The notes below the pieces were generated by a model that was given only the letters and a program-made list of their open reading frames with translations, did not search any database and was not told where the DNA came from. Positions 1-64,000 of a DNA stretch of 64,000 nt are shown here, piece by piece (positions within the stretch are counted from its first letter, which is position 1; each line of letters begins with the position of its first letter). The DNA lies in NCBI GenBank assembly GCA_018402565.1, contig JAGYIQ010000005.1:62001-126000 (forward strand), written 5' to 3'. The DNA is from Pirellulaceae bacterium (GTDB lineage: Bacteria > Planctomycetota > Planctomycetia > Pirellulales > Pirellulaceae). A program made the translations under genes and the position numbers.

Positions 1-2300
1 CCTACCTCGATCGACATCGCACGGCGTAGCGGAACGCGTCGCTGCTCGATACCCTAGAAAAACTCAACACCTTGACCGTCTTTCCTACCCTCGATCGGAC
101 GTAGCAGTGCGTAGCGGAACGCGTCAGCGTTTCGATACCCGAGAAAAACCATCCCCGCGGACCGTCTTTCCTACCCTCGATCGGACGTAGCGACGTGCGT
201 AGCGGAACGCGTCAAGCGTTTCGATACCCTAGAAAAAACTCAACACCGTGGACCGTCTTTCCTACCCTCGATCGGACGTAGCAGCGTGCGTAGCGGAACG
301 CGTCAAGCGTTTCGACACCCGAGAAAAATCTCAACACCGTGGACCGTCTTTCCTACCCTCGATCGGACGTAGCGACGTGCGTAGCGGAACGCGTCAAGCG
401 TTTCGATACCCGAGAAAAAACTCAACCCCGCGGACCGTCTTTCCTACCCTCGATCGGACGTAGCGACGTGCGTAGCGGAACGCGTCAAGCTGCTCCGATA
501 CCCGAGAAAAAGCTCAACACCGCGGACCGTCTTTCCTACCCTCGATCGACGTAGCGCATGCGTAGCGGAACGCGTCGGGCGTTTCGATACCCGAGAAAGC
601 TCAACCCTGTCGACCGTCTTTCCGTACCCTCGATCGGACGTAGCGACGGCGTAGCGGAACGCGTCGGCCGCTTCTGATACCCGAGAAAAACTCAGCCCCG
701 TGGACCGTCTTTCCTACCCTCGATCGGACGTAGCGGCGTGCGTAGCGGAACGCGTCAAGCGTTTCGATACCCGAGAAAAAACTCAACACCGCGGACCGTC
801 TTTCCTACCCTCGATCGGACGTAGCGACGTGCGTAGCGGAACGCGTCGTTGCCTCGATACCCGAGAAAAAGCTCAACCCCCGGACCGTCTTTCCGTACCC
901 TCGATCGGACGTAGCGACGTGCGTAGCGGAACGCGTCAGCTGCTTCGATACCTCGAGAAAAGCTCAACCCCGCGGACCGTCTTTCCTACCCTCGATCGGA
1001 CGTGTAGCGAGCGTGCGTAGCGGAACGCGTCAAGCGTTCTCGATACCCGAGAAAAAGCTCAACCCCTTCGACCGTCTTCCGTACCCTAGATCGGACGTAG
1101 CGACGTGCGTAGCGGAACGCGTCAAGCGTTTCGATACCCGAGAAAAAGCTCAACCCCGCGGACCGTCTTTCCTACCCTCGATTGGACGTAGCGACGTGCG
1201 TAGCGGAACGCGTCAAGCGTTTCGATACCCGAGAAAAAGCTCAACCCCTTCGACCGTCTTCCGTACCCTAGATCGGACGTAGCGACGTGCGTAGCGGAAC
1301 GCGTCAAGCGTTTCGATACCCGAGAAAAAAACCATCCCCGCGGACCGTCTTCTGTACCCTAGATCGGACGTAGCGACGTGCGTAGCGGAACGCGTCAAGC
1401 GTTTCGATACCCTAGAAAAAACTCAACACCGTGGACCGTCTTTCCTACCCTCGATCGGACGTAGCAGCGTGCGTAGCGGAACGCGTCAAGCGTTTCGATA
1501 CCCGAGAAAAAGCTCAACCCCGTGGACCGTCTTTCCTACCCTCGATCGGACGTAGCGACGTGCGTAGCGGAACGCGTCAAGGCTTCGATACCTGAGAAAA
1601 ACTCATCACCGGGCGGACCGTCTTTCCTGCCACTCTAGATCGGACGTAGCGACGTGCGTAGCGGAACGCGTCAAAGCGCTTCGACACCTGAGAGAAAAGC
1701 TCAACCCCGCGGACCGTCTTCCTACCCCTGGGATCGGACGTAGCGACGTGCGTAGCGGAACGCGTCAAGCGTTTCGATACCCGAGAAAAAGCTCAACCCC
1801 GTGGACCGTCTTTCCTACCCTCGATCGGACGTAGCGACGTGCGTAGCGGAACGCGTCAAGCGTTTCGATACCCGAGAAAAAACTCAACACCGCGGACCGT
1901 CTTTCCTACCCTCGATCGGACGTAGCGACGTGCGTAGCGGAACGCGTCAAGCGTTTCGATACCCGAGAAAAAGCCCAACCCCGCGGACCGTCTTTCCTAC
2001 CCTCGATCGGACGTAGCGACGTGCGTAGCGGAACGCGTCAAGCGTTTCGATACCCGAGAAAAAGCTCAACCCCGTGGACCGTCTTCCGTACCCTAGATCG
2101 GACGTAGCGACGTGCGTAGCGGAACGCGTCAAGCGTTTCGATACCCTAGAAAAAACTCAACACCGTGGACCGTCTTTCCTACCCTCGATCGGACGTAGCA
2201 GCGTGCGTAGCGGAACGCGTCAAGCGTTTCGACACCCTAGAAAAATCTCAACCCCGTGGACCGTCTTTCCTACCCTCGATCGGACGTAGCGACGTGCGTA
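1..2300 (+). repeat. Tandem array of ~25 REP units, 91-bp period, left flank of RAYT
   Basis: About 25 near-identical units follow one another with a 91-bp period. Each carries the tetranucleotide GTAG followed by an 8-bp hairpin: CGGAACGC, loop GTCAA, GCGTTTCG (one G-T wobble). GTAG at the foot of a short imperfect hairpin is the classic arrangement of REP sequences mobilised by RAYT transposases. The rest of each unit (GATACCCGAGAAAAA, the CTCAACCCC segment, ACCGTCTTTCCTACCCTCGATCGGAC) varies by point changes and small indels. All units here face the same way, towards the RAYT gene at 2382-2990. Reading frames open in all three frames because the unit is GC-rich and not a multiple of three; none looks like a real protein. 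The array continues off the left edge of the window. Confidence 0.9.
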
Positions 2301-2324
2301 GCTGGGCCCGAGTCTTATCAAACT

Positions 2325-2352
2325 GCTCGAAATGCTTGACGCATTCCGCTAC
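2325..2352 (-). repeat. REP core, inverted orientation, with A-T stem pair
   Basis: A single REP core lies between the left array and the RAYT gene, in the opposite orientation to the left array. Read on the minus strand it is GTAG, then CGGAATGC, GTCAA, GCATTTCG. Compared with the left-array consensus, both partners of one stem pair have changed (C-G to T-A), so the hairpin is kept. Confidence 0.8.
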
Positions 2353-2381
2353 CCAAGTGGCAAAGTCTTATCACGTTGCAC

Positions 2382-2990
2382 TCAGTTACCAAACTCACCA
2401 TCGTCAAGTTGCCGAGAGGGATCGGGAACTCTGAAGCATTGCGTACGACGCAAGAAAGCTAGCGTCCGCAAAATCTCACGCCACGAACCTTCCTCAAAAA
2501 GACGCAATCGACAAGCACCTGGCAACAAGCACCCCGTATACGGATAAGTAGCAAATCCACCCAAAGGAACTAATTGCTTTCGTTCTGGGTTCCTCGCAAT
2601 GTAATCGACGACGTCCTCGATCGCGTTCTGCTCCAATTCGTTTCCCTTAAAAACGTGGTCGTATGACTGACGTTGAAAACTATAGCCGATACGCTGCAGC
2701 GAATCGTTCATATCCAGCCTAAATCGCTGCATGGCTGTCAGCTGATTCGAGGTTTCCGCCAGCCCTACCCACAACAAGTGCATGTGATCGGGCATCAAAC
2801 AAAAAATGGGGCAAGCCAATTGATAGCGGAACGCCGTGTGGGTCAGAACCTCACGAAATCGGTAGAGTAGCTTTGCATCCAACCATCCCACTCGCCGTTC
2901 ATCAATCGCCAGTATCCAATGCACCCATGCCGTTCCGCAGTAGTTCGGCCGGGGCAAGCGTTTCAGTCTTGTAGGCTTCTTTCCATCCAT
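2382..2990 (-). CDS. REP-associated tyrosine transposase (RAYT, Y1/HUH family)
   Basis: The protein has 202 residues with an ATG start. It carries the HUH metal-binding motif His69-Met70-His71 in MPDHMHLLW. A downstream helix with YDHVF (110-114) and DYIARNP (129-135) follows, where Tyr130 is the likely catalytic tyrosine. These are the hallmarks of the RAYT branch of IS200/IS605-like Y1 transposases, which cut single-stranded REP hairpins next to a GTAG-type tetranucleotide. The gene sits alone between two REP arrays of opposite orientation, as expected for a REPtron in which the enzyme acts on the neighbouring repeats. No frameshift or internal stop is visible, so the enzyme could be active. 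The C-terminal tail after about residue 165 is less conserved and runs up to the repeat junction. That the substrate is the flanking repeats is inferred from position and motif. Confidence 0.88.
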   Translation of the reverse strand: MDGKKPTRLKRLPRPNYCGTAWVHWILAIDERRVGWLDAKLLYRFREVLTHTAFRYQLACPIFCLMPDHMHLLWVGLAETSNQLTAMQRFRLDMNDSLQRIGYSFQRQSYDHVFKGNELEQNAIEDVVDYIARNPERKQLVPLGGFATYPYTGCLLPGACRLRLFEEGSWREILRTLAFLRRTQCFRVPDPSRQLDDGEFGN

Positions 2991-3093
2991 ACGCGTATTG
3001 TATGCATTTGCCGCTCGTCTTTGGAACCCCCGGACTCATTCCGCTACCGCGGCAAAGTCCGATCAAACTGCTCGAAACGCTTGACGCATTATT

Positions 3094-3211
3094 GATTTTT
3101 CCGTAGCGGAACGCGTCAAGCTTTTCGATTGACGAGAAAACGCCGTGTTATTCCCGATTTTATTGAAACGGGCCGCAATTTCTCGCGTAAGTCTGGAAAA
3201 ACCAAGAAGCC
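3094..3211 (+). repeat. Dispersed 118-bp REP-headed repeat, copy A
   Basis: The segment starts with GATTTTTCC, then GTAG and the REP hairpin (one mismatch in the stem). A tail rich in GAAAACGCCG and AGTCTGGAAAAA follows. The same head-plus-tail arrangement is found at 57523-57641 with scattered substitutions, so the mobile or copied unit is longer than the REP core alone. It is the only clear forward-facing REP on this side of the RAYT gene. Confidence 0.75.
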
Positions 3212-3752
3212 ATTGACGCATTCCGCTACCCAAGGGGCAAAGTCTTATCGTACTGCACGAAACGCTTGACGCATTCCGCTACCCACGGGGCCCGAGTCCG
3301 ATCATACGGCTCGAAACGCTTGACGCGTTCCGCTACCCAAGGGGCCCGAGTCCGATCATACTGCTCGAAACGCTTGACGCGTTCCGCTACCCACGGGGCC
3401 GAGTCCGATCACACTACACGAAACGCTTGACGGGTTCCGCTACCCAGGTGGCCCAGTCCGATCACACGGCTCGAAACGCTTGACGCGTTCCGCTACCCAC
3501 GGGGCGAACGTCCGATCACACGGCACGAAACGCTTGACGCGTTCCGCTACCCACGGGGCGAAGTCCGATCACGCTTCACGAAACGCTTGACGCGTTCCGC
3601 TACCCACGGGGCAACGTCCGATCACACGGCACGAAACGCTTGACGCGTTCCGCTACTCATTGGGCAAAGTCTGAACTGGGTGATCGAAACGCTTGACGCA
3701 TTCCGCTACCTCCGCTGTCGAATCTGATCTCACTACTCGAAATGCTTGACGC
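3211..3752 (-). repeat. REP array of ~11 units, ~54-bp period, right flank of RAYT
   Basis: About eleven REP cores read on the minus strand (plus strand CGAAACGC, TTGAC, GCGTTCCG, CTAC) with a period of about 54 bp. They are separated by a short linker such as CCACGGGGCGAAGTCCGATCA. The core is the same as in the 91-bp array but the linker is unrelated, so two kinds of array have grown from one core. Units at 3258-3282 and 3684-3708 have a T-G wobble at the stem pair that is C-G elsewhere and T-A at 2325-2352. The array ends just before the stop codon of the metal-binding lipoprotein gene at 3764. Confidence 0.88.
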
Positions 3753-3763
3753 GTTGTTCAAGT

Positions 3764-4810
3764 TTATTGGGTTTTAGCGCCCAAGGCGCGGGCGATGGTT
3801 TGGAAGTTGTGCCGCATCATGCCGCGGTAATGGGAGGCGGAAGAATCGACGGGGCCCAGGGCATCGGCGTACAGTTCGCCGCCCAGGGTCGTGCGTTGCC
3901 CACGTGATTGAACGCCCTCCAGCAAGGCCTGCATGTTTTTGGCGGAAATACTGGATTCGATGAATACCGCCGGCAGTTGTCGCTCGACCAACAGATCGAC
4001 CAGCGAATTGATCCGTTGCAGCCCGGCTTCGGACTCGGTCGACAAGCCCTGCACGCCCTCCACTTGCAGGCCGTAGGCTCGGCCAAAGTAGCGGAAGGCA
4101 TCGTGCGAGGTCACCAACAAGCGGCGATGGGGGGGCAATTGACTCATGAGCGCACGTCCCTCGGCGTGCAACTCCAGCAACTCGGCGCGGTAGGCAGCCG
4201 CGTTCTCGGCGTATTGCCGTGCGTGGGCGGGATCGTAGGCGGACAAGAACTGGGCCACGCCCTCGGTCGCGGCGGCCCACAGCTCCACGTCCATCCACAC
4301 GTGCGGATCGACCTGGCCATAGGCGATCGACTCCAAATCGGTCACGACTCCTTCCGAGTCCGCTTGATCGTCGGCGCCCAACAGTCGATCGGCGGGCAGA
4401 CCGCGAGCCACGGCGTAGACGGGGTGTTGATTGGAGAGCCGCAACAGGAGATTGTGCAGCTTGCCCTCCAGGTGCAAGCCGGCAAAAATCACCGCGTCGC
4501 TGGATAGGAGCCGCGCGACATGGTCGCGGGTGGGCTTGAAGAGATGCGGGTCCACGCCGGGGCCGCAGAGGACGTCCACTTCGACATGCGAGCCGCCGAT
4601 CGCCTGGACCATGTCGGCCACCATGCCCACGGTGACGACCACGCGGACTGGTCCAGATGCGGTGTGTGTCCTCGTGTTGGCCACGGGCCAGGGTCCGGGC
4701 GGCAGCGGCGTCGCATCCCGACAGCCGGTGAGGCCCGCAGCCCAAACCAGCAGGCAGGCGGACAATAGCCAACGGTAGGCGTCTCGGACCCGGCGGGGGC
4801 TCAGCATCAC
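3764..4810 (-). CDS. Zn/Mn ABC-transporter substrate-binding lipoprotein (ZnuA/TroA family)
   Basis: The protein has 348 residues. The N-terminus is a lipoprotein signal with lipobox LTGC (Cys30), so it should sit on the outer face of the cytoplasmic membrane. The mature part begins with VVVTVGMVADMV and contains the metal-ligand segments DPHLFKPTRDHV, DPHVWMD, TSHDAFRYF and ELYADALG in the order expected for cluster A-I proteins of the ZnuA/TroA/PsaA type. It would capture Zn2+ or Mn2+ for an ABC importer. No ATPase or permease gene follows, because the gene runs straight into the REP array; the transporter must be encoded elsewhere. It lies 22 bp downstream of the nitrilase gene on the same strand, probably in one transcript. 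Which metal is bound cannot be told. Confidence 0.88.
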   Translation of the reverse strand: MMLSPRRVRDAYRWLLSACLLVWAAGLTGCRDATPLPPGPWPVANTRTHTASGPVRVVVTVGMVADMVQAIGGSHVEVDVLCGPGVDPHLFKPTRDHVARLLSSDAVIFAGLHLEGKLHNLLLRLSNQHPVYAVARGLPADRLLGADDQADSEGVVTDLESIAYGQVDPHVWMDVELWAAATEGVAQFLSAYDPAHARQYAENAAAYRAELLELHAEGRALMSQLPPHRRLLVTSHDAFRYFGRAYGLQVEGVQGLSTESEAGLQRINSLVDLLVERQLPAVFIESSISAKNMQALLEGVQSRGQRTTLGGELYADALGPVDSSASHYRGMMRHNFQTIARALGAKTQ

Positions 4811-4832
4811 GGTGTTCCTTTGGTGGCGACAA

Positions 4833-6071
4833 TCATGACGTGGGCGGCTCCGCCGTCAGGCTGTGATAGAGGGCTGGGTGGCGATCGGCGATCCGGTCCA
4901 CCTCGTAGCTGCCGGCCTGAATCACCAACCGCTTCTGCCGCGCTTCGGCGGTGTCGATGATGGCGGTCAGGTACCCTTCTTCGGACTCGCTGAGCCGTTC
5001 GGCCTCCACGCCGTTGGGGTGGGACCAGGAGCTGTTGCCGATAAAGCGAAAGCCGGCCTCTTCGCCCACGCGATTGACCGCCATGAAGTAGACGCGGTTC
5101 TCCAGGGCTCGGCAGGAGGGAATGACCCGGCACGACACGCCCGATCCCGGCGGCCAATTGGTGGGCAGCACGACCAGATCCGCGCCGGCCAGGGCCATGG
5201 ATCGGGCCACTTCGGGGAAGCCTCCCTCGTAGCAGATGTGGATGCCGACCCAGGCCCCACCGATCTCGATCGGCTGATGCAAATGCTCCCCCGGCACGAC
5301 AAAGCGATCCAAGCCCATCCAGGGCAGGTGGACCTTAAAATAGGTATCGATCCAGCGGCCTTGGTCGAAAGTCAGCACGGCGTTCCGCAGCCGCCCGTCG
5401 GCCTCGCGCCAGGCGGTACCGACCAGGATGGCGGCCGACCATTGGCGACTCCAATCGGCCAAGGTTTGCAGCTCGTGGGAATCCGGCGTCAGAGCGACCT
5501 GGGCCACCGACTCCGCGGAATCGAAGCCGTAGCCGGTCAAGGCGCACTCGGGGAACACGATGGCCCGCGCTCCACGAGCCGCGGCGGCCGCCCCCAGTTC
5601 GCCGATCCGAGCCAGATTGCTGGCGACCTGGCCCAATTGCACATCCATCTGCACCCCGCAGACGGTCAACCGCGGGGCTTGAGCTCGTTCCGCTGCAGTC
5701 AACAGGGACCGCACGCCGGGCGGGCGACTGGCGGCTGGCGGCGACAGCAGAGGCTGAGCCCCACTGCCCGCGGAGTTCGGTAAACCCGCGGAGTTCGGTG
5801 ATCCTGAGGAGTCCGTTGAACCCGCGGAGTTCGCTGCGTCGGAGGCACCGCCAGCGTTGGGCGGGGGCGTGGACGATTCGATGGCCTCGCTGTCCCGCTT
5901 CGCTCGCCACTGGGCCAATTCGGCCTCCACTTGCTGGTCGATCGACGAGACGGGTTTACCGAAGCCGGGCAGGTCGACGAACTCGCCGTCGGCCAGTGCG
6001 GCCTCGATCCGGTTCTCGGACAGCAGGCGCCAGGCCTTTTCACTGATTTCTGGCTCGTCGTTGTGAGACAT
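4833..6071 (-). CDS. Carbon-nitrogen hydrolase with DUF1992-like N-terminal segment
   Basis: The protein has 412 residues. Residues ~135-400 are a nitrilase-superfamily domain with the Glu-Lys-Cys triad in VFPECALTGYGF, YFKVHLPW and HICYEGGFPE, so it should hydrolyse an amide or nitrile. The N-terminal ~65 residues (AWRLLSENRIEAALADGEF, DLPGFGKP) resemble the DUF1992/DnaJ-related motif found as a separate small protein in other bacteria. A low-complexity Ser/Ala/Gly/Asn linker with repeats such as SAGL and PNSAG joins the two. The ATG is at 6071. Its substrate is unknown. The first part of the call rests on visible catalytic motifs; the DUF1992 link is by motif resemblance only. Confidence 0.82.
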   Translation of the reverse strand: MSHNDEPEISEKAWRLLSENRIEAALADGEFVDLPGFGKPVSSIDQQVEAELAQWRAKRDSEAIESSTPPPNAGGASDAANSAGSTDSSGSPNSAGLPNSAGSGAQPLLSPPAASRPPGVRSLLTAAERAQAPRLTVCGVQMDVQLGQVASNLARIGELGAAAAARGARAIVFPECALTGYGFDSAESVAQVALTPDSHELQTLADWSRQWSAAILVGTAWREADGRLRNAVLTFDQGRWIDTYFKVHLPWMGLDRFVVPGEHLHQPIEIGGAWVGIHICYEGGFPEVARSMALAGADLVVLPTNWPPGSGVSCRVIPSCRALENRVYFMAVNRVGEEAGFRFIGNSSWSHPNGVEAERLSESEEGYLTAIIDTAEARQKRLVIQAGSYEVDRIADRHPALYHSLTAEPPTS

Positions 6072-6283
6072 GAATTTTTCCGGAATACTTGTTGAAAACG
6101 CGGCTCGCAGCCCTTAGGCTTATGGACAGGACCGGCTGGCTACCCGCGAGTGCCGCTAGCAGCTCGCGGATGCAACCCCGGTTGCAACGAATTATATCGT
6201 CCGTCGGACCCTGTCGAGAGCCCGCGTCCCGTTTGAGCGGTCAGGTAGCGAGTGTCGGTTTTGTTTATGATTGGGAGCCAGCC

Positions 6284-6499
6284 ATGTTGGTACTGAGTCG
6301 AAAGCCGGGCGAGCGAATACTGATTGGCAACGACATTGTGGTGACTGTGGTGCGTTTTCAAGGCGGTGCCGTGCGTTTGGGCATCGAAGCGCCGCGCGAC
6401 TTCGCCGTCGTCCGCGAAGAATTGGCGGAGGGCGTGGCCATCCCCGCGGTCTTGGCTCAGGCGGAAGCGTCCGACGCGACCAAGAGCGACTCGGTTTAG
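6284..6499 (+). CDS. csrA: Carbon storage regulator CsrA
   Basis: This 71-residue protein starts with MLVLSRKPGERILIG and continues with VVRFQGGAVRLGIEAPRD and VVREEL, the complete CsrA/RsmA fold. CsrA dimers bind GGA motifs in mRNA leaders and control translation, including that of flagellin in many bacteria. The ATG at 6284 is preferred over the longer frame because homologues begin exactly there. A GGGAG stands 6-7 bases upstream. The C-terminal tail (AQAEASDATKSDSV) is slightly longer than in enterobacteria. It is divergent from the nitrilase gene, and no fliW is next to it. Flagellar genes fliL-like and fliN occur further on in the window. Confidence 0.95.
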   Translation: MLVLSRKPGERILIGNDIVVTVVRFQGGAVRLGIEAPRDFAVVREELAEGVAIPAVLAQAEASDATKSDSV

Positions 6500-6805
6500 C
6501 GTGAGTCGTGGGTCCAACCCAGGTGTATTGCGAGTTTGGCAGCAAGCGGGATTCGGGCTTCCGAGAGAATTCGCCCCCAGTCCGCCTGTAGAAGTCGCTG
6601 GCGTTTTGCCGAGAATAGAAGCAGGAGCCAGCGTCGCCAGACGCCTGTATGGGACGTCGGTACGTGAAGTTGGCGCGGTAGATCCGCTGGGAGTATCGGC
6701 CAGGGAAGTGCCGAGCGACCCGGCTCAAGCGGGCGATAGCGTCGCGACCCAGCGAGCTCCGAATCGAACGATTTCTGCACAATCAATCAGCAAGGATGCT
6801 GGCAC
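6500..6805. other. 306-bp intergenic stretch, no gene seen
   Basis: Neither strand has a frame with recognisable protein features. The longest reverse frame (6496-6786) has no family resemblance and no ribosome-binding site. A promoter for the following gene may lie here but no confident hexamer pair was found. Confidence 0.5.
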
Positions 6806-7369
6806 GTGGCTGCTTCATATTGGCAAACGGTCTGGTGGTCGTATTTCGCCCAATTGCCTGAGGACCGGATCTGTTACCGCCTGATCCAAAAGCACAAGAT
6901 CGCCTCGATTCTTGAGATTGGCATGGAGGACGCGGTCCGCAGCGAGCGGATGTTGCAAGTGGCCATTCGTGGTGCTGGTCCGCGGGTCGTGAACTTCGTG
7001 GGGATCGATCTGTTTGAGGCCCACCCCGAGGCCGATGAGAATCCCTTGACGCTGAAGGCGGCCCATACGCAATTGTCGGCTTTGGGTGCCCGAGTCAAAT
7101 TAGTGCCGGGCGATGCCTTTTCCGCCCTCTCTCGAACGGCCAACTCGCTCAAAGATATCGAATTGGTCGTGATCGGCTGGGACAACTCGCCGGACGTCGT
7201 GGCCAAGTGCTGGAATTTGATGCCACGATTTTTGACGGATCAGGCGATTGTGCTGTGTCAGGGTGACGAGAGCCAGAACTACCAGTTCTCGGTGTTGAAC
7301 GTCGAGCAGGTCAAGGAGTTGGCGGCCGAGCAGGCCAAGTCGAAGTCCAAGACCAAACACGCCGCGTAA
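6806..7369 (+). CDS. Conserved hypothetical protein, possible SAM-methyltransferase-like fold
   Basis: The protein has 187 residues. The start is a GTG at 6806, supported by AAGGA nine bases upstream. The segment KIASILEIGMEDAVRSERML followed by VVNFVGIDLFEA resembles motif I and the acidic strand-2 end of class I methyltransferases (E/DxG...ID). Strand-4-like DIELVVIGWD follows. There is no catalytic motif specific for a substrate, and the canonical GxGxG loop is degenerate, so catalytic activity is doubtful. The tail is Lys/Ala-rich (AEQAKSKSKTKHAA). It is monocistronic as far as can be seen. Function unknown. Confidence 0.65.
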   Translation: MAASYWQTVWWSYFAQLPEDRICYRLIQKHKIASILEIGMEDAVRSERMLQVAIRGAGPRVVNFVGIDLFEAHPEADENPLTLKAAHTQLSALGARVKLVPGDAFSALSRTANSLKDIELVVIGWDNSPDVVAKCWNLMPRFLTDQAIVLCQGDESQNYQFSVLNVEQVKELAAEQAKSKSKTKHAA

Positions 7370-7539
7370 GTCGCCCCGAAAATCACAACGCCACAGCCAG
7401 ACTTCGCCCGCAAACACGACTTGGCGGCGAGCAAGTCGTATCGTTGGACATCTCTGCCCCTGATTCCTTCTGCAAATGCAGAGTCCGGCACCACGCAGCG
7501 GACGCCGACGGCGTTGCGGTTAAACACCGCCGCCCAGCC

Positions 7540-8724
7540 CTAGCCGCGATCGGAGTCCGGCACGGCCACTTCGGTAATGACATAGACAGCGAAGGTGCCG
7601 AGCCAATGTTCGCCGGCGTAGTCGCCGGTGAAGACGTACTCCCAACCGGCGCGGGTGTGTTGCTCGGCGGATTGCAGCAAGCGAGCTCGGTCCGGATGCG
7701 TGTCCGGCAGCGTCAGGGCCACGCCGCGGAGGGTCCAAGCGCGGTTGAAGTTGAGTCCAGCCAAATGCACCAGCTTGCCGTCGGTCACGTCGGTCACGGC
7801 CACTGGGGTCAGGAAACGCTGGACGGCAGGTCGCTGCAGGTCCGGCAAGAAGCGGCCCCACCAAGCGGCGAACTCGGCGGTCGGCAGCACCCGTCGCATC
7901 AGGTCGGCCTCGTTCAAAGCGGCCGAGAAAAAGTCCTCGCCGGAGGGTTCGTAGCCGACCGGGTAATCGATATCGGCCGCGTAGTAATCGCGGGCTCGGG
8001 CGTCGATCAATTCGATCAGGGCCGTGTGGCCGACCGCGACCGCATAGTCGCGGATTTGGGCCAAGCCGAACGCCGTATTGGGGTGCACACCGGTGCGGAT
8101 TGGGTAAGCTTGCTTCGGCAGGAACTCGAGCGTAGCGGCGACGAGGTAATCCTCCAGGGGGCGGAGGTTCTGCCGCCAGGCCTGCCCCTGCGGATCGTCC
8201 CAGGTATGCAATTCGGTGACCAACCGCAAGTACCAGGCCCAACCGTAGAGCCGCTCGAAGGACTTGTGTTCGGGTTGCTGAAAGTGGCGTGTCTCGGCTT
8301 GGATATTCTCCAGCGTCAGGTGCTGGTCCAGTCGCCCGCGGATCTCGGCAGCCAGCGAAAAGTTCGGTTGGAGCTTGAGCAGGCGAATCAGCATCCAATG
8401 CCCGTGGACGCTGGAGTGCCAATCGAAGCAGCCGTAGAACGCTGGGCACATTTCCCGCGGGGACCGCACATCGGCTGGACCGGCTAGCACGTTGCTGGGT
8501 TTGTTCGGGTACTCTTGATCCAGGCCCTTGAGCGCGAGACGGGCCAATCCGGCCGCTTGCTCGTCCGTCAGATCTTGGCGGGGCCGGGTCGCAGAATCGC
8601 CTGCCAGTGGCGGGGTTGGGGACGAGTCAGGGACGGGTTGCGGGGATGACATGGCAAGGGTTCCCAGACAGCTGACGAGGCCGAGGCCCAGGGCGGCGAT
8701 GACGCGATATCCGCGGATCGACAT
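7540..8724 (-). CDS. DUF2891 family exported protein
   Basis: The protein has 394 residues. The ATG at 8724 is chosen over the longer frame because it has GGAG eight bases upstream and opens a signal peptide (MSIRGYRVIAALGLGLVSC, then SS). The body has the DUF2891 features PAFYGCFDWHSSVHGHWML, FERLYGWAWYLRL, YPIRTGVHPNTAFGL and HTRAGWEYVFTGDYAGEHWLGTF. Such proteins are thought to be alpha/alpha-barrel hydrolases but no reaction is established. It begins 16 bp after the ZIP transporter gene on the same strand, so the two are probably co-transcribed. Confidence 0.82.
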   Translation of the reverse strand: MSIRGYRVIAALGLGLVSCLGTLAMSSPQPVPDSSPTPPLAGDSATRPRQDLTDEQAAGLARLALKGLDQEYPNKPSNVLAGPADVRSPREMCPAFYGCFDWHSSVHGHWMLIRLLKLQPNFSLAAEIRGRLDQHLTLENIQAETRHFQQPEHKSFERLYGWAWYLRLVTELHTWDDPQGQAWRQNLRPLEDYLVAATLEFLPKQAYPIRTGVHPNTAFGLAQIRDYAVAVGHTALIELIDARARDYYAADIDYPVGYEPSGEDFFSAALNEADLMRRVLPTAEFAAWWGRFLPDLQRPAVQRFLTPVAVTDVTDGKLVHLAGLNFNRAWTLRGVALTLPDTHPDRARLLQSAEQHTRAGWEYVFTGDYAGEHWLGTFAVYVITEVAVPDSDRG

Positions 8725-8740
8725 GGGGTGTCTCCGATCG

Positions 8741-9691
8741 TTAAGGGGCGACGATACCGTGATTGAAGAACGGGATCCACTCCAGCAACACCACCAGTCC
8801 CACGCCGGCCAGCAGGCAGACGGACAACTTGCCGCGATCGTGCGAGTGGAAGTGCAGTTCGGGCAGCAGATCTCCCAGGGAGATGCAGAGGAAGGTGCCG
8901 GCGGAGAACGCCAGAGCAAAGCCCAGGGCCAAGGTGGTATCGGCTGGAATCCAAGAAAAACCGAAAAAGGCCAACACCGCCGCCAGGGGCCCCGAGACCG
9001 CGTAAGCGATATTGACCCAAGTCCGCTCACGCGGCGTCCAATGCCCGACGGCCATCACCGACGCGATGCTCATGGCATCCAATGGCTTGTGCAGGGCAAT
9101 GGCCAGGAAGATACCGAGGCTCTTGAGCAGGGCCGCATCGCTGATGGCTCCGGCTTGCAGGGCGGCCGCCAGCGCCACGGCCTCGATGATCGAGTGCAGC
9201 CCCAGGCCCATCAGCAGTCCCAACCAGGCAAAGCTGTTGCCGCTGCCGACCCCACTGCCCTGCCCGACTGCCGCTTTGCCGCCGGAGCCACCCACGGCTG
9301 GGACCGAGTCGGCGGACTTGGCGGCCAGGCCGCCGAGTGTCACCAGCGGTTGGACTTCGTGCGTGTGGTCGTGTTCGTGAGCGCAACTGAGCGAATCGTG
9401 TTTTGCGTCGGCGAAGTGATGGTGATGGTAGTCGAAAATACGAATAAGGAAGAACATCACCAACAGGCCCGCCAGAACGGTCAGGCCCAGCGTTCGGCCA
9501 TCTTGTAGGATCCCAAAGGCGTGCGGCAACAACTGGAGCAGGGCCACCGCCAGCATAAATCCGGCGATAAAACTCATGACCAACTGGATGCGGACGTGGT
9601 TCCAATTCCAGCGGGCGGGCAGCCAACCGCCCAGGAGTGCGAGTGCGGTGAGAACCGTGCAATAGACAAACAGCAGCAGATACGGGCTCAA
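8741..9691 (-). CDS. ZIP family metal transporter
   Basis: The protein has 316 residues with about eight hydrophobic helices. A His-rich cytoplasmic loop (DYHHHHFADAKH, HEHDHTHE) precedes the ZIP metal-path helix (MGLGLHSIIEAVALAAAL) and the following HKPLDAM helix, where the His, Glu and Asp ligands lie. It should move Zn2+ or a related divalent cation across the inner membrane. The frame is open further upstream, but the best start is TTG at 9691 with GGAGAG just before it, which places the first membrane helix at the N-terminus as in the family. A Gly/Ser-rich stretch after the His loop is longer than usual. Confidence 0.88.
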   Translation of the reverse strand: MSPYLLLFVYCTVLTALALLGGWLPARWNWNHVRIQLVMSFIAGFMLAVALLQLLPHAFGILQDGRTLGLTVLAGLLVMFFLIRIFDYHHHHFADAKHDSLSCAHEHDHTHEVQPLVTLGGLAAKSADSVPAVGGSGGKAAVGQGSGVGSGNSFAWLGLLMGLGLHSIIEAVALAAALQAGAISDAALLKSLGIFLAIALHKPLDAMSIASVMAVGHWTPRERTWVNIAYAVSGPLAAVLAFFGFSWIPADTTLALGFALAFSAGTFLCISLGDLLPELHFHSHDRGKLSVCLLAGVGLVVLLEWIPFFNHGIVAP

Positions 9692-10012
9692 GCAACTCTC
9701 CGCGAAGGGACGACACCTGCGAACCGGCCAGCACGAACCAACCAGCGTGTTCCGCGGGAAAACCCGGCTCTCAGGGGGCCCATTATGACCGTTTTGGCGA
9801 AATTGGTAAGCCCCGCGGAAAGTCCCAGCGCGGCCCCGGCCGGTTCTCACCCATCGAGCCCTGTCAGCCAGGGCGGGCGTCGTTCAGGAGCAGGCGGCGG
9901 TGCACGAGCCCGACGCTTGTCGCGGCAGGACCATCCTGCCAACCCGTTGGCGGCGGTTGGTGGCCGCGGATGGGGCGTTTGGGCTTGACAGGGGCTGGGC
10001 TTCGTTACACAA
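9692..10012. other. 321-bp intergenic stretch, no gene seen
   Basis: Upstream region of the ZIP gene. No supported coding frame, tRNA or clear terminator was seen in it. Confidence 0.5.
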
Positions 10013-10191
10013 CCATAGGGGTAACCGTTCACGCCTCGTAGGGTGTCATGCAGCAAGTCGGGCTAACCGTACGATCGTTTGCGAGTCACAGCAACTGGAC
10101 AATGCTAGATGTTTGCCCCGAGAACCATCCGACTTGCGGAATGCACCAGCCCCAAGGATGACCTCCCACCCGTGAACGGTTACCCATAGGG
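10013..10191. mobile_element. IS66-like MITE copy 1 with 8-bp target duplication
   Basis: The element proper is 10021-10183 (163 bp). Its 13-bp perfect terminal inverted repeats are GTAACCGTTCACG and CGTGAACGGTTAC. It is flanked directly by the 8-bp direct repeat CCATAGGG at 10013-10020 and 10184-10191. Inside, GCAAGTCGG and CCGACTTGC form a second inverted pair, so the whole can fold back on itself. It has no coding frame. Ends starting with GTAA and 8-bp duplications are the features of the IS66 family, so this looks like a non-autonomous derivative. A second copy is at 38115-38278. Confidence 0.8.
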
Positions 10192-10226
10192 TTGGTTTTT
10201 GGTAACCCACCGCCCAAGAGGGATCG

Positions 10227-10847
10227 ATGTCTTCACCTACAGCCCAACTTGTGCCCGCTTGCCATGTCTTGGCCCAGGTCGGTACCACGGGCGTGTGGGG
10301 GCGTTTTGTCGCGACGGAGATCGAGGGGCTCCAAGTGGGCGATGCGATCGTGTGCCAGACGGGCCGCGGACTGGAGCTGGGCCGAGTCCGAATGATTGAC
10401 TCGGAACCGGGGCTCGCAGAGGAAACCGTTGGGCCGGTCGTGCGGCGTGCGACCGATTCGGACCTGCTGACTTGGCAGCGGATCACGGCGGCCGCTCCGG
10501 CGGGCATCGAGGCCTGCAACCGTTGGCTGGAGGAACAGGGCTTTGCCCAATGGGTGCTGGATGTAGATGTCCCCTTGGATGGGATGCGGCTGTATTTTCA
10601 TTTTCTGGGCGATGTCGATGACGCCTTGGATGACGCCACGCCCACTTTGGTCGAACAATTCGATCAGGCGACTGGCATTCGTCGCTTTACCCAGGCGGTG
10701 ATCACCGGCTGCGGCCCGAACTGCGGCAGCGATGGCAGCGGGTGCGGCACATCGGGCGGCTGCTCGAGTGGAGCGGAGGGTGGCAAGTCGAGCGGCGGGT
10801 GCGGATCGTGTGCCCTGCGTGGCGGCTGTGGCACAAAGAGCCACTGA
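10227..10847 (+). CDS. PSP1-like protein with Cys/Gly-rich C-terminal tail
   Basis: The protein has 206 residues. The N-terminal part (VGTTGVWGRFVA, VGDAIVCQTGRGLELGRV) and the central part (WVLDVDVPLDGMRLYFHFLGD) match the layout of the PSP1/YaaT domain. In Firmicutes that domain takes part in a complex controlling RNA decay and development. The last ~45 residues are almost only Cys, Gly and Ser with regularly spaced cysteines (CGPNCG, SGCGTSGGCSSG, GGCGSCALRGGCG), suggesting metal binding or an Fe-S-type cluster. It starts 43 bp after the IS66-like MITE. FdhD follows 67 bp later on the same strand. Confidence 0.72.
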   Translation: MSSPTAQLVPACHVLAQVGTTGVWGRFVATEIEGLQVGDAIVCQTGRGLELGRVRMIDSEPGLAEETVGPVVRRATDSDLLTWQRITAAAPAGIEACNRWLEEQGFAQWVLDVDVPLDGMRLYFHFLGDVDDALDDATPTLVEQFDQATGIRRFTQAVITGCGPNCGSDGSGCGTSGGCSSGAEGGKSSGGCGSCALRGGCGTKSH

Positions 10848-10914
10848 GCCGCTCGTTGAAACAGGGCGACTCGGTGGGCGTCTGTTCATTTCTCTCTGAC
10901 CCAGGAGTCTGGCC

Positions 10915-11886
10915 GTGGCCGCTGATCCGAAGCCTTCCGAGCCCGACGGCGCCACTCCCTCCTGTCCTGAATCGACTGGTCTCGAATCGACTGGCCACGT
11001 GACGGCAGGGGATCGGTCGCGCAGCGTACCCGTGCAACGGTGGGTGCGGGTGCCGGGACCGACCGAGTCGAACGGAGACGCTGCGGGCGGCCAGTGGCAA
11101 GGTCAAGCGGTGGAACGCGACGCGTTGGCAGTCGAGGAGCCGTTGGAGATCCGTGTGGCGCATGGCCCGGAGACGCGGCGGATCAGCCAGAGCCTATCGA
11201 TCACGATGCGGACGCCCGGCGACGACTTTGAGCTGGCCGTGGGCTTTCTCCTGAGTGAAGGCGTGATTCGCTCGGTGGCGGACTTGCAGGCCGTGAGCGT
11301 GAGCCAGGAGATCGTGGCGGGGGAGAACTTGGTCCGGGTGTCGTTGGCCCCGCATGTGGTGTTCGATCCGCAGCGATTCCAGCGGCACTTCTACACGACT
11401 TCCAGCTGCGGGTTATGCGGGAAGGCGTCGTTGGCAGCCCTGGCCGCTCAGGACTGGGGGCCGGTCGGAGGCCAAACGTTGCGGCTGAAGCCAGCCTGGA
11501 TCGGTCAACTGCCCGCGGCCCTGCGACGGGCTCAGCGGGTGTTCGACGCGACGGGCGGGCTGCATGCCTCGGCCTTGTTTCCCGTGCACGGAGAGCTGGA
11601 GCTGCTGCGGGAAGACGTGGGGCGTCACAACGCGTTGGACAAAGTGCTGGGGCGATGCCTGTTGGACGATCACCTGCCGGCGGAGGAACGCGTGTTGGTG
11701 GTCAGCGGCCGCGTCAGTTTGGAACTGCTGCAGAAAGCCGTGGCGGGCGGGGTACCGGTCGTCGTGGGCATTGGGGCTCCCTCCAGTTTAGCGGTGGAGT
11801 GCGCGGAGACGTTTGGCGTGACCTTGATGGGCTTTGCCTCCGAGCGCCGGTTCAATTGTTATGCCCATCCGCAGCGCATCGGCTGA
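10915..11886 (+). CDS. fdhD: Formate dehydrogenase accessory sulfurtransferase FdhD
   Basis: The protein has 323 residues, starting with GTG at 10915 with AGGAG eight bases upstream. FdhD passes sulfur from a cysteine desulfurase to the molybdenum cofactor of formate dehydrogenase. The CxxC loop TSSCGLCGKASL (Cys165, Cys168), the GELELLREDVGRHNALDKV segment and the C-terminal VSGRVSLELLQKAV strand are all present. The first ~65 residues are a Pro/Ser-rich extension not typical of the family. No formate dehydrogenase gene is in the window. Confidence 0.93.
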   Translation: MAADPKPSEPDGATPSCPESTGLESTGHVTAGDRSRSVPVQRWVRVPGPTESNGDAAGGQWQGQAVERDALAVEEPLEIRVAHGPETRRISQSLSITMRTPGDDFELAVGFLLSEGVIRSVADLQAVSVSQEIVAGENLVRVSLAPHVVFDPQRFQRHFYTTSSCGLCGKASLAALAAQDWGPVGGQTLRLKPAWIGQLPAALRRAQRVFDATGGLHASALFPVHGELELLREDVGRHNALDKVLGRCLLDDHLPAEERVLVVSGRVSLELLQKAVAGGVPVVVGIGAPSSLAVECAETFGVTLMGFASERRFNCYAHPQRIG

Positions 11887-12075
11887 GCGGGGCGTAGGGT
11901 TGGGGTGGAGGGCGTAGGGCAAAGGGCGTAGGGCGTAGGGTTGGGGCGTAGGGCGTAGGGCGTAGGGCGTAGGGTTGGGGCGTAGGGCGTAGGGCGTAGG
12001 GTTGGGGCGAAGGGCGTAGGGCGTAGGGTTGGGGCGAAGGGCGTAGGGCGTAGGGCGTAGGGTTGGGGCGTTGAG
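11887..12075. repeat. Heptanucleotide array GCGTAGG / GTTGGGG
   Basis: Nearly uninterrupted 7-bp units, mostly GCGTAGG with GTTGGGG and GCGAAGG variants, start directly after the fdhD stop codon. The unit pattern is higher order: runs of two to four GCGTAGG separated by one GTTGGGG. No coding function is inferred. Confidence 0.85.
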
Positions 12076-12149
12076 GGGCGCGGGGGCTTTTGCGACGCCA
12101 AGGTTGGGATAGGCAGAAAAATTTTGGGCAGAAAGATTGGGGGACAGGT

Positions 12150-12347
12150 TCCTTGGTTATTGGTTATTGGTTATTGGTTATTGGTTATTGGTTATTGGTT
12201 CTTGGTTCTTGGTTGTTGGTTGTTGGTTGCTGGTTCTGTTCTGGTTCTTGGTTCTTGGTTCTTGGTTCTTGGTTCTTGGTTCTTGGTTCCTTGGTTCTTG
12301 GTTCTTGGTTCTTGGTTCCTTGGTTCTTGGTTCTTGGTTCCTTGGTT
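12150..12347. repeat. Heptanucleotide array TTGGTTA / TTGGTTC
   Basis: About 27 units of 7 bp: first TTGGTTA, then TTGGTTC with a few TTGGTTG, and occasional extra bases. Translated frames give hydrophobic-looking strings, but these come from the repeat and are not genes. Confidence 0.88.
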
Positions 12348-12832
12348 GAAAAACCTCTGCCAAAAGATGCCACTACGAACCCAGACGCCCCCAGGCCCGG
12401 AGGGCCGGCACAACCCCTGCCGGTGGCATAAGCCACCGGTGGGATGCGGGCCAGGCGACCTCACCGTGGCAATGGATCTCGTCCAGTCGCGAGGTGGAAC
12501 CGCTCGTAGTTCCGCCTTTAGGCGGTCGCCCCCCCGGTCCCTCGTTCGCCCTCGGCGTCAAACGGGTTCATTTGGCGAGGTCTCGAGGCTGGGAGTTCCA
12601 CCTTACTTTCGGCCGGCCCCGCTGTTTCCAATGTTCGCGACTACCGGCTGGGCAACGCTGGACGCGTTGACATGGGGCGGTTTTCGCGACAAACTGGTGC
12701 GGACGTTTTGCCGCGTCTGCCGGGGGCAGATTTTGCCCCCGTGTCGCTCGCCTTGGGTCGGGCAGCGATGCCCTCCCGGCCGTTATCCATTCCTGTGTTT
12801 AGCTCCATCAACCGAACGAAATACCGCCACCC
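12348..12832. other. 485-bp gene-free leader of aconitase with small palindromes
   Basis: Perfect small hairpins stand at 12420-12439 (CCGGTGGC, loop ATAA, GCCACCGG) and near 12512-12525 (CCGCC, TTTA, GGCGG). No supported gene was found. The short palindromes look like remnants of dispersed intergenic repeats. A promoter for the aconitase gene probably lies here but no convincing hexamers were identified. Confidence 0.45.
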
Positions 12833-15551
12833 ATGAGTCAGCCCGCCGCGAACCCGTTTCAAGCTCAAGCGACGTTCACTTACCCCACCGCTCAGGGGGA
12901 GCAGTCGGCCACGTATTTTCGTTTGGCGAAGCTGCAGGAGGACGGCTTGGCTCAGATCGACCGCCTGCCATACTCGATCCGCATTTTGCTGGAGAGCGTC
13001 CTGCGGAACTGTGACGACTTCGAGGTCACGCGGCAGGACGTGTTGAACTTGGCGACTTGGGAAGCGGCCAAGCCCGCCCAGGTCGAAATCCCCTTCAAGC
13101 CGGCTCGTGTGGTACTGCAGGACTTCACCGGCGTGCCGGCCGTGGTCGATCTCGCGGCAATGCGGAGCGCCATGCGGCGACTGGGTGGCAACCCCAAGAA
13201 GATCAATCCCTTGGTCCCGGTGGACTTGGTGATCGACCACAGCGTGCAGGTCGACTTCTTCGGCAGCGACCAATCGCTGGCCCAAAACGTGGAACTGGAG
13301 TTTGAACGCAATCGCCAGCGGTACGAGTTCCTGCGTTGGGGCCAGGAGGCGTTTGACAACTTCCGCGTGGTGCCGCCGAATGTCGGGATCGTACACCAAG
13401 TGAACTTGGAGTTCTTGGCCAAGGGTGTGTTCCTGCGTGAGAGCCAGGGCCAGGTCGTGGCGTTGCCCGACACCTTGGTCGGCACGGACAGCCACACGAC
13501 CATGATCAACGGCCTGGGTGTGTTGGGCTGGGGCGTGGGCGGCATTGAGGCGGAGGCCGCGATGTTGGGCCAGCCGATCTACATGTTGATGCCGGAAGTG
13601 ATCGGCTTTGAGGTCGTGGGTCAACTGCCGCCGGGGGCCACGGCCACGGACATGGTGTTGACCGTGACGCAGATTCTCCGCAAGGCGGGGGTGGTGGGCA
13701 AATTCGTCGAGTTCTTCGGCAGCGGCTACGCCTCGATGAGCTTGGCGGACCGGGCTACGATCGCCAACATGGCCCCCGAGTACGGGGCCACCATGGGCTT
13801 CTTCCCGGTCGACACGGAGACGCTGGAGTACCTGCGTCGCACGGGCCGGACGGAGGCCGAGGTATCGTTGGTGGAGCACTACTATCGCAGCCAGGGCCTG
13901 TTCTACACGCCAGACGCTCCGCAGCCGGTCTACACCCAGCAGCTGAAACTGGACTTGTCCACGGTGCAACCGAGTTTGGCGGGTCCGAAGCGACCGCAGG
14001 ACCGGGTGGCCTTGGCCGACATGCAGTCCACGTTCCGCCAGGCCTTGAGCGCCCCGATCGGACCGGCTGGCTATGCCCTGCCGGCCGAGAAGTTGGCGGC
14101 CACGGGCCAGTACCAGGAGAACGGGTCGGCTTACGACCTGACCCACGGCGCAGTGGCCATCGCAGCAATCACGTCTTGCACGAACACCTCGAACCCGTCG
14201 GTGATGGTGGCGGCGGGCCTGATCGCCAAGGCCGCGGCCGAGCGGGGCTTGTCGGTGCAACCGCACGTCAAGACCAGCCTGGCGCCGGGCTCGCGCGTGG
14301 TGACCGACTACTTGGACAAGGCGGGCTTGAGCGGCCCCTTGGATCAACTGGGGTTCCAAACGGTCGGCTACGGCTGCACGACTTGCATCGGCAACAGCGG
14401 ACCGCTGCCGGACGCGGTGGCCAAAGCGATCACGGACGGCGACTTGGTGGCGGCCGCGGTGCTATCGGGCAATCGCAACTTCGAGGGACGCGTCAGCCCG
14501 CTGACCAAGGCCAACTACTTGGCCAGCCCGCCGTTGGTGGTGGCTTATGCTTTGGCGGGAACGGTGGACATCGACTTCGCCAGCCAGCCGTTGGGACACG
14601 ACGCTGCGGGGGCACCGGTGATGCTGGCCGACCTGTGGCCGACCAAGCAGACGGTAGACCAAGTGGTGCAAGACTGCATCACGCCGGACATGTTTATGGC
14701 TCGCTACAACGGCGTGTTCAAGAGCAACGAGACCTGGAACGCGATCCCGGTGGCCAAGGGCGAACTGTACCAGTGGCAGGAGGAGAGCACCTACATCCAC
14801 GAGCCGCCGTTCATGGCGGCGATGACCCACCGAGGCCCCGCCCGTCCCACCGATCCAAGGTGCTCGGGTGTTGTTGGCCCTGGGCGACAGCGTCACCACG
14901 GACCACATTTCTCCGGCCGGCTCAATCGGCAAGGACACGCCGGCCGGTCGCTACTTGATCGCGCGGGGTATCGAGCCGCGCGACTTCAACAGCTACGGCT
15001 CGCGGCGGGGCGACGACCGCGTCATGGTCCGTGGCACCTTTGCCAACATCCGCATCCGCAACCAAGTGGCGCCGGGCACCGAAGGCGGTTGGACCAAGCT
15101 GCTGACCACCGGCGAAGTCATGTCGGTGTACGACGCCTCGATGGCCTATCAAGCGGCCGACATCCCGTTGGTGATTCTGGCGGGGGCCGAATACGGCACG
15201 GGCAGCTCGCGGGACTGGGCGGCCAAAGGCACCATGATGCTGGGGGTCAAAGCCGTATTAGCCGCCAGCTACGAACGGATCCACCGCAGCAACTTGGTGG
15301 GCATGGGCATCCTGCCGCTGCAGTTCCCGTCGGGTGCGACCTGGCAGAGCTTGGGCTTGACCGGCGAAGAGGTGTTTGATTTCCCCGAATTGGAACAGAT
15401 CAAGCCATTGGGCCAAACGCCCGTCGTGGCCACCAAGCCGGACGGCTCGGTGGTGACCTTCGCGGCGACAGTCCGGATCGATACGCCGGTCGAGTTGGTC
15501 TACTACCAGAACGGCGGTATTTTGCCGACCGTGGTCCGCAAGCTGCTGTAG
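12833..15551 (+). CDS. acnA: Aconitate hydratase AcnA, interrupted by a one-base frameshift
   Basis: The gene would encode about 905 residues, the normal AcnA length, and catalyses citrate-isocitrate interconversion in the TCA cycle. The first frame (12833 to ~14827) holds [21 protein letters not shown], the cluster cysteine segment [10 protein letters not shown] and [14 protein letters not shown], and ends correctly at EPPFMAAMT. The second frame (from 14829 to 15551) continues with [21 protein letters not shown], then [21 protein letters not shown] and [15 protein letters not shown]. Removing one C from the CCC at 14826-14828 restores a perfect family sequence. Without it the first frame runs on out of family to 15379. 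All catalytic and cluster residues are otherwise intact, so this is either a base-call error or a very recent mutation. Only one copy is in the window. Confidence 0.9.
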
Positions 15552-15716
15552 GCGTACGAGCGCGAAACTGCGGTAACGATGCGGACAGCCGTTGAGGCAT
15601 TGCCGAGAACTGTCGGCAGCCTCTGGGTGTGAACCCGTGAACGGTTGGGGGAGACCGACAAGCCCCTGGGGCAAGGGGTGTCCACTCAAGTCCAATTTGA
15701 GGTTGGAGTGCCCGCC

Positions 15717-18700
15717 ATGACCAGATCGAACGCGTTGAGAATCGGGCGATCGGAGCCAACGGTGGCTGGAGCGGCCGCTCTGCGACAGAGAACCACCGCG
15801 AGACGCTGGGGCACCAGCGGCGGGCCACGGTACTACTTTTCCCAATGGCTCTCTATTTGCATTTTGAATTGCGTAGGGCTGGCGACCCTGACGCCCGCTG
15901 CGGTCTGTCCTGCTGCGGTCTGTCCTCCTGCGGTGATTCTAGTCCCGGCCACTGATACCGCTGCGACTCCCAACAGTCTTCCAGGTGCGGTTGACCAGGC
16001 GGCCGAGCCAGGCGTGCGGTTGGCGACCTTCGATATCGACGCCACCCCGGGCGTGGGGATGTGGATGGCCTACGATCCGGTCCGCCGCGTGGAGGAGCTG
16101 GGGTTGCGGTGTCGGGGCATTGTCTTGTTAGGAGCCGGCGACCCGATCGTGCTCTGTGCCGTGGATTGGATCGGGATCGGGAATGAAGGCCACGACCGCT
16201 TCCGCGAGGTATTGGCGGCGGCCGCGGGGACCGACCCCAGTCGTGTGGCGGTGCACAGCTTGCACCAGCACGACGCGCCGCGGTTTGACGCGTCGGCCGA
16301 GCGGTTGTTGATCGAGGCCGGCGTGAGCGACTTGGGCTTCTACCAGAGCGGCTTGGCGCGGGATGTCTTGCAGCGTCTGAGCGTGGCGGTGCAGCAGAGC
16401 CTGGCCGCGGCGGTCCCGATCCAGAGCTTCGGCTACGGCGTGGCGCGGGTGCGGGAGGTGGCTTCCAACCGCAGGCTGCTGGGGCCGGACGGCAAGGTCC
16501 GAGCCACGCGGTTCACGGCCACGCGTGATCCGGCACTGCGGGCGGAACCCGAGGGTGTGATCGACCCGGAGTTGACGTCGCTGATCTTCTACCACAACGA
16601 GCAACCGGCGGCGGTGCTCAGTTATTACGCTTGCCATCCGCAGAGTTATTACCGCACGGGCGTGCCCAGTCCGGACTTTCCGGGGATCGCTCGGTTCATG
16701 CAATCTCAGGACGTGCCCTCGGCGTTGCACGTGCACTTCAACGGAGCCGGTGGGAACTTGGGGGCGGGCAAGTACAACGACGGCAGCCCCAGCAACCGGT
16801 TGGTGCTGGCCGGTCGTGTGGCCCAAGGCATGCGGGAGGCGCGGGAGGGGGCCGAGCGACTGCCGTTGACGCCGGAGCTGATCGGGTGGCAGGTCGAGCC
16901 GGTGCATCTGCCCGTGGCCGAGCACTTGGACGGTGTGGCTCTGCGACGGAAGTTGCCCCAGTGGAAGCCGACCGATTTTTTTGGCAGCCCGGATCGTTTG
17001 GCCTTTTGGTTGCGGGCCCAGTCGGGACAGGCGATCGAGCTGTCCTGCCTGCGGGTCGGGCCGGTGCGGGTGCTGCACATGCCGGGCGAGTTGTTCGTCG
17101 AGTACCAATTGGCGGCCAAAGCGCTGCGGCCAGACTTGACCGTGGCGATGGCGGCCTATGGGGATTATGCCCCTGGCTACATCGGGACGGCTCGGGCCTA
17201 CGAGGAGGGTGGCTACGAGACCGAGCCCCGTTCGAGCAACGTGGGGCCGGGGGCGGAGGCTGTACTGATGGCCGGGATGGAGCGATTGCTGGCGGACGAA
17301 CCGGTGGCGCCCGACTATGGGGCTCAGTTGCCGCGGATCGCACCATTGGAGCCGGCTCGCGCGTTGGATTCGTTTGTGGTGGCAGATGGCTTTTCCCTGC
17401 AGCAGACCGCGGCGGAGCCCTTGGTCAGCAGCCCGGTGGCCATGCAATGGGACGAACGCGGCGATCTGTACGTGTGTGAGATGCGGGGCTACAGCGAGCG
17501 GCGGGACGAACGCTTGTCGCGGATCACTCGGCTGCGGGACTTGGATGGGGACGGCTTATACGACCAGAGCCAGGTATTTGTCGATCAGTTGGCCTGGCCC
17601 ACTGCGTTGTTTCCCTACGACGGGGGCTGGTACGTGGTGGACGCGCCGGACGTGTGGTACTTGAAAGACACCAACGGGGACGGGGCCGCGGATCAGCGTG
17701 AGGTCGTGTTGACGGGCTTGGGGACAGGCAACGTGCAGGGGTTGGCCAACTCCTTTCGTTGGGGGTTGGACAATCGGCTGCATTTGGCCTGCAGCTCGAA
17801 TGGCGGCCGCGTCTACCGCCCGCAGGACGGGCCGGACTCCGCGGTCGAATTGCGGGGCAGTGATCTGGCGTTGGATCCCCGCTCGGGCCAGTGGAGCCTG
17901 ACGGCGGGAGCGGCCCAGCACGGCATGGCGTTTGACGACTGGGGGCGGAAGTTCGTCTGTTCCAACAGCGATCACTTGCAGCAGGTCCTGTACGAGCCGC
18001 GGTATGCCGCGCGGCAACCGCGGCTGGTTCCGGCGCCGGTGCGGATCTCGATCGCGGCGGACGGACCGCAGGCCGAGGTCTTTCGGATCAGCCCGGTCGA
18101 GCCGTGGCGGATCCTGCGGACGCGACTGCGCGTCTCGGGTGTGGTCGGGGGTCCGATCGAAGGTGGCGGTCGCGCGGCGGGCTACTTCACCGGCGCGACG
18201 GGGGTCAACATCTACCGCGGGGACGCCTACCCCGACGATTGGCGCGACCCGAGTGGCCAGCAAATGGTGGCCGTGGTGGGCGATGTCGGCGGCAACCTCA
18301 TCCACCGCAAACGGCTGCAACGCGCGGGCGTGGCGATGGTCGGTCGGCGGATGGACGAAGCCAGCGAGTGGGTGGCGTCGCGAGATATCTGGTTTCGTCC
18401 GGCCCAGTTCGAAAATGGTCCGGACGGCACGCTGCACGTGATCGACGTCTATCGCGAGGTGATCGAGCACCCGCACAGTCTGCCGGCTGACATCAAGCGG
18501 CACTTGGACCTGGACTCTGGACGCGATCGCGGGCGGCTGTATCGCATCTTGCCGCCGGGATTCCAGTCGCGGCCCGCGCCGGACCTGGGGCAGTTGACCG
18601 CGTTGGAATGGGTCGAGACCCTGGGGCATGCCAACGCCTGGCACCGCGAGACAGCGGCCCGCTTGCTCTATCAGCACCCGGACCAGACCCAGCTCCGCGG

Positions 18701-20342
18701 CCCCCTGGAACGGTTGTTGGCGGAGTGCCCCGCGGCGGTTGGGCGGCTGCAGGCGTTGTACGCCTTGGCTGGGCAGGGGGTCCTGTCAGCGGACAGTCTG
18801 CGGCTGGCACTCGTCGATCCGCATCCGCAGGTCCGGCGGCATGCCGTGTTGTTGAGCGAGCGGTACTGGGCCGATGCCACAGCCGCAATCAACCGAGCGA
18901 CGGAGACCGAGCGAAATACGGGCGAGCTGCCGGAGTTGCTGCTGGCATGTCTGGCATTGGCCGACGATCCCGACCCGGAAGTTCGCTGCCAATTGGCCTT
19001 TTCGCTCGGCGAGATGGGGGAGGCCGAGGACCGCGGGGCGGTGCAGGCAGCCCTGTGGCAAATTGCCCGGCGAGCGGCCGATGATCGCTGGGTGCAGACC
19101 GCAGTACTGAGTTCGCTGGGCCAGCGAACCGGGGAGTTTCTGACTCGGGTGCTGGCGTCGTCCGAGGACGGCGGGCTGCCGTCGGATTGGTCCGTGCGGC
19201 TGGTGGATCTGGTGGTGGCCGAGGGGGATGCAGAGCGGATGCAACAGCTGCTGGACAGGCTGCGTGAGTCGTCGGACGCGGCCGATGCGGCTTGGTTGCC
19301 GGTGGTCCAGCCGCTGTGGCAAGTGGTGAGGGGCTCGGCGGGGGTGGCAGCCAGCGACCAGACGGCCAGCAGCCAGACGGCCAGTAACTGGGCGTCGACG
19401 ACCGTGTGGCTGGAGCAGCTGGAGCGAGCGGCGATCGAACAAGCGGAGGCGGTCGTGCGTGAATTCTCGGCCGACGAGACGGGGGAGCAGCCGTCCGAGG
19501 GGCAACGGGAGCGGCTGCTGGAGGCCATGGAGCGATTGGTTTGGGTCGACGCCGATTTGGCGCTACCGACCTTGTTGCCGAAGTTGTCGCCCGGGTTTCC
19601 CTTGGAGGTGCAACTGGCCGTGATCCAGTGCCTGGTTCGGTTCCGTGATCCGCGAATTGTATCGGCTTATCTGGAGGAGTGGCCCAGCTTCAGTCCGCGG
19701 GTGCGGGCGGCGGTCTTGGAGGCCCTGTTCGCCGAACCTCGGAGCGTGGCTGCCACCTTTGCGGCGGTCCGAGACGGCCGATTGCCGGCGGCCGAATTGC
19801 CGCTGGAGCGACTGCGGGCGGTCGCCAGTCACGGGGCGGCTGAGCTGCGGGAGGAGGCTGAGGCTTTGATGGCAGCGCGGGGGCGCGGCGATTTGGAGGA
19901 ACTGATTGACCGTTACCGGCAGCGACTGGGAGCGGGTGGGGATCGGGCTCGCGGGCAAGCCCTGTTTCGCGACCATTGCGCGGGTTGCCACCGGTTGGAC
20001 GGTTACGGCCACGAATTGGGGCCGTCGTTGGCTGGGACCATGCACAAAGGTGCCGATTTCATCTTGGTGCATGTTTTGGATCCTAATCGCGAAGTCAACC
20101 CGCTGTACTTCAACTACGTGGCGTTATTGGAGGACGGTCGGACCACAACCGGGCTGATTGTGGAGGAAAACGCCGCTCGCCTGACCTTGCAGCGGGCCGA
20201 TGGCGCTCGGGAGACGTTGCGACGAAGCGAAATACAGGAACTACGCAACACGGGGCGATCGTTGATGCCGGAGGGCTTGGAAAAGTCGCTGGATCCTGTT
20301 CAAATGCAGGACCTGTTGTGGTACTTGCTGGGCACCCGGTAG
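15717..20342 (+). CDS. Giant fusion: ceramidase-like domain, beta-propeller, HEAT repeats and c-heme domain
   Basis: The protein has 1541 residues from the ATG at 15717 (GGAG eight bases upstream), although the frame is open earlier. It has a membrane/signal segment at ~35-75 and should be outside the cytoplasm. Residues ~80-540 resemble the neutral/alkaline ceramidase fold seen in planctomycetes (ATPGVGMWM, VHSLHQHDAPRF, FNGAGGNLGAG, MPGELFVEYQL). Residues ~549-940 are a PVC-type membrane-bound dehydrogenase propeller (QWDERGDLYVCEMRGY, DLDGDGLYD, RWGLDNRLHLA). Residues ~960-1390 are HEAT-like helices. The end (~1410-1541) is a cytochrome c-like domain with CAGCH (~1420) and a C-terminal MPEGLEKSLDPVQMQDLLWYL. 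The substrate is unknown. The propeller-HEAT-heme order is well known in Planctomycetes; the extra N-terminal hydrolase-like part on the same chain is noteworthy. Confidence 0.82.
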   Translation: MTRSNALRIGRSEPTVAGAAALRQRTTARRWGTSGGPRYYFSQWLSICILNCVGLATLTPAAVCPAAVCPPAVILVPATDTAATPNSLPGAVDQAAEPGVRLATFDIDATPGVGMWMAYDPVRRVEELGLRCRGIVLLGAGDPIVLCAVDWIGIGNEGHDRFREVLAAAAGTDPSRVAVHSLHQHDAPRFDASAERLLIEAGVSDLGFYQSGLARDVLQRLSVAVQQSLAAAVPIQSFGYGVARVREVASNRRLLGPDGKVRATRFTATRDPALRAEPEGVIDPELTSLIFYHNEQPAAVLSYYACHPQSYYRTGVPSPDFPGIARFMQSQDVPSALHVHFNGAGGNLGAGKYNDGSPSNRLVLAGRVAQGMREAREGAERLPLTPELIGWQVEPVHLPVAEHLDGVALRRKLPQWKPTDFFGSPDRLAFWLRAQSGQAIELSCLRVGPVRVLHMPGELFVEYQLAAKALRPDLTVAMAAYGDYAPGYIGTARAYEEGGYETEPRSSNVGPGAEAVLMAGMERLLADEPVAPDYGAQLPRIAPLEPARALDSFVVADGFSLQQTAAEPLVSSPVAMQWDERGDLYVCEMRGYSERRDERLSRITRLRDLDGDGLYDQSQVFVDQLAWPTALFPYDGGWYVVDAPDVWYLKDTNGDGAADQREVVLTGLGTGNVQGLANSFRWGLDNRLHLACSSNGGRVYRPQDGPDSAVELRGSDLALDPRSGQWSLTAGAAQHGMAFDDWGRKFVCSNSDHLQQVLYEPRYAARQPRLVPAPVRISIAADGPQAEVFRISPVEPWRILRTRLRVSGVVGGPIEGGGRAAGYFTGATGVNIYRGDAYPDDWRDPSGQQMVAVVGDVGGNLIHRKRLQRAGVAMVGRRMDEASEWVASRDIWFRPAQFENGPDGTLHVIDVYREVIEHPHSLPADIKRHLDLDSGRDRGRLYRILPPGFQSRPAPDLGQLTALEWVETLGHANAWHRETAARLLYQHPDQTQLRGPLERLLAECPAAVGRLQALYALAGQGVLSADSLRLALVDPHPQVRRHAVLLSERYWADATAAINRATETERNTGELPELLLACLALADDPDPEVRCQLAFSLGEMGEAEDRGAVQAALWQIARRAADDRWVQTAVLSSLGQRTGEFLTRVLASSEDGGLPSDWSVRLVDLVVAEGDAERMQQLLDRLRESSDAADAAWLPVVQPLWQVVRGSAGVAASDQTASSQTASNWASTTVWLEQLERAAIEQAEAVVREFSADETGEQPSEGQRERLLEAMERLVWVDADLALPTLLPKLSPGFPLEVQLAVIQCLVRFRDPRIVSAYLEEWPSFSPRVRAAVLEALFAEPRSVAATFAAVRDGRLPAAELPLERLRAVASHGAAELREEAEALMAARGRGDLEELIDRYRQRLGAGGDRARGQALFRDHCAGCHRLDGYGHELGPSLAGTMHKGADFILVHVLDPNREVNPLYFNYVALLEDGRTTTGLIVEENAARLTLQRADGARETLRRSEIQELRNTGRSLMPEGLEKSLDPVQMQDLLWYLLGTR

Positions 20343-20346
20343 CCAA

Positions 20347-20367
20347 AATGGCGAAAAAATCGCCATT
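20347..20367 (+). terminator. Perfect 8-bp hairpin after the heme-protein gene
   Basis: AATGGCGA, five A, TCGCCATT starts 4 bases after the stop codon at 20342. There is no T-run after it, so it is at best a weak or factor-assisted terminator or an mRNA 3'-end stabiliser. Confidence 0.4.
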
Positions 20368-20530
20368 CCCCGGAGGAGCTCGCCACAACGGCTTGTCAAA
20401 CTAGCCTGAGATGGTGCACCATAGGGCCCGGAGTGCGAGACCTATTCGGTGCCGCTTTGGCACTAATCAATTTTCGGCTAGTCAATTGCGGGCTGGTCAA
20501 TGGCGGGCTGGTCTCTTTCGGAACCTATTA

Positions 20531-21019
20531 ATGGGTACAAAAACGGTAGCGCGTGGCATCACACGATTTGACATCAAGGAACGCAGCACCCATGGCTATA
20601 TGGTCAGAATTACACGACAGGGAAATAAACATCAGAAGTTTTTCGCCGATACCAAATGGGGCGGCAAGCGAGCGGCCCTGACGGCAGCCAAGGAGCAATT
20701 GGCCCAGTGGGAGCAGGAGCTGCCCGAATTGACCTCTGCCAGAGACCGCCTGACGGTGCGGAATCAAAGTGGCCAAGTTGGGGTCTATTTAGCAGTTTCC
20801 CGCGACTCGCAGGGTCAAGAGCACGAAGCCTACTGCGGTTGTTGGACCGATGCTGCGGGTCAGCGTCGCAAGGTCAGCTTCTCGGTGAAGAAGTTCGGTA
20901 AGCGACGGGCCTGGGCCTTGGCCTGCTTGGCGCGGGAACTCGAACAGCAGGATCGTGACGAGGTCCTGGTGGCCTACGAGCAACAGCAAGAGCAGCAGTC
21001 CCCGCGGCGGAAGAAATGA
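20531..21019 (+). CDS. AP2-like DNA-binding protein with two AP2-type repeats
   Basis: The protein has 162 residues, starting at ATG 20531. Two AP2/ERF-like modules are visible. The first (~8-55) has GITRFDIKERSTHGYMVRI, FFADTKWGGKRAALTAAKE. The second (~85-135) has VGVYLAVSRD, RKVSFSVKKFGKRRAWALACLARE. In each, three strands precede an Ala-rich helix, the AP2 plan. AP2 domains bind DNA in plants and also occur in phage homing proteins and in planctomycete chromosomal families. The tail is Gln/Arg-rich. The stop codon overlaps the queE start by 4 bases (ATGA), so translation of the two is coupled. DNA binding is inferred from fold only. Confidence 0.7.
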   Translation: MGTKTVARGITRFDIKERSTHGYMVRITRQGNKHQKFFADTKWGGKRAALTAAKEQLAQWEQELPELTSARDRLTVRNQSGQVGVYLAVSRDSQGQEHEAYCGCWTDAAGQRRKVSFSVKKFGKRRAWALACLARELEQQDRDEVLVAYEQQQEQQSPRRKK

Positions 21020-21702
21020 ACATCTCGGAGATTTACGCCAGCCGGCAGGGCGAGGGCCAGTTGACGGGGACACCCAGCAGCTTCATTCGCGTGGCTGGCT
21101 GCAACCTCCGCTGTTGGTTCTGCGACACACCGTATGCCTCCTGGCGTCCCGAGGGTGAAGATCGCTCGGTGGAGGAGGTGGTGACGGCGGTGCTGGCTCA
21201 TCAACTGGATCATGTCGTGATCACCGGTGGCGAGCCGATGTTGTTCTCCGAGATGATCCCGCTGACGCAGCAGCTGCATCGGCTGGGCAAGCACATCACG
21301 ATCGAGACCGCCGGGACGCTGTTGCTGCCGGTGACCTGCGATCTGATGAGCATCAGTCCGAAGTTATCGAATTCCGACCCCAGCTTCGAGTTGGCGGGCA
21401 AGTGGCGGCAGCGGCACCAACGGGACCGCTGTCGTCCGGATGTGCTGCTGCAGCTCTTGAGCCAGTACGCCTGCCAACTGAAATTTGTGGTGGATTCGCC
21501 GGACGATCTGCTGGAAATCGAGTCCTTTGTCGGTCAATTTGACTTTCTGCAACCGCAACAGGTGTGGCTGATGCCGCAGGGGACCGAGCAGGCAACGCTC
21601 CGCGATCGCGAGCAATGGCTCGACAGTGCCTGCCAGCAGCGTGGCTGGCACTTGTGCTCCCGTCGACATATCGAATGGTTCGGTTACCAGCGGGGCGTCT
21701 AA
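21016..21702 (+). CDS. queE: 7-carboxy-7-deazaguanine synthase QueE
   Basis: The protein has 228 residues. This radical-SAM enzyme converts 6-carboxytetrahydropterin to 7-carboxy-7-deazaguanine for queuosine tRNA modification. The N-terminus EIYASRQGEGQLTGTPSSFIR and the cluster motif GCNLRCWFCDTPY (Cys29, Cys33, Cys36) are diagnostic. ITGGEP is the SAM-binding strand, and WLMPQG near the end fits. It overlaps the AP2-like gene by 4 bases. No other que gene is present in the window. Confidence 0.94.
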   Translation: MNISEIYASRQGEGQLTGTPSSFIRVAGCNLRCWFCDTPYASWRPEGEDRSVEEVVTAVLAHQLDHVVITGGEPMLFSEMIPLTQQLHRLGKHITIETAGTLLLPVTCDLMSISPKLSNSDPSFELAGKWRQRHQRDRCRPDVLLQLLSQYACQLKFVVDSPDDLLEIESFVGQFDFLQPQQVWLMPQGTEQATLRDREQWLDSACQQRGWHLCSRRHIEWFGYQRGV

Positions 21703-21711
21703 GTCGAACGG

Positions 21712-21830
21712 CGTGACGGGCAGGCCGAACGGCGGGGCGGCTAGTCCGAACGGCGGGGCAGGCTAGTCCGAACGGCGGGGCAGGCTAGCCCGAACGGCGT
21801 GGCGGCTAGCCCGAACGGCGTGGCGTTTGC
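21712..21830. repeat. Tandem repeat of about 21-23 bp (CCGAACGGCGGGGC)
   Basis: Five to six units of the type CGAACGGCGGGGCAGGCTAGTC stand between queE and the HPPD gene. Unit length varies between 21 and 23 bp. Confidence 0.75.
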
Positions 21831-21945
21831 CCTTGCGCGGCACTTGAGGCCAACGCCCTGCCCTTGCCAATCGCGGCTGAGGTGCTTTAATGTAGGGAGT
21901 CGCGGCGGCGCCCGCTGTTAGTTTTGCTTGAATTGGAGAGCGACC

Positions 21946-23157
21946 ATGGCTGAAACCACCCCCAACTATTCGCCAGACACTAGTTATTCGCACGAGACAG
22001 ACCGCTCGAGCGACCCGCGGCACTCGCGGGATCCGTTGCGTTTCATCGACGTGGACCACGTGCAGTTTTACGTGGGCAATGCCAAACAGGCGGCCTTCTT
22101 CTACGCGTTCTGTTTCGGATTTGAGATCGAGCAGGTCTCCGACTTGACGACCGGCAGTCGCGAGGTGGCCTCGTATTTGCTGACCCAAGGCAACATCCGG
22201 CTGTTGTTGACCAGCGGCCTGACGGAGCAGCACCCCGCCAGCCAGGAGGTGGCTCGGTACGGCGACGGGATCAAGGACGTGGCCTTTACGGTGGACGATG
22301 CCGTGGCAGCTTACGAGCAGGCTTTGGCCAATGGTGCCCAATCCGCCTACGAACCCCGCGAGGTCTCGGACGAGCACGGCACGGTGGTCTCGGCTGGGAT
22401 CCATTCCTTCGGCCGCTTGGTCCATTCCTTCGTGTCGCGAACTGGCCAGTACACCTTGGACAAGGTCAAGCACTTTGGTTTGTTTGCGCCGCAATTCAAG
22501 AAGATGGGACAGTTGAGCATCAATGATTACAACCGAGCCAATCCCTGCGGCCTGTTCTACGTGGATCACTGCGTCGGCAACGTCGAGATGGGCAAGATGA
22601 ACGACTGGGTGGCCTGGTACGAGAACGTTCTGCAATTCAAGCTATTTAAGCATTTTGACGATAGCGACATCTCGACTGAGTACTCCGCCCTGATGTCCAA
22701 AGTCATGGCCTCGGGCCGCGAATTGATCAAGATCCCCATCAACGAGCCGGCCGAGGGCTTGCGGAAGAGCCAGATTCAAGAGTACTTGGATTGGCACGAT
22801 CAAACACCCGGCATCCAGCACTTGGCGCTGTTGACCAGCGACGCGATTGACTCGGTGGCCCAACTGCGGCAACGAGGTGTCGACTTCTTGGAAATCCCCG
22901 AAGCGTACTACGATCACGTGTGGGAGCGAGTGGGCGAAATCCGCGAGGACACCGACCGCGTCCGCGACCTGCGACTGTTGGCCGACCGCGATGACCAAGG
23001 GTACTTGTTGCAGATCTTTACCAAACCCCTGCAGGATCGCCCGACTTTGTTCTTCGAGATCATTTGCCGTCGCGGCAGCCAATCGTTTGGCAAGGGCAAC
23101 TTCAAGGCCCTGTTTGAGTCGTTGGAGATCGAGCAAGAACGCCGCGGCAACTTGTAA
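21946..23157 (+). CDS. hppD: 4-hydroxyphenylpyruvate dioxygenase
   Basis: The protein has 403 residues from ATG 21946 (GGAGAG nine bases before; an upstream in-frame TTG is less likely). It converts 4-hydroxyphenylpyruvate to homogentisate in tyrosine breakdown. Two vicinal-oxygen-chelate halves are visible. The N-terminal one has DVDHVQFYVGNAKQAAFFY. The C-terminal one has YVDHCVGNVEMGKMNDWV, the Fe ligands in VDH, GIQHLAL and TLFFEII, and the closing helix segment GSQSFGKGNFKALFESLE. Length is typical (350-400). No homogentisate dioxygenase gene is adjacent. Confidence 0.93.
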   Translation: MAETTPNYSPDTSYSHETDRSSDPRHSRDPLRFIDVDHVQFYVGNAKQAAFFYAFCFGFEIEQVSDLTTGSREVASYLLTQGNIRLLLTSGLTEQHPASQEVARYGDGIKDVAFTVDDAVAAYEQALANGAQSAYEPREVSDEHGTVVSAGIHSFGRLVHSFVSRTGQYTLDKVKHFGLFAPQFKKMGQLSINDYNRANPCGLFYVDHCVGNVEMGKMNDWVAWYENVLQFKLFKHFDDSDISTEYSALMSKVMASGRELIKIPINEPAEGLRKSQIQEYLDWHDQTPGIQHLALLTSDAIDSVAQLRQRGVDFLEIPEAYYDHVWERVGEIREDTDRVRDLRLLADRDDQGYLLQIFTKPLQDRPTLFFEIICRRGSQSFGKGNFKALFESLEIEQERRGNL

Positions 23158-23184
23158 CGCCGAACGCACAGCAAAACAGGCGTC

Positions 23185-23459
23185 TGGCGGACGGCACTCG
23201 GAGAGTGCCTGCTACCTTCCCCACCCCCGCACGTCTTCATGCACGAATGTCTTACCAAGCTGCCACCAGCAGAGGGCTGCTGGTCTACAGACTGTCCCTA
23301 TTCCTCTGTCCACATTCCTCTGTCTGTTCCTGAACTTCAGACCTTTGGCGGACGGCACTCGGAGAGTGCCTGCTACCTTCCCCACCCCCGCACGTCTTCA
23401 TGCACGAATGTCTTACCAAGCTGCCACCAGCAGAGGGCTGCTGGTCTACAGACTGTCCC
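23185..23459. repeat. 114-bp direct duplication carrying a palindrome
   Basis: The segment 23185-23298 recurs at 23346-23459 with the same length. Each copy carries the perfect hairpin GGCACTC, GGA, GAGTGCC near its left end. Between the copies lies a short piece containing degenerate 14-bp units like those of the following array, so the pair probably arose by tandem duplication of hairpin plus array. Confidence 0.85.
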
Positions 23460-23585
23460 ACATTCCTCTGTCCCTATTCCTCTGTCCCCATTCCTCTGTC
23501 CCCATTCCTCTGTCCCCATTCCTCTGTCCCCATTCCTCTGTCCCCATTCCTCTGTCCCCATTCCTCTGTCCCCATTCCTCTGTCC
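23460..23585. repeat. 14-bp tandem array ATTCCTCTGTCCCC
   Basis: About nine units of 14 bp end directly at the stop codon of the minus-strand gene at 23586. The unit is twice seven bases, like that at 30139-30300. Confidence 0.88.
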
Positions 23586-24644
23586 TTACAGCCGCCGGAC
23601 TTCCACTTGGGTTTGGGTCGAAATGGTGGTTTTGATCTTGGCATCGCTGTACGCCTTTTCGGTCACGATCAAAGTCTTGGCGGCGGCTTGGCGGACATAG
23701 CCGGCTTGGACATCGAACACGATCCGGCCGCCGCTGTCCTGTTGAGCGATACGGGGCCACTTCTTGGAAATGGGATCGAAGTCGAAAGGCGCGGGAGCGT
23801 TCTTGGGCGGGTTGGGATCCCGCGCGGGGCTGGCCTCGGGGTCATCGGGGCGTGTGGCACCGAGGAGATACTGTTCGGGGAAGGTCAGGTCGCTGGTGAA
23901 ATTCACATCCACCGTCGGGTTGGGCTCGCTCCAGGGCCCCAGGGAATACCGGGTGGTCTGGGTCAGCGGCACGCCGGCGGCGACTTCGTAGGTTCGGCGG
24001 TCCTCCCACAGGGCGGTCGGCGTGGCCGGCAATGGCGTGAGGAACCCGGCCAACAGCTGCTGGATGCCGTTGGCGGTCACTGCCTCGCGCAGCGGTCGGG
24101 TTTCTGGGGTGGCTTGCAGGTGGGCTTGCAGCTCGGGGGACAGTTCGACCGCAGTGACTCGGCCCTGCAGATCCATCTGCAAGCGAATCGGTTGATCGAT
24201 CAGCGGATTCAGCCGGCCCAGCAACCCGCGGAGCAGGGTCGCGGCGCGGCCGGAGCCGATCTGGGGTGTCTGGGGATTGGTGGACGCCGAGACCTTGCCG
24301 GCGGCGGCCCCCACTTCCAGATCGATTTCCTGGTAGCGGAGTTCGGACTCGAAGCCCTGCTCGGTGACGGCCAAAATCTCCCACCGCAGGATCAGGCGTT
24401 TGGCCTCGGGTTGCAGCGTCTTGTTGCCCGCCACGTCGATCTCGGTGGTCGAGTTCTGCGTGATCACAAACTCGTAGGCCTGCCCGGCCTGGAACTTCCA
24501 CTGCAAAGACGGCAGGGGTTCTTCCGCACGAGCCACGTTTGCGGCCGAGAAAAACACGCAGAATACCGCCAGCAGGCAGGTGTTCCGCCAGCCGAACGAC
24601 TGGGGAGCGGGAGCGGGAGCGTTGGCAGGAGCGGGGGTGAGCAT
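23586..24644 (-). CDS. Exported hypothetical protein (possibly DUF6263-like)
   Basis: The protein has 352 residues. The ATG at 24644 is favoured by GAGGAAGG five bases upstream. A signal peptide follows a short N-terminal extension rich in Pro/Ala (NTCLLAVFCVFFSAANVARA, cleavage near ARA-EE). The mature part begins LQWKFQAGQAYEFVITQNS and is rich in beta strands, with LRYQEIDLEVG and GRVTAVELSPEL. This start is reminiscent of DUF6263 proteins, but that is recollection and not a search. It is divergent from the hom operon with 177 bp between. Function unknown. Confidence 0.7.
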   Translation of the reverse strand: MLTPAPANAPAPAPQSFGWRNTCLLAVFCVFFSAANVARAEEPLPSLQWKFQAGQAYEFVITQNSTTEIDVAGNKTLQPEAKRLILRWEILAVTEQGFESELRYQEIDLEVGAAAGKVSASTNPQTPQIGSGRAATLLRGLLGRLNPLIDQPIRLQMDLQGRVTAVELSPELQAHLQATPETRPLREAVTANGIQQLLAGFLTPLPATPTALWEDRRTYEVAAGVPLTQTTRYSLGPWSEPNPTVDVNFTSDLTFPEQYLLGATRPDDPEASPARDPNPPKNAPAPFDFDPISKKWPRIAQQDSGGRIVFDVQAGYVRQAAAKTLIVTEKAYSDAKIKTTISTQTQVEVRRL

Positions 24645-24821
24645 GGGAACCTTCCTCAAAACAATCGCCAGGGCGTGCGGTGTTGCAACCGGCAGCTGGA
24701 AAAACGCCGCCGTTGCCTCGCATGCACAGTGTAGATCATGTGCCCAGCGTCCGCAGGCGGGGCGGCTGTATCTTGTCTGTAAGTTGGGGTGACCTTGTCC
24801 GAAGTGGAGGCCGGATTTACG

Positions 24822-26147
24822 ATGGCCGCCATGGAGAAATCACTGGTTGCATTGGTGGGAATGGGGACCGTAGGAACCGGCGTCGCACGGTTGTTACTGG
24901 ATCACGGGGATCGTACGGCCCGACACGCCGGCCGCACGCTGTGGGTCCAGCACGTCGTGGTCAAGCACCCGGACAAACCGCGGGACGCGGACATGCCGCA
25001 GGGCGTGATCACCGACGATTTGCAGCGTTTGCTGCAGGATCCGCAAGTCAAAGTGGTCGCCCACCTGATCGGCGGTCTGGAGCCGGCTCGCACGATCATG
25101 CTGCAACTGTTGGAGAGCGGCAAGGACGTGGTCACGGCCAACAAGGCCTTGTTGGCCGAGCATGGTCCGGAGCTGTTTGATCGGGCGCGTGACTTGGGAC
25201 GCACGATCGCCTTTGAGGCGTCGGTGGCCGGCGGGATCCCGATCATCGCCAACATCAGCCAATGCCTGGCGGCCAACCAGGTCTTGTCGCTGGAGGGGAT
25301 CCTCAACGGGACCAGCAACTTCATCATCACGAACATGCAGGAGCAGGGCGTCAGCTACGACCAGGCCCTCCGTGAGGCGCAGCGGTTGGGGTACGCCGAG
25401 GCCGATCCGGCCTTCGACGTCGATGGCTCCGACGCCGCGCAAAAGTTGGCCATCTTGGCGCATCTGGCGTTTGGCGCCCGCGTGCACTGGCAGGAGATTC
25501 CCCGCCGCGGCATCGACGAAATCCAGGTCAACGACTTGCGTTACGCCAGCGACATGGGCTTCAGCTTGAAACTGTTGGCCATCGCTCGGCTCCGCGATGC
25601 TGGCTTGGAACTGCACGTCTCCCCGACGTTGGTTCCCAAGGGTACGCCGTTGGCGGAAGTCCGCAGCGCGTTCAACGCCATCAACGTGGTCGGCGATGCG
25701 GTGGGACCGGTGTTCTTTCACGGCCAAGGGGCGGGCCAAATGCCGACCGCCTCGGCCGTCGTGGCGGACATGATCGACGTGGCGGTTGGTCGCGCCGCCA
25801 TCACCTTCGCCAACTTGAAACTCTGGTCGCAGCAACCGCCGCGCGTCGACCTGAGCGACCATGCTCACACGCAGTCCAAGTACTACTTCCGCTTCGACGT
25901 TCTGGATCAACCGGGCGTGCTGGCGCAAATTGCTGGTATTTTGGGAAAACACCATATTTCCATCGCCTCGGTCCACCAGTACGATCGGGACAAAGACCAC
26001 GCCACCGGCACGGTGCCCTTGGTGATTGTCACTCATCGGGCGCAGGAGCAGCACACCAGCCAAGCGCAGCGGGAGATCCAACAACTGCAGGTGGTCAAGA
26101 CCACCGGAGAACGCCTGCGAATTCTCTCCGTTGAAGGCGGCAACTAG
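24822..26147 (+). CDS. hom: Homoserine dehydrogenase with C-terminal ACT domain
   Basis: The protein has 441 residues from ATG 24822 (another ATG at 24831 is possible; GGAGG lies upstream). It reduces aspartate semialdehyde to homoserine. The N-terminal NAD(P)-binding glycine loop ALVGMGTVGTGVARLL, the catalytic region VVTANKALLAEHG, the segment EGILNGTSNFII and YAEADPAFDVDGSDAAQKLAIL are all diagnostic. The last ~85 residues (YYFRFDVLDQPGVLAQIAGILGK) are an ACT domain for threonine feedback. It is the first gene of a run with the ApgM-like gene and lysC. Confidence 0.96.
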   Translation: MAAMEKSLVALVGMGTVGTGVARLLLDHGDRTARHAGRTLWVQHVVVKHPDKPRDADMPQGVITDDLQRLLQDPQVKVVAHLIGGLEPARTIMLQLLESGKDVVTANKALLAEHGPELFDRARDLGRTIAFEASVAGGIPIIANISQCLAANQVLSLEGILNGTSNFIITNMQEQGVSYDQALREAQRLGYAEADPAFDVDGSDAAQKLAILAHLAFGARVHWQEIPRRGIDEIQVNDLRYASDMGFSLKLLAIARLRDAGLELHVSPTLVPKGTPLAEVRSAFNAINVVGDAVGPVFFHGQGAGQMPTASAVVADMIDVAVGRAAITFANLKLWSQQPPRVDLSDHAHTQSKYYFRFDVLDQPGVLAQIAGILGKHHISIASVHQYDRDKDHATGTVPLVIVTHRAQEQHTSQAQREIQQLQVVKTTGERLRILSVEGGN

Positions 26148-26223
26148 GCGCTCTCGCAACCTCCTTTACATGGGTGGCCGAACCACCCGCCAGACAACGA
26201 CTGGCCCCCAGGATCCTTGAACC

Positions 26224-27429
26224 ATGAAATACGTATTGATCATTCCCGACGGTTGCGCCGATCAACCGCAAGCGAGCTTGGACGGTCGCACACCGTTGCA
26301 AGCCGCCCAGCTGCCGGCCATGGACCAGGTCGCCCGCGCTGGCGTCGTCGGTGCCGCCAATCATGTGCCGCCGCACCTGCCGCCGGGCAGTGACGTGGCC
26401 AACATGAGCTTGTTGGGCTACGACCCAAACCAATTTTTTTCGGGGCGTGCGCCGTTGGAGGCGGCGGCCCAAGGGATCGAGCTGGGGCCGAACGATTGGG
26501 CCATTCGCTGCAACCTGGTCTGTATCCAACAGCAGATCATGCGCGACTTCACCGCGGGGCACATCTCAACGGCGGAGGCCCAAGCCCTGCTGGCTACCGC
26601 CAACGAGCAGCTGACTGACCCGCGCCTGGAGTTTATCCCCGGCGTGAGCTACCGCAACTTGTTGGTCTATCGCGGCGCTGACGATCTGCCGCCGCCGTTC
26701 TCGATGGAAACCAGTAGCACGCCGCCGCATGACTTGACGGACCACTCGGTGCTGGACGCCTACCCCGCGGGATTGGGCAGTGACTTGTTATGTCAACTGA
26801 TGAACGACAGTCTGACCTGGTTCCAGGATCATCCGGTCAACGCCCAACGGGTGGCCGCCGGCAAACCGCCCGCCACCAACGTCTGGCTGTGGGGCTTAGG
26901 CAAGCAGCCCAACCTGCCCCGGTTTCAAGACCAATTCGGCGTGCGAGGTGTGATGATCACCGCCGTCGACTTGTTGCGGGGCTTGGCCAAGTTGGTCGGC
27001 TGGGACTTGATCACCATCCCCACGGCCACCGGCTACTTGGACACGGACTACGCCGCCAAAGGCCGAGCGGCCGTCGAGGCGTTGGATCGCTATGACTTCG
27101 TGACCGTGCACATTGAAGCCCCCGACGAGGCCTCCCACCAAGGTTGGGCGGACGAGAAAATCAAGGCGATCGAAGAGATCGATCGACACATCGTCGCCCC
27201 GGTCTGGCAACGCCTGCAACAGGAATCCGAGTGGCGAATCATGGTCACGCCAGATCACCCGACATTGCTCAGCACCAAGACGCACAGCCACGGGGTCGTG
27301 CCGTTTGCGGTAGCAGGTTCGAACGTCAAACCGGACGGCCTGAACACCTACGACGAAGCCATGGCGGAGCAGTCGGCGTTGCAGTTCCCACGCGGTTGGG
27401 AACTGATGCCCTGGTTCTTGAATCGCTAA
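26224..27429 (+). CDS. ApgM-family cofactor-independent phosphoglycerate mutase / proposed homoserine kinase
   Basis: The protein has 401 residues of the alkaline-phosphatase superfamily. The metal-binding start MKYVLIIPDGCAD (Asp9) and the candidate nucleophile loop PPGSDVANMSLLGYDP (Ser56) are visible. The late metal ligands are in HIEAPDEASHQG and VTPDHPT. The family (COG3635) includes archaeal phosphoglycerate mutases. The bacterial subgroup that sits in threonine operons has been proposed to be a homoserine kinase. Here it stands exactly between hom (76 bp before) and lysC (71 bp after), which supports the second role by context. Neither reaction can be settled from sequence. Confidence 0.85.
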   Translation: MKYVLIIPDGCADQPQASLDGRTPLQAAQLPAMDQVARAGVVGAANHVPPHLPPGSDVANMSLLGYDPNQFFSGRAPLEAAAQGIELGPNDWAIRCNLVCIQQQIMRDFTAGHISTAEAQALLATANEQLTDPRLEFIPGVSYRNLLVYRGADDLPPPFSMETSSTPPHDLTDHSVLDAYPAGLGSDLLCQLMNDSLTWFQDHPVNAQRVAAGKPPATNVWLWGLGKQPNLPRFQDQFGVRGVMITAVDLLRGLAKLVGWDLITIPTATGYLDTDYAAKGRAAVEALDRYDFVTVHIEAPDEASHQGWADEKIKAIEEIDRHIVAPVWQRLQQESEWRIMVTPDHPTLLSTKTHSHGVVPFAVAGSNVKPDGLNTYDEAMAEQSALQFPRGWELMPWFLNR

Positions 27430-27500
27430 GTCACGAACGCTTCCTCCCACTTACCCTCCTGCCACTTACACTCCTGCCCTCCGAAGAAAGCCGAGCCCCT

Positions 27501-29297
27501 ATGAGTCTGGTCGTCCAAAAGTTTGGTGGTACCAGTGTCGCGGACTGTGAAAAGATTTTGGCCGCCGCGCGGAAAGCCATCCGCGCCCAACAGGACGGGC
27601 ATCGCGTCGTGATGGTCGTCAGCGCGATGGGCAAGAACACGGATATGTTGGTGGATCTGGCGGGGCAGATCACCGAGACCCCACCGGCGCGGGAAATGGA
27701 CATGCTGTTGTCCACCGGCGAACAAGTCAGCGTGGCTTTGATGGCGATGGCGATCCACTCGTTGGGCTACAAGGCCATCAGTTTGACCGGTGGTCAGATC
27801 GGCATCCGCACCGATAGCTCGCACACCAAAGCCCGGATCCGCTCCATTTCGACGCAACGGGTCCTGAACCTGCTGGACCAGGGCTACATCGTGATCGCCG
27901 CGGGCTTTCAAGGCATCGACGAGGACTTCAACATCACCACGCTGGGGCGAGGTGGCAGCGACACCACGGCCGTGGCCCTGGCCGCCGTGCTGCAAGCCGA
28001 TCAATGCGAGATCTACACGGACGTCGACGGCGTGTACACCACCGATCCGCGGGTCCTGCCCGAAGCGCGACTCTGTGCGCAAGTCAGTTATGAAGAGATG
28101 TTGGAACTGGCCAGCCTGGGGGCGGGTGTCATGCACAGCCGCTCGATCGAGTTCGGCAAGAAGTTCGGCGTACCGATTCGGGTCCGCAGTAGCTTCAGCG
28201 ATTACCCGGGCTCTTTGATTGCCGCTAACTCCGAGGCCCCCAACTTGCCCGTCAGTGGCTGCGCGATGACCAAAGACGAGGCCCGCATCACGGTGATCGG
28301 GGTGCCCGACGTCCCCGGTGTCAGTCGGCGACTGTTTCAGCCACTGGCCGAGCGAAAAATCACCATCGACATGGTCGTGCAAAATGTGGGCATGGACGGC
28401 CGAGCCAACGTCAGCTTCACCGTGCCACGGAAGGAACTCAAAGCGGCACTCAAGTCCGTGCACGAATCGATCGCCGATCTGGCCCAGGACACTCACCCCC
28501 CGATCGAGGTGCACAGCGACGACCAGGTCTCGAAAGTCTCGGCCGTGGGCTTGGGGATGGCCACCCAAGTCGGTGTGGCCAACCGCATGTTTCAAGCTCT
28601 GGCCGATGCCGAGATCAACTTGCAGATGATCACCACGTCGGAGATCAAGATCAGCGTGTTGGTCAGCCGCGAACAGGCCCTGCCCGCAGTTCGTGTGGTG
28701 CACCAGGCCTTCGAATTGGCCCAAGTTCCGCCGGGCGCGGTCACCGAAGCCCAGATCCCGGTCGCCCAGAAGCCCGTCGATGCGGTCGACGTGGTTGCAC
28801 GCCTGCAGAGCGTCGGCATGGAAGACTTGATGATCCACGAAGTCACGTTGGACGATTCGCAGGCGGCTATCGCCTTGACCGGCGTGCCCAATAGCCCAGG
28901 TGTGGCCGCCGCCATCTTCCAACAACTGGCCCGTGCCGACGTGTTTGTGGACATGATCGTGCAGAGCTACTTTACCGACGAAAACGCCAACCTGACCTGG
29001 ACGGTACCGCGTTCCCAATGGGAAAAGGCGTTTGCCGTCGCCCAACAGGTCGTGGACTTGGGGCTGGCCAATCACGTCCAGCCCTACCCCACCATCGCCA
29101 AACTTTGTGTCTCGGGCATCGGCCTCCGCTCCCATACGCTGGTGGGTTCGTTGCTGTTTGAGGCTCTGGCGGAGGCCAACATCAATATTCGCATGATGAA
29201 CACCTCCGAGATGCGATTCAACGTGGTGGTCGATGGTCGCGACGGCGAGCGTGGCCTGAGGTGCCTGCGTGAAGCCTTTGGCCACTACGTCCGCTGA
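27501..29297 (+). CDS. lysC: Aspartate kinase with four ACT domains
   Basis: The protein has 598 residues from ATG 27501. The catalytic part begins MSLVVQKFGGTSVAD and contains FQGIDEDFNITTLGRGGSDTTA and YTDVDGVYTTDPR. It phosphorylates aspartate at the entry of the lysine, threonine and methionine pathways. Ordinary LysC has about 400-450 residues and two ACT domains. Here four are visible: from ~262 (ITVIGVPDVPGVSRRLF), ~345 (VSAVGLGMATQVGVANRMF), ~450 (AIALTGVPNSPGVAAAIF) and ~535 (LCVSGIGLRSHTLVGSLLF). The regulatory pair has been duplicated. The 3' end overlaps the convergent glycosyltransferase gene by 13 bp. Confidence 0.95.
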   Translation: MSLVVQKFGGTSVADCEKILAAARKAIRAQQDGHRVVMVVSAMGKNTDMLVDLAGQITETPPAREMDMLLSTGEQVSVALMAMAIHSLGYKAISLTGGQIGIRTDSSHTKARIRSISTQRVLNLLDQGYIVIAAGFQGIDEDFNITTLGRGGSDTTAVALAAVLQADQCEIYTDVDGVYTTDPRVLPEARLCAQVSYEEMLELASLGAGVMHSRSIEFGKKFGVPIRVRSSFSDYPGSLIAANSEAPNLPVSGCAMTKDEARITVIGVPDVPGVSRRLFQPLAERKITIDMVVQNVGMDGRANVSFTVPRKELKAALKSVHESIADLAQDTHPPIEVHSDDQVSKVSAVGLGMATQVGVANRMFQALADAEINLQMITTSEIKISVLVSREQALPAVRVVHQAFELAQVPPGAVTEAQIPVAQKPVDAVDVVARLQSVGMEDLMIHEVTLDDSQAAIALTGVPNSPGVAAAIFQQLARADVFVDMIVQSYFTDENANLTWTVPRSQWEKAFAVAQQVVDLGLANHVQPYPTIAKLCVSGIGLRSHTLVGSLLFEALAEANINIRMMNTSEMRFNVVVDGRDGERGLRCLREAFGHYVR

Positions 29298-30136
29298 GCG
29301 GAACGCTGTCGCCACGGCAGACCACTGAGCGTCCACAGGGCCAGAAACGCCTCCCGCGCATTGATTTTTGACTGGCCATGCACGCGATCACGGAAGGTGA
29401 TCGGTACCTCGCGAAACGTCGCCCCGTGCAGGCGAGCCAAATAGAGTATCTCCTCGAGGTACCCGTAGCCTTGATTGCGAATCTGCTCCAATGGCAGGCG
29501 CTGCAGCAGACTCGCGGGGTAACAGCGAAAGGCCCCGCTGTTGTCCCGCGTCGGCAAACGCAACCACCAGCGGGCGAAGCGATTGATCCAGCGACTGGCC
29601 AAGCGTCGCGACCAGGGCCAGCCCTCGATCCGTCCCCCACGCACGTAACGCGATCCGATGACGATGCAAGAAGCGGCGTCAGCAACCGTAGCGACCGTCG
29701 CGGCGGTGGGCTCCGCCGCTAACCGGTTGGCAGGAGCGACCGAGCCCGCCAGGCTGGCCGGCAACAACTGCCCCAGATCCTGCGGATGGTGGCTGAAGTC
29801 TGCGTCCATGGTCAGGACGTGCGTGTAACCGGCCGCTAGAGCCCAGCGAAATCCAGCCAATGCAGCACTGCCCAATCCCAACTTTCCACTGCGCTGAATA
29901 ATAAAACACCATGGATGCTGAGCGGCAAACCGAGCCACCCATTCGCCGGTCCCGTCCGGCGACCGATCATCGATGACCAAGACGTCGACCGTCGGATAAC
30001 GCGAGTGAATATCCGCTATCAAACTCTGAATATTTTCTATTTCATTGTACGTGGCGACGACGACCAGAACGCGCGTCGCCGGTTCCATGGTCGCAGGACC
30101 GTTATCTGCTGCCAATCGCTTCACCACCACTCCCAT
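29285..30136 (-). CDS. GT2 polyprenol-phosphate mannosyltransferase-like protein
   Basis: The protein has 283 residues. The N-terminus RVLVVVATYNEIENI, then VLVIDDRSPDGTGEW, MDADFSHHPQDL (the DxD-type site) and DNSGAFRCYP are those of dolichol-phosphate mannose synthases (DPM1-like). It would load a sugar onto polyprenol phosphate. A 30-residue Ala/Thr-rich insert (AAEPTAATVATVADAAS) follows the DAD region. There is no C-terminal membrane anchor. The first ATG (30136) touches the 14-bp array and has no visible ribosome-binding site. The ATG at 30088, just before EPATRVLVV, may be the true start. Confidence 0.85.
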   Translation of the reverse strand: MGVVVKRLAADNGPATMEPATRVLVVVATYNEIENIQSLIADIHSRYPTVDVLVIDDRSPDGTGEWVARFAAQHPWCFIIQRSGKLGLGSAALAGFRWALAAGYTHVLTMDADFSHHPQDLGQLLPASLAGSVAPANRLAAEPTAATVATVADAASCIVIGSRYVRGGRIEGWPWSRRLASRWINRFARWWLRLPTRDNSGAFRCYPASLLQRLPLEQIRNQGYGYLEEILYLARLHGATFREVPITFRDRVHGQSKINAREAFLALWTLSGLPWRQRSAQRT

Positions 30137-30138
30137 AC

Positions 30139-30300
30139 CGTCACTGTCATCGCGTCACTGTCACCGCGTCACTGTCACCGCGTCACTGTCACCGCGCCAC
30201 TGTCACCGCGCCACTGTCACCGCGCCACTGTCATCGCGTCACTGTCATCGCGTCACTGTCATCGCGTCACTGTCATCGCGTCACTGTCATCGCATCACGG
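30139..30300. repeat. 14-bp tandem array CACTGTCATCGCGT
   Basis: About eleven units of 14 bp with C/T variation (TCACCGCG, TCATCGCG) lie between the stop codon of uxaB and the start of the glycosyltransferase gene. The glycosyltransferase 5' end must therefore be transcribed through or start inside the array. Confidence 0.88.
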
Positions 30301-31437
30301 TTACACAGACGCCGGCAGAGGCAAGTCCATGACTTCGCTCAACAACGGCGGTCGCCGACCGAACTGCTGTTGATACTCCTCCCAGGTGGGCTGCAAGCGG
30401 ACTTGCCGTTTGGTCTCGTGCCCCACGGCGATATCCGCCAAGCGATGCCGGAAGAACGGATTGCGGAATCGGTCCAGGACCTGTTGGCCAAACGCGCGCA
30501 CGACCAGCCCCTGCGCCTCCAAAGTCGGCACCAGTTCCTGCTCCAATAAGTCCGCCACCCACTGCGATTGCTGGGGATCGTTCATGACATCGATAACGGT
30601 CTCGAAACCCAACGGCAAACAGCGAGCGACCATGGCGGTATGCAAACCGTTGAGCAACCGCACCTTCTGGCGGAAGAAAGGCTGCAAGTCATCGGCCCAG
30701 ATCACCGCCGGATGGTCGGGCAAGATCCACTCGGGGCCACCATCGCGTTGCACCACCAACATCTGAAAGGGCTCGGTCATGACCGCCAAGGGGTCCTCTT
30801 CGGCCCAGGGCACGGGGGGGACCACATCCACACAAATCCGATCGACCAGCGTCGTCAACCAACGGCAGTCCTCGCGCAACCAGGCCAGGAACCCGGCCTC
30901 GGCCGACCAGCGTTGGGCCTGTTCCAACACCAAGTCCCGCAGTTGTGTGGCGTTGTTTTCGATCAACTCCAGCGGCAAGATCGCCACGCCCTCGCCACCT
31001 TGTTGGTAGCGTTGCCACAGCAGGGCCAGCAATCGTGCCGGGAAACTCTGCGGCGGCTGGCTCCCACTCTGCTGCAGCGATCCCGCCGCATCTGCTGGGT
31101 CCAACTGCAGGCCCTTCTCGGTGGTATTGGAAACCACCAAACGAAAGTTGGGATCTTGCCAACGGCTGAGGATCTCGGGCCACTGGCGAGTCAACGAGTA
31201 GGCCGCTCCCAGCGACTGGACCCGCTCGACCTGCTCGATGACCTGGCCCTGCTGGAACCCGCGGACCCACAAGTGATACCCGTCGTTCGCTCGATTGATG
31301 CCGTCCAAGGTCGAGACCCCGTCACGCGATTGGACCACCGTGACGCGACCCGGGTGTGGCACCAACGGATCGAACAGGCCACGGAGCAACTTGCCGGTGC
31401 CGAACTGCAGGATCTGCGTTTCCGGGACCAAGTTCAT
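30301..31437 (-). CDS. uxaB: Tagaturonate reductase / altronate oxidoreductase UxaB
   Basis: The protein has 378 residues from ATG 31437, which overlaps the uxaA stop as ATGA. It is a member of the mannitol-dehydrogenase-like family: QFGTGKLLRGLFDPL at the start, VVSNTTEKGL, GGEGVAILPLELIENN, CVDVVPPVPW and VRLLNGLHTAMV (the catalytic Lys-Asn-His region). It interconverts tagaturonate and altronate in galacturonate catabolism. It is slightly shorter than the enterobacterial enzyme (about 480). Translational coupling to uxaA supports the assignment. Confidence 0.9.
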   Translation of the reverse strand: MNLVPETQILQFGTGKLLRGLFDPLVPHPGRVTVVQSRDGVSTLDGINRANDGYHLWVRGFQQGQVIEQVERVQSLGAAYSLTRQWPEILSRWQDPNFRLVVSNTTEKGLQLDPADAAGSLQQSGSQPPQSFPARLLALLWQRYQQGGEGVAILPLELIENNATQLRDLVLEQAQRWSAEAGFLAWLREDCRWLTTLVDRICVDVVPPVPWAEEDPLAVMTEPFQMLVVQRDGGPEWILPDHPAVIWADDLQPFFRQKVRLLNGLHTAMVARCLPLGFETVIDVMNDPQQSQWVADLLEQELVPTLEAQGLVVRAFGQQVLDRFRNPFFRHRLADIAVGHETKRQVRLQPTWEEYQQQFGRRPPLLSEVMDLPLPASV

Positions 31438-32969
31438 ACCGTCACTCCCATCTTCCAAATGGCGATCTCGCGATAGCCGTTGAGTTCGTTTTTGGCCTCC
31501 AAGCGACCGGAAGCCACCTCCAAGATTTGCCGCCACAAGCCATCGCGCAATTCGTCCATCGTAGCCGTGCCCGCCACAAATGCGCCCGCGTCAAAATCAA
31601 TCCAGCCCGGCTTGCGTGCCGCCAGGTCGGGGTTGGTGGCGATCTTCATCGTCGGCACAGGCGACCCCATCGGCGTGCCACGGCCCGTTGTGAACAAGAC
31701 CAAGTGGGCGCCTGCCGCGGTCAGAGCCGTGATCGACACACCATCGTTCCCCGGCCCATTGACCAGCCCCAAACCGCCCAAGCCCGGCGTGGCCTGTTGG
31801 CCATATTCGATGCATTGCTTGATCAAGGCGGCAGTCCCCCCTTTTTGGACGCAACCCAACGACTTCTCTTCCAAGGTCGTCAAACCTCCGTCCTTGTTCC
31901 CCGGCGATGGGTTCTCGCTGATCGGCTGCCCGTGCCGCCGGAAGTAGTCCTTGAAGGTCTCGATCATGCCGTCGACCGCGGTGCGCGTCGAGGCTTGATC
32001 GCAGCGGCCCAACAGCACCGGCTCCGCGCCGAACATCTCCGGCACCTCGGTCAACAGCGAGGTACCACCTTCGCCGCAGTGCCAATCCGCGATCCGTCCC
32101 AACAAAGGATTGGCCGAAATGCCGCTGAAGCCATCGCTGCCGCCACACTTCATCCCGAGAATCAAGCGGTTGGCCGGCAGTGTTTGCCGCTCGGAGACCG
32201 ACACCTGTTGGGCCATCTCCCGCAGCCATTGCCGCCCTTGTTCCATCTCGTCCGCCACGGCCTGGGTCGAGAACCAGCGAACCTTGGCCAGGGCCTGCGG
32301 GCCAATCGCCTGCAACTGCAACTCCAACTGATTGTTCTCGCAGCCCAAGCCCAACATCAGCACGGCGGCGGCGTGGGGATGCCGCGCCAACCCAGCCAAC
32401 ACGCCCCGCGTGGCCGCCAAGTCATCCCCCAACTGCGAACAGCCGTACGGATGGCTGTAGGCATACACGCCGTCCAGGTTCGGCACGCGGCCCACCAAGG
32501 TGCGATTGGCCCACTCGGCCAGCTGCTGGGCCGTCTGGTTGACGCAGCCCACCGTGTTCAAGATCCAGATCTCATTGCGAATGGCCACCTGCCCGTCCTC
32601 GCGCAGGTAACCCTGAAAGGTCGCCGCATCCGCCCCGCTGGGATGATCCACCGGCGGCACACGCGGCGGAGCCGGCAAGGGCTGCCAGCCCTCCTCGGTG
32701 GTCACACCCGCATCCAAACCGGTCCGCACGTTGTGCACATGCACCCATTGGCCCGGGGCAATCGCCTCCCGTGCCAAGCCGATCGGCAGGCCGTATTTTA
32801 CGATCCACTGCCCGGCCTCGATGGGTTCGATCGCCATCTTGTGACCGGCCGGGATGGCCTCGGACGCCGCCACCTCGGTCCCGCCCGCGGACTCCAACCA
32901 CCGCTCGCCTGCCACACAACCCGGCAGGGAAACCACGACATTATCTTGGGGATGCAATCGAGCAAACAT
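31434..32969 (-). CDS. uxaA: Altronate dehydratase UxaA
   Basis: The protein has 511 residues. It dehydrates altronate to 2-keto-3-deoxygluconate. The N-terminal ~85 residues are a SAF domain (WIVKYGLPIGLAREAI, WVHVHNVRT). The large C-terminal part has GYLREDGQVAIRNEIWIL, HPYGCSQLGDD, GLGCENNQ, LGMKCGGSDGFSGISANPL and FTTGRGTPMGSPVPTMKIATN, all typical of the Fe/Mn-dependent family. It is upstream of and overlapping uxaB. The 212-bp gap to the divergent DUF1549 gene should hold promoters for both. Confidence 0.95.
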   Translation of the reverse strand: MFARLHPQDNVVVSLPGCVAGERWLESAGGTEVAASEAIPAGHKMAIEPIEAGQWIVKYGLPIGLAREAIAPGQWVHVHNVRTGLDAGVTTEEGWQPLPAPPRVPPVDHPSGADAATFQGYLREDGQVAIRNEIWILNTVGCVNQTAQQLAEWANRTLVGRVPNLDGVYAYSHPYGCSQLGDDLAATRGVLAGLARHPHAAAVLMLGLGCENNQLELQLQAIGPQALAKVRWFSTQAVADEMEQGRQWLREMAQQVSVSERQTLPANRLILGMKCGGSDGFSGISANPLLGRIADWHCGEGGTSLLTEVPEMFGAEPVLLGRCDQASTRTAVDGMIETFKDYFRRHGQPISENPSPGNKDGGLTTLEEKSLGCVQKGGTAALIKQCIEYGQQATPGLGGLGLVNGPGNDGVSITALTAAGAHLVLFTTGRGTPMGSPVPTMKIATNPDLAARKPGWIDFDAGAFVAGTATMDELRDGLWRQILEVASGRLEAKNELNGYREIAIWKMGVTV

Positions 32970-33181
32970 GGGCTACCAGAAGGGAAAAAGGGGACTGCGG
33001 GGGCCGGCCCCCCATTCTGCTCCATCGACCTTTTCCCGACAACCACTCGCGATTTCCCGGAAAGTGGGAAAATCGGACGATCGGCTGTCCGCAATCGGCA
33101 GCCGCTACGTAATAGGAGTAGACTGAGGCAGACGGTTTGCCACCGGGGCGCAAGACGCGCCCACGATTTCATCAGGGTCGC

Positions 33182-36100
33182 ATGAATTTGGTCACACCAG
33201 TTAGGGTCGCACCGATGCTCGACGATCACGCCTCACCCCCAGCTTCTCGGGCTGCTTCTTGGACTGCTTCACAAGCTGCTTCTTGGGCCGCTTCTTGGGC
33301 CGCCCAAGCCGCAAATTTCGCCCAGACGGCACAAGCCTGGCAATTGACCGACTCACTCGTTTCGCCCACTCGACGTCGCCGTTGGACGGATCGGCAGTTT
33401 GTCGTTCGGACCGGACTCGTCGTCAGCCACTGTCTGGTCGCTCTGGTCGCAGGTGTGCTGGTTATTCCGGCGAGCGTTGTTGCGGCAGTGGCTGGAACGC
33501 CCCAGGTGATGGCCGAGCAGGAGCAGGACGAGCAGGCCGGCGGCGATGAAGAGCGGCGACCGCCGTTGACCGCCGAGCAAGAACGATTTTTCGAGACCAA
33601 GATCCGCCCCGCCTTGGTGACGCACTGCTACAGCTGTCACTCGAACCAAAGTGGTCGCATCGAGGGCGATCTGGCGGTCGATTCGGCCGCCGCGTTGCGA
33701 TTGGGCGGTCAGTCGGGCCCAGCCATCGATCTGGAGGACTTCTCAGCCGGACTATTCTGGCAAGCGATCAACTACGAGGGGGGGCTGGAAATGCCACCCC
33801 AGGGCCAGTTGCCAGCCCACGTGATCGCCGACTTTCGAACTTGGTTGGAGGACGGCGCCCCCGACCCACGCGTCAGTCAGGTGGTCCGCGGTGCGTATGT
33901 AGTGACACCGGAGGCGATCGAGGCCGGCCGCCAGTTCTGGTCGCTGCAGCCACTGCCGGCAGCCTCCGCGGCTCTGGTCCCAGCCGCCACCGGGCAGGCG
34001 GAGGCCGCAGCCCCCAACGCGACCAAACCACTCTCACCCCTTCCGGTCGCAGCGATCGATCGATTCGTCGAGCTCAAGCGACGGGAGCAGGGACTGCCGA
34101 CGCCGCCATCCGCCGATAGCCACACGATCTTCCGCCGCCTGTGCTTCGATCTGATCGGGTTGCCGCCGACTGCCGAACAAGTGGCTTGGTTCCAAGTCCT
34201 GTGGGCTGAAGATCCAGACAAAGCCGTGGCCACCGCCGTCGACTTCATGCTGGAGAGTCCCAAGTTTGGCGAGCGGTGGGGGCGGCATTGGCTGGATATC
34301 GTTCGCTACGCCGAGAGCACCGGCCGCGAGGTGAACATGCCCTACACGGAAGCCTGGCGCTACCGAGACTATGTGATCGACGCCTTCAATCAAGACAAAC
34401 CCTACGATCGCTTCCTCAAGGAGCAATTGGTCGGCGACCTGCTACCGGCGAGCAACAAAACGCAAAAACAGCAGCAATTGATCGCCACGGGCTTCTTGGC
34501 CCTGGGCCCCAAGACACTCAACGAGCGATCCGAACGGCAATTCGCGGCCGACTTGATCGACGAACAGATCGACGTCACCACGCGTGGCATTCTGGGTATC
34601 TCGGTGGCCTGCGCTCGCTGTCATGATCACAAATTTGAGGCCATCACACAGAAGGATTACTACGCGTTGGCCGGTATCTTCGGCAACATGGTCACGCACT
34701 TCGGCGGGATCCGCACGCAGCGGACACGTCACACCACCGAACTGCTGGAGTTACCAGTGGCCGACCCGACACCGGCACTGCCCACCTTGCCAGCCGCTCA
34801 GGTGAAAGCCCTGCAGGAACGGATCAACGAATTGCAAACCGAGATCCGCGAACTCCGTCGCGAAACCCTGCAAGCCCGTCGACCCAACGCCAATCGGAAT
34901 CGCAATCGCAATCGCAACGACTCCTCGATGGAGGACAACAACAGCAACCGCGGCGGCAACTCGATGGCGATGGAGGCCCAACAACGACAGCAGACGATCC
35001 AACGACTGACCACACAAGTCGGCACGCTGCAAGGAATTGTAGACAGCTACAATGCCGATGGCACGCCTCGTTCGCTCTACATGGGCGTCAAGGCCAAGTC
35101 ACGACCCACCGACGCGCGATTGCTCGAACGCGGCGAAGTCACTCAACCCGGGCCCACCGTACCCCGTGGATTTGTGCAACTTCTGGATAAAAATCCACCC
35201 CGCATCCGCCGCGACTCTACCGGTCGCATGGAGTTTGCCAATTGGGTGACCAGCCCCCGCAACCCGCTCACGGCCCGCGTAATGGCCAATCGCGTATGGC
35301 AACATCTGATTGGCACGGGCATCGTCAGCACACCCGAAGACTTTGGTGTCACCGGCAATCGCCCCACCCATCCGGAACTGCTGGACTACCTGGCAGTGCG
35401 ATTGATCGAGAACGACTGGTCAATCAAGGCGCTGATCAAAGAGATCGCCACCTCCGCAGTCTACCGAGCCGGTTGGCAGGTGGATGCGGTCGCTTCCGAG
35501 CGGGACCCGGACAACCAGTATCTCTGGCGGTCGCAACCGCAACGGCTCTCGGCCGAGGTCCTCCGCGATTCGCTCCTCTGGGTAGGTGGCAGCTTGGAAC
35601 TCGAACGGCCGCACGCCTCGCTGGTCGCTCAGGCCGGCCCCACGGAAGTTGGTCGTGGCCAACAGTTGGCCCAACTGATGCGGCTGCAAGCCGTCGCCAG
35701 TGCCAATCGCCGCGGCTCCGACGGGGCCGACTCGGATAGCATGATGAGCGAATCCATGATGAGCGAATCGAAAATGCAGGAGTCCATGGGTGCAGCGACA
35801 GCTGAAACGCGAGACGCGCGACCGCGGGCCGGCGGTCGCAACGAGCGAGCCGTCGACCCGAGCAACCTGGCCACCGTGATGATCAACGAAACCAGTGTCA
35901 ATCGCAGCTTCCGCTATCGTTCGATCTACTTGCCCTCGGTCCGAGACCTGTTGCCACGTTCCATGGATCTGTTTGACGCGGCCGAGCCCAGCATGGTGAT
36001 CGGCGTGCGTGAACAATCGAACACCGCGCCCCAGGCCTTGTACATGCTCAACAACGAATTGGTAAGACAACAGGCACTGTCGCTGGCCGAGCGTACCTTG

Positions 36101-36577
36101 GAGCTGACCGGGAGCCAGTCCCAGGCCATCGACTACGTCTTCCAGACCGCCTACAGCCGTCCGCCGACCGCCGAGGAAGCCCAGCAAGCGGCCGATTTAC
36201 TGACCACGCTCACCACAGACTTTGTCGCCGAGGCCAATGCCAAAGCCCAAGAGCGGGCTGCCCAACAACGGCAAGCGCGACAACGAGAACAGCGACAACG
36301 AGAAGCCAGACAGCGGCAACAGGAGTCGCGACGTCGCGGAAATGACAGTCGCAATGGTGGCGGCAACAATCCGCGTGGAACCCGAGGAGAACGCGGGCAA
36401 GGTACAGAGAATCGCGCCGACGGACCGCCGTTGGAGGACGATCCGAGGACGGCCGCAGCGGGAGTGGTTGTGTCCAACCCCTACGCAGATGACGTTTCTC
36501 CCGAGATCCAGCGACGCGTGATGCTGGTGTTCTGCCACGCCATCTTGGCGTCCGCAGAATTCCGCTACCGCAACTAG
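33182..36577 (+). CDS. Planctomycete DUF1549/DUF1553 protein with cytochrome c-like motif
   Basis: The protein has 1131 residues from ATG 33182 (other starts nearby are possible). A hydrophobic export segment (VSHCLVALVAGVLVIPASVVAAV) is at ~80-105. A single c-type heme motif CYSCH stands at ~148 in the planctomycete cytochrome C domain. DUF1549 (~286-500; AIDRFVELKRREQGL, RLCFDLIGLPPTAEQV, FGERWGRHWLDIVRYAEST) is followed by a coiled-coil stretch with an Asn/Arg-rich insert (NRNRNRND) and DUF1553 (~673-1000; NPLTARVMANRVWQHLIG, GNRPTHPELLDYLA). The Arg/Gln-rich tail is low complexity. These proteins always pair with DUF1501 proteins and are linked by context to polysaccharide breakdown; the reaction is unknown. 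Confidence 0.93.
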   Translation: MNLVTPVRVAPMLDDHASPPASRAASWTASQAASWAASWAAQAANFAQTAQAWQLTDSLVSPTRRRRWTDRQFVVRTGLVVSHCLVALVAGVLVIPASVVAAVAGTPQVMAEQEQDEQAGGDEERRPPLTAEQERFFETKIRPALVTHCYSCHSNQSGRIEGDLAVDSAAALRLGGQSGPAIDLEDFSAGLFWQAINYEGGLEMPPQGQLPAHVIADFRTWLEDGAPDPRVSQVVRGAYVVTPEAIEAGRQFWSLQPLPAASAALVPAATGQAEAAAPNATKPLSPLPVAAIDRFVELKRREQGLPTPPSADSHTIFRRLCFDLIGLPPTAEQVAWFQVLWAEDPDKAVATAVDFMLESPKFGERWGRHWLDIVRYAESTGREVNMPYTEAWRYRDYVIDAFNQDKPYDRFLKEQLVGDLLPASNKTQKQQQLIATGFLALGPKTLNERSERQFAADLIDEQIDVTTRGILGISVACARCHDHKFEAITQKDYYALAGIFGNMVTHFGGIRTQRTRHTTELLELPVADPTPALPTLPAAQVKALQERINELQTEIRELRRETLQARRPNANRNRNRNRNDSSMEDNNSNRGGNSMAMEAQQRQQTIQRLTTQVGTLQGIVDSYNADGTPRSLYMGVKAKSRPTDARLLERGEVTQPGPTVPRGFVQLLDKNPPRIRRDSTGRMEFANWVTSPRNPLTARVMANRVWQHLIGTGIVSTPEDFGVTGNRPTHPELLDYLAVRLIENDWSIKALIKEIATSAVYRAGWQVDAVASERDPDNQYLWRSQPQRLSAEVLRDSLLWVGGSLELERPHASLVAQAGPTEVGRGQQLAQLMRLQAVASANRRGSDGADSDSMMSESMMSESKMQESMGAATAETRDARPRAGGRNERAVDPSNLATVMINETSVNRSFRYRSIYLPSVRDLLPRSMDLFDAAEPSMVIGVREQSNTAPQALYMLNNELVRQQALSLAERTLELTGSQSQAIDYVFQTAYSRPPTAEEAQQAADLLTTLTTDFVAEANAKAQERAAQQRQARQREQRQREARQRQQESRRRGNDSRNGGGNNPRGTRGERGQGTENRADGPPLEDDPRTAAAGVVVSNPYADDVSPEIQRRVMLVFCHAILASAEFRYRN

Positions 36578-36656
36578 ACCTGACAACAAATAACAGACAT
36601 CTCAACAGAAACCTTTTCACGGCCCCATCGCCACAACGTTTGCAGGAGAGCATCCG

Positions 36657-38099
36657 ATGCACGAGTCCACCCCATCGCCGCTACTGGCCAATCGTCGTCA
36701 ATGGTTGCAGAACGCCACGTCGGGCTTTGGTTTTCTGGCCTTCGCCGGCCTGAGCACTTGGGCTCAAGCCAGCCACCATCCGGCGGGGTTGATGGGCAGT
36801 TGGGATGATGGCAACCCAAGTGGCAACGACGCCGGCAATCCCCTGGCGCCCAAGCCAGCTCATTTTGCCGCTCAGGCCAAGCACGTGATCTTCCTGACGA
36901 TGGGCGGAGCGCCCTCCCATGTAGATACGTTCGACTACAAACCCAACCTGACTCGGGATGCGGGCAAGTCCGCCGGCCGAGCTGGCGGCGCGCTGCTGGG
37001 CTCGCCGTTCGCCTTCTCCCAACACGGTGAAAGCGGTTTGTGGATTTCCGAGCTTTTTCCGCAATTGGCCAAACATGCGGACCGGTTGTGCCTGCTCAAC
37101 AGCTTGCATGGAGACTCCCCCAACCATCCGACGGCCCAGACGCAATTGCATACCGGCAACTTCCAATTTGTGCGGCCTTCCCTGGGGGCCTGGACCTTGT
37201 ACGGGCTGGGGACCGAAAACGCCAGCTTGCCCGGTTTTGTGTCGCTCAATCCGCCGGCTGGCAACACCTCCAGCTACCGCAACGCGTTCCTGCCCGCGAT
37301 TTTTCAGGGCACCAAATTGAGTCTGGGGGGCAACCCCGGACGCGGCAGCGCCGCCAGTCGCTTGCCGGACATCAAGAACCCGCAGCTGACCGACGCCCAA
37401 CAGCGACAACAACTGGACTTTATCCAACAACTCAATCAACGCCAAGCCGAACGCCAGCCGGAACATCCCGGTCTCGAGGGCGTGATTCAATCTTACGAGC
37501 TGGCTTTCCGCATGCAGGACGCCCTTCCGCAGGTTTTGGATCTGAGTCAGGAAAGCGCAGCCACTCGCCGGGCCTATGGCGCCGACAGCGGACGCACCGC
37601 TCGCTTCGGTACCCAGTGCTTGATCGCTCGCCGCATGATTGAAGCCGGCGTGCGTTTTGTCGAACTGCAAAGCGGCGGCTGGGATCATCACAACAACATC
37701 AACACGCAATTGCCGCCCAAGTGCCAAGAGATCGATCAACCCATCGCGGCTCTGATCCAAGACTTGGCCCAACGAGGCCTGTTGGATCAGACCCTAATCG
37801 TGTGGTCGGGCGAGTTCGGTCGCACGCCCTTCTCCCGCAACGGGGTAGGACGCGATCATAACAACCGCGGCTTCTCCGCATTTATGGTCGGCGGTGGCGT
37901 CAAAGGCGGCCTGCGTTATGGGGCCACTGATGAACACGGCATCGCCGCCGTGGACAAACCCATGCATGTCCACGACTTCCATGCCACGATCCTGCACCTG
38001 CTGGGTCTGGACCACAAACGCTTGACCTACCGCTATGCGGGCCGCGACTTCCGCTTGACGGATGTCCATGGCGAAGTCGCCCGCGACATCGTGGCCTAA
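36657..38099 (+). CDS. DUF1501 family exported protein
   Basis: The protein has 480 residues, 79 bp after the DUF1549/DUF1553 gene in the usual pair order. The N-terminus NRRQWLQNATSGFGFLAFAGL is a twin-arginine-type signal. The body has the sulfatase-like DUF1501 layout: VIFLTMGGAPSHVDTFDYK, RRMIEAGVRFVELQSGGWDHH, LIVWSGEFGRTPFS and the final HDFHATILHLLGLDH. It should be exported folded and work with the preceding protein. AGGAGAG lies upstream of the ATG. Confidence 0.94.
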   Translation: MHESTPSPLLANRRQWLQNATSGFGFLAFAGLSTWAQASHHPAGLMGSWDDGNPSGNDAGNPLAPKPAHFAAQAKHVIFLTMGGAPSHVDTFDYKPNLTRDAGKSAGRAGGALLGSPFAFSQHGESGLWISELFPQLAKHADRLCLLNSLHGDSPNHPTAQTQLHTGNFQFVRPSLGAWTLYGLGTENASLPGFVSLNPPAGNTSSYRNAFLPAIFQGTKLSLGGNPGRGSAASRLPDIKNPQLTDAQQRQQLDFIQQLNQRQAERQPEHPGLEGVIQSYELAFRMQDALPQVLDLSQESAATRRAYGADSGRTARFGTQCLIARRMIEAGVRFVELQSGGWDHHNNINTQLPPKCQEIDQPIAALIQDLAQRGLLDQTLIVWSGEFGRTPFSRNGVGRDHNNRGFSAFMVGGGVKGGLRYGATDEHGIAAVDKPMHVHDFHATILHLLGLDHKRLTYRYAGRDFRLTDVHGEVARDIVA

Positions 38100-38106
38100 A
38101 TACAGC

Positions 38107-38286
38107 AAAAAAACGTAACCGTTCACGCCTCGTAGGCGTGTCATGCAGCAAGTCGGGCTAACCGTACGATCGTTTGCGAGTCAAAGCAACTGGATAATGC
38201 TACCGGTTTGCCCCGAGAACCATCCGACTTGCAGAATGCACCAGCCCCAAGGATTACCTCCCACCCGTGAACGGTTACAAAAAAAC
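38107..38286. mobile_element. IS66-like MITE copy 2 with 8-bp target duplication
   Basis: The element proper is 38115-38278 (164 bp), about 95 percent like copy 1 by eye and with the same 13-bp ends GTAACCGTTCACG and CGTGAACGGTTAC. Perfect 8-bp direct repeats AAAAAAAC flank it at 38107-38114 and 38279-38286. It was inserted just after the DUF1501 stop codon. Confidence 0.82.
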
Positions 38287-38291
38287 TATCT

Positions 38292-38432
38292 AGTGCTTTG
38301 TCACAGCCAAAACTTGGCGTGTGCTAAAGGGGTCAGGCGTCAATTGTGCGAAGCACCCGCAGGGCCGTTCCGGCAATTGACGCCTGACCCCTTTACCACC
38401 CCGGTCCCAAAATTAAACGGTGACAAAGCACT
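38292..38432. mobile_element. 141-bp palindromic element (AGTGC-MITE), copy 1
   Basis: The terminal inverted repeats are AGTGCTTTGTCAC and GTGACAAAGCACT. An inner inverted pair (AAAGGGGTCAGGCGTCAATT and AATTGACGCCTGACCCCTTT) flanks a GCGAAGCACCCGCAGGGCCG loop. It is non-coding. Other copies are at 43837-43977 and 61003-61125. No clear target duplication is visible. Confidence 0.85.
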
Positions 38433-38448
38433 GGCACAGACCGCCCGC

Positions 38449-40917
38449 CTACTGCCACTCCAGCCGCGTCGTCGCTACCGTCGCATCGAAACGGTTATCG
38501 GTTTGATAAGCTCGAGCCGTCACCACCAAGCGACGGTTGCGATCGCCCGGCGGCAAGCGATACGACCAGTTGGCGTAATTGCTGTCGTTGGTAAAGGTCA
38601 GTTCCGCTGGCAGGAAGCCGAAGGCGGTCCGCCACTCTTGACCGTCAAAATATTCATTTGAATCCAGGTCGCGAACCACGATTCGCACTTCACGAATCGC
38701 TGCCTCGCCGCTCGCCCAGCCACTGATTGAGTAGCTTTGACGACGATTGACGACGGTTTGGGCAGCAATCGGCTGCGTGATCGCGGTCACCGGCCCGGCC
38801 CCATCGACCAGAAACGAGCGTTGCAACACGTGCGTTTGGAACCGCCCCATGCGATCGTACGCCCGCGCGGTCACCTGCACTCGTTCTTCGGTCGCTGTCG
38901 TAGGGAAGAAATCGTATGTCCAACGCGTCAGACTCGCGTTCGGAGCCGCCAGCGACGCGCGGACCTGGCGGAAGCCCTCCTGCCACTGCTGTCCGTTGTA
39001 AAACTGCCAACCGCCGGCATGGGACCCCGGCTTCCGGCGCCTGATCACCAAGCGGACCTCCGCCACCCCGTCGGTCGCCTCGGCGTAACCCTCCAACTCC
39101 ACGCGGCGGAAAAACATTTGGTCATCGTACAGCGGTCGCGCGATCGCCCCACTGAATCTTGATTCGTCGGTACGCAAACCCGTTAGCAATCGTTCGAACA
39201 ACGCTCGCTCCCCTGACGACAATTGTCCGGCTCGATTCACTCGCTCAAAAGGATCCGACCACAGGTCGTAATACTCGGTGGTGCCATCCGCCCAGCGCGT
39301 GTAACGTTGATCGTACAAGCGAATCGAATGGTACACCCCCTCGATATCCTCAAACACGTGTCCCAACTTCTGATGATGCTCGCACAAGACACCCTCAGGT
39401 CGCCAAGACGCGGCATCCGGAACCTCGTCGGTGGACCACAGCGAGCGGATCGACACGCCGTCACTCACCACGGGGTTGGCCTGGCAGACATCCAAAATGG
39501 TTGGCAAGATGTCGACATGCGACACCAAGTGCGCTCGCTCTTGCCTAACGGCCACCCCCAAACCTGGCCCCCAGACAATCAATGGTACGCGGGTACTCAA
39601 ATCGTACGGCAACTGTTTGCCGAAGTAACGCTGCTGCCCCAACTGATAACCATTGTCTGAAGTGAAAAAAATCAGTGTTTCTGCCGCCAGATTGGTCTCG
39701 TCCAAGTACTGCCGCAAGACCCCTAACATGTCGTCGCACGATTTCATCGCCAATATTCTCTGCCGATACTCCGCATTGGCCTGGGCCAACCGTGGAGCGT
39801 CCAACAAGGGCTGGTTGGCAATCGCAGGTGGCTTGCCCGTCACATTCGCCAAGTTAAAGTCCGGTCTCCATGGCTGACGGAGGTTCGGCCACCACTGCTC
39901 GTAGCGACCGTCCAACATCGCCCCCGCCGACGGCTTGTGCGGTGCGTAGGGCGCCAAGTAAAGCAGGAACGGCTGCTCCGGCGCCCGTTGCAGGTGTTGG
40001 TCGATCAGTTGTATCGAGTCGATGAATTCGATGTTGGTCCGATAACGCGATTGCAACAACGGACGATAACGCTCCGGATAGGCGTCCAAAGACAGGGCGC
40101 TGGTGCGCACAATGGCGTCTTGCGTGACCCCACGACGACGACTCAAGTACCGCGGCGAATCGTAGTATTGGCCACCCAGCGTCGCATAGAAATCATCCCA
40201 TCCCGGCGGACGCAAATCGGACCAACTTTGATTGACAAAGGGATTGAAGTCCCCATGCAAGTACTTGCCGACCAACATCGTGCGATAACCCAGCGGCTGG
40301 ACCAGACGCGAAAATTCGAATTGTCGCCAATCGGGCTTGGTCACACTCGGCTGCACCGCGGAACGCGTGGCCATGTAGTGACGATAACCACCCGCAAAGC
40401 CGTTGCTGTTCGCCTGGGCCGGATCGTGCACCCGCATGCCATGCTCAAATAGGTAGCGACCCGTCAACAAACTGGCCCGCGACGGACCACACAGCGGCGA
40501 AGTCACATGGCAGTTGGTGAACCGCACCCCCTCGTTAGCCAGGCGTTGCAAGTTGGGAAACATCCCCGCCGCCCGACCGTTATCCAATAGAAACGTGTCC
40601 AAGTCGTCGACGTTGATGACGATCACATTGGGACGATCCACCACCGAACTGCCGCCGCTAAACGCGTGGCGGCCAATGGTCGGCAACTCGACCGGCCTAC
40701 CACTGACCGGCCTGCCACTGACCGGCCTTGTTCGAACAGGTGGCGGGCTGACAGGCACCGTTCCAACAGTCGAACCTCCCCCCGGAGCAATCACACGAGG
40801 ATGTCTGACAGCCAGCGCTGTTTCAGCGGGCCGCACAACGCCACTGCCCCCCGCAAGAATCCCGCCGCCCAAGGCCAGAGCGACAACTACCAGACGCAGC
40901 CACAGCGGAAAAATCAT
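38449..40917 (-). CDS. Sulfatase, Cys-type, with two C-terminal beta-sandwich-like repeats
   Basis: The protein has 822 residues from ATG 40917 with a signal peptide (MIFPLWLRLVVVALALGG). The sulfatase domain starts at ~96 (PNVIVINVDDLD, metal Asp pair) and has the formylglycine site SPLCGPSRASLLTGRY (Cys143). FTSDNGYQLGQQRYFGK and TRVPLIVWGPG follow. It should remove sulfate esters from polysaccharides after maturation by a formylglycine-generating enzyme encoded elsewhere. After ~600 come two related domains of ~110 residues, each with a YNGQQWQEGF or FDGQEWRTAFG motif and ending in VTARAYD/VTARAYQ. They are probably substrate- or wall-binding. A Pro/Arg repeat (RPVSG) precedes the catalytic domain. 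Confidence 0.92.
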   Translation of the reverse strand: MIFPLWLRLVVVALALGGGILAGGSGVVRPAETALAVRHPRVIAPGGGSTVGTVPVSPPPVRTRPVSGRPVSGRPVELPTIGRHAFSGGSSVVDRPNVIVINVDDLDTFLLDNGRAAGMFPNLQRLANEGVRFTNCHVTSPLCGPSRASLLTGRYLFEHGMRVHDPAQANSNGFAGGYRHYMATRSAVQPSVTKPDWRQFEFSRLVQPLGYRTMLVGKYLHGDFNPFVNQSWSDLRPPGWDDFYATLGGQYYDSPRYLSRRRGVTQDAIVRTSALSLDAYPERYRPLLQSRYRTNIEFIDSIQLIDQHLQRAPEQPFLLYLAPYAPHKPSAGAMLDGRYEQWWPNLRQPWRPDFNLANVTGKPPAIANQPLLDAPRLAQANAEYRQRILAMKSCDDMLGVLRQYLDETNLAAETLIFFTSDNGYQLGQQRYFGKQLPYDLSTRVPLIVWGPGLGVAVRQERAHLVSHVDILPTILDVCQANPVVSDGVSIRSLWSTDEVPDAASWRPEGVLCEHHQKLGHVFEDIEGVYHSIRLYDQRYTRWADGTTEYYDLWSDPFERVNRAGQLSSGERALFERLLTGLRTDESRFSGAIARPLYDDQMFFRRVELEGYAEATDGVAEVRLVIRRRKPGSHAGGWQFYNGQQWQEGFRQVRASLAAPNASLTRWTYDFFPTTATEERVQVTARAYDRMGRFQTHVLQRSFLVDGAGPVTAITQPIAAQTVVNRRQSYSISGWASGEAAIREVRIVVRDLDSNEYFDGQEWRTAFGFLPAELTFTNDSNYANWSYRLPPGDRNRRLVVTARAYQTDNRFDATVATTRLEWQ

Positions 40918-41159
40918 AGTCGCAACATCCGGCCACTCCGCCAACACTCCCGCGACGGATAGCCCCAAGGTCCCGGCCTGGATCCACAATCAACCCAGGC
41001 TCGAGTCAATAAAATAAAACTCTGGGCCCGCAAGCGCGGTGCCTCTCCAGATCGGACTGCCAGACTTCCTTCACACGGCAGTTCTGCTTGCCAATTGATG
41101 CTAGTTGCCCACCTCGAGGCTGACAACGATTCGGTGAGAAAAATGAACCGACAGTCAAC

Positions 41160-41188
41160 AAAAAACCCCCGAGCCTAACGGCCGGGGG
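41160..41188 (-). terminator. Intrinsic terminator downstream of the YceI gene
   Basis: On the minus strand a CCCCCGG...TCGGGGG hairpin is followed by six T. It lies about 90 bp beyond the stop codon of the YceI-like gene. Confidence 0.65.
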
Positions 41189-41279
41189 CGACAAACACTT
41201 GTTTCAACGACTGGAAGCCGCCGTCACTGGAACGGTCGCCCGACCGCTCCACAATCGCCGGCGACCCAACTCAGGCGAC

Positions 41280-41945
41280 CTAGCCCTTGCTGACATCCAA
41301 CGTGATGATCACGTCCACCATTTCCTCGATCCGCTCCAAACCGTAGTTCATGCCGAACTTGGTGCGATCCAGTTGGAATTTGGCCTCGATCACCTTGGTG
41401 TCGATGTCGTACGTGACGGGGGCCGTCACTTCGCCGGTTTGCCCCAACATCTTCAGGTTGCCGACGATCTCGCCGGTGCCGTCGTCATTCAACTTGATCG
41501 ACGTCGCGTCAAACTCGGCGGTCGGGAATTGCTTGGTGTTGAAGAAATCGGGGCCCCGCAGGTGGTCGCGCAATTTCTCGGCCCCCTCCTTGTCCAAGCC
41601 ACTGGCTGCCGGATCCACGTCCAAAGAAATGGTGTACATGCCGATCCGCAGCGTCTCCAAAGCCTTCAGCTCACCGCCCGGCATGAACATCTGCGCCTCG
41701 GCCATCGTCAAGAAGACGTGACGTGGATCGGGCTTGTCACCCTTGTGGGCGCCGACAAACTTGACCGTGACCACCGGATTGACCCGCTCGATATTGGCCG
41801 GCCGAGCCATCCCAGACGAACTCATGCCCTCGGGACCAAACTGCGGAACACCCGTGGTGTCCACGCCACTTTCGGTCGGACTATCCGGACAGCCCACCAT
41901 AAAACACAACACCAACAGACTCGCCAAACTGATCCAACGCTTCAT
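41280..41945 (-). CDS. YceI-family lipoprotein
   Basis: The protein has 221 residues. A lipoprotein signal MKRWISLASLLVLCFMVGC ends in Cys19. The mature part has the lipocalin-like YceI pattern: LRGPDFFNTKQFPTAEFDA, GEIVGNLKMLGQTGEVTAPV and AKFQLDRTKFGMNYGL. These bind isoprenoid or other hydrophobic molecules. It is unusual in lacking the typical first strand of YceI (WxxDxxHSxxxF), which is replaced by a KFVGAHKGDK segment. It appears monocistronic with its own terminator. Confidence 0.82.
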   Translation of the reverse strand: MKRWISLASLLVLCFMVGCPDSPTESGVDTTGVPQFGPEGMSSSGMARPANIERVNPVVTVKFVGAHKGDKPDPRHVFLTMAEAQMFMPGGELKALETLRIGMYTISLDVDPAASGLDKEGAEKLRDHLRGPDFFNTKQFPTAEFDATSIKLNDDGTGEIVGNLKMLGQTGEVTAPVTYDIDTKVIEAKFQLDRTKFGMNYGLERIEEMVDVIITLDVSKG

Positions 41946-42260
41946 CGTTTACCTCGCTTGTATTTTCTTTCTGGGAGCCCCTGCGGAGCCCACCGAAGCC
42001 CCTGCGGAGCCAACCGAAGCCCCTGCGGAGCCCACCGAAGCCCTGACGCTTCGCGCCCGGCCGGATAAACCCCGACACGGTCCTTCTCAACGGCCGCACA
42101 AGACGCCCGCTCAAAACGGCCGCTCAAAACGGCCCCAGACGACCCCGACTGCCCCAGACGACCGCCCCAGACGACTGAACGACCGCCCCAGACGACCGCC
42201 CCAGACGACCGCCCCAGAAAACGGCCCACTACCGGGTCGCCCTGGCCGTCACACGCACAG
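41946..42260. other. Upstream region of YceI with short tandem repeats, no gene
   Basis: Three in-phase 21-bp units of the type CCTGCGGAGCCCACCGAAGCC are at ~41978-42042, and several CCCCAGACGACCG units at ~42130-42225. No coding sequence is supported. A promoter for the YceI gene should lie within. Confidence 0.6.
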
Positions 42261-42349
42261 CGGATGGAGAGGGATTCGAACCCCCGGTGAGGTTACCCCC
42301 ACGCCGGTTTTCAAAACCGGTGCCTTAAACCAGACTCAGCCATCCATCC
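42261..42349 (-). tRNA. tRNA-Ser(UGA)
   Basis: An 89-nt gene on the minus strand. The acceptor stem is GGATGGA/TCCATCC, the anticodon arm is CCGGT-TTTGAAA-ACCGG with anticodon TGA, and the T arm carries GGTTCGAAT. A long variable arm is typical of serine tRNAs. The CCA end is not encoded. It reads UCA codons. Confidence 0.95.
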
Positions 42350-42701
42350 AACAAGCGATGTCGCGAATTCTACCAAATCTCGGCGGCCCAAGTCTACGCC
42401 CTGGCGTCAAAACCCCAAGAAAAGACGACTCACACCCCGCTCTCCCTGCCCCTACCCGCCCCCCGGACTCGTCAACCCAGAACCTAGAACCTAGAACCTA
42501 GAACCTAGAACCTAGAACCGCTACAACCCCAACCAACCGCCAAGTCCTCCGCGCTGCCCAGCCATTTCTCCCCCGCGTCCCGCCCAATTGGCTCCTAACT
42601 GAATGCTACAGTTGAACCGAGCCGAGGTCCGACCCGACCGCCAGAACCTCCATTCCAGGACCGCGGGCTGCCCAACCGACAGCCGCGAAAGGTGACCGAC
42701 C
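42350..42701. repeat. Intergenic region with heptamer array AACCTAG
   Basis: Six units of AACCTAG stand at about 42479-42522. The rest (upstream of the FliL-like gene) shows no gene. AAAGGTGA before ATG 42702 is a plausible ribosome-binding site. Confidence 0.8.
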
Positions 42702-43262
42702 ATGCCCAAAAAAGATGACACCCCGCCAGCCGCCAATACCCCACCCGCCGGCCCCAGCATGCTGGGCAAGATCATCGCCGCCGCCATCATCGGTACCGTA
42801 ATCCTGGTGCAAGCGGCACTGGTCTACTTCCTACTGCCCAACCCCGATGTCATCGCCGCCCGCGTCCGCGACGAAATCAAACAAGAAATCGTCGAATCTC
42901 GCGATGTCCCCGAGGACGTCGCCAAAGCCAGCGACCAGGGCGAACAAACCGAAGTCGAGCTGGGCGCTTTTAGCTTGGCCATTCACCAACCCAGCTCCAA
43001 CTCCACGCTGAATCTGACCTGCCGCGTCATGGGCACGATCCTGAAAGCCGAACAGGCCGAGTTCGACAGTTTGCTAGCAAACAACGCCAACCGCCTCCGC
43101 GAGCGGATCATCATCGAGTTCCGCAGCGCCGAGATCACCGAGTTGACCGATCCCGGTTTGGGCTTGCTCAAACGGCGAATTTTAGAGAAAAGCAACCAAC
43201 TGTTGGGCAAACCCCTGCTGAAGTCGATCATGTTCCCCGAATACAATTACTATCAGCAGTAA
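42702..43262 (+). CDS. FliL-like flagellar basal-body-associated protein
   Basis: The protein has 186 residues: a short Pro-rich cytoplasmic tail, one membrane helix (IIAAAIIGTVILVQAALVYFLL) and a periplasmic part. The end RIIIEFRSAEITELTDPGLGLLKRRILEKSNQLLGKPLLKSIMFPEYNYY matches the FliL C-terminal plan. FliL surrounds the stator in the basal body. The following fliN gene on the same strand supports the call. Confidence 0.75.
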   Translation: MPKKDDTPPAANTPPAGPSMLGKIIAAAIIGTVILVQAALVYFLLPNPDVIAARVRDEIKQEIVESRDVPEDVAKASDQGEQTEVELGAFSLAIHQPSSNSTLNLTCRVMGTILKAEQAEFDSLLANNANRLRERIIIEFRSAEITELTDPGLGLLKRRILEKSNQLLGKPLLKSIMFPEYNYYQQ

Positions 43263-43321
43263 CAGACCCGGGGTACACCGTTCTGGTCGTGGCAGACGTC
43301 CAGGACTCGAGGAGTTTGGTC

Positions 43322-43345
43322 ATGAAGGAGTTTGGTCATGGATGA
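43322..43345 (+). promoter_or_regulatory. Duplicated SD-start giving a 7-codon leader overlapping fliN start
   Basis: The string AGGAGTTTGGTCATG occurs twice in tandem. The first copy's ATG (43322) opens a frame Met-Lys-Glu-Phe-Gly-His-Gly with TGA at 43343-43345. The fliN ATG (43338) lies within its last codons. Such an overlap could couple or buffer translation of fliN. This is seen directly in the sequence; a regulatory role is inference. Confidence 0.45.
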
Positions 43346-43838
43346 CAATGTCGACCCGTCCGCCGGCCAGGGAGCGGGCAACCCACCTGCCTCCACTAAC
43401 GCGTCCGCCGCGGAACGGCGGGTGCCCCAACACGGCCAAACGCCGCCACCGGTCTCCGTCGGCGATGATATCCAAGTGCTGTTGGAACAAGCCGAGCGGG
43501 CCATCTCATCGATCAACGAGCCCGCCCCCTCGGCTCCAAAACTCCGCCCCTTCGACTTGCACGAACTGGCCGGCTCCCCCCCCAGCCAGGACAAGGCGTC
43601 GCTCAATCTGCTCCGCGACGTCGAACTGGACCTGCGAATCGAATTGGGCCGCTCGCGGATGGCGATCGAAGACCTGATCAAACTGCGGAAGGGCTCCGTC
43701 GTTCCGCTGGACAAACTGGCCGGTGATCCCGTCGATGTGTTCGTCAATGGGCGACTCGTGGCCCGCGGCGAAGTGCTGGTGTTCAACGACAATTTCTGCG
43801 TCCGCGTGGCGGAACTGGTCACGGGCGACCATAGCTAG
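43338..43838 (+). CDS. fliN: Flagellar motor switch protein FliN
   Basis: The protein has 166 residues from ATG 43338 with GGAG seven bases upstream. The C-terminal ~80 residues are the SpoA domain: [72 protein letters not shown]. The N-terminal half is a Pro/Ala-rich linker with a short helix ([14 protein letters not shown]). FliN is the C-ring switch component. The stop codon TAG at 43836-43838 is shared with the first bases of the MITE that begins at 43837. Confidence 0.95.
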
Positions 43839-43977
43839 TGCTTTGTCACAGCCAGAACTTGGGGTGTGGCAAAGGGGTCAGGCGTGAATTGTGCGCAGCA
43901 CCCGCAGGGCCGTTCCGGCAATTGACGCCTGACCCCTTTGCCACACCGATCCCAAAATTAAATTGTGACAAAGCACT
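43837..43977. mobile_element. 141-bp palindromic element (AGTGC-MITE), copy 2
   Basis: Same length and ends as the copy at 38292. CTAG stands on both sides (CTAGTGC at the start, GCACTAG at the end), and its first two bases complete the fliN stop codon. Folding it in RNA would give a strong stem at the fliN 3' end. Confidence 0.85.
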
Positions 43978-44005
43978 AGGCGATGTCCTCAGTCGACTCC
44001 GGTCG

Positions 44006-44770
44006 CTAACTGGAGATCGCCGCCGGGGACAGATGAGCGATCTGATTGAACTCCAGCAAGCGGCACTGCTGGGGCGTGACCACCAACTTGGTAATCGACG
44101 TGTTGTACAGGGAACGCGGTCGCACGAAATAATCTTCCCCGCCCGTCAAACACCGCGACAACAACAGCGCGATAAACTCGCCGTGCGAGACCAACAGCCA
44201 CCGTGACGACTCGGAAGTTGGAACATCGGCCGCCGCCTGCTGCAGTGTCTGCCGAACCAGGTCGGCTCGCGGAATCGCTTGCTGCCGAGTCTCATGTCCA
44301 GGCAGTCGATTCCAGCCGCCAGACGTCCAATCGGCGGGTGGAGCTGCCCAGGGAAACTCGACCTGCACCTCCTCCCGTGACAGCCCGGGAACCGCCTGCA
44401 GTGGCTGCTCGGCGTGCCCCAAATAACAGCCTCCGACTTCGTGAATCTCGCGCCAAATTTCAAAGCCCGCCGCCCGAGCGACTCCGGAGGGCGAGCCATT
44501 CTCGACGGCCCGCCCATTCTCGACGGCCCGCCCATTCTCGACGGCCCGCCCCGTTTCACCCGCATTCAACGGAGCCGCGGTCTGCAGCGCTCGGCGAAAG
44601 GCGCTGACGCTCTTCCGCGCGAACGAATTGCCCGATTCGCAGAGGTACTGGGCCAGAGCCGCCGCCTGCCAATGCCCCAAATCGGTCAAAGCCGGATCGG
44701 GCTGCCGCTCGGTTTCACCAGCGGCATTGTTCTGCGATTGCGCGTGCCGCACCAACCAGACTTCAATCAT
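44006..44770 (-). CDS. Histidine phosphatase family protein
   Basis: The protein has 254 residues. Its ATG at 44770 overlaps the stop of the YhaN-like gene by 8 bases. It starts EVWLVRHAQS (catalytic His9 in RHxxS), with RALQTA (second Arg) and LLVSHGEFIALLL (second His). These are the residues of the branch-1 histidine phosphatase/phosphoglycerate mutase family. An in-frame 18-bp triplication (GRAVEN three times) lies after residue ~75, probably on the surface. It is probably the last gene of the minus-strand run starting at 49492. The substrate is unknown. Confidence 0.88.
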   Translation of the reverse strand: MIEVWLVRHAQSQNNAAGETERQPDPALTDLGHWQAAALAQYLCESGNSFARKSVSAFRRALQTAAPLNAGETGRAVENGRAVENGRAVENGSPSGVARAAGFEIWREIHEVGGCYLGHAEQPLQAVPGLSREEVQVEFPWAAPPADWTSGGWNRLPGHETRQQAIPRADLVRQTLQQAAADVPTSESSRWLLVSHGEFIALLLSRCLTGGEDYFVRPRSLYNTSITKLVVTPQQCRLLEFNQIAHLSPAAISS

Positions 44771-47700
44771 TCCCGGTCCTTGGTTCCACCGTGGTCTCGT
44801 AGGCAGTTTCCCACCACATCTCAAAATCCGGACCTTCGTGCTCGACCAACACTTCCACGTCGGGCGCGATCGCCGGGGCCGCCTCGTCTTTGTATTCGGG
44901 CTCCAGCGGTTCGTCAACCAAGTAGTCCCATTCGTCATCGGCATCGACTCGGACGACGGTGCCCCCTTCGGCTTGCACCGCGTCCCGATGATGCGGCAGG
45001 GCCTGGACCGACACCCCGTGCTTGCCGCAGGCCTGATGGATGTGGTGATGGCAAGTGAACATCAGCACCTGATAACCCGTGCGAGCAAATTGGGCCAAGA
45101 CCCGCGCGGCGCTGTCGCAACGTTCTTCATCGAAGTTTACCAACACGTCGTCCAGGACCATCGGCAGGACGATGCCGCGTCGCGCGTAGGCACTGACCAA
45201 GGCCAACCGCAACGCCAAGAACACGGCTTCACGCGTGCCGCGGCTCAGCAGCTCCACGTGGATCGCCTGACCACTTGCATGATCGACATACAAGTTCTCG
45301 CCCACCAAGCGAGTCCAAATCCGCCGGTACTCGCCATCGGTCAACTCTTCCAAGTACCGCGACGCCTCCTTCAGCGTCTCAGGCTGCCGCAACTTCTCGT
45401 GCTGTTCGCGTATCGACTCCAATAACTGATTCACCACCGCCAACTGTTGCCATGTCCGCGTCAGGTCTTCAACCTGGCTGTCGACCGAACTCAATTGCAA
45501 GCGAGCGACTTCGAGGGACGTGTCGGTGCTCAACGACTCCATCTCTTGCAGCAACTTGCCTCGCTCCAGGGTGATCGCCGTGATCCGTTGCTTGAGCCCC
45601 TCGATGTCTTGAGCCAACTTGTCCCACAGACGTTCCAAGCCGCTGGCTCCGTGCTGTTGCACCAAGCCCACGATCGTCTCCCATTGGAAGTTCCCCCCCA
45701 ATGCCGCGCGGATCTGTTCGTCGACGGCCTCCAACTTGTCACGCAACTTGGCCCGCTGTTGATGCTGATGCGAAAAGTCCCGGAATTGCTCCTCGGTGTT
45801 CGCCCCCGCCGCCGACAACAAGCGGCGTTTCGAGGCCTGCAGTTTGTCCAAGCGGGCCCGCTGTTGGTTGTATTGGCTCCGCAGTTGCTTGAACTCGGCC
45901 GCCAACTTCTCCCGCCGCTGGATCAAGTCGCGCTGCTCCCGCACCAACCGCTGCAATTCCTGCAGACGTTTGTGCGGGTCGCTCTCGGTCAAACCGAACT
46001 GGGTCTCTTCGGACAAGGCCTGAATCCGCGCACAAAACACGCGATACTCGTTCTGCTTCTCGCTCAAGCGTTGCCCGCTCTCTTCAATCGCCCCGCGATG
46101 CTCTTCGATCCGCTCGATTAGCCGAGCCAAATCCTTGATCTCGGCCGGCTTCAAGCGATCCGGCAATTGCAGACTCTTGAGCGTCTCGCGCCAATGCCGC
46201 TGGCCCTTTTTCAGAGTACCTTCCACTTTGTCCCGTTTCAGCTTCAAGGTCTCCAAGTGCTGATGCGCGGCATGCAACTTATTTTCCATTGGGATAATAT
46301 CACCCATCTTGCCAATCTGACTCTCGGCCTCTTTCAGCCGCGTCTCCCAGTGCGTCACACCCGGTGGCAACTCGGCATCCAACTCATCCCGATTCTGCCG
46401 CGCGCGTTTCAACTGCTGCCGGACCAATTCAATCTGATGCAGGAAATCATTCAGCTCATCCCGCGCGTTCCGCTCGTAGCTTTGCTTCAGCCAATAGGCA
46501 AACAACACAGCCACCGATCCCATGATGAACATCAAGATACCCGAGGAACGCAGCGACTGTTCGACCTGCGGGCTCAACCAATTCTGCGTGCCAAAGACCA
46601 ACAACAACAGGCCAGCCAACGCCACACCGCCGATCATCAGCAGCCTCGAGGCCGGCAACTCTTGGTTCTCAACCACGACATCCAAGTCGCGTTGCAACTC
46701 GCGTCGCTGGGTCTCCAACACCTCAATCTTTTTATCCAGCTCCGTCCGCTTCCGCAGTCGGTTAGCCAAACGCGAGGTCTCGTCCAATGTCGAGGGAGCC
46801 CCCTGTTGCACACCCGCGTGGGCCCGAGCCGACTCCAAGGTGTCGCCCAAGTGCTTGACTTCAATCTCGGCCTCGCGGACCTCTTCCTCGGCCCGCGTCA
46901 ATCGCTCGCGATCCTCACGAATGCTCCGCGCCACACCATGCAGGGTGGTGATCGTGGTCGCCGACAACGTCGCCAACTCCCGGTTCTCCACACCCAAGGT
47001 CCGTTGAATCTCGGCCGACACCTCCTTGAGGCCCGCCTGAGCTGCCTTGCGTTGCTCCTCCAACTGCCCGATCTCACGCTCGATCGATTCCAACCATGGC
47101 ACGTGCTCGCCCAACGCTTCGATCCGACCACGGTTCTTCCACAACACTCGCTGGATCGGAATGCCCGCAACGTTCTGCCGCAAGTGCTTGCGTTCGATCA
47201 ATTGCTTCGCCAGCAACTCCTTTTGCTTGACCAACTCCTGATTCAAGTGATCCAACTTCGGCAAATCCAACAAACTGGGGTCCGGCAAGGCGCCAAACGC
47301 CGCGATCTGCTGGTCGACCAAACAACGATTCTGCCAACGCTCGGCGATCTGCATGCCCATCTCTACCTGCCGCGCCTCGCCCTCCGTGGTCGCCAAGGCC
47401 CGCTCCAACTCACTCAGCTGACGCGACAAGTCGCGGGCCTGGGCCGCGATCTTGACCCAGCGTCGCCCGCCCGCCACCGACGCATCGATCTTGATCAACA
47501 GGTCTTTCCGCTGCTTCAGCAATTGCCCCAACCGGTGTTGCGGGTCCTGCCAATCGCCGCTGACCAACTTCTCGCGCTGCTGCCGGATCTCGCGGAGCAC
47601 ATCGATCAACGACACCCGATCAAATCCACTCGTCAATCGGTACAAGTGATCGGCGGCCTGCGTGTCGTTCAAGGCCCCCAACTCTTGGATCTCCTGCAAG

Positions 47701-48095
47701 CCGATCGCAAACACATGGTTGAAGATCGCCTCGTCGACCTCGTTCATGATCACTCGCAACCGACTCTGGCCCATCGCACTGCCGTCGGGCGTCACGATCA
47801 CCACGTCGCCGTCATCGGTCGGTCGTTGCAGGTCCAAGTGCCGCTGGATCTCCAAGCCGCCCTCGATCCGCTCCAACCACAAACGCCCGCCCGGCGTGCC
47901 GCCGTACACCGGTGGCATGTACTTCTCTCGCCGCTCTTTGGGGAAACCAAAGAAACACGTGCGAATAAACTGCATCAAGGTACTTTTGCCGGCCTCGTTG
48001 CGACCAAAAAAGACCGTCATGCCGTCCGGTATGTTCTCCACCGTCAGGTCTCGCCAAATGCCGAAACCATCGATCCGCATGCCTTTGATCTTCAT
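44763..48095 (-). CDS. YhaN-like AAA ATPase of the Rad50/SbcC type with membrane helices in the coil
   Basis: The protein has 1110 residues from ATG 48095. The N-terminal half-ATPase has MKIKGMRIDGFGIWRD and Walker A FFGRNEAGKST (~30-40). The C-terminal half has SRGTREAVFLALRLAL (signature) and Walker B LPMVLDDVLVNFDEER. Between them are ~800 residues of coiled coil. No CxxC zinc hook is seen. Instead two hydrophobic segments at ~490-560 (LLMIGGVALAGLLLLVFG, ILMFIMGSVAVLFAYWL) suggest the coil tip is in a membrane. The partner SbcD/YhaO-like gene precedes it on the same strand, 125 bp away, as in SbcCD and YhaON pairs. It should be an ATP-driven structural or nuclease-associated complex; the substrate is unknown. 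Confidence 0.88.
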   Translation of the reverse strand: MKIKGMRIDGFGIWRDLTVENIPDGMTVFFGRNEAGKSTLMQFIRTCFFGFPKERREKYMPPVYGGTPGGRLWLERIEGGLEIQRHLDLQRPTDDGDVVIVTPDGSAMGQSRLRVIMNEVDEAIFNHVFAIGLQEIQELGALNDTQAADHLYRLTSGFDRVSLIDVLREIRQQREKLVSGDWQDPQHRLGQLLKQRKDLLIKIDASVAGGRRWVKIAAQARDLSRQLSELERALATTEGEARQVEMGMQIAERWQNRCLVDQQIAAFGALPDPSLLDLPKLDHLNQELVKQKELLAKQLIERKHLRQNVAGIPIQRVLWKNRGRIEALGEHVPWLESIEREIGQLEEQRKAAQAGLKEVSAEIQRTLGVENRELATLSATTITTLHGVARSIREDRERLTRAEEEVREAEIEVKHLGDTLESARAHAGVQQGAPSTLDETSRLANRLRKRTELDKKIEVLETQRRELQRDLDVVVENQELPASRLLMIGGVALAGLLLLVFGTQNWLSPQVEQSLRSSGILMFIMGSVAVLFAYWLKQSYERNARDELNDFLHQIELVRQQLKRARQNRDELDAELPPGVTHWETRLKEAESQIGKMGDIIPMENKLHAAHQHLETLKLKRDKVEGTLKKGQRHWRETLKSLQLPDRLKPAEIKDLARLIERIEEHRGAIEESGQRLSEKQNEYRVFCARIQALSEETQFGLTESDPHKRLQELQRLVREQRDLIQRREKLAAEFKQLRSQYNQQRARLDKLQASKRRLLSAAGANTEEQFRDFSHQHQQRAKLRDKLEAVDEQIRAALGGNFQWETIVGLVQQHGASGLERLWDKLAQDIEGLKQRITAITLERGKLLQEMESLSTDTSLEVARLQLSSVDSQVEDLTRTWQQLAVVNQLLESIREQHEKLRQPETLKEASRYLEELTDGEYRRIWTRLVGENLYVDHASGQAIHVELLSRGTREAVFLALRLALVSAYARRGIVLPMVLDDVLVNFDEERCDSAARVLAQFARTGYQVLMFTCHHHIHQACGKHGVSVQALPHHRDAVQAEGGTVVRVDADDEWDYLVDEPLEPEYKDEAAPAIAPDVEVLVEHEGPDFEMWWETAYETTVEPRTGND

Positions 48096-48220
48096 GATCG
48101 AATCTCCCACTTCCTCGCTCGGTTCAACTGAACCCGGCTCGCTTGTACTCGGTCTGTCTAAATCCCAATCGCTTGATCGCCTGGTCCCAACGCCCCAGAC
48201 GGCCGTCGGCCCGACGAGCG

Positions 48221-49492
48221 TTAACTCTGATTGCCGCCCAAGCGTTCAATCCCACCCAACAACGCGGTGTCCAACACCGCCTCGCGGGTGGCCGCATCCA
48301 TTCGCGTCAAACGCGTCACACCCGCCACCTCGTCCTGCCCACCTGCATAATGCGCCAATTGGAACGGCAACTTGCCGTCCTGGCGATAGCGAGCCACCTC
48401 GCGCAAGTAGTCACCCAATAAGGTGTCCTCCTCCTGCCAACCCTTGGGCAAGTTCTGCGGGGCCGAACAAGTCAAACTCACCGACCACAGCCCCGGCGTA
48501 CCACCGAACTCATGACGCAACCACTTTAACAACTTGACAACCGTCTCCTCCCGACGGAATTCGGCCGAATAATCACCCGTCGTGGCAATCTGCCAATTCA
48601 CCAACAAATGCATGTCCGGAAACTTCGAAGTCACCTGCAAGGCCCGATCCGCCAACAGGTCCTTCAAGGCGTCGAGATGAATCGACTCCGCCACCGCCAA
48701 ACTCAGCGTCAACCAACGCACGCCGTCACAATCCACCGTCTGCGTCCGCAACTGCCCATCGACCTCCAATGAAACCAACACCGCCCCATGAGCCCCAACC
48801 GCCGATGAACCCCGCCCCTGCGGAGTACCCGGAAAGGCCACCACCACTCCCGAATGAGTCGACACGTCACGCTTGGCCTGCCCCCCCAACGCCCAATAAC
48901 GAATGCCCTGCCCCGCCAACCGAGCCATCTCCAACGGCCCCCGCTCGGCCGACAACGACGTCAGGCCGATCGGCAACCCCACCCCCGCCCCCGCTTGAAA
49001 ATCCTTCCAAGAAGAACGCTGCGGATCATACGCCGACCCGTACACCGTCGCCACAACCTTCTCCCGACGACGGACCGTCACACCGTCCACCAACGTCGAA
49101 GCAAACAACCGCACATTGCCAGGCAACTCAATCGCCGTCGGCCATCGATCCAAGTGATCCTGCGGACCCGCACACCAGAAAACCTCAATCCCCCGCTGAC
49201 CCAAACGCTCGAACTGACTCAACAGAAACGCCAAAGCCCGCGGCCCACCCACGTCCAAATCCACCACGTTGCCCGACAGCAAGACAAATTCCACCCGCTC
49301 GGCAATCGCCGCATCAAACATCCGCGTCGCCGCATCGTAAGCCGCCGAAGCCAAGACCGGCTGCCAAGCCGGCGGAAACTCGGACAACCCCGCCAAGGGC
49401 TCGTGCAACCGCAAATCACTGGCATGCAAAAACCGCACCGGCTCCCACCGGACACCCGACTTGACCGACTCGGTTTGACCCTCGCTGCTCAT
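48221..49492 (-). CDS. YhaO/SbcD-like metallophosphoesterase with degenerate metal sites
   Basis: The protein has 423 residues. ATG 49492 is chosen for GGGAG five bases before it. The overall plan (HASDLRLHEPLAG, FVLLSGNVVD, VFWCAGPQD, YWALGGQAK) is that of the Mre11/SbcD/YhaO phosphoesterase. The metal ligands are mostly replaced: DxH is D26-L-R28, GD is G74-N75, GNHD is G109-P-Q-D112 and GHxH is GGQA at 203-206. Activity of the usual kind is therefore unlikely. It precedes the YhaN-like gene. It may act as a structural subunit. Confidence 0.8.
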   Translation of the reverse strand: MSSEGQTESVKSGVRWEPVRFLHASDLRLHEPLAGLSEFPPAWQPVLASAAYDAATRMFDAAIAERVEFVLLSGNVVDLDVGGPRALAFLLSQFERLGQRGIEVFWCAGPQDHLDRWPTAIELPGNVRLFASTLVDGVTVRRREKVVATVYGSAYDPQRSSWKDFQAGAGVGLPIGLTSLSAERGPLEMARLAGQGIRYWALGGQAKRDVSTHSGVVVAFPGTPQGRGSSAVGAHGAVLVSLEVDGQLRTQTVDCDGVRWLTLSLAVAESIHLDALKDLLADRALQVTSKFPDMHLLVNWQIATTGDYSAEFRREETVVKLLKWLRHEFGGTPGLWSVSLTCSAPQNLPKGWQEEDTLLGDYLREVARYRQDGKLPFQLAHYAGGQDEVAGVTRLTRMDAATREAVLDTALLGGIERLGGNQS

Positions 49493-49660
49493 CCGCACTC
49501 CCTTGTTGTTGCCGCCCACCCACGACGCGATCCACTCCCCAATCGAGCCAATCTTGCGCAATCCATGCCAAACACTCAGCCGCTGCGAATTGCTCAAACC
49601 GCCCAGTTTAGTGGATTTAAGGCAACGGAACTAGACCAATCCAGCGTGACGCTTCCCGCC

Positions 49661-50746
49661 TCAACGTTTCCGGCCTAAAGCCGTTTGAATCGCAATAAAC
49701 TCGCCCAGATTATCCATGGTCAACAGGCCGACCAACCGCTGCCGACTGAGCACCGGAATCGTGGTGCACTGACAGGCCTGCAGTTTTTGAAAGGCCGTCT
49801 CCAACATCTCATTGGCATCCACCAACAAGAATTCGCGTTCCATCGCCTCCCCCACCGTCCGCTCCAAGCCGCCTTGCGTCAAGCCGTTGATCAAGTTCTG
49901 GCGGGACAGGACGCCCACCACCTGATCGCTCTCCACCACGGGAAAGTCGTGCTGCGAACCGGACATCACCAATTGCACGACGTGGCTGATGGGGTGATCG
50001 GGGTGCAGGACATGAAACTGAGTGATCATGGCCCGCGACACCGGGATGCCGCCGATCGCGGCCCTCAACTGCGCAAAGCTGGCCTCCGACGCGGCTCCGA
50101 TCCAGACGAACAAGGCGATAAACACCAGGAACCAATTGCCAAACAGGATCCCCACCAAGCCGAACAACCACGCCATCCCCTGGCCCACCCCCGCGGCGAT
50201 CTGCGTGGCCTGCGAGTAATCCATGAACATGGCCAAACCCGCCCGCAGGACGCGCCCGCCATCCATCGGAAAAGCCGGCAACAAGTTGAACACCACCAAG
50301 AACAAGTTCACAATCATCAGCCGTTCCAAAAACGGCCCGCCCGTGACACTCAGCTCCTGCCACGGCGCCAGCGTCTGCGTGGCAATCAACCACACTGCCA
50401 ACAGACCCGCAATCACGACGTTGACCAACGGCCCCGCCAAAGCCACCCACAACTCCTGCCACGGCTCGTCCGGCATGCGCTCCAAACGAGCCACACCGCC
50501 GATCGGCAGCAAGGTGATGTCACGCGTCCGAATGCCATACCGAGCCGCCATCAAGGCGTGCCCGAACTCGTGCAATAACACACAAAAGAACAAAGCAGAA
50601 ATAAAGGCCACGGCCGTCACCGTGTCGCTCAAGTCGCGACTGGTGACCCAATGACTGTAGGCGATGAACGCCAAGAGCAACAAAAAAGTGACATGCACAT
50701 AGACAGCGATGCCCTGGAATTGCCCGATCTTCAAAGACCATTTCAT
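49661..50746 (-). CDS. Site-2 protease (M50) with C-terminal CBS pair
   Basis: The protein has 361 residues. Six hydrophobic segments surround the zinc site LLHEFGHAL (His59, Glu60, His63) and the second site FNLLPAFPMDGGR. Residues ~235-350 are two CBS domains (HPISHVVQLVMSGSQHDFPVVESDQVVGVLSR, TIPVLSRQRLVGLLTMDNL) that may sense adenosyl ligands. Such proteases cut membrane-bound regulators. It lies directly downstream of a sigma/anti-sigma/hypothetical trio on the same strand, which suggests but does not prove a shared function. Confidence 0.92.
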   Translation of the reverse strand: MKWSLKIGQFQGIAVYVHVTFLLLLAFIAYSHWVTSRDLSDTVTAVAFISALFFCVLLHEFGHALMAARYGIRTRDITLLPIGGVARLERMPDEPWQELWVALAGPLVNVVIAGLLAVWLIATQTLAPWQELSVTGGPFLERLMIVNLFLVVFNLLPAFPMDGGRVLRAGLAMFMDYSQATQIAAGVGQGMAWLFGLVGILFGNWFLVFIALFVWIGAASEASFAQLRAAIGGIPVSRAMITQFHVLHPDHPISHVVQLVMSGSQHDFPVVESDQVVGVLSRQNLINGLTQGGLERTVGEAMEREFLLVDANEMLETAFQKLQACQCTTIPVLSRQRLVGLLTMDNLGEFIAIQTALGRKR

Positions 50747-50855
50747 GGCGCCAACCTTCCTCTTCTGTGAGCGGAATCACCGCCCCCACGTGGGACAAGC
50801 CGGGCCACACGGCCAATCAAGTCAGCCAGCCAAATCAGCCAGCCAAATCAGCCAA

Positions 50856-51848
50856 TCACATCAGCGGCGAACGACTGTCGGGTCGGGGGCGGCGCTGGGA
50901 ATCGGGAGCCGTTCCCGATTCGGGCGTCGCTCCCGTGCGATCCACCGGTGGGCCGATGCCGCGGCCCGGCGGGCCACTTCCCGGCGGCCGGAATCCCGGC
51001 AGCAACCGTTCAAAGTAATAGGCTCGCAGCTTTTGTTCAATGGCATCGGGCGTCATGTCGGGCAGTTCTGTCAACGCCGTCCGCTCCTGTTCGTCCAAAG
51101 TTTCATACACCGATTTCAGCATCGCGGACGTCGGCTGCATGATCATCTCGCCCCAATTCAGCACCAACGTCAACCGCTCGTCTTTGCCGTCGGTCGTCCG
51201 ACCCTTGCGCTGCTGCATCAGCGCCGCCGCCTTCTCGCCCTTCTCCGTGAACAGGGCCTGCAAGTCATCCAACTCCGCTTCCGTAATCGGAACACGATCC
51301 ATGCCGTCCCGCCGCCCACCACTGCGTTCCACTCGCCCGCCGCTCTCATCCGGCCGCGAATTGGCCGAGCCCTCACGACCCAACCTCGCCTCCCGAGCTT
51401 CCCGCGCCCGCCGCATCATGGTGTTGCGAAACCACTCACGCAAGATCTTGATCTCGTCCAAACTCAACCGTGTCGATTCGTCTCGCCCCAAGTTCTGCTC
51501 GTACTGCTCCAAACGATAACGGTGCACCCGCTCCATCCGCTGATCCACCGAACCCGTCCGCAACTCCGCGCCCTTGCGATCGTTCAACGAGGAGTTCCAC
51601 TGATAATACTGGTTCATCACCACCCGCAACTGCTCGGCCTCCGAATGGGCCGCCAACCGCTGGTCAAACGCCTGCCACCGAGCCTGCTCCGCCGGCGACA
51701 AAGCCTGGAATCGCTCCCACTTCCGCAACATCTCGCGCTGCGATACCGCATCCAACTGCTCAAACGCAGTTCGATTCTCCTCCACCGCCTGGGGCACGTA
51801 CCACAGCACCCCCAGCCCAACCAACGCACCTAAACTACGGAGCCACAT
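50856..51848 (-). CDS. Hypothetical membrane-anchored protein next to the anti-sigma factor
   Basis: The protein has 330 residues. A single N-terminal hydrophobic helix (LGALVGLGVLWYV) is followed by a long charged, helix-rich domain with AFEQLDAVSQREMLRKWERFQALSPAEQARW, then an Arg/Gly-rich Pro tail. No family is recognised. The YLxxxxEMLRxWxxFxxL pattern resembles the DUF3106 and Spy-like helical proteins that sit beside anti-sigma genes in planctomycetes, but this is weak. The start overlaps the anti-sigma stop by 14 bases, so the two are translated together. Confidence 0.6.
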   Translation of the reverse strand: MWLRSLGALVGLGVLWYVPQAVEENRTAFEQLDAVSQREMLRKWERFQALSPAEQARWQAFDQRLAAHSEAEQLRVVMNQYYQWNSSLNDRKGAELRTGSVDQRMERVHRYRLEQYEQNLGRDESTRLSLDEIKILREWFRNTMMRRAREAREARLGREGSANSRPDESGGRVERSGGRRDGMDRVPITEAELDDLQALFTEKGEKAAALMQQRKGRTTDGKDERLTLVLNWGEMIMQPTSAMLKSVYETLDEQERTALTELPDMTPDAIEQKLRAYYFERLLPGFRPPGSGPPGRGIGPPVDRTGATPESGTAPDSQRRPRPDSRSPLM

Positions 51849-52605
51849 GATTCACCTCCCGGGTGAACAGCCCTTCCTTCTCCAATCGCAACAAAAAATC
51901 AAAATCGCCCAACAGCTCGTACTTCTCCCAATCGCGAATCAAGCGATACGACTCCAGAAACTCGCGCTCGTCCGCCGTCTGCGCCTGCCGCGCCCACATA
52001 TATCCCATACCCAACGACAACAGCAATCCCGCGGCCACCACCAACGGGGCAACCCACTTACGCCAACCCTTCCAACGCGACTCCGTGGCCAACTCTCGCT
52101 GCACAACCAACTTCATCGTGCTCTCGGTAAAGTCGACACTGCACGACTCGCGCGGCAATGCATCCAACGCATCCCAAGAACTCTGCAACGACGCCAAATC
52201 CGCCCGAGCCGACTCGTCCTCCAACAAACGACGTTCCACTCGCCGACGCTGCTCGTCGTCCAAGTACCCGTCCAAATACACCACCAACTCGTCCACCGTG
52301 CTGGAGACATCCACGGTGTCCGCCAACCCGAACTCCTCGTCCGGCCAACGCCCGCCAGCCAATTCCCCGTCCGACAATTCCCCGTCCGCCAATTCCGCCT
52401 TTGCGGCCATTCGATGCATGGGGCTATCGGTCGCCTCTTGGGCGTCCTGCCGACCAACCGAGCCCAAGCCACGAGAGGTGGACTCACGAGAGGCGGACTC
52501 ACGAGAGGTGGACTCACCCGAACCGGCAACGCCCGCATCCGCCGCCGGCAGGTTCACGCCCGCGGGCCCATCTTCCGAAAACTCAGGTTGCTTGCGATCA
52601 GACAT
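51835..52605 (-). CDS. Anti-sigma factor without a zinc motif
   Basis: The protein has 256 residues. The cytoplasmic domain VVYLDGYLDDEQRRRVERRLLEDESARADLASLQ is the shape of anti-sigma domains but lacks the HxxxCxxC zinc residues. One membrane helix (VAPLVVAAGLLLSLGMGYMW) follows at ~180-200. A periplasmic or C-terminal stretch contains EYRLIRDWEKYELLGDFDFLLRLEKEGLF-like features. An in-frame 15-bp repeat (STSRE, SASRE) sits near residues 30-45. It should hold the ECF sigma factor encoded just upstream. Confidence 0.8.
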   Translation of the reverse strand: MSDRKQPEFSEDGPAGVNLPAADAGVAGSGESTSRESASRESTSRGLGSVGRQDAQEATDSPMHRMAAKAELADGELSDGELAGGRWPDEEFGLADTVDVSSTVDELVVYLDGYLDDEQRRRVERRLLEDESARADLASLQSSWDALDALPRESCSVDFTESTMKLVVQRELATESRWKGWRKWVAPLVVAAGLLLSLGMGYMWARQAQTADEREFLESYRLIRDWEKYELLGDFDFLLRLEKEGLFTREVNHVAP

Positions 52606-52817
52606 ACCACACTTCCATGGATCGAACTTGGCGTCCCATTAAACCACGGGAACGCGCCAGAGTTCCGCTCGCTTTCCGCAAAAACGCCCTGCCATCCCCG
52701 CAATCCACCGAGCAATCGGATCCGCCCCAGCCCCGCGGCGAACCCAAAACCGCCCAACTTACCCGCCCCACCGGCAGCAACTGGGCTAACCCAGCCACCG
52801 CCCGACGCCGCCCCGAC

Positions 52818-53648
52818 TCACCGATCCCCGGCCGCCTCCGCACCACCCGCCGACTCACCCGAACCCCGCGGCAGCCCGCCCTGATCCAGGTACGGCTGCA
52901 ACGCGTCGCGGAGGTTATTCCGAGCCCGAGACAGCAGGGACTTGATCGCCGGCACCGTCAGACCCATCGTATCGGCGATCTCCTGATAACTCATGTTCTC
53001 GAACTTCGCCAACAATACCGCCATCCGCTGCCGCTCCGACAAGGTCTCCAACGCCATCCGTACCACCTGGCTCATCTCCAACTGCTCCAGCTGCCGCGCC
53101 GGCTGCAATCCGCTGGCATCTTTCGCCAATTGCTCCATCGTCGGCGCCGGCCCCGAGTCCGTCGCCGCCCCACCCAACTGCTGCTCGCGCCGCCGAGACA
53201 TCTGCCGAATGGCATTCCGCGCCACGTTCTGCGTGATCGTAAAGACCCAAGTCGAGAACTTGGCGTTGGGAACATAACTCTCCCGCGCCCGGTACATCCG
53301 CAGAAAGACGTCCTGCGCCAGATCCTCGGACTGCTGCCGATGGGGGATCAGATGCCGCAAGATGGCCAAGACACGATCTTGATACAGACGCACCAATTGC
53401 TCAAAAGCGGCCGCACTGCCCTGCTTCACCAACAACATCAGACGCACGTCCGGGTCGGTCAGCTCAAAAAAATTCCCCTCAACACCGCCCACAGCACCCG
53501 CGCCGGACACCGCCGACGCGGCACCCTGGCCCGCGACCGTATCCCCCGCCGGCGAACCGGCCACCGCCGAGCCCCCTGCCAGCACGCTACCGGCAGACTC
53601 ACCCCCCGTGGGCAAGGGCTGCGAGTCGGCAGGTGATTCAGTGGTCAA
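52818..53648 (-). CDS. ECF RNA polymerase sigma factor
   Basis: The protein has 276 residues from a probable TTG at 53648 (start uncertain). Region 2 (FEQLVRLYQDRVLAILRHL, EDLAQDVFLRMYRARESY, FSTWVFTITQNVARNAIR) and region 4 (LSERQRMAVLLAKFENMSYQEIADTMGLTVPAIKSLLSRARNNLRDAL) are complete. The first ~70 residues are a Gly/Ala/Ser-rich extension and the tail is Gly/Ala-rich. The next gene on the same strand is its anti-sigma factor. It should direct transcription of a stress or envelope regulon including this locus. Confidence 0.93.
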   Translation of the reverse strand: MTTESPADSQPLPTGGESAGSVLAGGSAVAGSPAGDTVAGQGAASAVSGAGAVGGVEGNFFELTDPDVRLMLLVKQGSAAAFEQLVRLYQDRVLAILRHLIPHRQQSEDLAQDVFLRMYRARESYVPNAKFSTWVFTITQNVARNAIRQMSRRREQQLGGAATDSGPAPTMEQLAKDASGLQPARQLEQLEMSQVVRMALETLSERQRMAVLLAKFENMSYQEIADTMGLTVPAIKSLLSRARNNLRDALQPYLDQGGLPRGSGESAGGAEAAGDR

Positions 53649-53684
53649 GACGAGGCCGCTCCAGAAACCCGGATCCGTGTTCCG

Positions 53685-54866
53685 CTACGAAAGGGGTGCT
53701 CGATCCGGATCGACTGCCACCGAACCGGGCCCCGCAGCGGCCAGCGCCGCACCTTCGGAGTCGATCGGAGCCGCCGCCACCACCCGCCGCAACTGACCGC
53801 AGGCCGCATCGATGTCGTCGCCCTTCCGCTGGCGACACTTCACCACCACGCCGCGATCCTCCAAGACCTGGCGGAACCGAGCCACCGCCGTCCCACTGGG
53901 CGTCACGTAGGGCAACCCAGCCACGGGATTATAGGGAATCAAATTCAACAAGGCATCGCGACCCGCCAACAATTCCGCCAGATCCTCGGCCGCTTCCAAG
54001 GTATCGTTCACCCCGCCCAACAGGACGTACTCGAAGGTCAAACGCCGGCCCGTCTCGGCCTTGAACCGATCCGCCGCTTCCATAATCGCCGCGATCCCCA
54101 CCTTGTCGTTGGTCGGTACGATCTGGTTCCGCAACGCATCGGTCGGGGCATGCAAGCTGATGGCCAACTGGTACCGCTTGCCCACCGCCAACAAGCGATC
54201 GATCGACTTCGGCAATCCCACCGTCGAGATCGTGATCCGCCGCGGACTGATCCCCAACCCCAGATCCGAGCTGGCGACCTCCAAGGCCGGCAGCACCTGC
54301 CCCAAGTTGGCCAACGGCTCGCCCATTCCCATCATCACGATATGGCTCAGTCGCTCGTCCGGCGGCAACAAGGCCGTGATCCGCAACATCTGCTCCAGAA
54401 TCTCGTTGACCTGCAAACTGCGATCCACGCCGTCCAATCCACTGGCACAGAACACACAGCCCATCCCGCAGCCCACCTGGCTGCTGACGCAGATCGTTCG
54501 CCGCAACTTTTCGCGGATCAGCACACACTCAATACGCCCCGGACCATGCCGCCCCACCGCCGGGTACTCGATCAATAACTTCTCGGTCCCGTCCCGACTG
54601 ACCTGGTGCTTGACCACTTGACCCGTGAACAGGGAAAACTCCGCCGCCAGCCGCTCGCGGAGGGCCTGCGGCAGGTCGGTCATCTGGCCAAAATCACTGG
54701 CCCGCTGCTGAAAGATCCACTTCTCGATCTGCTTGCGGCGAAACTTGGGCTGACCCGCCGTCTCGGTCAACCATCGCTCCTGCTCCGCCTGGCTCAAGCC
54801 CAACCAACTCGGTCGCGACACCGGCGGAGCACCCACGGTTAAAGGGACCAACGAAGCTTGCTGCAT
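53685..54866 (-). CDS. rlmN: 23S rRNA (A2503)/tRNA methyltransferase RlmN
   Basis: The protein has 393 residues. The radical-SAM motif SSQVGCGMGCVFCASG (Cys133, Cys137, Cys140) and the target-binding second cysteine region (RKGDDIDAACGQLR) are present, as are MMGMGEPLAN and SLHAPTDALRNQ. It methylates C2 of A2503 in 23S rRNA and A37 of some tRNAs. The last ~30 residues are an Ala/Gly-rich tail. The gene is 36 bp upstream of the sigma factor on the same strand. Confidence 0.95.
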   Translation of the reverse strand: MQQASLVPLTVGAPPVSRPSWLGLSQAEQERWLTETAGQPKFRRKQIEKWIFQQRASDFGQMTDLPQALRERLAAEFSLFTGQVVKHQVSRDGTEKLLIEYPAVGRHGPGRIECVLIREKLRRTICVSSQVGCGMGCVFCASGLDGVDRSLQVNEILEQMLRITALLPPDERLSHIVMMGMGEPLANLGQVLPALEVASSDLGLGISPRRITISTVGLPKSIDRLLAVGKRYQLAISLHAPTDALRNQIVPTNDKVGIAAIMEAADRFKAETGRRLTFEYVLLGGVNDTLEAAEDLAELLAGRDALLNLIPYNPVAGLPYVTPSGTAVARFRQVLEDRGVVVKCRQRKGDDIDAACGQLRRVVAAAPIDSEGAALAAAGPGSVAVDPDRAPLS

Positions 54867-54885
54867 GACAATTCACTCCCGCCAG

Positions 54886-54930
54886 TCCCGTTATCTACAG
54901 TCCCGTTATCTACAGTCCCGTTATCGCCGA
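54886..54930. repeat. Three tandem ~15-bp units
   Basis: CAGTCCCGTTATCTA occurs two to three times in tandem between the rlmN start and the carA stop. Confidence 0.75.
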
Positions 54931-54944
54931 TCCGGGCCCGTCCC

Positions 54945-56132
54945 TCAGCCGCCCACACCCGCGCCACAGGCCGAGTGCTTGAACTTGACAATCATCTCGC
55001 GAAACAAGCCAAACAGGTATTGACTGTCGTGCGGCCCCGCCGACGCCTCCGGGTGGTATTGGACGCTGAAAGCCGGCAACTCGCGGTGCGCGATCCCCGC
55101 CACCGTGTCGTCGTTCATGTGGCGATGCGTGATCCGCAGCTCCGCCGGCAAGGTCGCCTCTTCCACTGCAAAACCATGGTTTTGAGCCGTGATTTCGATC
55201 TTTTGCGTGTCCATGTGCTGCACCGGCTGATTGGCGCCGCGGTGCCCAAACTTCAGTTTGTAGGTCTTCGCGCCGCAGGCCAAGGCCAGGATCTGATGCC
55301 CCAAACAAATCCCGAAAATCGGCAACTTACCCAACAACTCACGCACGGTCTGCTGAGCGTATAACAACGGTTCCGGATCGCCCGGACCATTGGACAACAT
55401 CACACCATCCGGCCCCGCCGACAGGACTTCTTCCGCCGTGGCCGTCCCCGGCATCACGGTCACGTCGAAACCTTCACTCCGCAAATGCCGAGCAATATTC
55501 CACTTCATGCCGAAATCCAGCACCACCACCTTCAGCCGCTCGCCCTCCCCCCAAGCCGCTTCCGCCGCCGGGCCCGTCGCGCCGCCCACGCCACCCGCTT
55601 GCCACCACGGACTCAAGGCCGAGTCCCACTGGCGACGACCCTCGGTCACCACCCGCTTCACCCAGTCGCTCCCCTCCATGGTCGGGCTGTTTTTGGCCTT
55701 CGCCACCAACGACTCGTCGCTCAGATCGGTCGTCGAAATCACGCCCCGCATCGCCCCCTGATCCCGCAACAAACGCACCAAACGCCGCGTGTCGATGCCC
55801 TCGATGCCCACCACCCCGTGCTGCTGCAAGAACTCGTTCAAGTCCTGCTGCGCCCGGAAGTTACTGGTCAACGGCGAATTCTGCCGCACCACAAACCCCG
55901 ACACGAACGGACGACAGCTCTCCATGTCCTCGCTGCACGCCCCCACATTCCCGATCATGGGATAAGCCATTGTCACGATCTGACCCGCGTAGCTGGGGTC
56001 CGACAGGATCTCCTGATATCCCGTCATCGAAGTGTTGAAGACCACTTCGCCAAAAATCTCCCCGTCCGCCCCAAATGCCGTGCCCGTGAACACCACCCCG
56101 TTTTCTAACGCCAACTTTGCCTTGCGCAACAT
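54945..56132 (-). CDS. carA: Carbamoyl-phosphate synthase small subunit CarA
   Basis: The protein has 395 residues. It is the glutaminase subunit that supplies ammonia for carbamoyl phosphate (pyrimidine and arginine synthesis). The N-terminal domain has LALENGVVFTGTAFGADG and FNTSMTGYQEILSDPSY, and the class I amidotransferase site has GICLGHQILALACG. ITAQNHGFAV and FSVQYHPEASAGPHD (His, Glu) complete the triad. A Gly/Ala-rich insert of ~20 residues lies before the glutaminase domain. carB is not in the window. Small 15-bp repeats (AGTCCCGTTATCTAC) at ~54888-54930 stand between carA and rlmN. Confidence 0.95.
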   Translation of the reverse strand: MLRKAKLALENGVVFTGTAFGADGEIFGEVVFNTSMTGYQEILSDPSYAGQIVTMAYPMIGNVGACSEDMESCRPFVSGFVVRQNSPLTSNFRAQQDLNEFLQQHGVVGIEGIDTRRLVRLLRDQGAMRGVISTTDLSDESLVAKAKNSPTMEGSDWVKRVVTEGRRQWDSALSPWWQAGGVGGATGPAAEAAWGEGERLKVVVLDFGMKWNIARHLRSEGFDVTVMPGTATAEEVLSAGPDGVMLSNGPGDPEPLLYAQQTVRELLGKLPIFGICLGHQILALACGAKTYKLKFGHRGANQPVQHMDTQKIEITAQNHGFAVEEATLPAELRITHRHMNDDTVAGIAHRELPAFSVQYHPEASAGPHDSQYLFGLFREMIVKFKHSACGAGVGG

Positions 56133-56289
56133 GTCTTTCTCTTCGAGTACCGCGATGCCCCCGCCGAGCGACCCCAGCGAGTCGCTCCGTTCTCTAGTTT
56201 GCCTGATACCGGCCTGGAATCAAAGGCGTCCTGCTCGAGATTGACCCGGATTTCACTCGACTAAATTTCGCGAAATTGGATATTTCGGC

Positions 56290-56317
56290 TTGAACCACGT
56301 CTGTTAAGCTGTATCAA
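56290..56317 (+). promoter_or_regulatory. Predicted sigma70-like promoter for a candidate RNA
   Basis: TTGAAC at 56290-56295 and TATCAA at 56312-56317 with a 16-base spacer. It lies just before a strongly structured region and no coding sequence follows closely, so it would drive the RNA ending near 56481. Prediction from hexamers only. Confidence 0.4.
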
Positions 56318-56325
56318 TCCTGCCG

Positions 56326-56481
56326 GTTATGCATACTGATAGCAAAATCTTCCGCTCCCGCGAACCGAGCGGCCGATGCTTAGACAGGCTGTGGGTCTCC
56401 GAGTTTTGGATTCGATCCAGAAATCGGGCAGCCAAAAACCGAAGGGTCCCTGTTGCGGCGAGCAGGGGCCCTTCTTTTTTT
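56326..56481 (+). ncRNA. Candidate structured small RNA ending in an intrinsic terminator
   Basis: In about 155 bases three separate stems stand in a row. CCGCTC/GAGCGG is at 56352-56372. GGCTG/CAGCC at 56387-56433 encloses a long imperfect stem capped by GGAT-TCG-ATCC. A 12-bp terminator stem (GAAGGGTCCCTG with CAGGGGCCCTTC, 56442-56474) is followed by seven or more T. The region lies between carA (minus) and the next gene (plus) and has no coding frame. No known RNA family was recognised. Confidence 0.5.
56442..56481 (+). terminator. Strong intrinsic terminator
   Basis: A 12-bp stem with one T-G wobble, a 10-base loop, then a T-run at 56475-56481. On the minus strand the same stem is followed by a shorter T5, so it may stop transcription both ways. 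Confidence 0.8.
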
Positions 56482-56762
56482 CCCAACGCCCAACTGCCCA
56501 CAACCGCCCGCCCCTGCCCCCCAGAACTCCTCCACCCCCCAATCTCCCCGCATCAAATCTTTCTGCCTCTGGCCGCTCTCGCCAAAAATTTCTGCAACTT
56601 TAGTCCTTTTCGTGGGTTCAAGACGTGTGAAGACCAACTCAGCGAGCCGGACGGTTCGGCCGCGGGTGGGGTTCATCACCGCGACGAGCGGGCGTCAGTG
56701 GCGCCGGCAACTGCCGCGGAAATCGTCCGCTTTTCAGTGGTTTAGGATTAAAGGAGCGAGAA
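56482..56762. other. 281-bp leader of the Gly-rich protein gene, no gene seen
   Basis: A promoter region is expected. AAAGGAG stands 8 bases before the ATG at 56763. No other feature is supported. Confidence 0.5.
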
Positions 56763-57506
56763 ATGTCGCGTTGGTTGGGATTGAGTCTGCTGGTGTTGGG
56801 TTTTATTTCGTTGGCCGCCATTGACCCGGCGCTGGCCCAGCCCGGCCGCGGTGGACAGGGCCGCGGTGGACAGGGTGGCGGCGGCCCCATGGGTGGCATG
56901 ATGGGCGGCGCCGGCGGCATGGCCATGCTGCTGATGAATCCCCAGGTCCGCGAACAGCTGGAGCTGTCCGAGGACCAGATTCAACGGCTCGAGGACATGC
57001 AGGCTGACATGCGTGACGAGATGCAGGAAATGTTCCGCGGCGGTGGCGGCCGTGGTGCCGACATGCGCGAGCAAATCGAAAAGCTGACCACGCGGATGCA
57101 AGAAGACGTCGACGGCGTCCTGCTCAAGCACCAACGCGAACAACTGGCCGCCATGCAAGCCAGCATGACCATGCAACGCGGTGGTGGTGCCGCCGGCGTC
57201 CTCAACAACCCAGCCCTGATCAAGCAGTTGGGCCTCAGTGAAGCGGAAGCCGAGAAATTCCGCAAACAAGCTGAAGAACTGCGAACCAAGCAAGAAGAAG
57301 AAATCGCCAAGCTCCGCGAACGCTACAATGAACGCATCATCAGCCTGTTGCCCGCCGAAGCTCAGGACATCATGCGTGAGTGGATGAAGACCGAAGTCCC
57401 CGAAATGCAATTCGGCGGCCGAGGTGGTCAAGGTGGTCAAGGTGGCCGCGGCGGTCAAGGCAACCAACGCGGCGGCCAAAATCGCGCTCGCCCCCTGGAC
57501 TTCTAG
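56763..57506 (+). CDS. Exported Gly/Met-rich helical protein
   Basis: The protein has 247 residues. The signal peptide MSRWLGLSLLVLGFISLAAIDPALA ends before QPGRGG. Gly-rich runs (GRGGQGGGGPMGGMMGG) at both ends enclose helical hairpins LLMNPQVREQLELSEDQIQRLEDMQADMRDEMQ and NPALIKQLGLSEAEAEKFRKQAEELRTKQEEE. This LxLSxxQ pattern recalls Spy/LTXXQ periplasmic chaperones and planctomycete Gly-rich proteins. AAAGGAG precedes the ATG. Function unknown. Confidence 0.75.
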   Translation: MSRWLGLSLLVLGFISLAAIDPALAQPGRGGQGRGGQGGGGPMGGMMGGAGGMAMLLMNPQVREQLELSEDQIQRLEDMQADMRDEMQEMFRGGGGRGADMREQIEKLTTRMQEDVDGVLLKHQREQLAAMQASMTMQRGGGAAGVLNNPALIKQLGLSEAEAEKFRKQAEELRTKQEEEIAKLRERYNERIISLLPAEAQDIMREWMKTEVPEMQFGGRGGQGGQGGRGGQGNQRGGQNRARPLDF

Positions 57507-57522
57507 TCCCACAGGTCTGGTC

Positions 57523-57641
57523 GATTTTTCCGTAGCGGAATGCGTCAAGCATTTCGATTGAGGCGAAAACGCCGCGTTTTCGCGCGATTTTCTTGAATCG
57601 AGCGGCGAATTCGTGAGCGAGTCTGGAAAAATCAACAAGCC
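57523..57641 (+). repeat. Dispersed REP-headed repeat, copy B (no RAYT nearby)
   Basis: The copy has the GATTTTTCC head, GTAG at 57532-57535 and the hairpin CGGAATGC-GTCAA-GCATTTCG at 57536-57556. The AGTCTGGAAAAA tail is shared with 3094-3211. The stem base pair that is C-G in the main array is T-A here on both sides. Confidence 0.8.
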
Positions 57642-57966
57642 CCACGGGTACCAAGTTGACGGGTGCCGGTCCTGCGGGCCCGGACTTCGGGTCGTTACGA
57701 TTGTGGCGACCCGGCCCGCACCCCGGCCCCGAATTCGCGTCAACCCATGACTAGGGAGGGACCTCCGCTCAACTACAATAAAAGGTAGTTGGCAGAAGAC
57801 CTCCCTTTTTCTGTCGCCCGACTGAGAAAATTTTGTCGCCGACCCGCCCGTCTGCGGGTATACCCGGATTGGTGGCGGCCTGACACCAGTGGTTTGGCCC
57901 CGGTGGTTTGGCCCCAGCTACCACGGCCCCGACTGAGATCCCTCCCGAGCAGGAACCTTGTTGCCC
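57642..57966 (+). terminator. Intergenic region with large stem-loop terminator
   Basis: AGGGAGG (57753-57759) pairs with CCTCCCT (57800-57806). It encloses a perfect CAACTAC/GTAGTTG hairpin and is followed by a T-run to about 57811, so transcripts from upstream should end here. The rest is the leader of the secretion ATPase gene. Confidence 0.6.
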
Positions 57967-59658
57967 ATGAATGCCGTAAATATCTTGCTTGACCAAGGCC
58001 TGATCCAGCACCGCGATGTCATGCAACTCAAGAGCGATGGCCCGGAAAGCGGCAACTGGCGCAGACTGGTGGAACAGGGTCTGCTGACCGAAACCCAAGC
58101 CCTGACCGCCCTGGGCGCCAAGGTCGGCATGGACTTCGTCGATGTCACCACCGCCGACCTGGACCTCAGCCTAATCAAGTCGATCCCGCAAAAGCTGATC
58201 CATCGGCACATGATCTTCCCGATCCGCCGCGACGGCGACGCGGTCCTGATCGCCACCAGCGACCCGTTCGATGTCTACTCGATCGACGCCGTCAGCACCG
58301 CGACTGGCTGGGTCGTAGAGCCGGTCCTGGCCGAACGGGTCGAGATCGCCAAACTGATCAAGACCCATCTGGGCGTCGGCAGCGAGACGATCGACAGCCT
58401 GGTCACGCAGAAGAAAAACGACGACGTCGAACTGCTCGAGGAACTGGAGACCGACGGCTCGGAACTCTCCGAAATGGTCCAAGAGGCCTCGGTCGTGCGG
58501 CTGGTGAACGAACTGCTGCTCGAGGCCGTCGAGATGCGGGCCTCCGACGTGCACATCGAGAGCCAGGCCCACGGGCTGGAGGTTCGCTACCGTGTGGACG
58601 GTTTGCTGCAAACCCAGCCGCTGCCACCCGAGATCCACCAGTTCCAATCGGCCATCATCAGCCGCCTCAAGATCATGGCCCGCTTGAACATCGCCGAAAA
58701 ACGCCTGCCTCAAGACGGCCGCATCAAGCTCAAAGTCAAAGGCCGCGAGATCGACGTGCGTCTCTCGGTCATCCCCATGATCCACGGCGAAGGCCTGGTC
58801 ATGCGTATCTTGGACAAGGGCAGCATGGTCTTCGAACTGCAGAAGATCGGCATGGACCCCGAACAATACGATGTGTTCAAGGAACTGATCACCCTGCCCC
58901 ACGGCATCATCCTGGTCACCGGCCCCACCGGCTCCGGTAAAACCACGACCCTCTACAGTGCCCTGGTCGAGATCAACCAACCGGACATCAAGATCATCAC
59001 CACCGAGGACCCGGTCGAATACCAATTGGCCGGCATCAATCAGATCCAAGTCCACCCCAAAATCGGCCTGACCTTCGCCCAATCCCTCCGCAGCATCCTG
59101 CGACACGATCCCGACGTCGTGCTGGTGGGCGAAATTCGCGACTTCGAAACGGCCGAAAACGCCATTCAAGCCTCGCTCACCGGTCACTTGGTGTTCAGCA
59201 CCTTGCACACCAACGATGCCTCCGGCGCCTTCACGCGTATGACCGACATGGGCGTCGAGCCGTTCTTGGTGGCCAGTACCGTGGAAGCGGTCATGGCCCA
59301 ACGCTTGGTCCGCCGCCTCTGCAACAGCTGCAAAAAACCCGTCGACGCCAAGACCCTGGACCTGCCCAAAGATTTTCCCTGGGAGAAACTCGACGATCGC
59401 CCACTGTACCTGCCCCAGGGCTGCCGCGAATGCCGCAACCTGGGCTATCGCGGCCGGATGGGTATCTACGAACTATTGGTCACCTCCGAGCGAATTCGCG
59501 AACTGTGCACCAACCGCGCCAGCAGCTGGGAAATCAAAAAAGCCGCCTTGGCCGACGGCATGCGGACCCTCCGCGACGACGCCTGGAAGAAGGCCATGCG
59601 CGGCGATACCTCCGTCGATGAAGTCGCTCGTGTGACCAAGAGCGACAAGGGAATTTAG
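57967..59658 (+). CDS. Type II/IV secretion or pilus assembly ATPase (GspE/PilB)
   Basis: The protein has 563 residues from ATG 57967 (a TTG at 57961 with AGGAA before it is an alternative). The N-terminal MshEN-type domain (DQGLIQHRDVMQL, LGAKVGMDFVDV) is followed by the hexameric ATPase: Walker A GPTGSGKTTTLYS (~319), Asp box, Walker B VVLVGEIRDFETAENAI and the HLVFSTLHTNDA loop. A zinc tetra-cysteine CNSCKK...CRECRNLGYRGR is near ~452-495. It powers pilus or type II pseudopilus assembly. The partner PilC/GspF gene follows 140 bp later. Confidence 0.95.
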   Translation: MNAVNILLDQGLIQHRDVMQLKSDGPESGNWRRLVEQGLLTETQALTALGAKVGMDFVDVTTADLDLSLIKSIPQKLIHRHMIFPIRRDGDAVLIATSDPFDVYSIDAVSTATGWVVEPVLAERVEIAKLIKTHLGVGSETIDSLVTQKKNDDVELLEELETDGSELSEMVQEASVVRLVNELLLEAVEMRASDVHIESQAHGLEVRYRVDGLLQTQPLPPEIHQFQSAIISRLKIMARLNIAEKRLPQDGRIKLKVKGREIDVRLSVIPMIHGEGLVMRILDKGSMVFELQKIGMDPEQYDVFKELITLPHGIILVTGPTGSGKTTTLYSALVEINQPDIKIITTEDPVEYQLAGINQIQVHPKIGLTFAQSLRSILRHDPDVVLVGEIRDFETAENAIQASLTGHLVFSTLHTNDASGAFTRMTDMGVEPFLVASTVEAVMAQRLVRRLCNSCKKPVDAKTLDLPKDFPWEKLDDRPLYLPQGCRECRNLGYRGRMGIYELLVTSERIRELCTNRASSWEIKKAALADGMRTLRDDAWKKAMRGDTSVDEVARVTKSDKGI

Positions 59659-59798
59659 GGTTGGGTTGACACGGGGACTCGCCAACGAACCGACCGACCG
59701 CAGGGGTTTGCCCTCGATTTATTTGGCGGCACCCGCGGTTAACGCAACTCGAGCGGGACCTGTTTCAAGGTTTGCCACAGACTGGGAAGCACACGTTT

Positions 59799-61004
59799 AT
59801 GCCCGAATTTGAATACGTCGCTCGCACCTTGGCCGGAGAACGCGTCTCGGGCACCACCAGCGCCGCCACCCCACGCGAAGCCATTGGCCAACTCAACGGG
59901 CGGCAGCTTTTTCCCATCTCCGTCAAAGCCGTGCGGCCCAAGGGTGTCGGCTTCTCGCTGGGCGGCGGCATCAATGCCCAAATGATGGGCGTGTTCTACA
60001 ACCAACTCTCCGGCCTGCTCCGCGGCGGCGTACCTCTGCTCCGCTCGCTGCATATCCTCCGCGAACAGACCTCCAGCTCCAAGCTGAAGGAAGTCCTCGA
60101 GGACATCTATCGCCGCATCGAAGACGGCGAGGGACTCGGGGATGCCTTCGCCCGGCACCCCAAAGTCTTCTCCGACATCGCCATCAACATGACCCGGGCC
60201 GGCGGCGAAGGCGGCTTCCTCGACGATGCCCTCGATCGCGTCGGCACATTCACCGAGGAACAGGCCGACCTGAAGTCCCGCACCGTCGGGGCCCTCGCCT
60301 ACCCCTTCATGCTGGCCACCATCGGCTCGGCCGTCATCACCGTGCTGCTGATCTTCTTTGTGCCCATGTTCGGCGAAATGTTCGAATCGCTGCGAGCCAA
60401 AGGCGCCATGCCCTGGATCACCGACGCCCTGCTGGCCTTCAGCAGCTTCCTCCGTCAATACTTCTTCCTCGGCCTGGGGGCCCTCGTCGCCCTGGGCGTC
60501 GGCCTCAAGTTCTACCTCGATACCCCCGGCGGTCGCCGCGTGCTGGACATCGTCAAGCTGAAAGTACCCCTGTTCGGCCCCATCAACCAGAACCTGGCCG
60601 TGGCCCGCTTCTGCCGCGTGCTGGGAACCCTGCTGGCCAACGGCGTACCGATCATCAAGTCGCTGCAGATCAGCAGCCAATCGGCCGGCAATATCATTCT
60701 GGGGGAAGCCATCTCCGGGGCCACCGAGAACATTAAATCGGGCGAGTCGCTGGCGCCGCCGCTGGAAAAGAGCCGTTGCTTCCCCAGAAACGTCACCGAG
60801 ATGATCGCCGTGGCCGAAGAATCCAACAGCCTCGACACCGTGCTGGTCGACATCGCCGATACACTGGAGAAACGCACCAGCCGCCGACTGGACCTGGCCG
60901 TCAAGATGATCGAACCCCTGCTCTTGGTGATCATGTCCGGCATCATCCTGTTTGTCGTGGTCGCCCTACTCCTGCCCATCATGAACATGCGCAACGCGTT
61001 CTAG
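59799..61004 (+). CDS. Type II/IV secretion inner-membrane platform protein (GspF/PilC)
   Basis: The protein has 401 residues from ATG 59799, as in homologues. Two GspF domains are seen. The first starts VFYNQLSGLLRGGVPLLRSL and the second FCRVLGTLLANGVPIIKSLQ, each followed by membrane helices (AYPFMLATIGSAVITVLLIFFV; LLLVIMSGIILFVVVALLLP). It is the platform for the preceding ATPase. The stop codon TAG is shared with the first bases of the MITE starting at 61003. Confidence 0.95.
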   Translation: MPEFEYVARTLAGERVSGTTSAATPREAIGQLNGRQLFPISVKAVRPKGVGFSLGGGINAQMMGVFYNQLSGLLRGGVPLLRSLHILREQTSSSKLKEVLEDIYRRIEDGEGLGDAFARHPKVFSDIAINMTRAGGEGGFLDDALDRVGTFTEEQADLKSRTVGALAYPFMLATIGSAVITVLLIFFVPMFGEMFESLRAKGAMPWITDALLAFSSFLRQYFFLGLGALVALGVGLKFYLDTPGGRRVLDIVKLKVPLFGPINQNLAVARFCRVLGTLLANGVPIIKSLQISSQSAGNIILGEAISGATENIKSGESLAPPLEKSRCFPRNVTEMIAVAEESNSLDTVLVDIADTLEKRTSRRLDLAVKMIEPLLLVIMSGIILFVVVALLLPIMNMRNAF

Positions 61005-61125
61005 TGCTTTGTCACAGCCAAGACTTGGCGTATGGCAAAGGGGTCAGGAGTCAATTGTGCGAAGCACCCGCAGGGCCTGCCCCCTTTACCACACCGATCC
61101 CAAAATCGGACGGTGACAAAGCACT
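61003..61125. mobile_element. Palindromic element (AGTGC-MITE), copy 3, internally deleted
   Basis: The ends AGTGCTTTGTCAC and GTGACAAAGCACT are kept, but the length is 123 instead of 141 because part of the right inner arm is missing. It overlaps the preceding stop codon like copy 2. Confidence 0.85.
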
Positions 61126-61401
61126 GGCCCCCGCCCGCCGCGGGTCTCCTCGGCGTCGGGCCCGCCTGTCGCGGTTCCTCTTCCTCGCGTGGTGCCCCGT
61201 CTCTGCCCAACCAGAAATGATAGCATTTTGCTCATCTTGGCTGGGGCATTCGTCGAATACGACTCTGACCACGCCGACGGAGCGTGGCGCGGGCGTCGCC
61301 AGTGGTCGTCAATCCGCCTTGCCGAGTGCGGAGCGGCTTGATAGCCTGCCCGGGGTCCTGTCCGCTGTCACCGCCATTGCCATCGCCCCACACCCTGCAC
61401 C

Positions 61402-62634
61402 ATGCCCCAACACCCGCTTCGTTCGCTTGTCTGCCTGTGCGTTTTGCTTGCTGGCGGCCTGGTTTGGCCGCTCGAGTCCTGGGCGCAGAATCGTTTGCGT
61501 CCTCGCCCGCTGACTCCGCGTGGTGGCCCGTTCAGCTCGGCGTCCGCGCGAGCCCCCGCCAAACTGGCCCAGCGTCAGTTGGCGGAGATCCTGCCGGCGG
61601 ACGGGATCGCCCATTACCACACCGCCCCCGCCGAACTGCTGGCGTTTCTCCAACAGGCGATCGACCACCAACGCCACTTCCCCGACACGGCCGAGAACCG
61701 CAGCCCCTGGGGGGTGATGCACACCACGCTGGCCTGGGGCAGCGACGGCGAGGTCCTGATCGAGGGCCAGCCGTACAACGCCATTCAAGCCCTTTGCGAC
61801 AACCAGAAGCTCAAGGGCGTGCAGCTGCTCAGCGCCCCCAAGGGCCAGCTCAAGCCGCTCGAGGGGCCCGGCTTGCAGGGCCATCCGAGCCAACTGTTGG
61901 CGATTTTGGCTCAAAACCATGTGCCAGTGGAGCAGGCGCTGCGTGTCGGCGAGCAGACGTTCTCGGTGGCGGACTTGGTGGCCTACGAACAACAGACCTG
62001 TCGACCCAACATGGAGTTGACGTTCAAGCTGATCGGACTCTCGCACTACCTGCCCTCGAACGAGATCTGGCAGGCGGATGACGGCGGGACTTGGTCGCTG
62101 GAGCGGCTGTTGCGGCTGGAGCTGCGTCAACCGATCAACGGGCGGCAGACCTGCGGGGGGACGCATCGGCTGATGGGGATTTATTTGGCCGTGGAGCGAC
62201 GGCGGCAGCAGGGCTTGGAGATTGACGCGGCCTGGTCGGCGGCCGAGAAATACACGGACGATTACCACGCCTATGCCTTCAGCCTGTTCAATCCGGACGG
62301 GTCCTTCAGCACCGAGTGGTTGGAGCGGCGGGCGGCCCTGGACGACCCCCAGCGGCGCGTGCAGACATCGGGACATGTGCTGGAGTGGTTGGCTGTATCC
62401 TTGCCGGACGAGAAGTTGCAGGATCCGACGCTACTGGGGGGCTTTGCTTACCTGGCGGGTTTGTTGCAGACGGACATTGGCGAAACTTGGGCGGTGGGCC
62501 CGCGGGCGCATGCCCTGCGAGCCTTGCGGCTGTACCAGGCCCGCTTGTCGGCCCAGTTATCCGGCTCTCCGGAGGTGACCCCACCGATCGTGGCCAGCGA
62601 ACCTCCGCCCGCCGACCCCGCCACCGCTCGCTAG
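61402..62634 (+). CDS. Exported hypothetical protein
   Basis: The protein has 410 residues. The signal peptide MPQHPLRSLVCLCVLLAGGLVWPLESWA ends before QNRLRPR. The body is helical: LLAFLQQAIDHQRHF, WGVMHTTLAWGSD, YDAIQAL-like, GIYLAVERRRQQG, YAFSLFNPDGSFSTEWLERRA and SGHVLEWLAVSLPDE. The repeated helix pairs and GGTHRLMG, WAVGPRAHALRAL could be an alpha/alpha toroid as in terpene-cyclase-like folds, a guess. It lies between the PilB/PilC pair and tRNA-Arg. Function unknown. Confidence 0.72.
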   Translation: MPQHPLRSLVCLCVLLAGGLVWPLESWAQNRLRPRPLTPRGGPFSSASARAPAKLAQRQLAEILPADGIAHYHTAPAELLAFLQQAIDHQRHFPDTAENRSPWGVMHTTLAWGSDGEVLIEGQPYNAIQALCDNQKLKGVQLLSAPKGQLKPLEGPGLQGHPSQLLAILAQNHVPVEQALRVGEQTFSVADLVAYEQQTCRPNMELTFKLIGLSHYLPSNEIWQADDGGTWSLERLLRLELRQPINGRQTCGGTHRLMGIYLAVERRRQQGLEIDAAWSAAEKYTDDYHAYAFSLFNPDGSFSTEWLERRAALDDPQRRVQTSGHVLEWLAVSLPDEKLQDPTLLGGFAYLAGLLQTDIGETWAVGPRAHALRALRLYQARLSAQLSGSPEVTPPIVASEPPPADPATAR

Positions 62635-62764
62635 CACCCCAATCCCCCACGAGTCTTGGGCTGAGATCGTTGGTGGGCGGCTACCACGGGACAGGTCGCG
62701 AGCATTTTTTGGGGAAAGAGCTACTTTACAAACTGCCCAAAACCGATATCTTGAAGCACAAGAC

Positions 62765-62838
<74 letters not shown>

Positions 62839-62900
62839 TAGCGTTTCGCAGCTTTTCAAAAATCGGTGGCACAGAATTTGGCACGGAATCGGGCACGGCA

Positions 62901-62929
62901 TTAGACCGAAGCTCGAATCCTGCTATAAT
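62901..62929 (+). promoter_or_regulatory. Predicted integrase promoter
   Basis: A perfect TATAAT (62924-62929) has TTAGAC 17 bases upstream (62901-62906). The minus-35 match is weak; the minus-10 is perfect and rare in this GC-rich DNA. Confidence 0.5.
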
Positions 62930-62952
62930 TCAGTTCCCCGTCCAGTGCCGGT

Positions 62953-62981
62953 GGCACGTTTTGCTGGTACCAAAACGTGCC
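62953..62981 (+). promoter_or_regulatory. Perfect 10-bp inverted repeat in the integrase leader
   Basis: GGCACGTTTT, a 9-base spacer, AAAACGTGCC, between the predicted promoter and the integrase start. It could be an operator or an mRNA stem. A second GGCAC-type motif occurs shortly before it. Confidence 0.55.
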
Positions 62982-63051
62982 GAACACCGCGTCCTTAGAC
63001 CTTTCGGTTTGCTCGTGTGGATTTCCCCCCTCGCAAACAAAGGTCTATCTC

Positions 63052-64000
63052 ATGGCACGCACTCCTAAACCCTGGTTTCGTAGCTCTCGGCGGTTGTGGT
63101 TTGTTACTATCGACGGTGTTCAGCACAACCTAGGCCCCGACAAGTCGGCGGCCTTCGAACGCTTCCACCAGCTTATGACCCGCCCCAAACAAGTCCAAGT
63201 GACAACCTCGGAATCCTTCGCGGAACTGGCCGACCGCTATCTGGACTGGGTGCAAAAAAAACGCTCGCCGGATACCTACGAGTGGTACCGCTATCGGCTG
63301 GAACGCTTCGTTCGCAAGTACCCGGACTTGAAAGCGGCGGACATCCGCCCCCACCACATTGAAGCCTGGGTCGATGATTACAATTTTTCCGTGACCTCGC
63401 GACGGAACTACATGCGTTCTGTCAAACGCTGCCTCAGTTGGTCAGTCAAACAGGGCCTGATCGCTCAGAATCCTGCTCAGACTCTAGAAATTCCTTCCGG
63501 GGACCGCAAGGAAGTCTTTTTCACGGCCCAGCAGGTCAAAACCCTGCTCCAAAACGTACAGAACGATAGCCTCCGGGATCTGATCGTGACGACTTGGGAA
63601 ACGGGCTGCCGCCCTCAAGAGTCATTGCGCGTGGAAGCCCGGCACGTGGACTTGGAGAATAGCCGCTGGGTGATCCCAAAGCGTGAAGCCAAGTCCAAGC
63701 GAATGGCCCGTGTTATTTACCTCAACGAACGAGCCCTCGAAATTACGAAACGGTTGGTCGAGCGATACCCGACCGGGCGGCTGTTTCGGAACAGTAGCGG
63801 CACACCTTGGACGACGGATGCTGTGAACTGCGCGTTCCAGATTGTGCGGTATCGGATGTGCCAGAACGAAATGAAAGAACGCGGCATCGAAATCACTCCT
63901 CAGCAAATCGCCGAGAAGATCAAGACGCTCAGCCAGACCAAGAAATCTTGCGGTAAAAGTGTGCCAAAGACCATCACCGAGTTACGGGTCGAGGCCAAGC
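63052..64000 (+). CDS. Tyrosine-recombinase integrase (partial, runs off window)
   Basis: The reading frame from ATG 63052 (AAAGG before it) stays open to the window end (at least 316 residues), so the C-terminus is missing. The N-terminal part (LADRYLDWVQKKRSPDTYEWYRYRL, IRPHHIEAWV, NYMRSVKRCLSW) is a core-binding domain. The catalytic domain begins EVFFTAQQVKTLL, with Arg in TWETGCRPQESLRVEARHVD and Lys in KREAKSKRMARVIYLNERAL. The His-x-x-Arg and Tyr motifs lie beyond the window or beyond the insert near its end. Placement 213 bp after tRNA-Arg suggests a genomic island or phage remnant inserted at that gene. Confidence 0.9.
   Translation, partial: MARTPKPWFRSSRRLWFVTIDGVQHNLGPDKSAAFERFHQLMTRPKQVQVTTSESFAELADRYLDWVQKKRSPDTYEWYRYRLERFVRKYPDLKAADIRPHHIEAWVDDYNFSVTSRRNYMRSVKRCLSWSVKQGLIAQNPAQTLEIPSGDRKEVFFTAQQVKTLLQNVQNDSLRDLIVTTWETGCRPQESLRVEARHVDLENSRWVIPKREAKSKRMARVIYLNERALEITKRLVERYPTGRLFRNSSGTPWTTDAVNCAFQIVRYRMCQNEMKERGIEITPQQIAEKIKTLSQTKKSCGKSVPKTITELRVEAK

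Follow-up and report, generated by a model that had tools for sequence, protein, structure and literature searches.

Two opposed arrays of GTAG-tagged hairpins surround a RAYT gene at positions 1-3762 of the window (the 64,000-nucleotide stretch analyzed here, G000:C169:62001-126000, from a 7.18-Mb draft genome in 223 contigs), and the locus belongs to a known kind, the REPtron, with unusually long head-to-tail arrays. It comprises one copy of a putatively domesticated Y1 (HUH) transposase gene, flanked on either side by the GTAG-tagged hairpins that would be its cognate REPs; we found here an HUH/Y1 protein with the TnpA_REP fold, a GTAG/GTRG foot, and multicopy REPs flanking tnpA. We consider it highly probable that the locus works as a REPtron in which the RAYT seeds REPs, tandem duplication grows the arrays, and a separate element with TIRs spreads the core. 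The least expected part is this last component, a REP-carrying, REP-targeting MITE.

The core consists of GTAG and an 8-bp hairpin (CGGAAYGC-GTCAA-GCRTTTCG), and direct reading together with pattern searches confirmed it where the initial annotation had described it. Dense cores do occur on both sides of the gene, although the number given there (about 36) rises to about 40 when full and partial copies are counted. Loose-threshold matches numbered 49 in the window and 0, 0, 2, 0, and 0 in dinucleotide shuffles. The core folds into an 8-bp stem (-6.8 kcal/mol), and pairing is kept at both variable positions of this stem in 45 of 61 distinct cores (shuffled mean 19.8, maximum 32). Rfam models matched only two tRNAs over the window. 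The genome-wide core search proposed in the initial annotation yielded 339 copies at ≤3 mismatches (reversed-pattern control, 0), which are dispersed over the genome as well as in arrays, as mapped by pattern counts and sampled loci.

The left head-to-tail array (positions 1-2300, plus strand; pattern search and direct reading) has 25 copies of a 91-bp unit in the window, with cores spanning 26-2231 at a period of 91 bp. It crosses the window edge and begins at about window position -784 (~785 bp outside), where nine further copies bring the total to 34, and it includes private degenerate units at 472-1017. A T-type REP (CGGAATGC-GTCAA-GCATTTCG; 2328-2352, minus strand, pattern search) lies just downstream of the RAYT gene (2382-2990, minus strand), and upstream of the gene are a degenerate REP (3023-3047, minus strand, pattern search) and a REP without GTAG and 5' arm (3073-3090, minus strand, direct reading). 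The latter borders a degenerate copy of the 129-bp TIR element (3091-3211, plus strand), which sits inside a REP of the right array and carries the single plus-strand core of the right side (3103-3127). The right head-to-tail array (3212-3762, minus strand; 53/54-bp unit) comprises the interrupted half-REP (core at 3205), nine full REPs at 3258-3709 with a period of 53/54 bp, and a truncated one at 3738-3762.

These had been regarded as two array types that share one core and have unrelated linkers. Two unit lengths and one core are indeed present, but unrelated linkers can be ruled out, since the 24 nt preceding each core share GATCGGAC-x16-GTAG in both arrays and the 91-bp unit corresponds to a 53-bp unit plus 38 bp between two copies of TACCCTMGA. 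Left and right units also form inverted repeats of 45 nt with as much as 91% complementarity. Units of 53 bp with a 28-nt CCCTAGA linker were found at four other loci (C1:34k, C1:508k, C35, and C79). Because the 91-bp unit is this linker form with 38 bp added, 53 bp is the likely basic unit length, from which the left array would have been derived and re-amplified: an expansion by 38 bp between two copies of CCCTAGA would have given rise to the 91-bp unit, and amplification of this unit would have followed.

We infer that the head-to-tail arrays were lengthened by ordinary tandem duplication of the 53-bp unit, through unequal exchange or slippage. This route is favored by duplicated multi-unit variant blocks, such as a private three-unit variant set that is duplicated inside the 26-copy array on C1. 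Alternatively, the RAYT may build the arrays itself: two same-strand REPs would act like the left and right ends (LE and RE) of IS200/IS605, and a unit of 53 or 91 nt, excised as a circle of single-stranded DNA, would be reinserted beside a REP, with one unit gained per round. Same-orientation REPs with GTAG guides do mimic LE and RE, the RAYT is surrounded by arrays both at this locus and in several relatives, and a CT occurs in CCCTAGA a few nucleotides 3' of the hairpin in four of four distant 53-bp arrays and in some left units, TnpA_REP being able to cleave CT 5' or 3' of the REP (PMC8266576). Nonetheless, we regard this route as rather unlikely: 53-bp-unit arrays are also located far from any RAYT (C1, C35, and C79), the variant blocks are duplicated as expected from slippage or unequal exchange, and the right array lacks CCCTAGA, yet still has nine copies.

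The RAYT gene encodes an intact TnpA_REP-like protein of 202 aa with the HUH motif H69-M-H71, the catalytic Y130, and N134-P135. Across an alignment of 21 family proteins, the histidines (H69-x-H71) are invariant and Y130 is near-invariant, and Y130 and N134-P135 correspond to the TnpA_REP active site. The protein scored 22.4 bits against Pfam Y1_Tnp, just below the cut-off of 23, and 35 bits (E 9e-9) against NCBIfam REP_Tyr_transpos, below the equivalog cut-off of 80, which is a naming threshold and not a mechanistic criterion; all 21 aligned members matched the latter model. While a single-sequence PDB search with the window RAYT gave no match, a family profile matched E. coli TnpA_REP (4er8, E 6e-4) with HUH and Y-x3-N-P aligned, and an AlphaFold model (pLDDT 92) had 4er8 as its best Foldseek match (E 8e-8, probability 1.0), followed by the IS608 and ISDra2 transposases. 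Besides the two scores below cut-off, a point against the assignment is that W94, conserved beside the E. coli guide contacts, is replaced by F in the window protein. The best named homologues are from Pirellula, Rhodopirellula, and uncultured planctomycetes.

By close homology, the genome contains one copy of the RAYT, and no repeated unit of gene plus ends was seen. None of 13 other Y1_Tnp matches in the genome is densely flanked by cores, ruling out these genes as owners of the core. Adjacent pairs of Y1_Tnp domain matches, likewise without dense cores, occur at G000:C158:35810-36580 and G000:C180:441942-442574 and are possibly fused or duplicated Y1 genes. Single-stranded DNA recognition of GTAG plus hairpin and CT cleavage are known for the E. 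coli, S. maltophilia, and Marinomonas proteins (PMC8266576). By analogy, the window RAYT most likely binds a single-stranded REP through GTAG guide and hairpin; its predicted substrate is single-stranded DNA with GTAGCGGAACGCGTCAAGCGTTTCG, which it would cut at a nearby dinucleotide (CT in the studied relatives) before rejoining the strands, such that REPs would be seeded and recombined near the gene.

Comparison with other genomes of the family illustrates a pairing of hairpin and protein. Repeated GTRG hairpins flank 30 of 32 RAYT loci examined (window locus included), and the flanking hairpin sequence shifts with RAYT subclade. Near homologues (59-66% identity) mostly have cores of the CGGAACTC-GTCAA-GAGTTTCG class with compensatory stem changes, and homologues with ~50% identity have different GTRG hairpins (GGATCTT-GCTA-AAGATCC or CTGGGCCC-x5-GGGCTCAG). 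The inverted doublet is the layout in many relatives, whereas head-to-tail units dominate in the window genome. A close RAYT is present in 57 of 241 family genomes. The core was found in 18 of 18 genomes with a near RAYT (≥59% identity), each with at least four copies (median 54), compared to 30 of 184 genomes in which no RAYT homologue was detected at E<1e-20 (median 0; Fisher P 3e-13, without phylogenetic correction). The core is therefore not equally abundant in relatives with and without the gene, and the REP/RAYT assignment made in the initial annotation is supported by motif, fold, REP-flanked homologues, and this co-occurrence. However, among the genomes without a homologue at E<1e-20, sixteen have 20-265 cores each, possibly as remnants. 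Judging from these sequences, the REP appears specific to the RAYT clade, with orphan REPs in some genomes. Three genomes (G146, G236, and G241) have 265-615 cores and a RAYT that is distant or absent, representing possible orphaned REP populations. Another (G015) carries three RAYTs (L076, L089, and L093), one with REPs of the CGGAACTC class in 110-bp tandem doublets, another with the GGATCTT-GCTA class, and a third with no recognizable GTAG hairpins nearby.

The majority of inspected dispersed non-array cores in the window genome lie within a 129-bp non-coding element with 18-bp TIRs (GGGCTTGTTGATTTTTCC-GTAG hairpin-...-GGAAAAATCAACAAGCCC), and TIR-core junctions number 214 against 339 cores genome-wide. 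In the window, for example, one copy (57514-57642, plus strand, pattern search) has its REP at 57532-57556. Among 45 distinct copies, 25 have an exact 4-bp target duplication (shuffle mean 7.5, maximum 16), with TCAA/TTGA, derived from the GTCAA loop of the REP, as the commonest sequence, and the left flank is a REP half in 24 of the 45, compared to 10 of 20,000 random sites. The 164-bp forms mostly consist of one copy nested in the loop of another. The element is short and non-coding, with TIRs, target duplication, and many copies, as is characteristic of a MITE. Moreover, its TIRs and 4-bp duplications are, on sequence grounds, marks of DDE-type transposition, and for the majority of dispersed cores they led us to reject an origin as RAYT products. 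The element is probably non-autonomous and would be moved in trans by a DDE-type transposase, although none of the 17 DDE_Tnp_1 matches in the genome, the only family searched for an autonomous partner, has paired TIRs, and these candidates were rejected.

We somewhat favor the interpretation that a DDE-type MITE has acquired a REP hairpin and targets REP loops, those of its own copies included. With one REP aboard and a preference for REP loops, it would have carried the core to sites across the chromosome, and its insertions would have interrupted array copies. If true, the selfish hairpin of an HUH/RAYT system has become both the cargo and the landing pad of a second transposition system, and the window genome records a burst, confined to one species, that produced nested REP-MITEs and REP arrays. 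At C1:508k (L057:5161-6615; G000:C1:508161-509615), 26 tandem 53-bp REP units lie between two TIRs, an array that looks like the amplification of a single REP within one 129-bp element. Given the DDE-type marks and the TIR-borne dispersed cores, the high core count in this genome is weak evidence for RAYT activity; together with the 16 core-rich genomes without a RAYT homologue at E<1e-20, this means that RAYT action cannot be read from copy number alone.

The same data could suggest that the core travels chiefly with the TIR element and that the RAYT beside the arrays is incidental in the window genome. The large share of TIR-core junctions and the frequent target duplications are consistent with such a reading, as is the restriction of the multicopy element to one of 241 family genomes (379 TIR matches here, at most 2 in any of the 240 others). 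However, we consider it improbable, as many relatives have the REP class without the TIRs, the REP class tracks near RAYTs, nearly all RAYT loci are flanked by REPs, and the window arrays are not made of TIR elements but include the single degenerate copy at 3091-3211. The idea that simple minisatellites or an assembly artifact account for the arrays, with no functional link to the RAYT, could draw on the private degenerate units of the left array and on the risk of misassembled tandem repeats in a 223-contig draft, but is very improbable given a conserved GTAG foot, stem covariation across genera, and the same anatomy at homologous RAYTs in independently assembled genomes. A REPtron with tandemly duplicated arrays and an independently mobile, REP-carrying element remains our preferred interpretation.

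The array/RAYT region is bordered by tatD and znuA, which are convergent. A congener (G002) has csrA, CN hydrolase, znuA, and tatD in the same order, with a znuA/tatD gap of 31 bp vs 4,691 bp here, and neither RAYT homologue nor core was found at this site; across its whole genome, no RAYT reached E<1e-20 and the core had four loose matches. This empty site and the lower GC content of the RAYT gene (51%, vs 62% elsewhere in the window) suggest that the region was gained in the lineage of the window genome; alternatively, it may have been lost in the congener.

Much of what surrounds these results is already published, namely REPtrons, planctomycete GTAG REPs, tandem groups, RAYT-side clusters, and REP-targeting insertion sequences (PMC3733652, PMC3116915, PMC6006769, PMC8266576, PMC1525189). 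The initial annotation's statements that such systems are known mainly from gammaproteobacteria and that a dense two-sided array of this size is apparently undescribed in a planctomycete were too strong, as GTAG REPs have been reported in Planctomycetes, including several families in R. baltica, with REPs reiterated in tandem together with flanking DNA (Di Nocera et al. 2013, PMC3733652). These families have in common with the window the GTAG tag, an 8-bp stem, complementary stem variants, a G-T stem pair, and tandem groups carrying flanking DNA, although the head-to-tail arrangement dominates at the window locus. Clustering of REPs next to RAYT genes and tandem arrays of REPs have likewise been published (PMC3116915, PMC3733652). 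In P. fluorescens SBW25, REPIN clusters adjoin each RAYT and same-strand REPs form evenly spaced arrays, but of at most 12 REPs, and inverted doublets dominate (Bertels & Rainey 2011, PMC3116915). REPtrons of groups 2 and 3 (E. coli, S. maltophilia, and Marinomonas; PMC8266576) share with the window locus the HUH/Y1 enzyme, the GTAG foot immediately at a short hairpin, and two-sided REPs, and a concentration of REPs near tnpA is likewise reported for Marinomonas; the window locus differs from them in its 34- and ~10-copy head-to-tail arrays around one gene and in a RAYT from a divergent planctomycete clade. Two other classes fit less well: IS200/IS605 insertion sequences are mobile, multicopy units of gene plus ends, unlike the single-copy RAYT, and the planctomycete-type class 3 TnpA-Y1 has Y----Q and a CnGA foot (PMC6006769), where the window has Y130-x3-N134 and GTAG.

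What is new is that most dispersed cores lie in a 129-bp TIR element with 4-bp target duplications and REP loops as its usual target. IS1397, ISKpn1, and IS621 likewise prefer REPs as insertion targets (PMC1525189), but the element described here is 129 bp, non-coding, bounded by TIRs, and itself REP-carrying, such that its copies nest in one another. No description of a REP-carrying, REP-targeting MITE was found in the literature searched, which is part of the whole. Its spread of most dispersed copies is a warning that REP copy number by itself is no proof of RAYT activity. More broadly, well-supported REP/RAYT pairing now extends to a large family of planctomycetes. The several RAYT clades in this family have distinct hairpins of their own and provide a natural data set for testing how RAYTs recognize REPs. 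Finally, across the 34 units of the left array (window -784 to 2231; L045:9216-12231), GTAG and the 5' stem arm show 0 changes in 408 cells, compared to 22 of 272 cells in the 3' arm and about 7-9% in the linker. Changes in the 5' arm are present in other arrays, unlike in this one, and its constancy may reflect selection, conversion, or an assembly effect.
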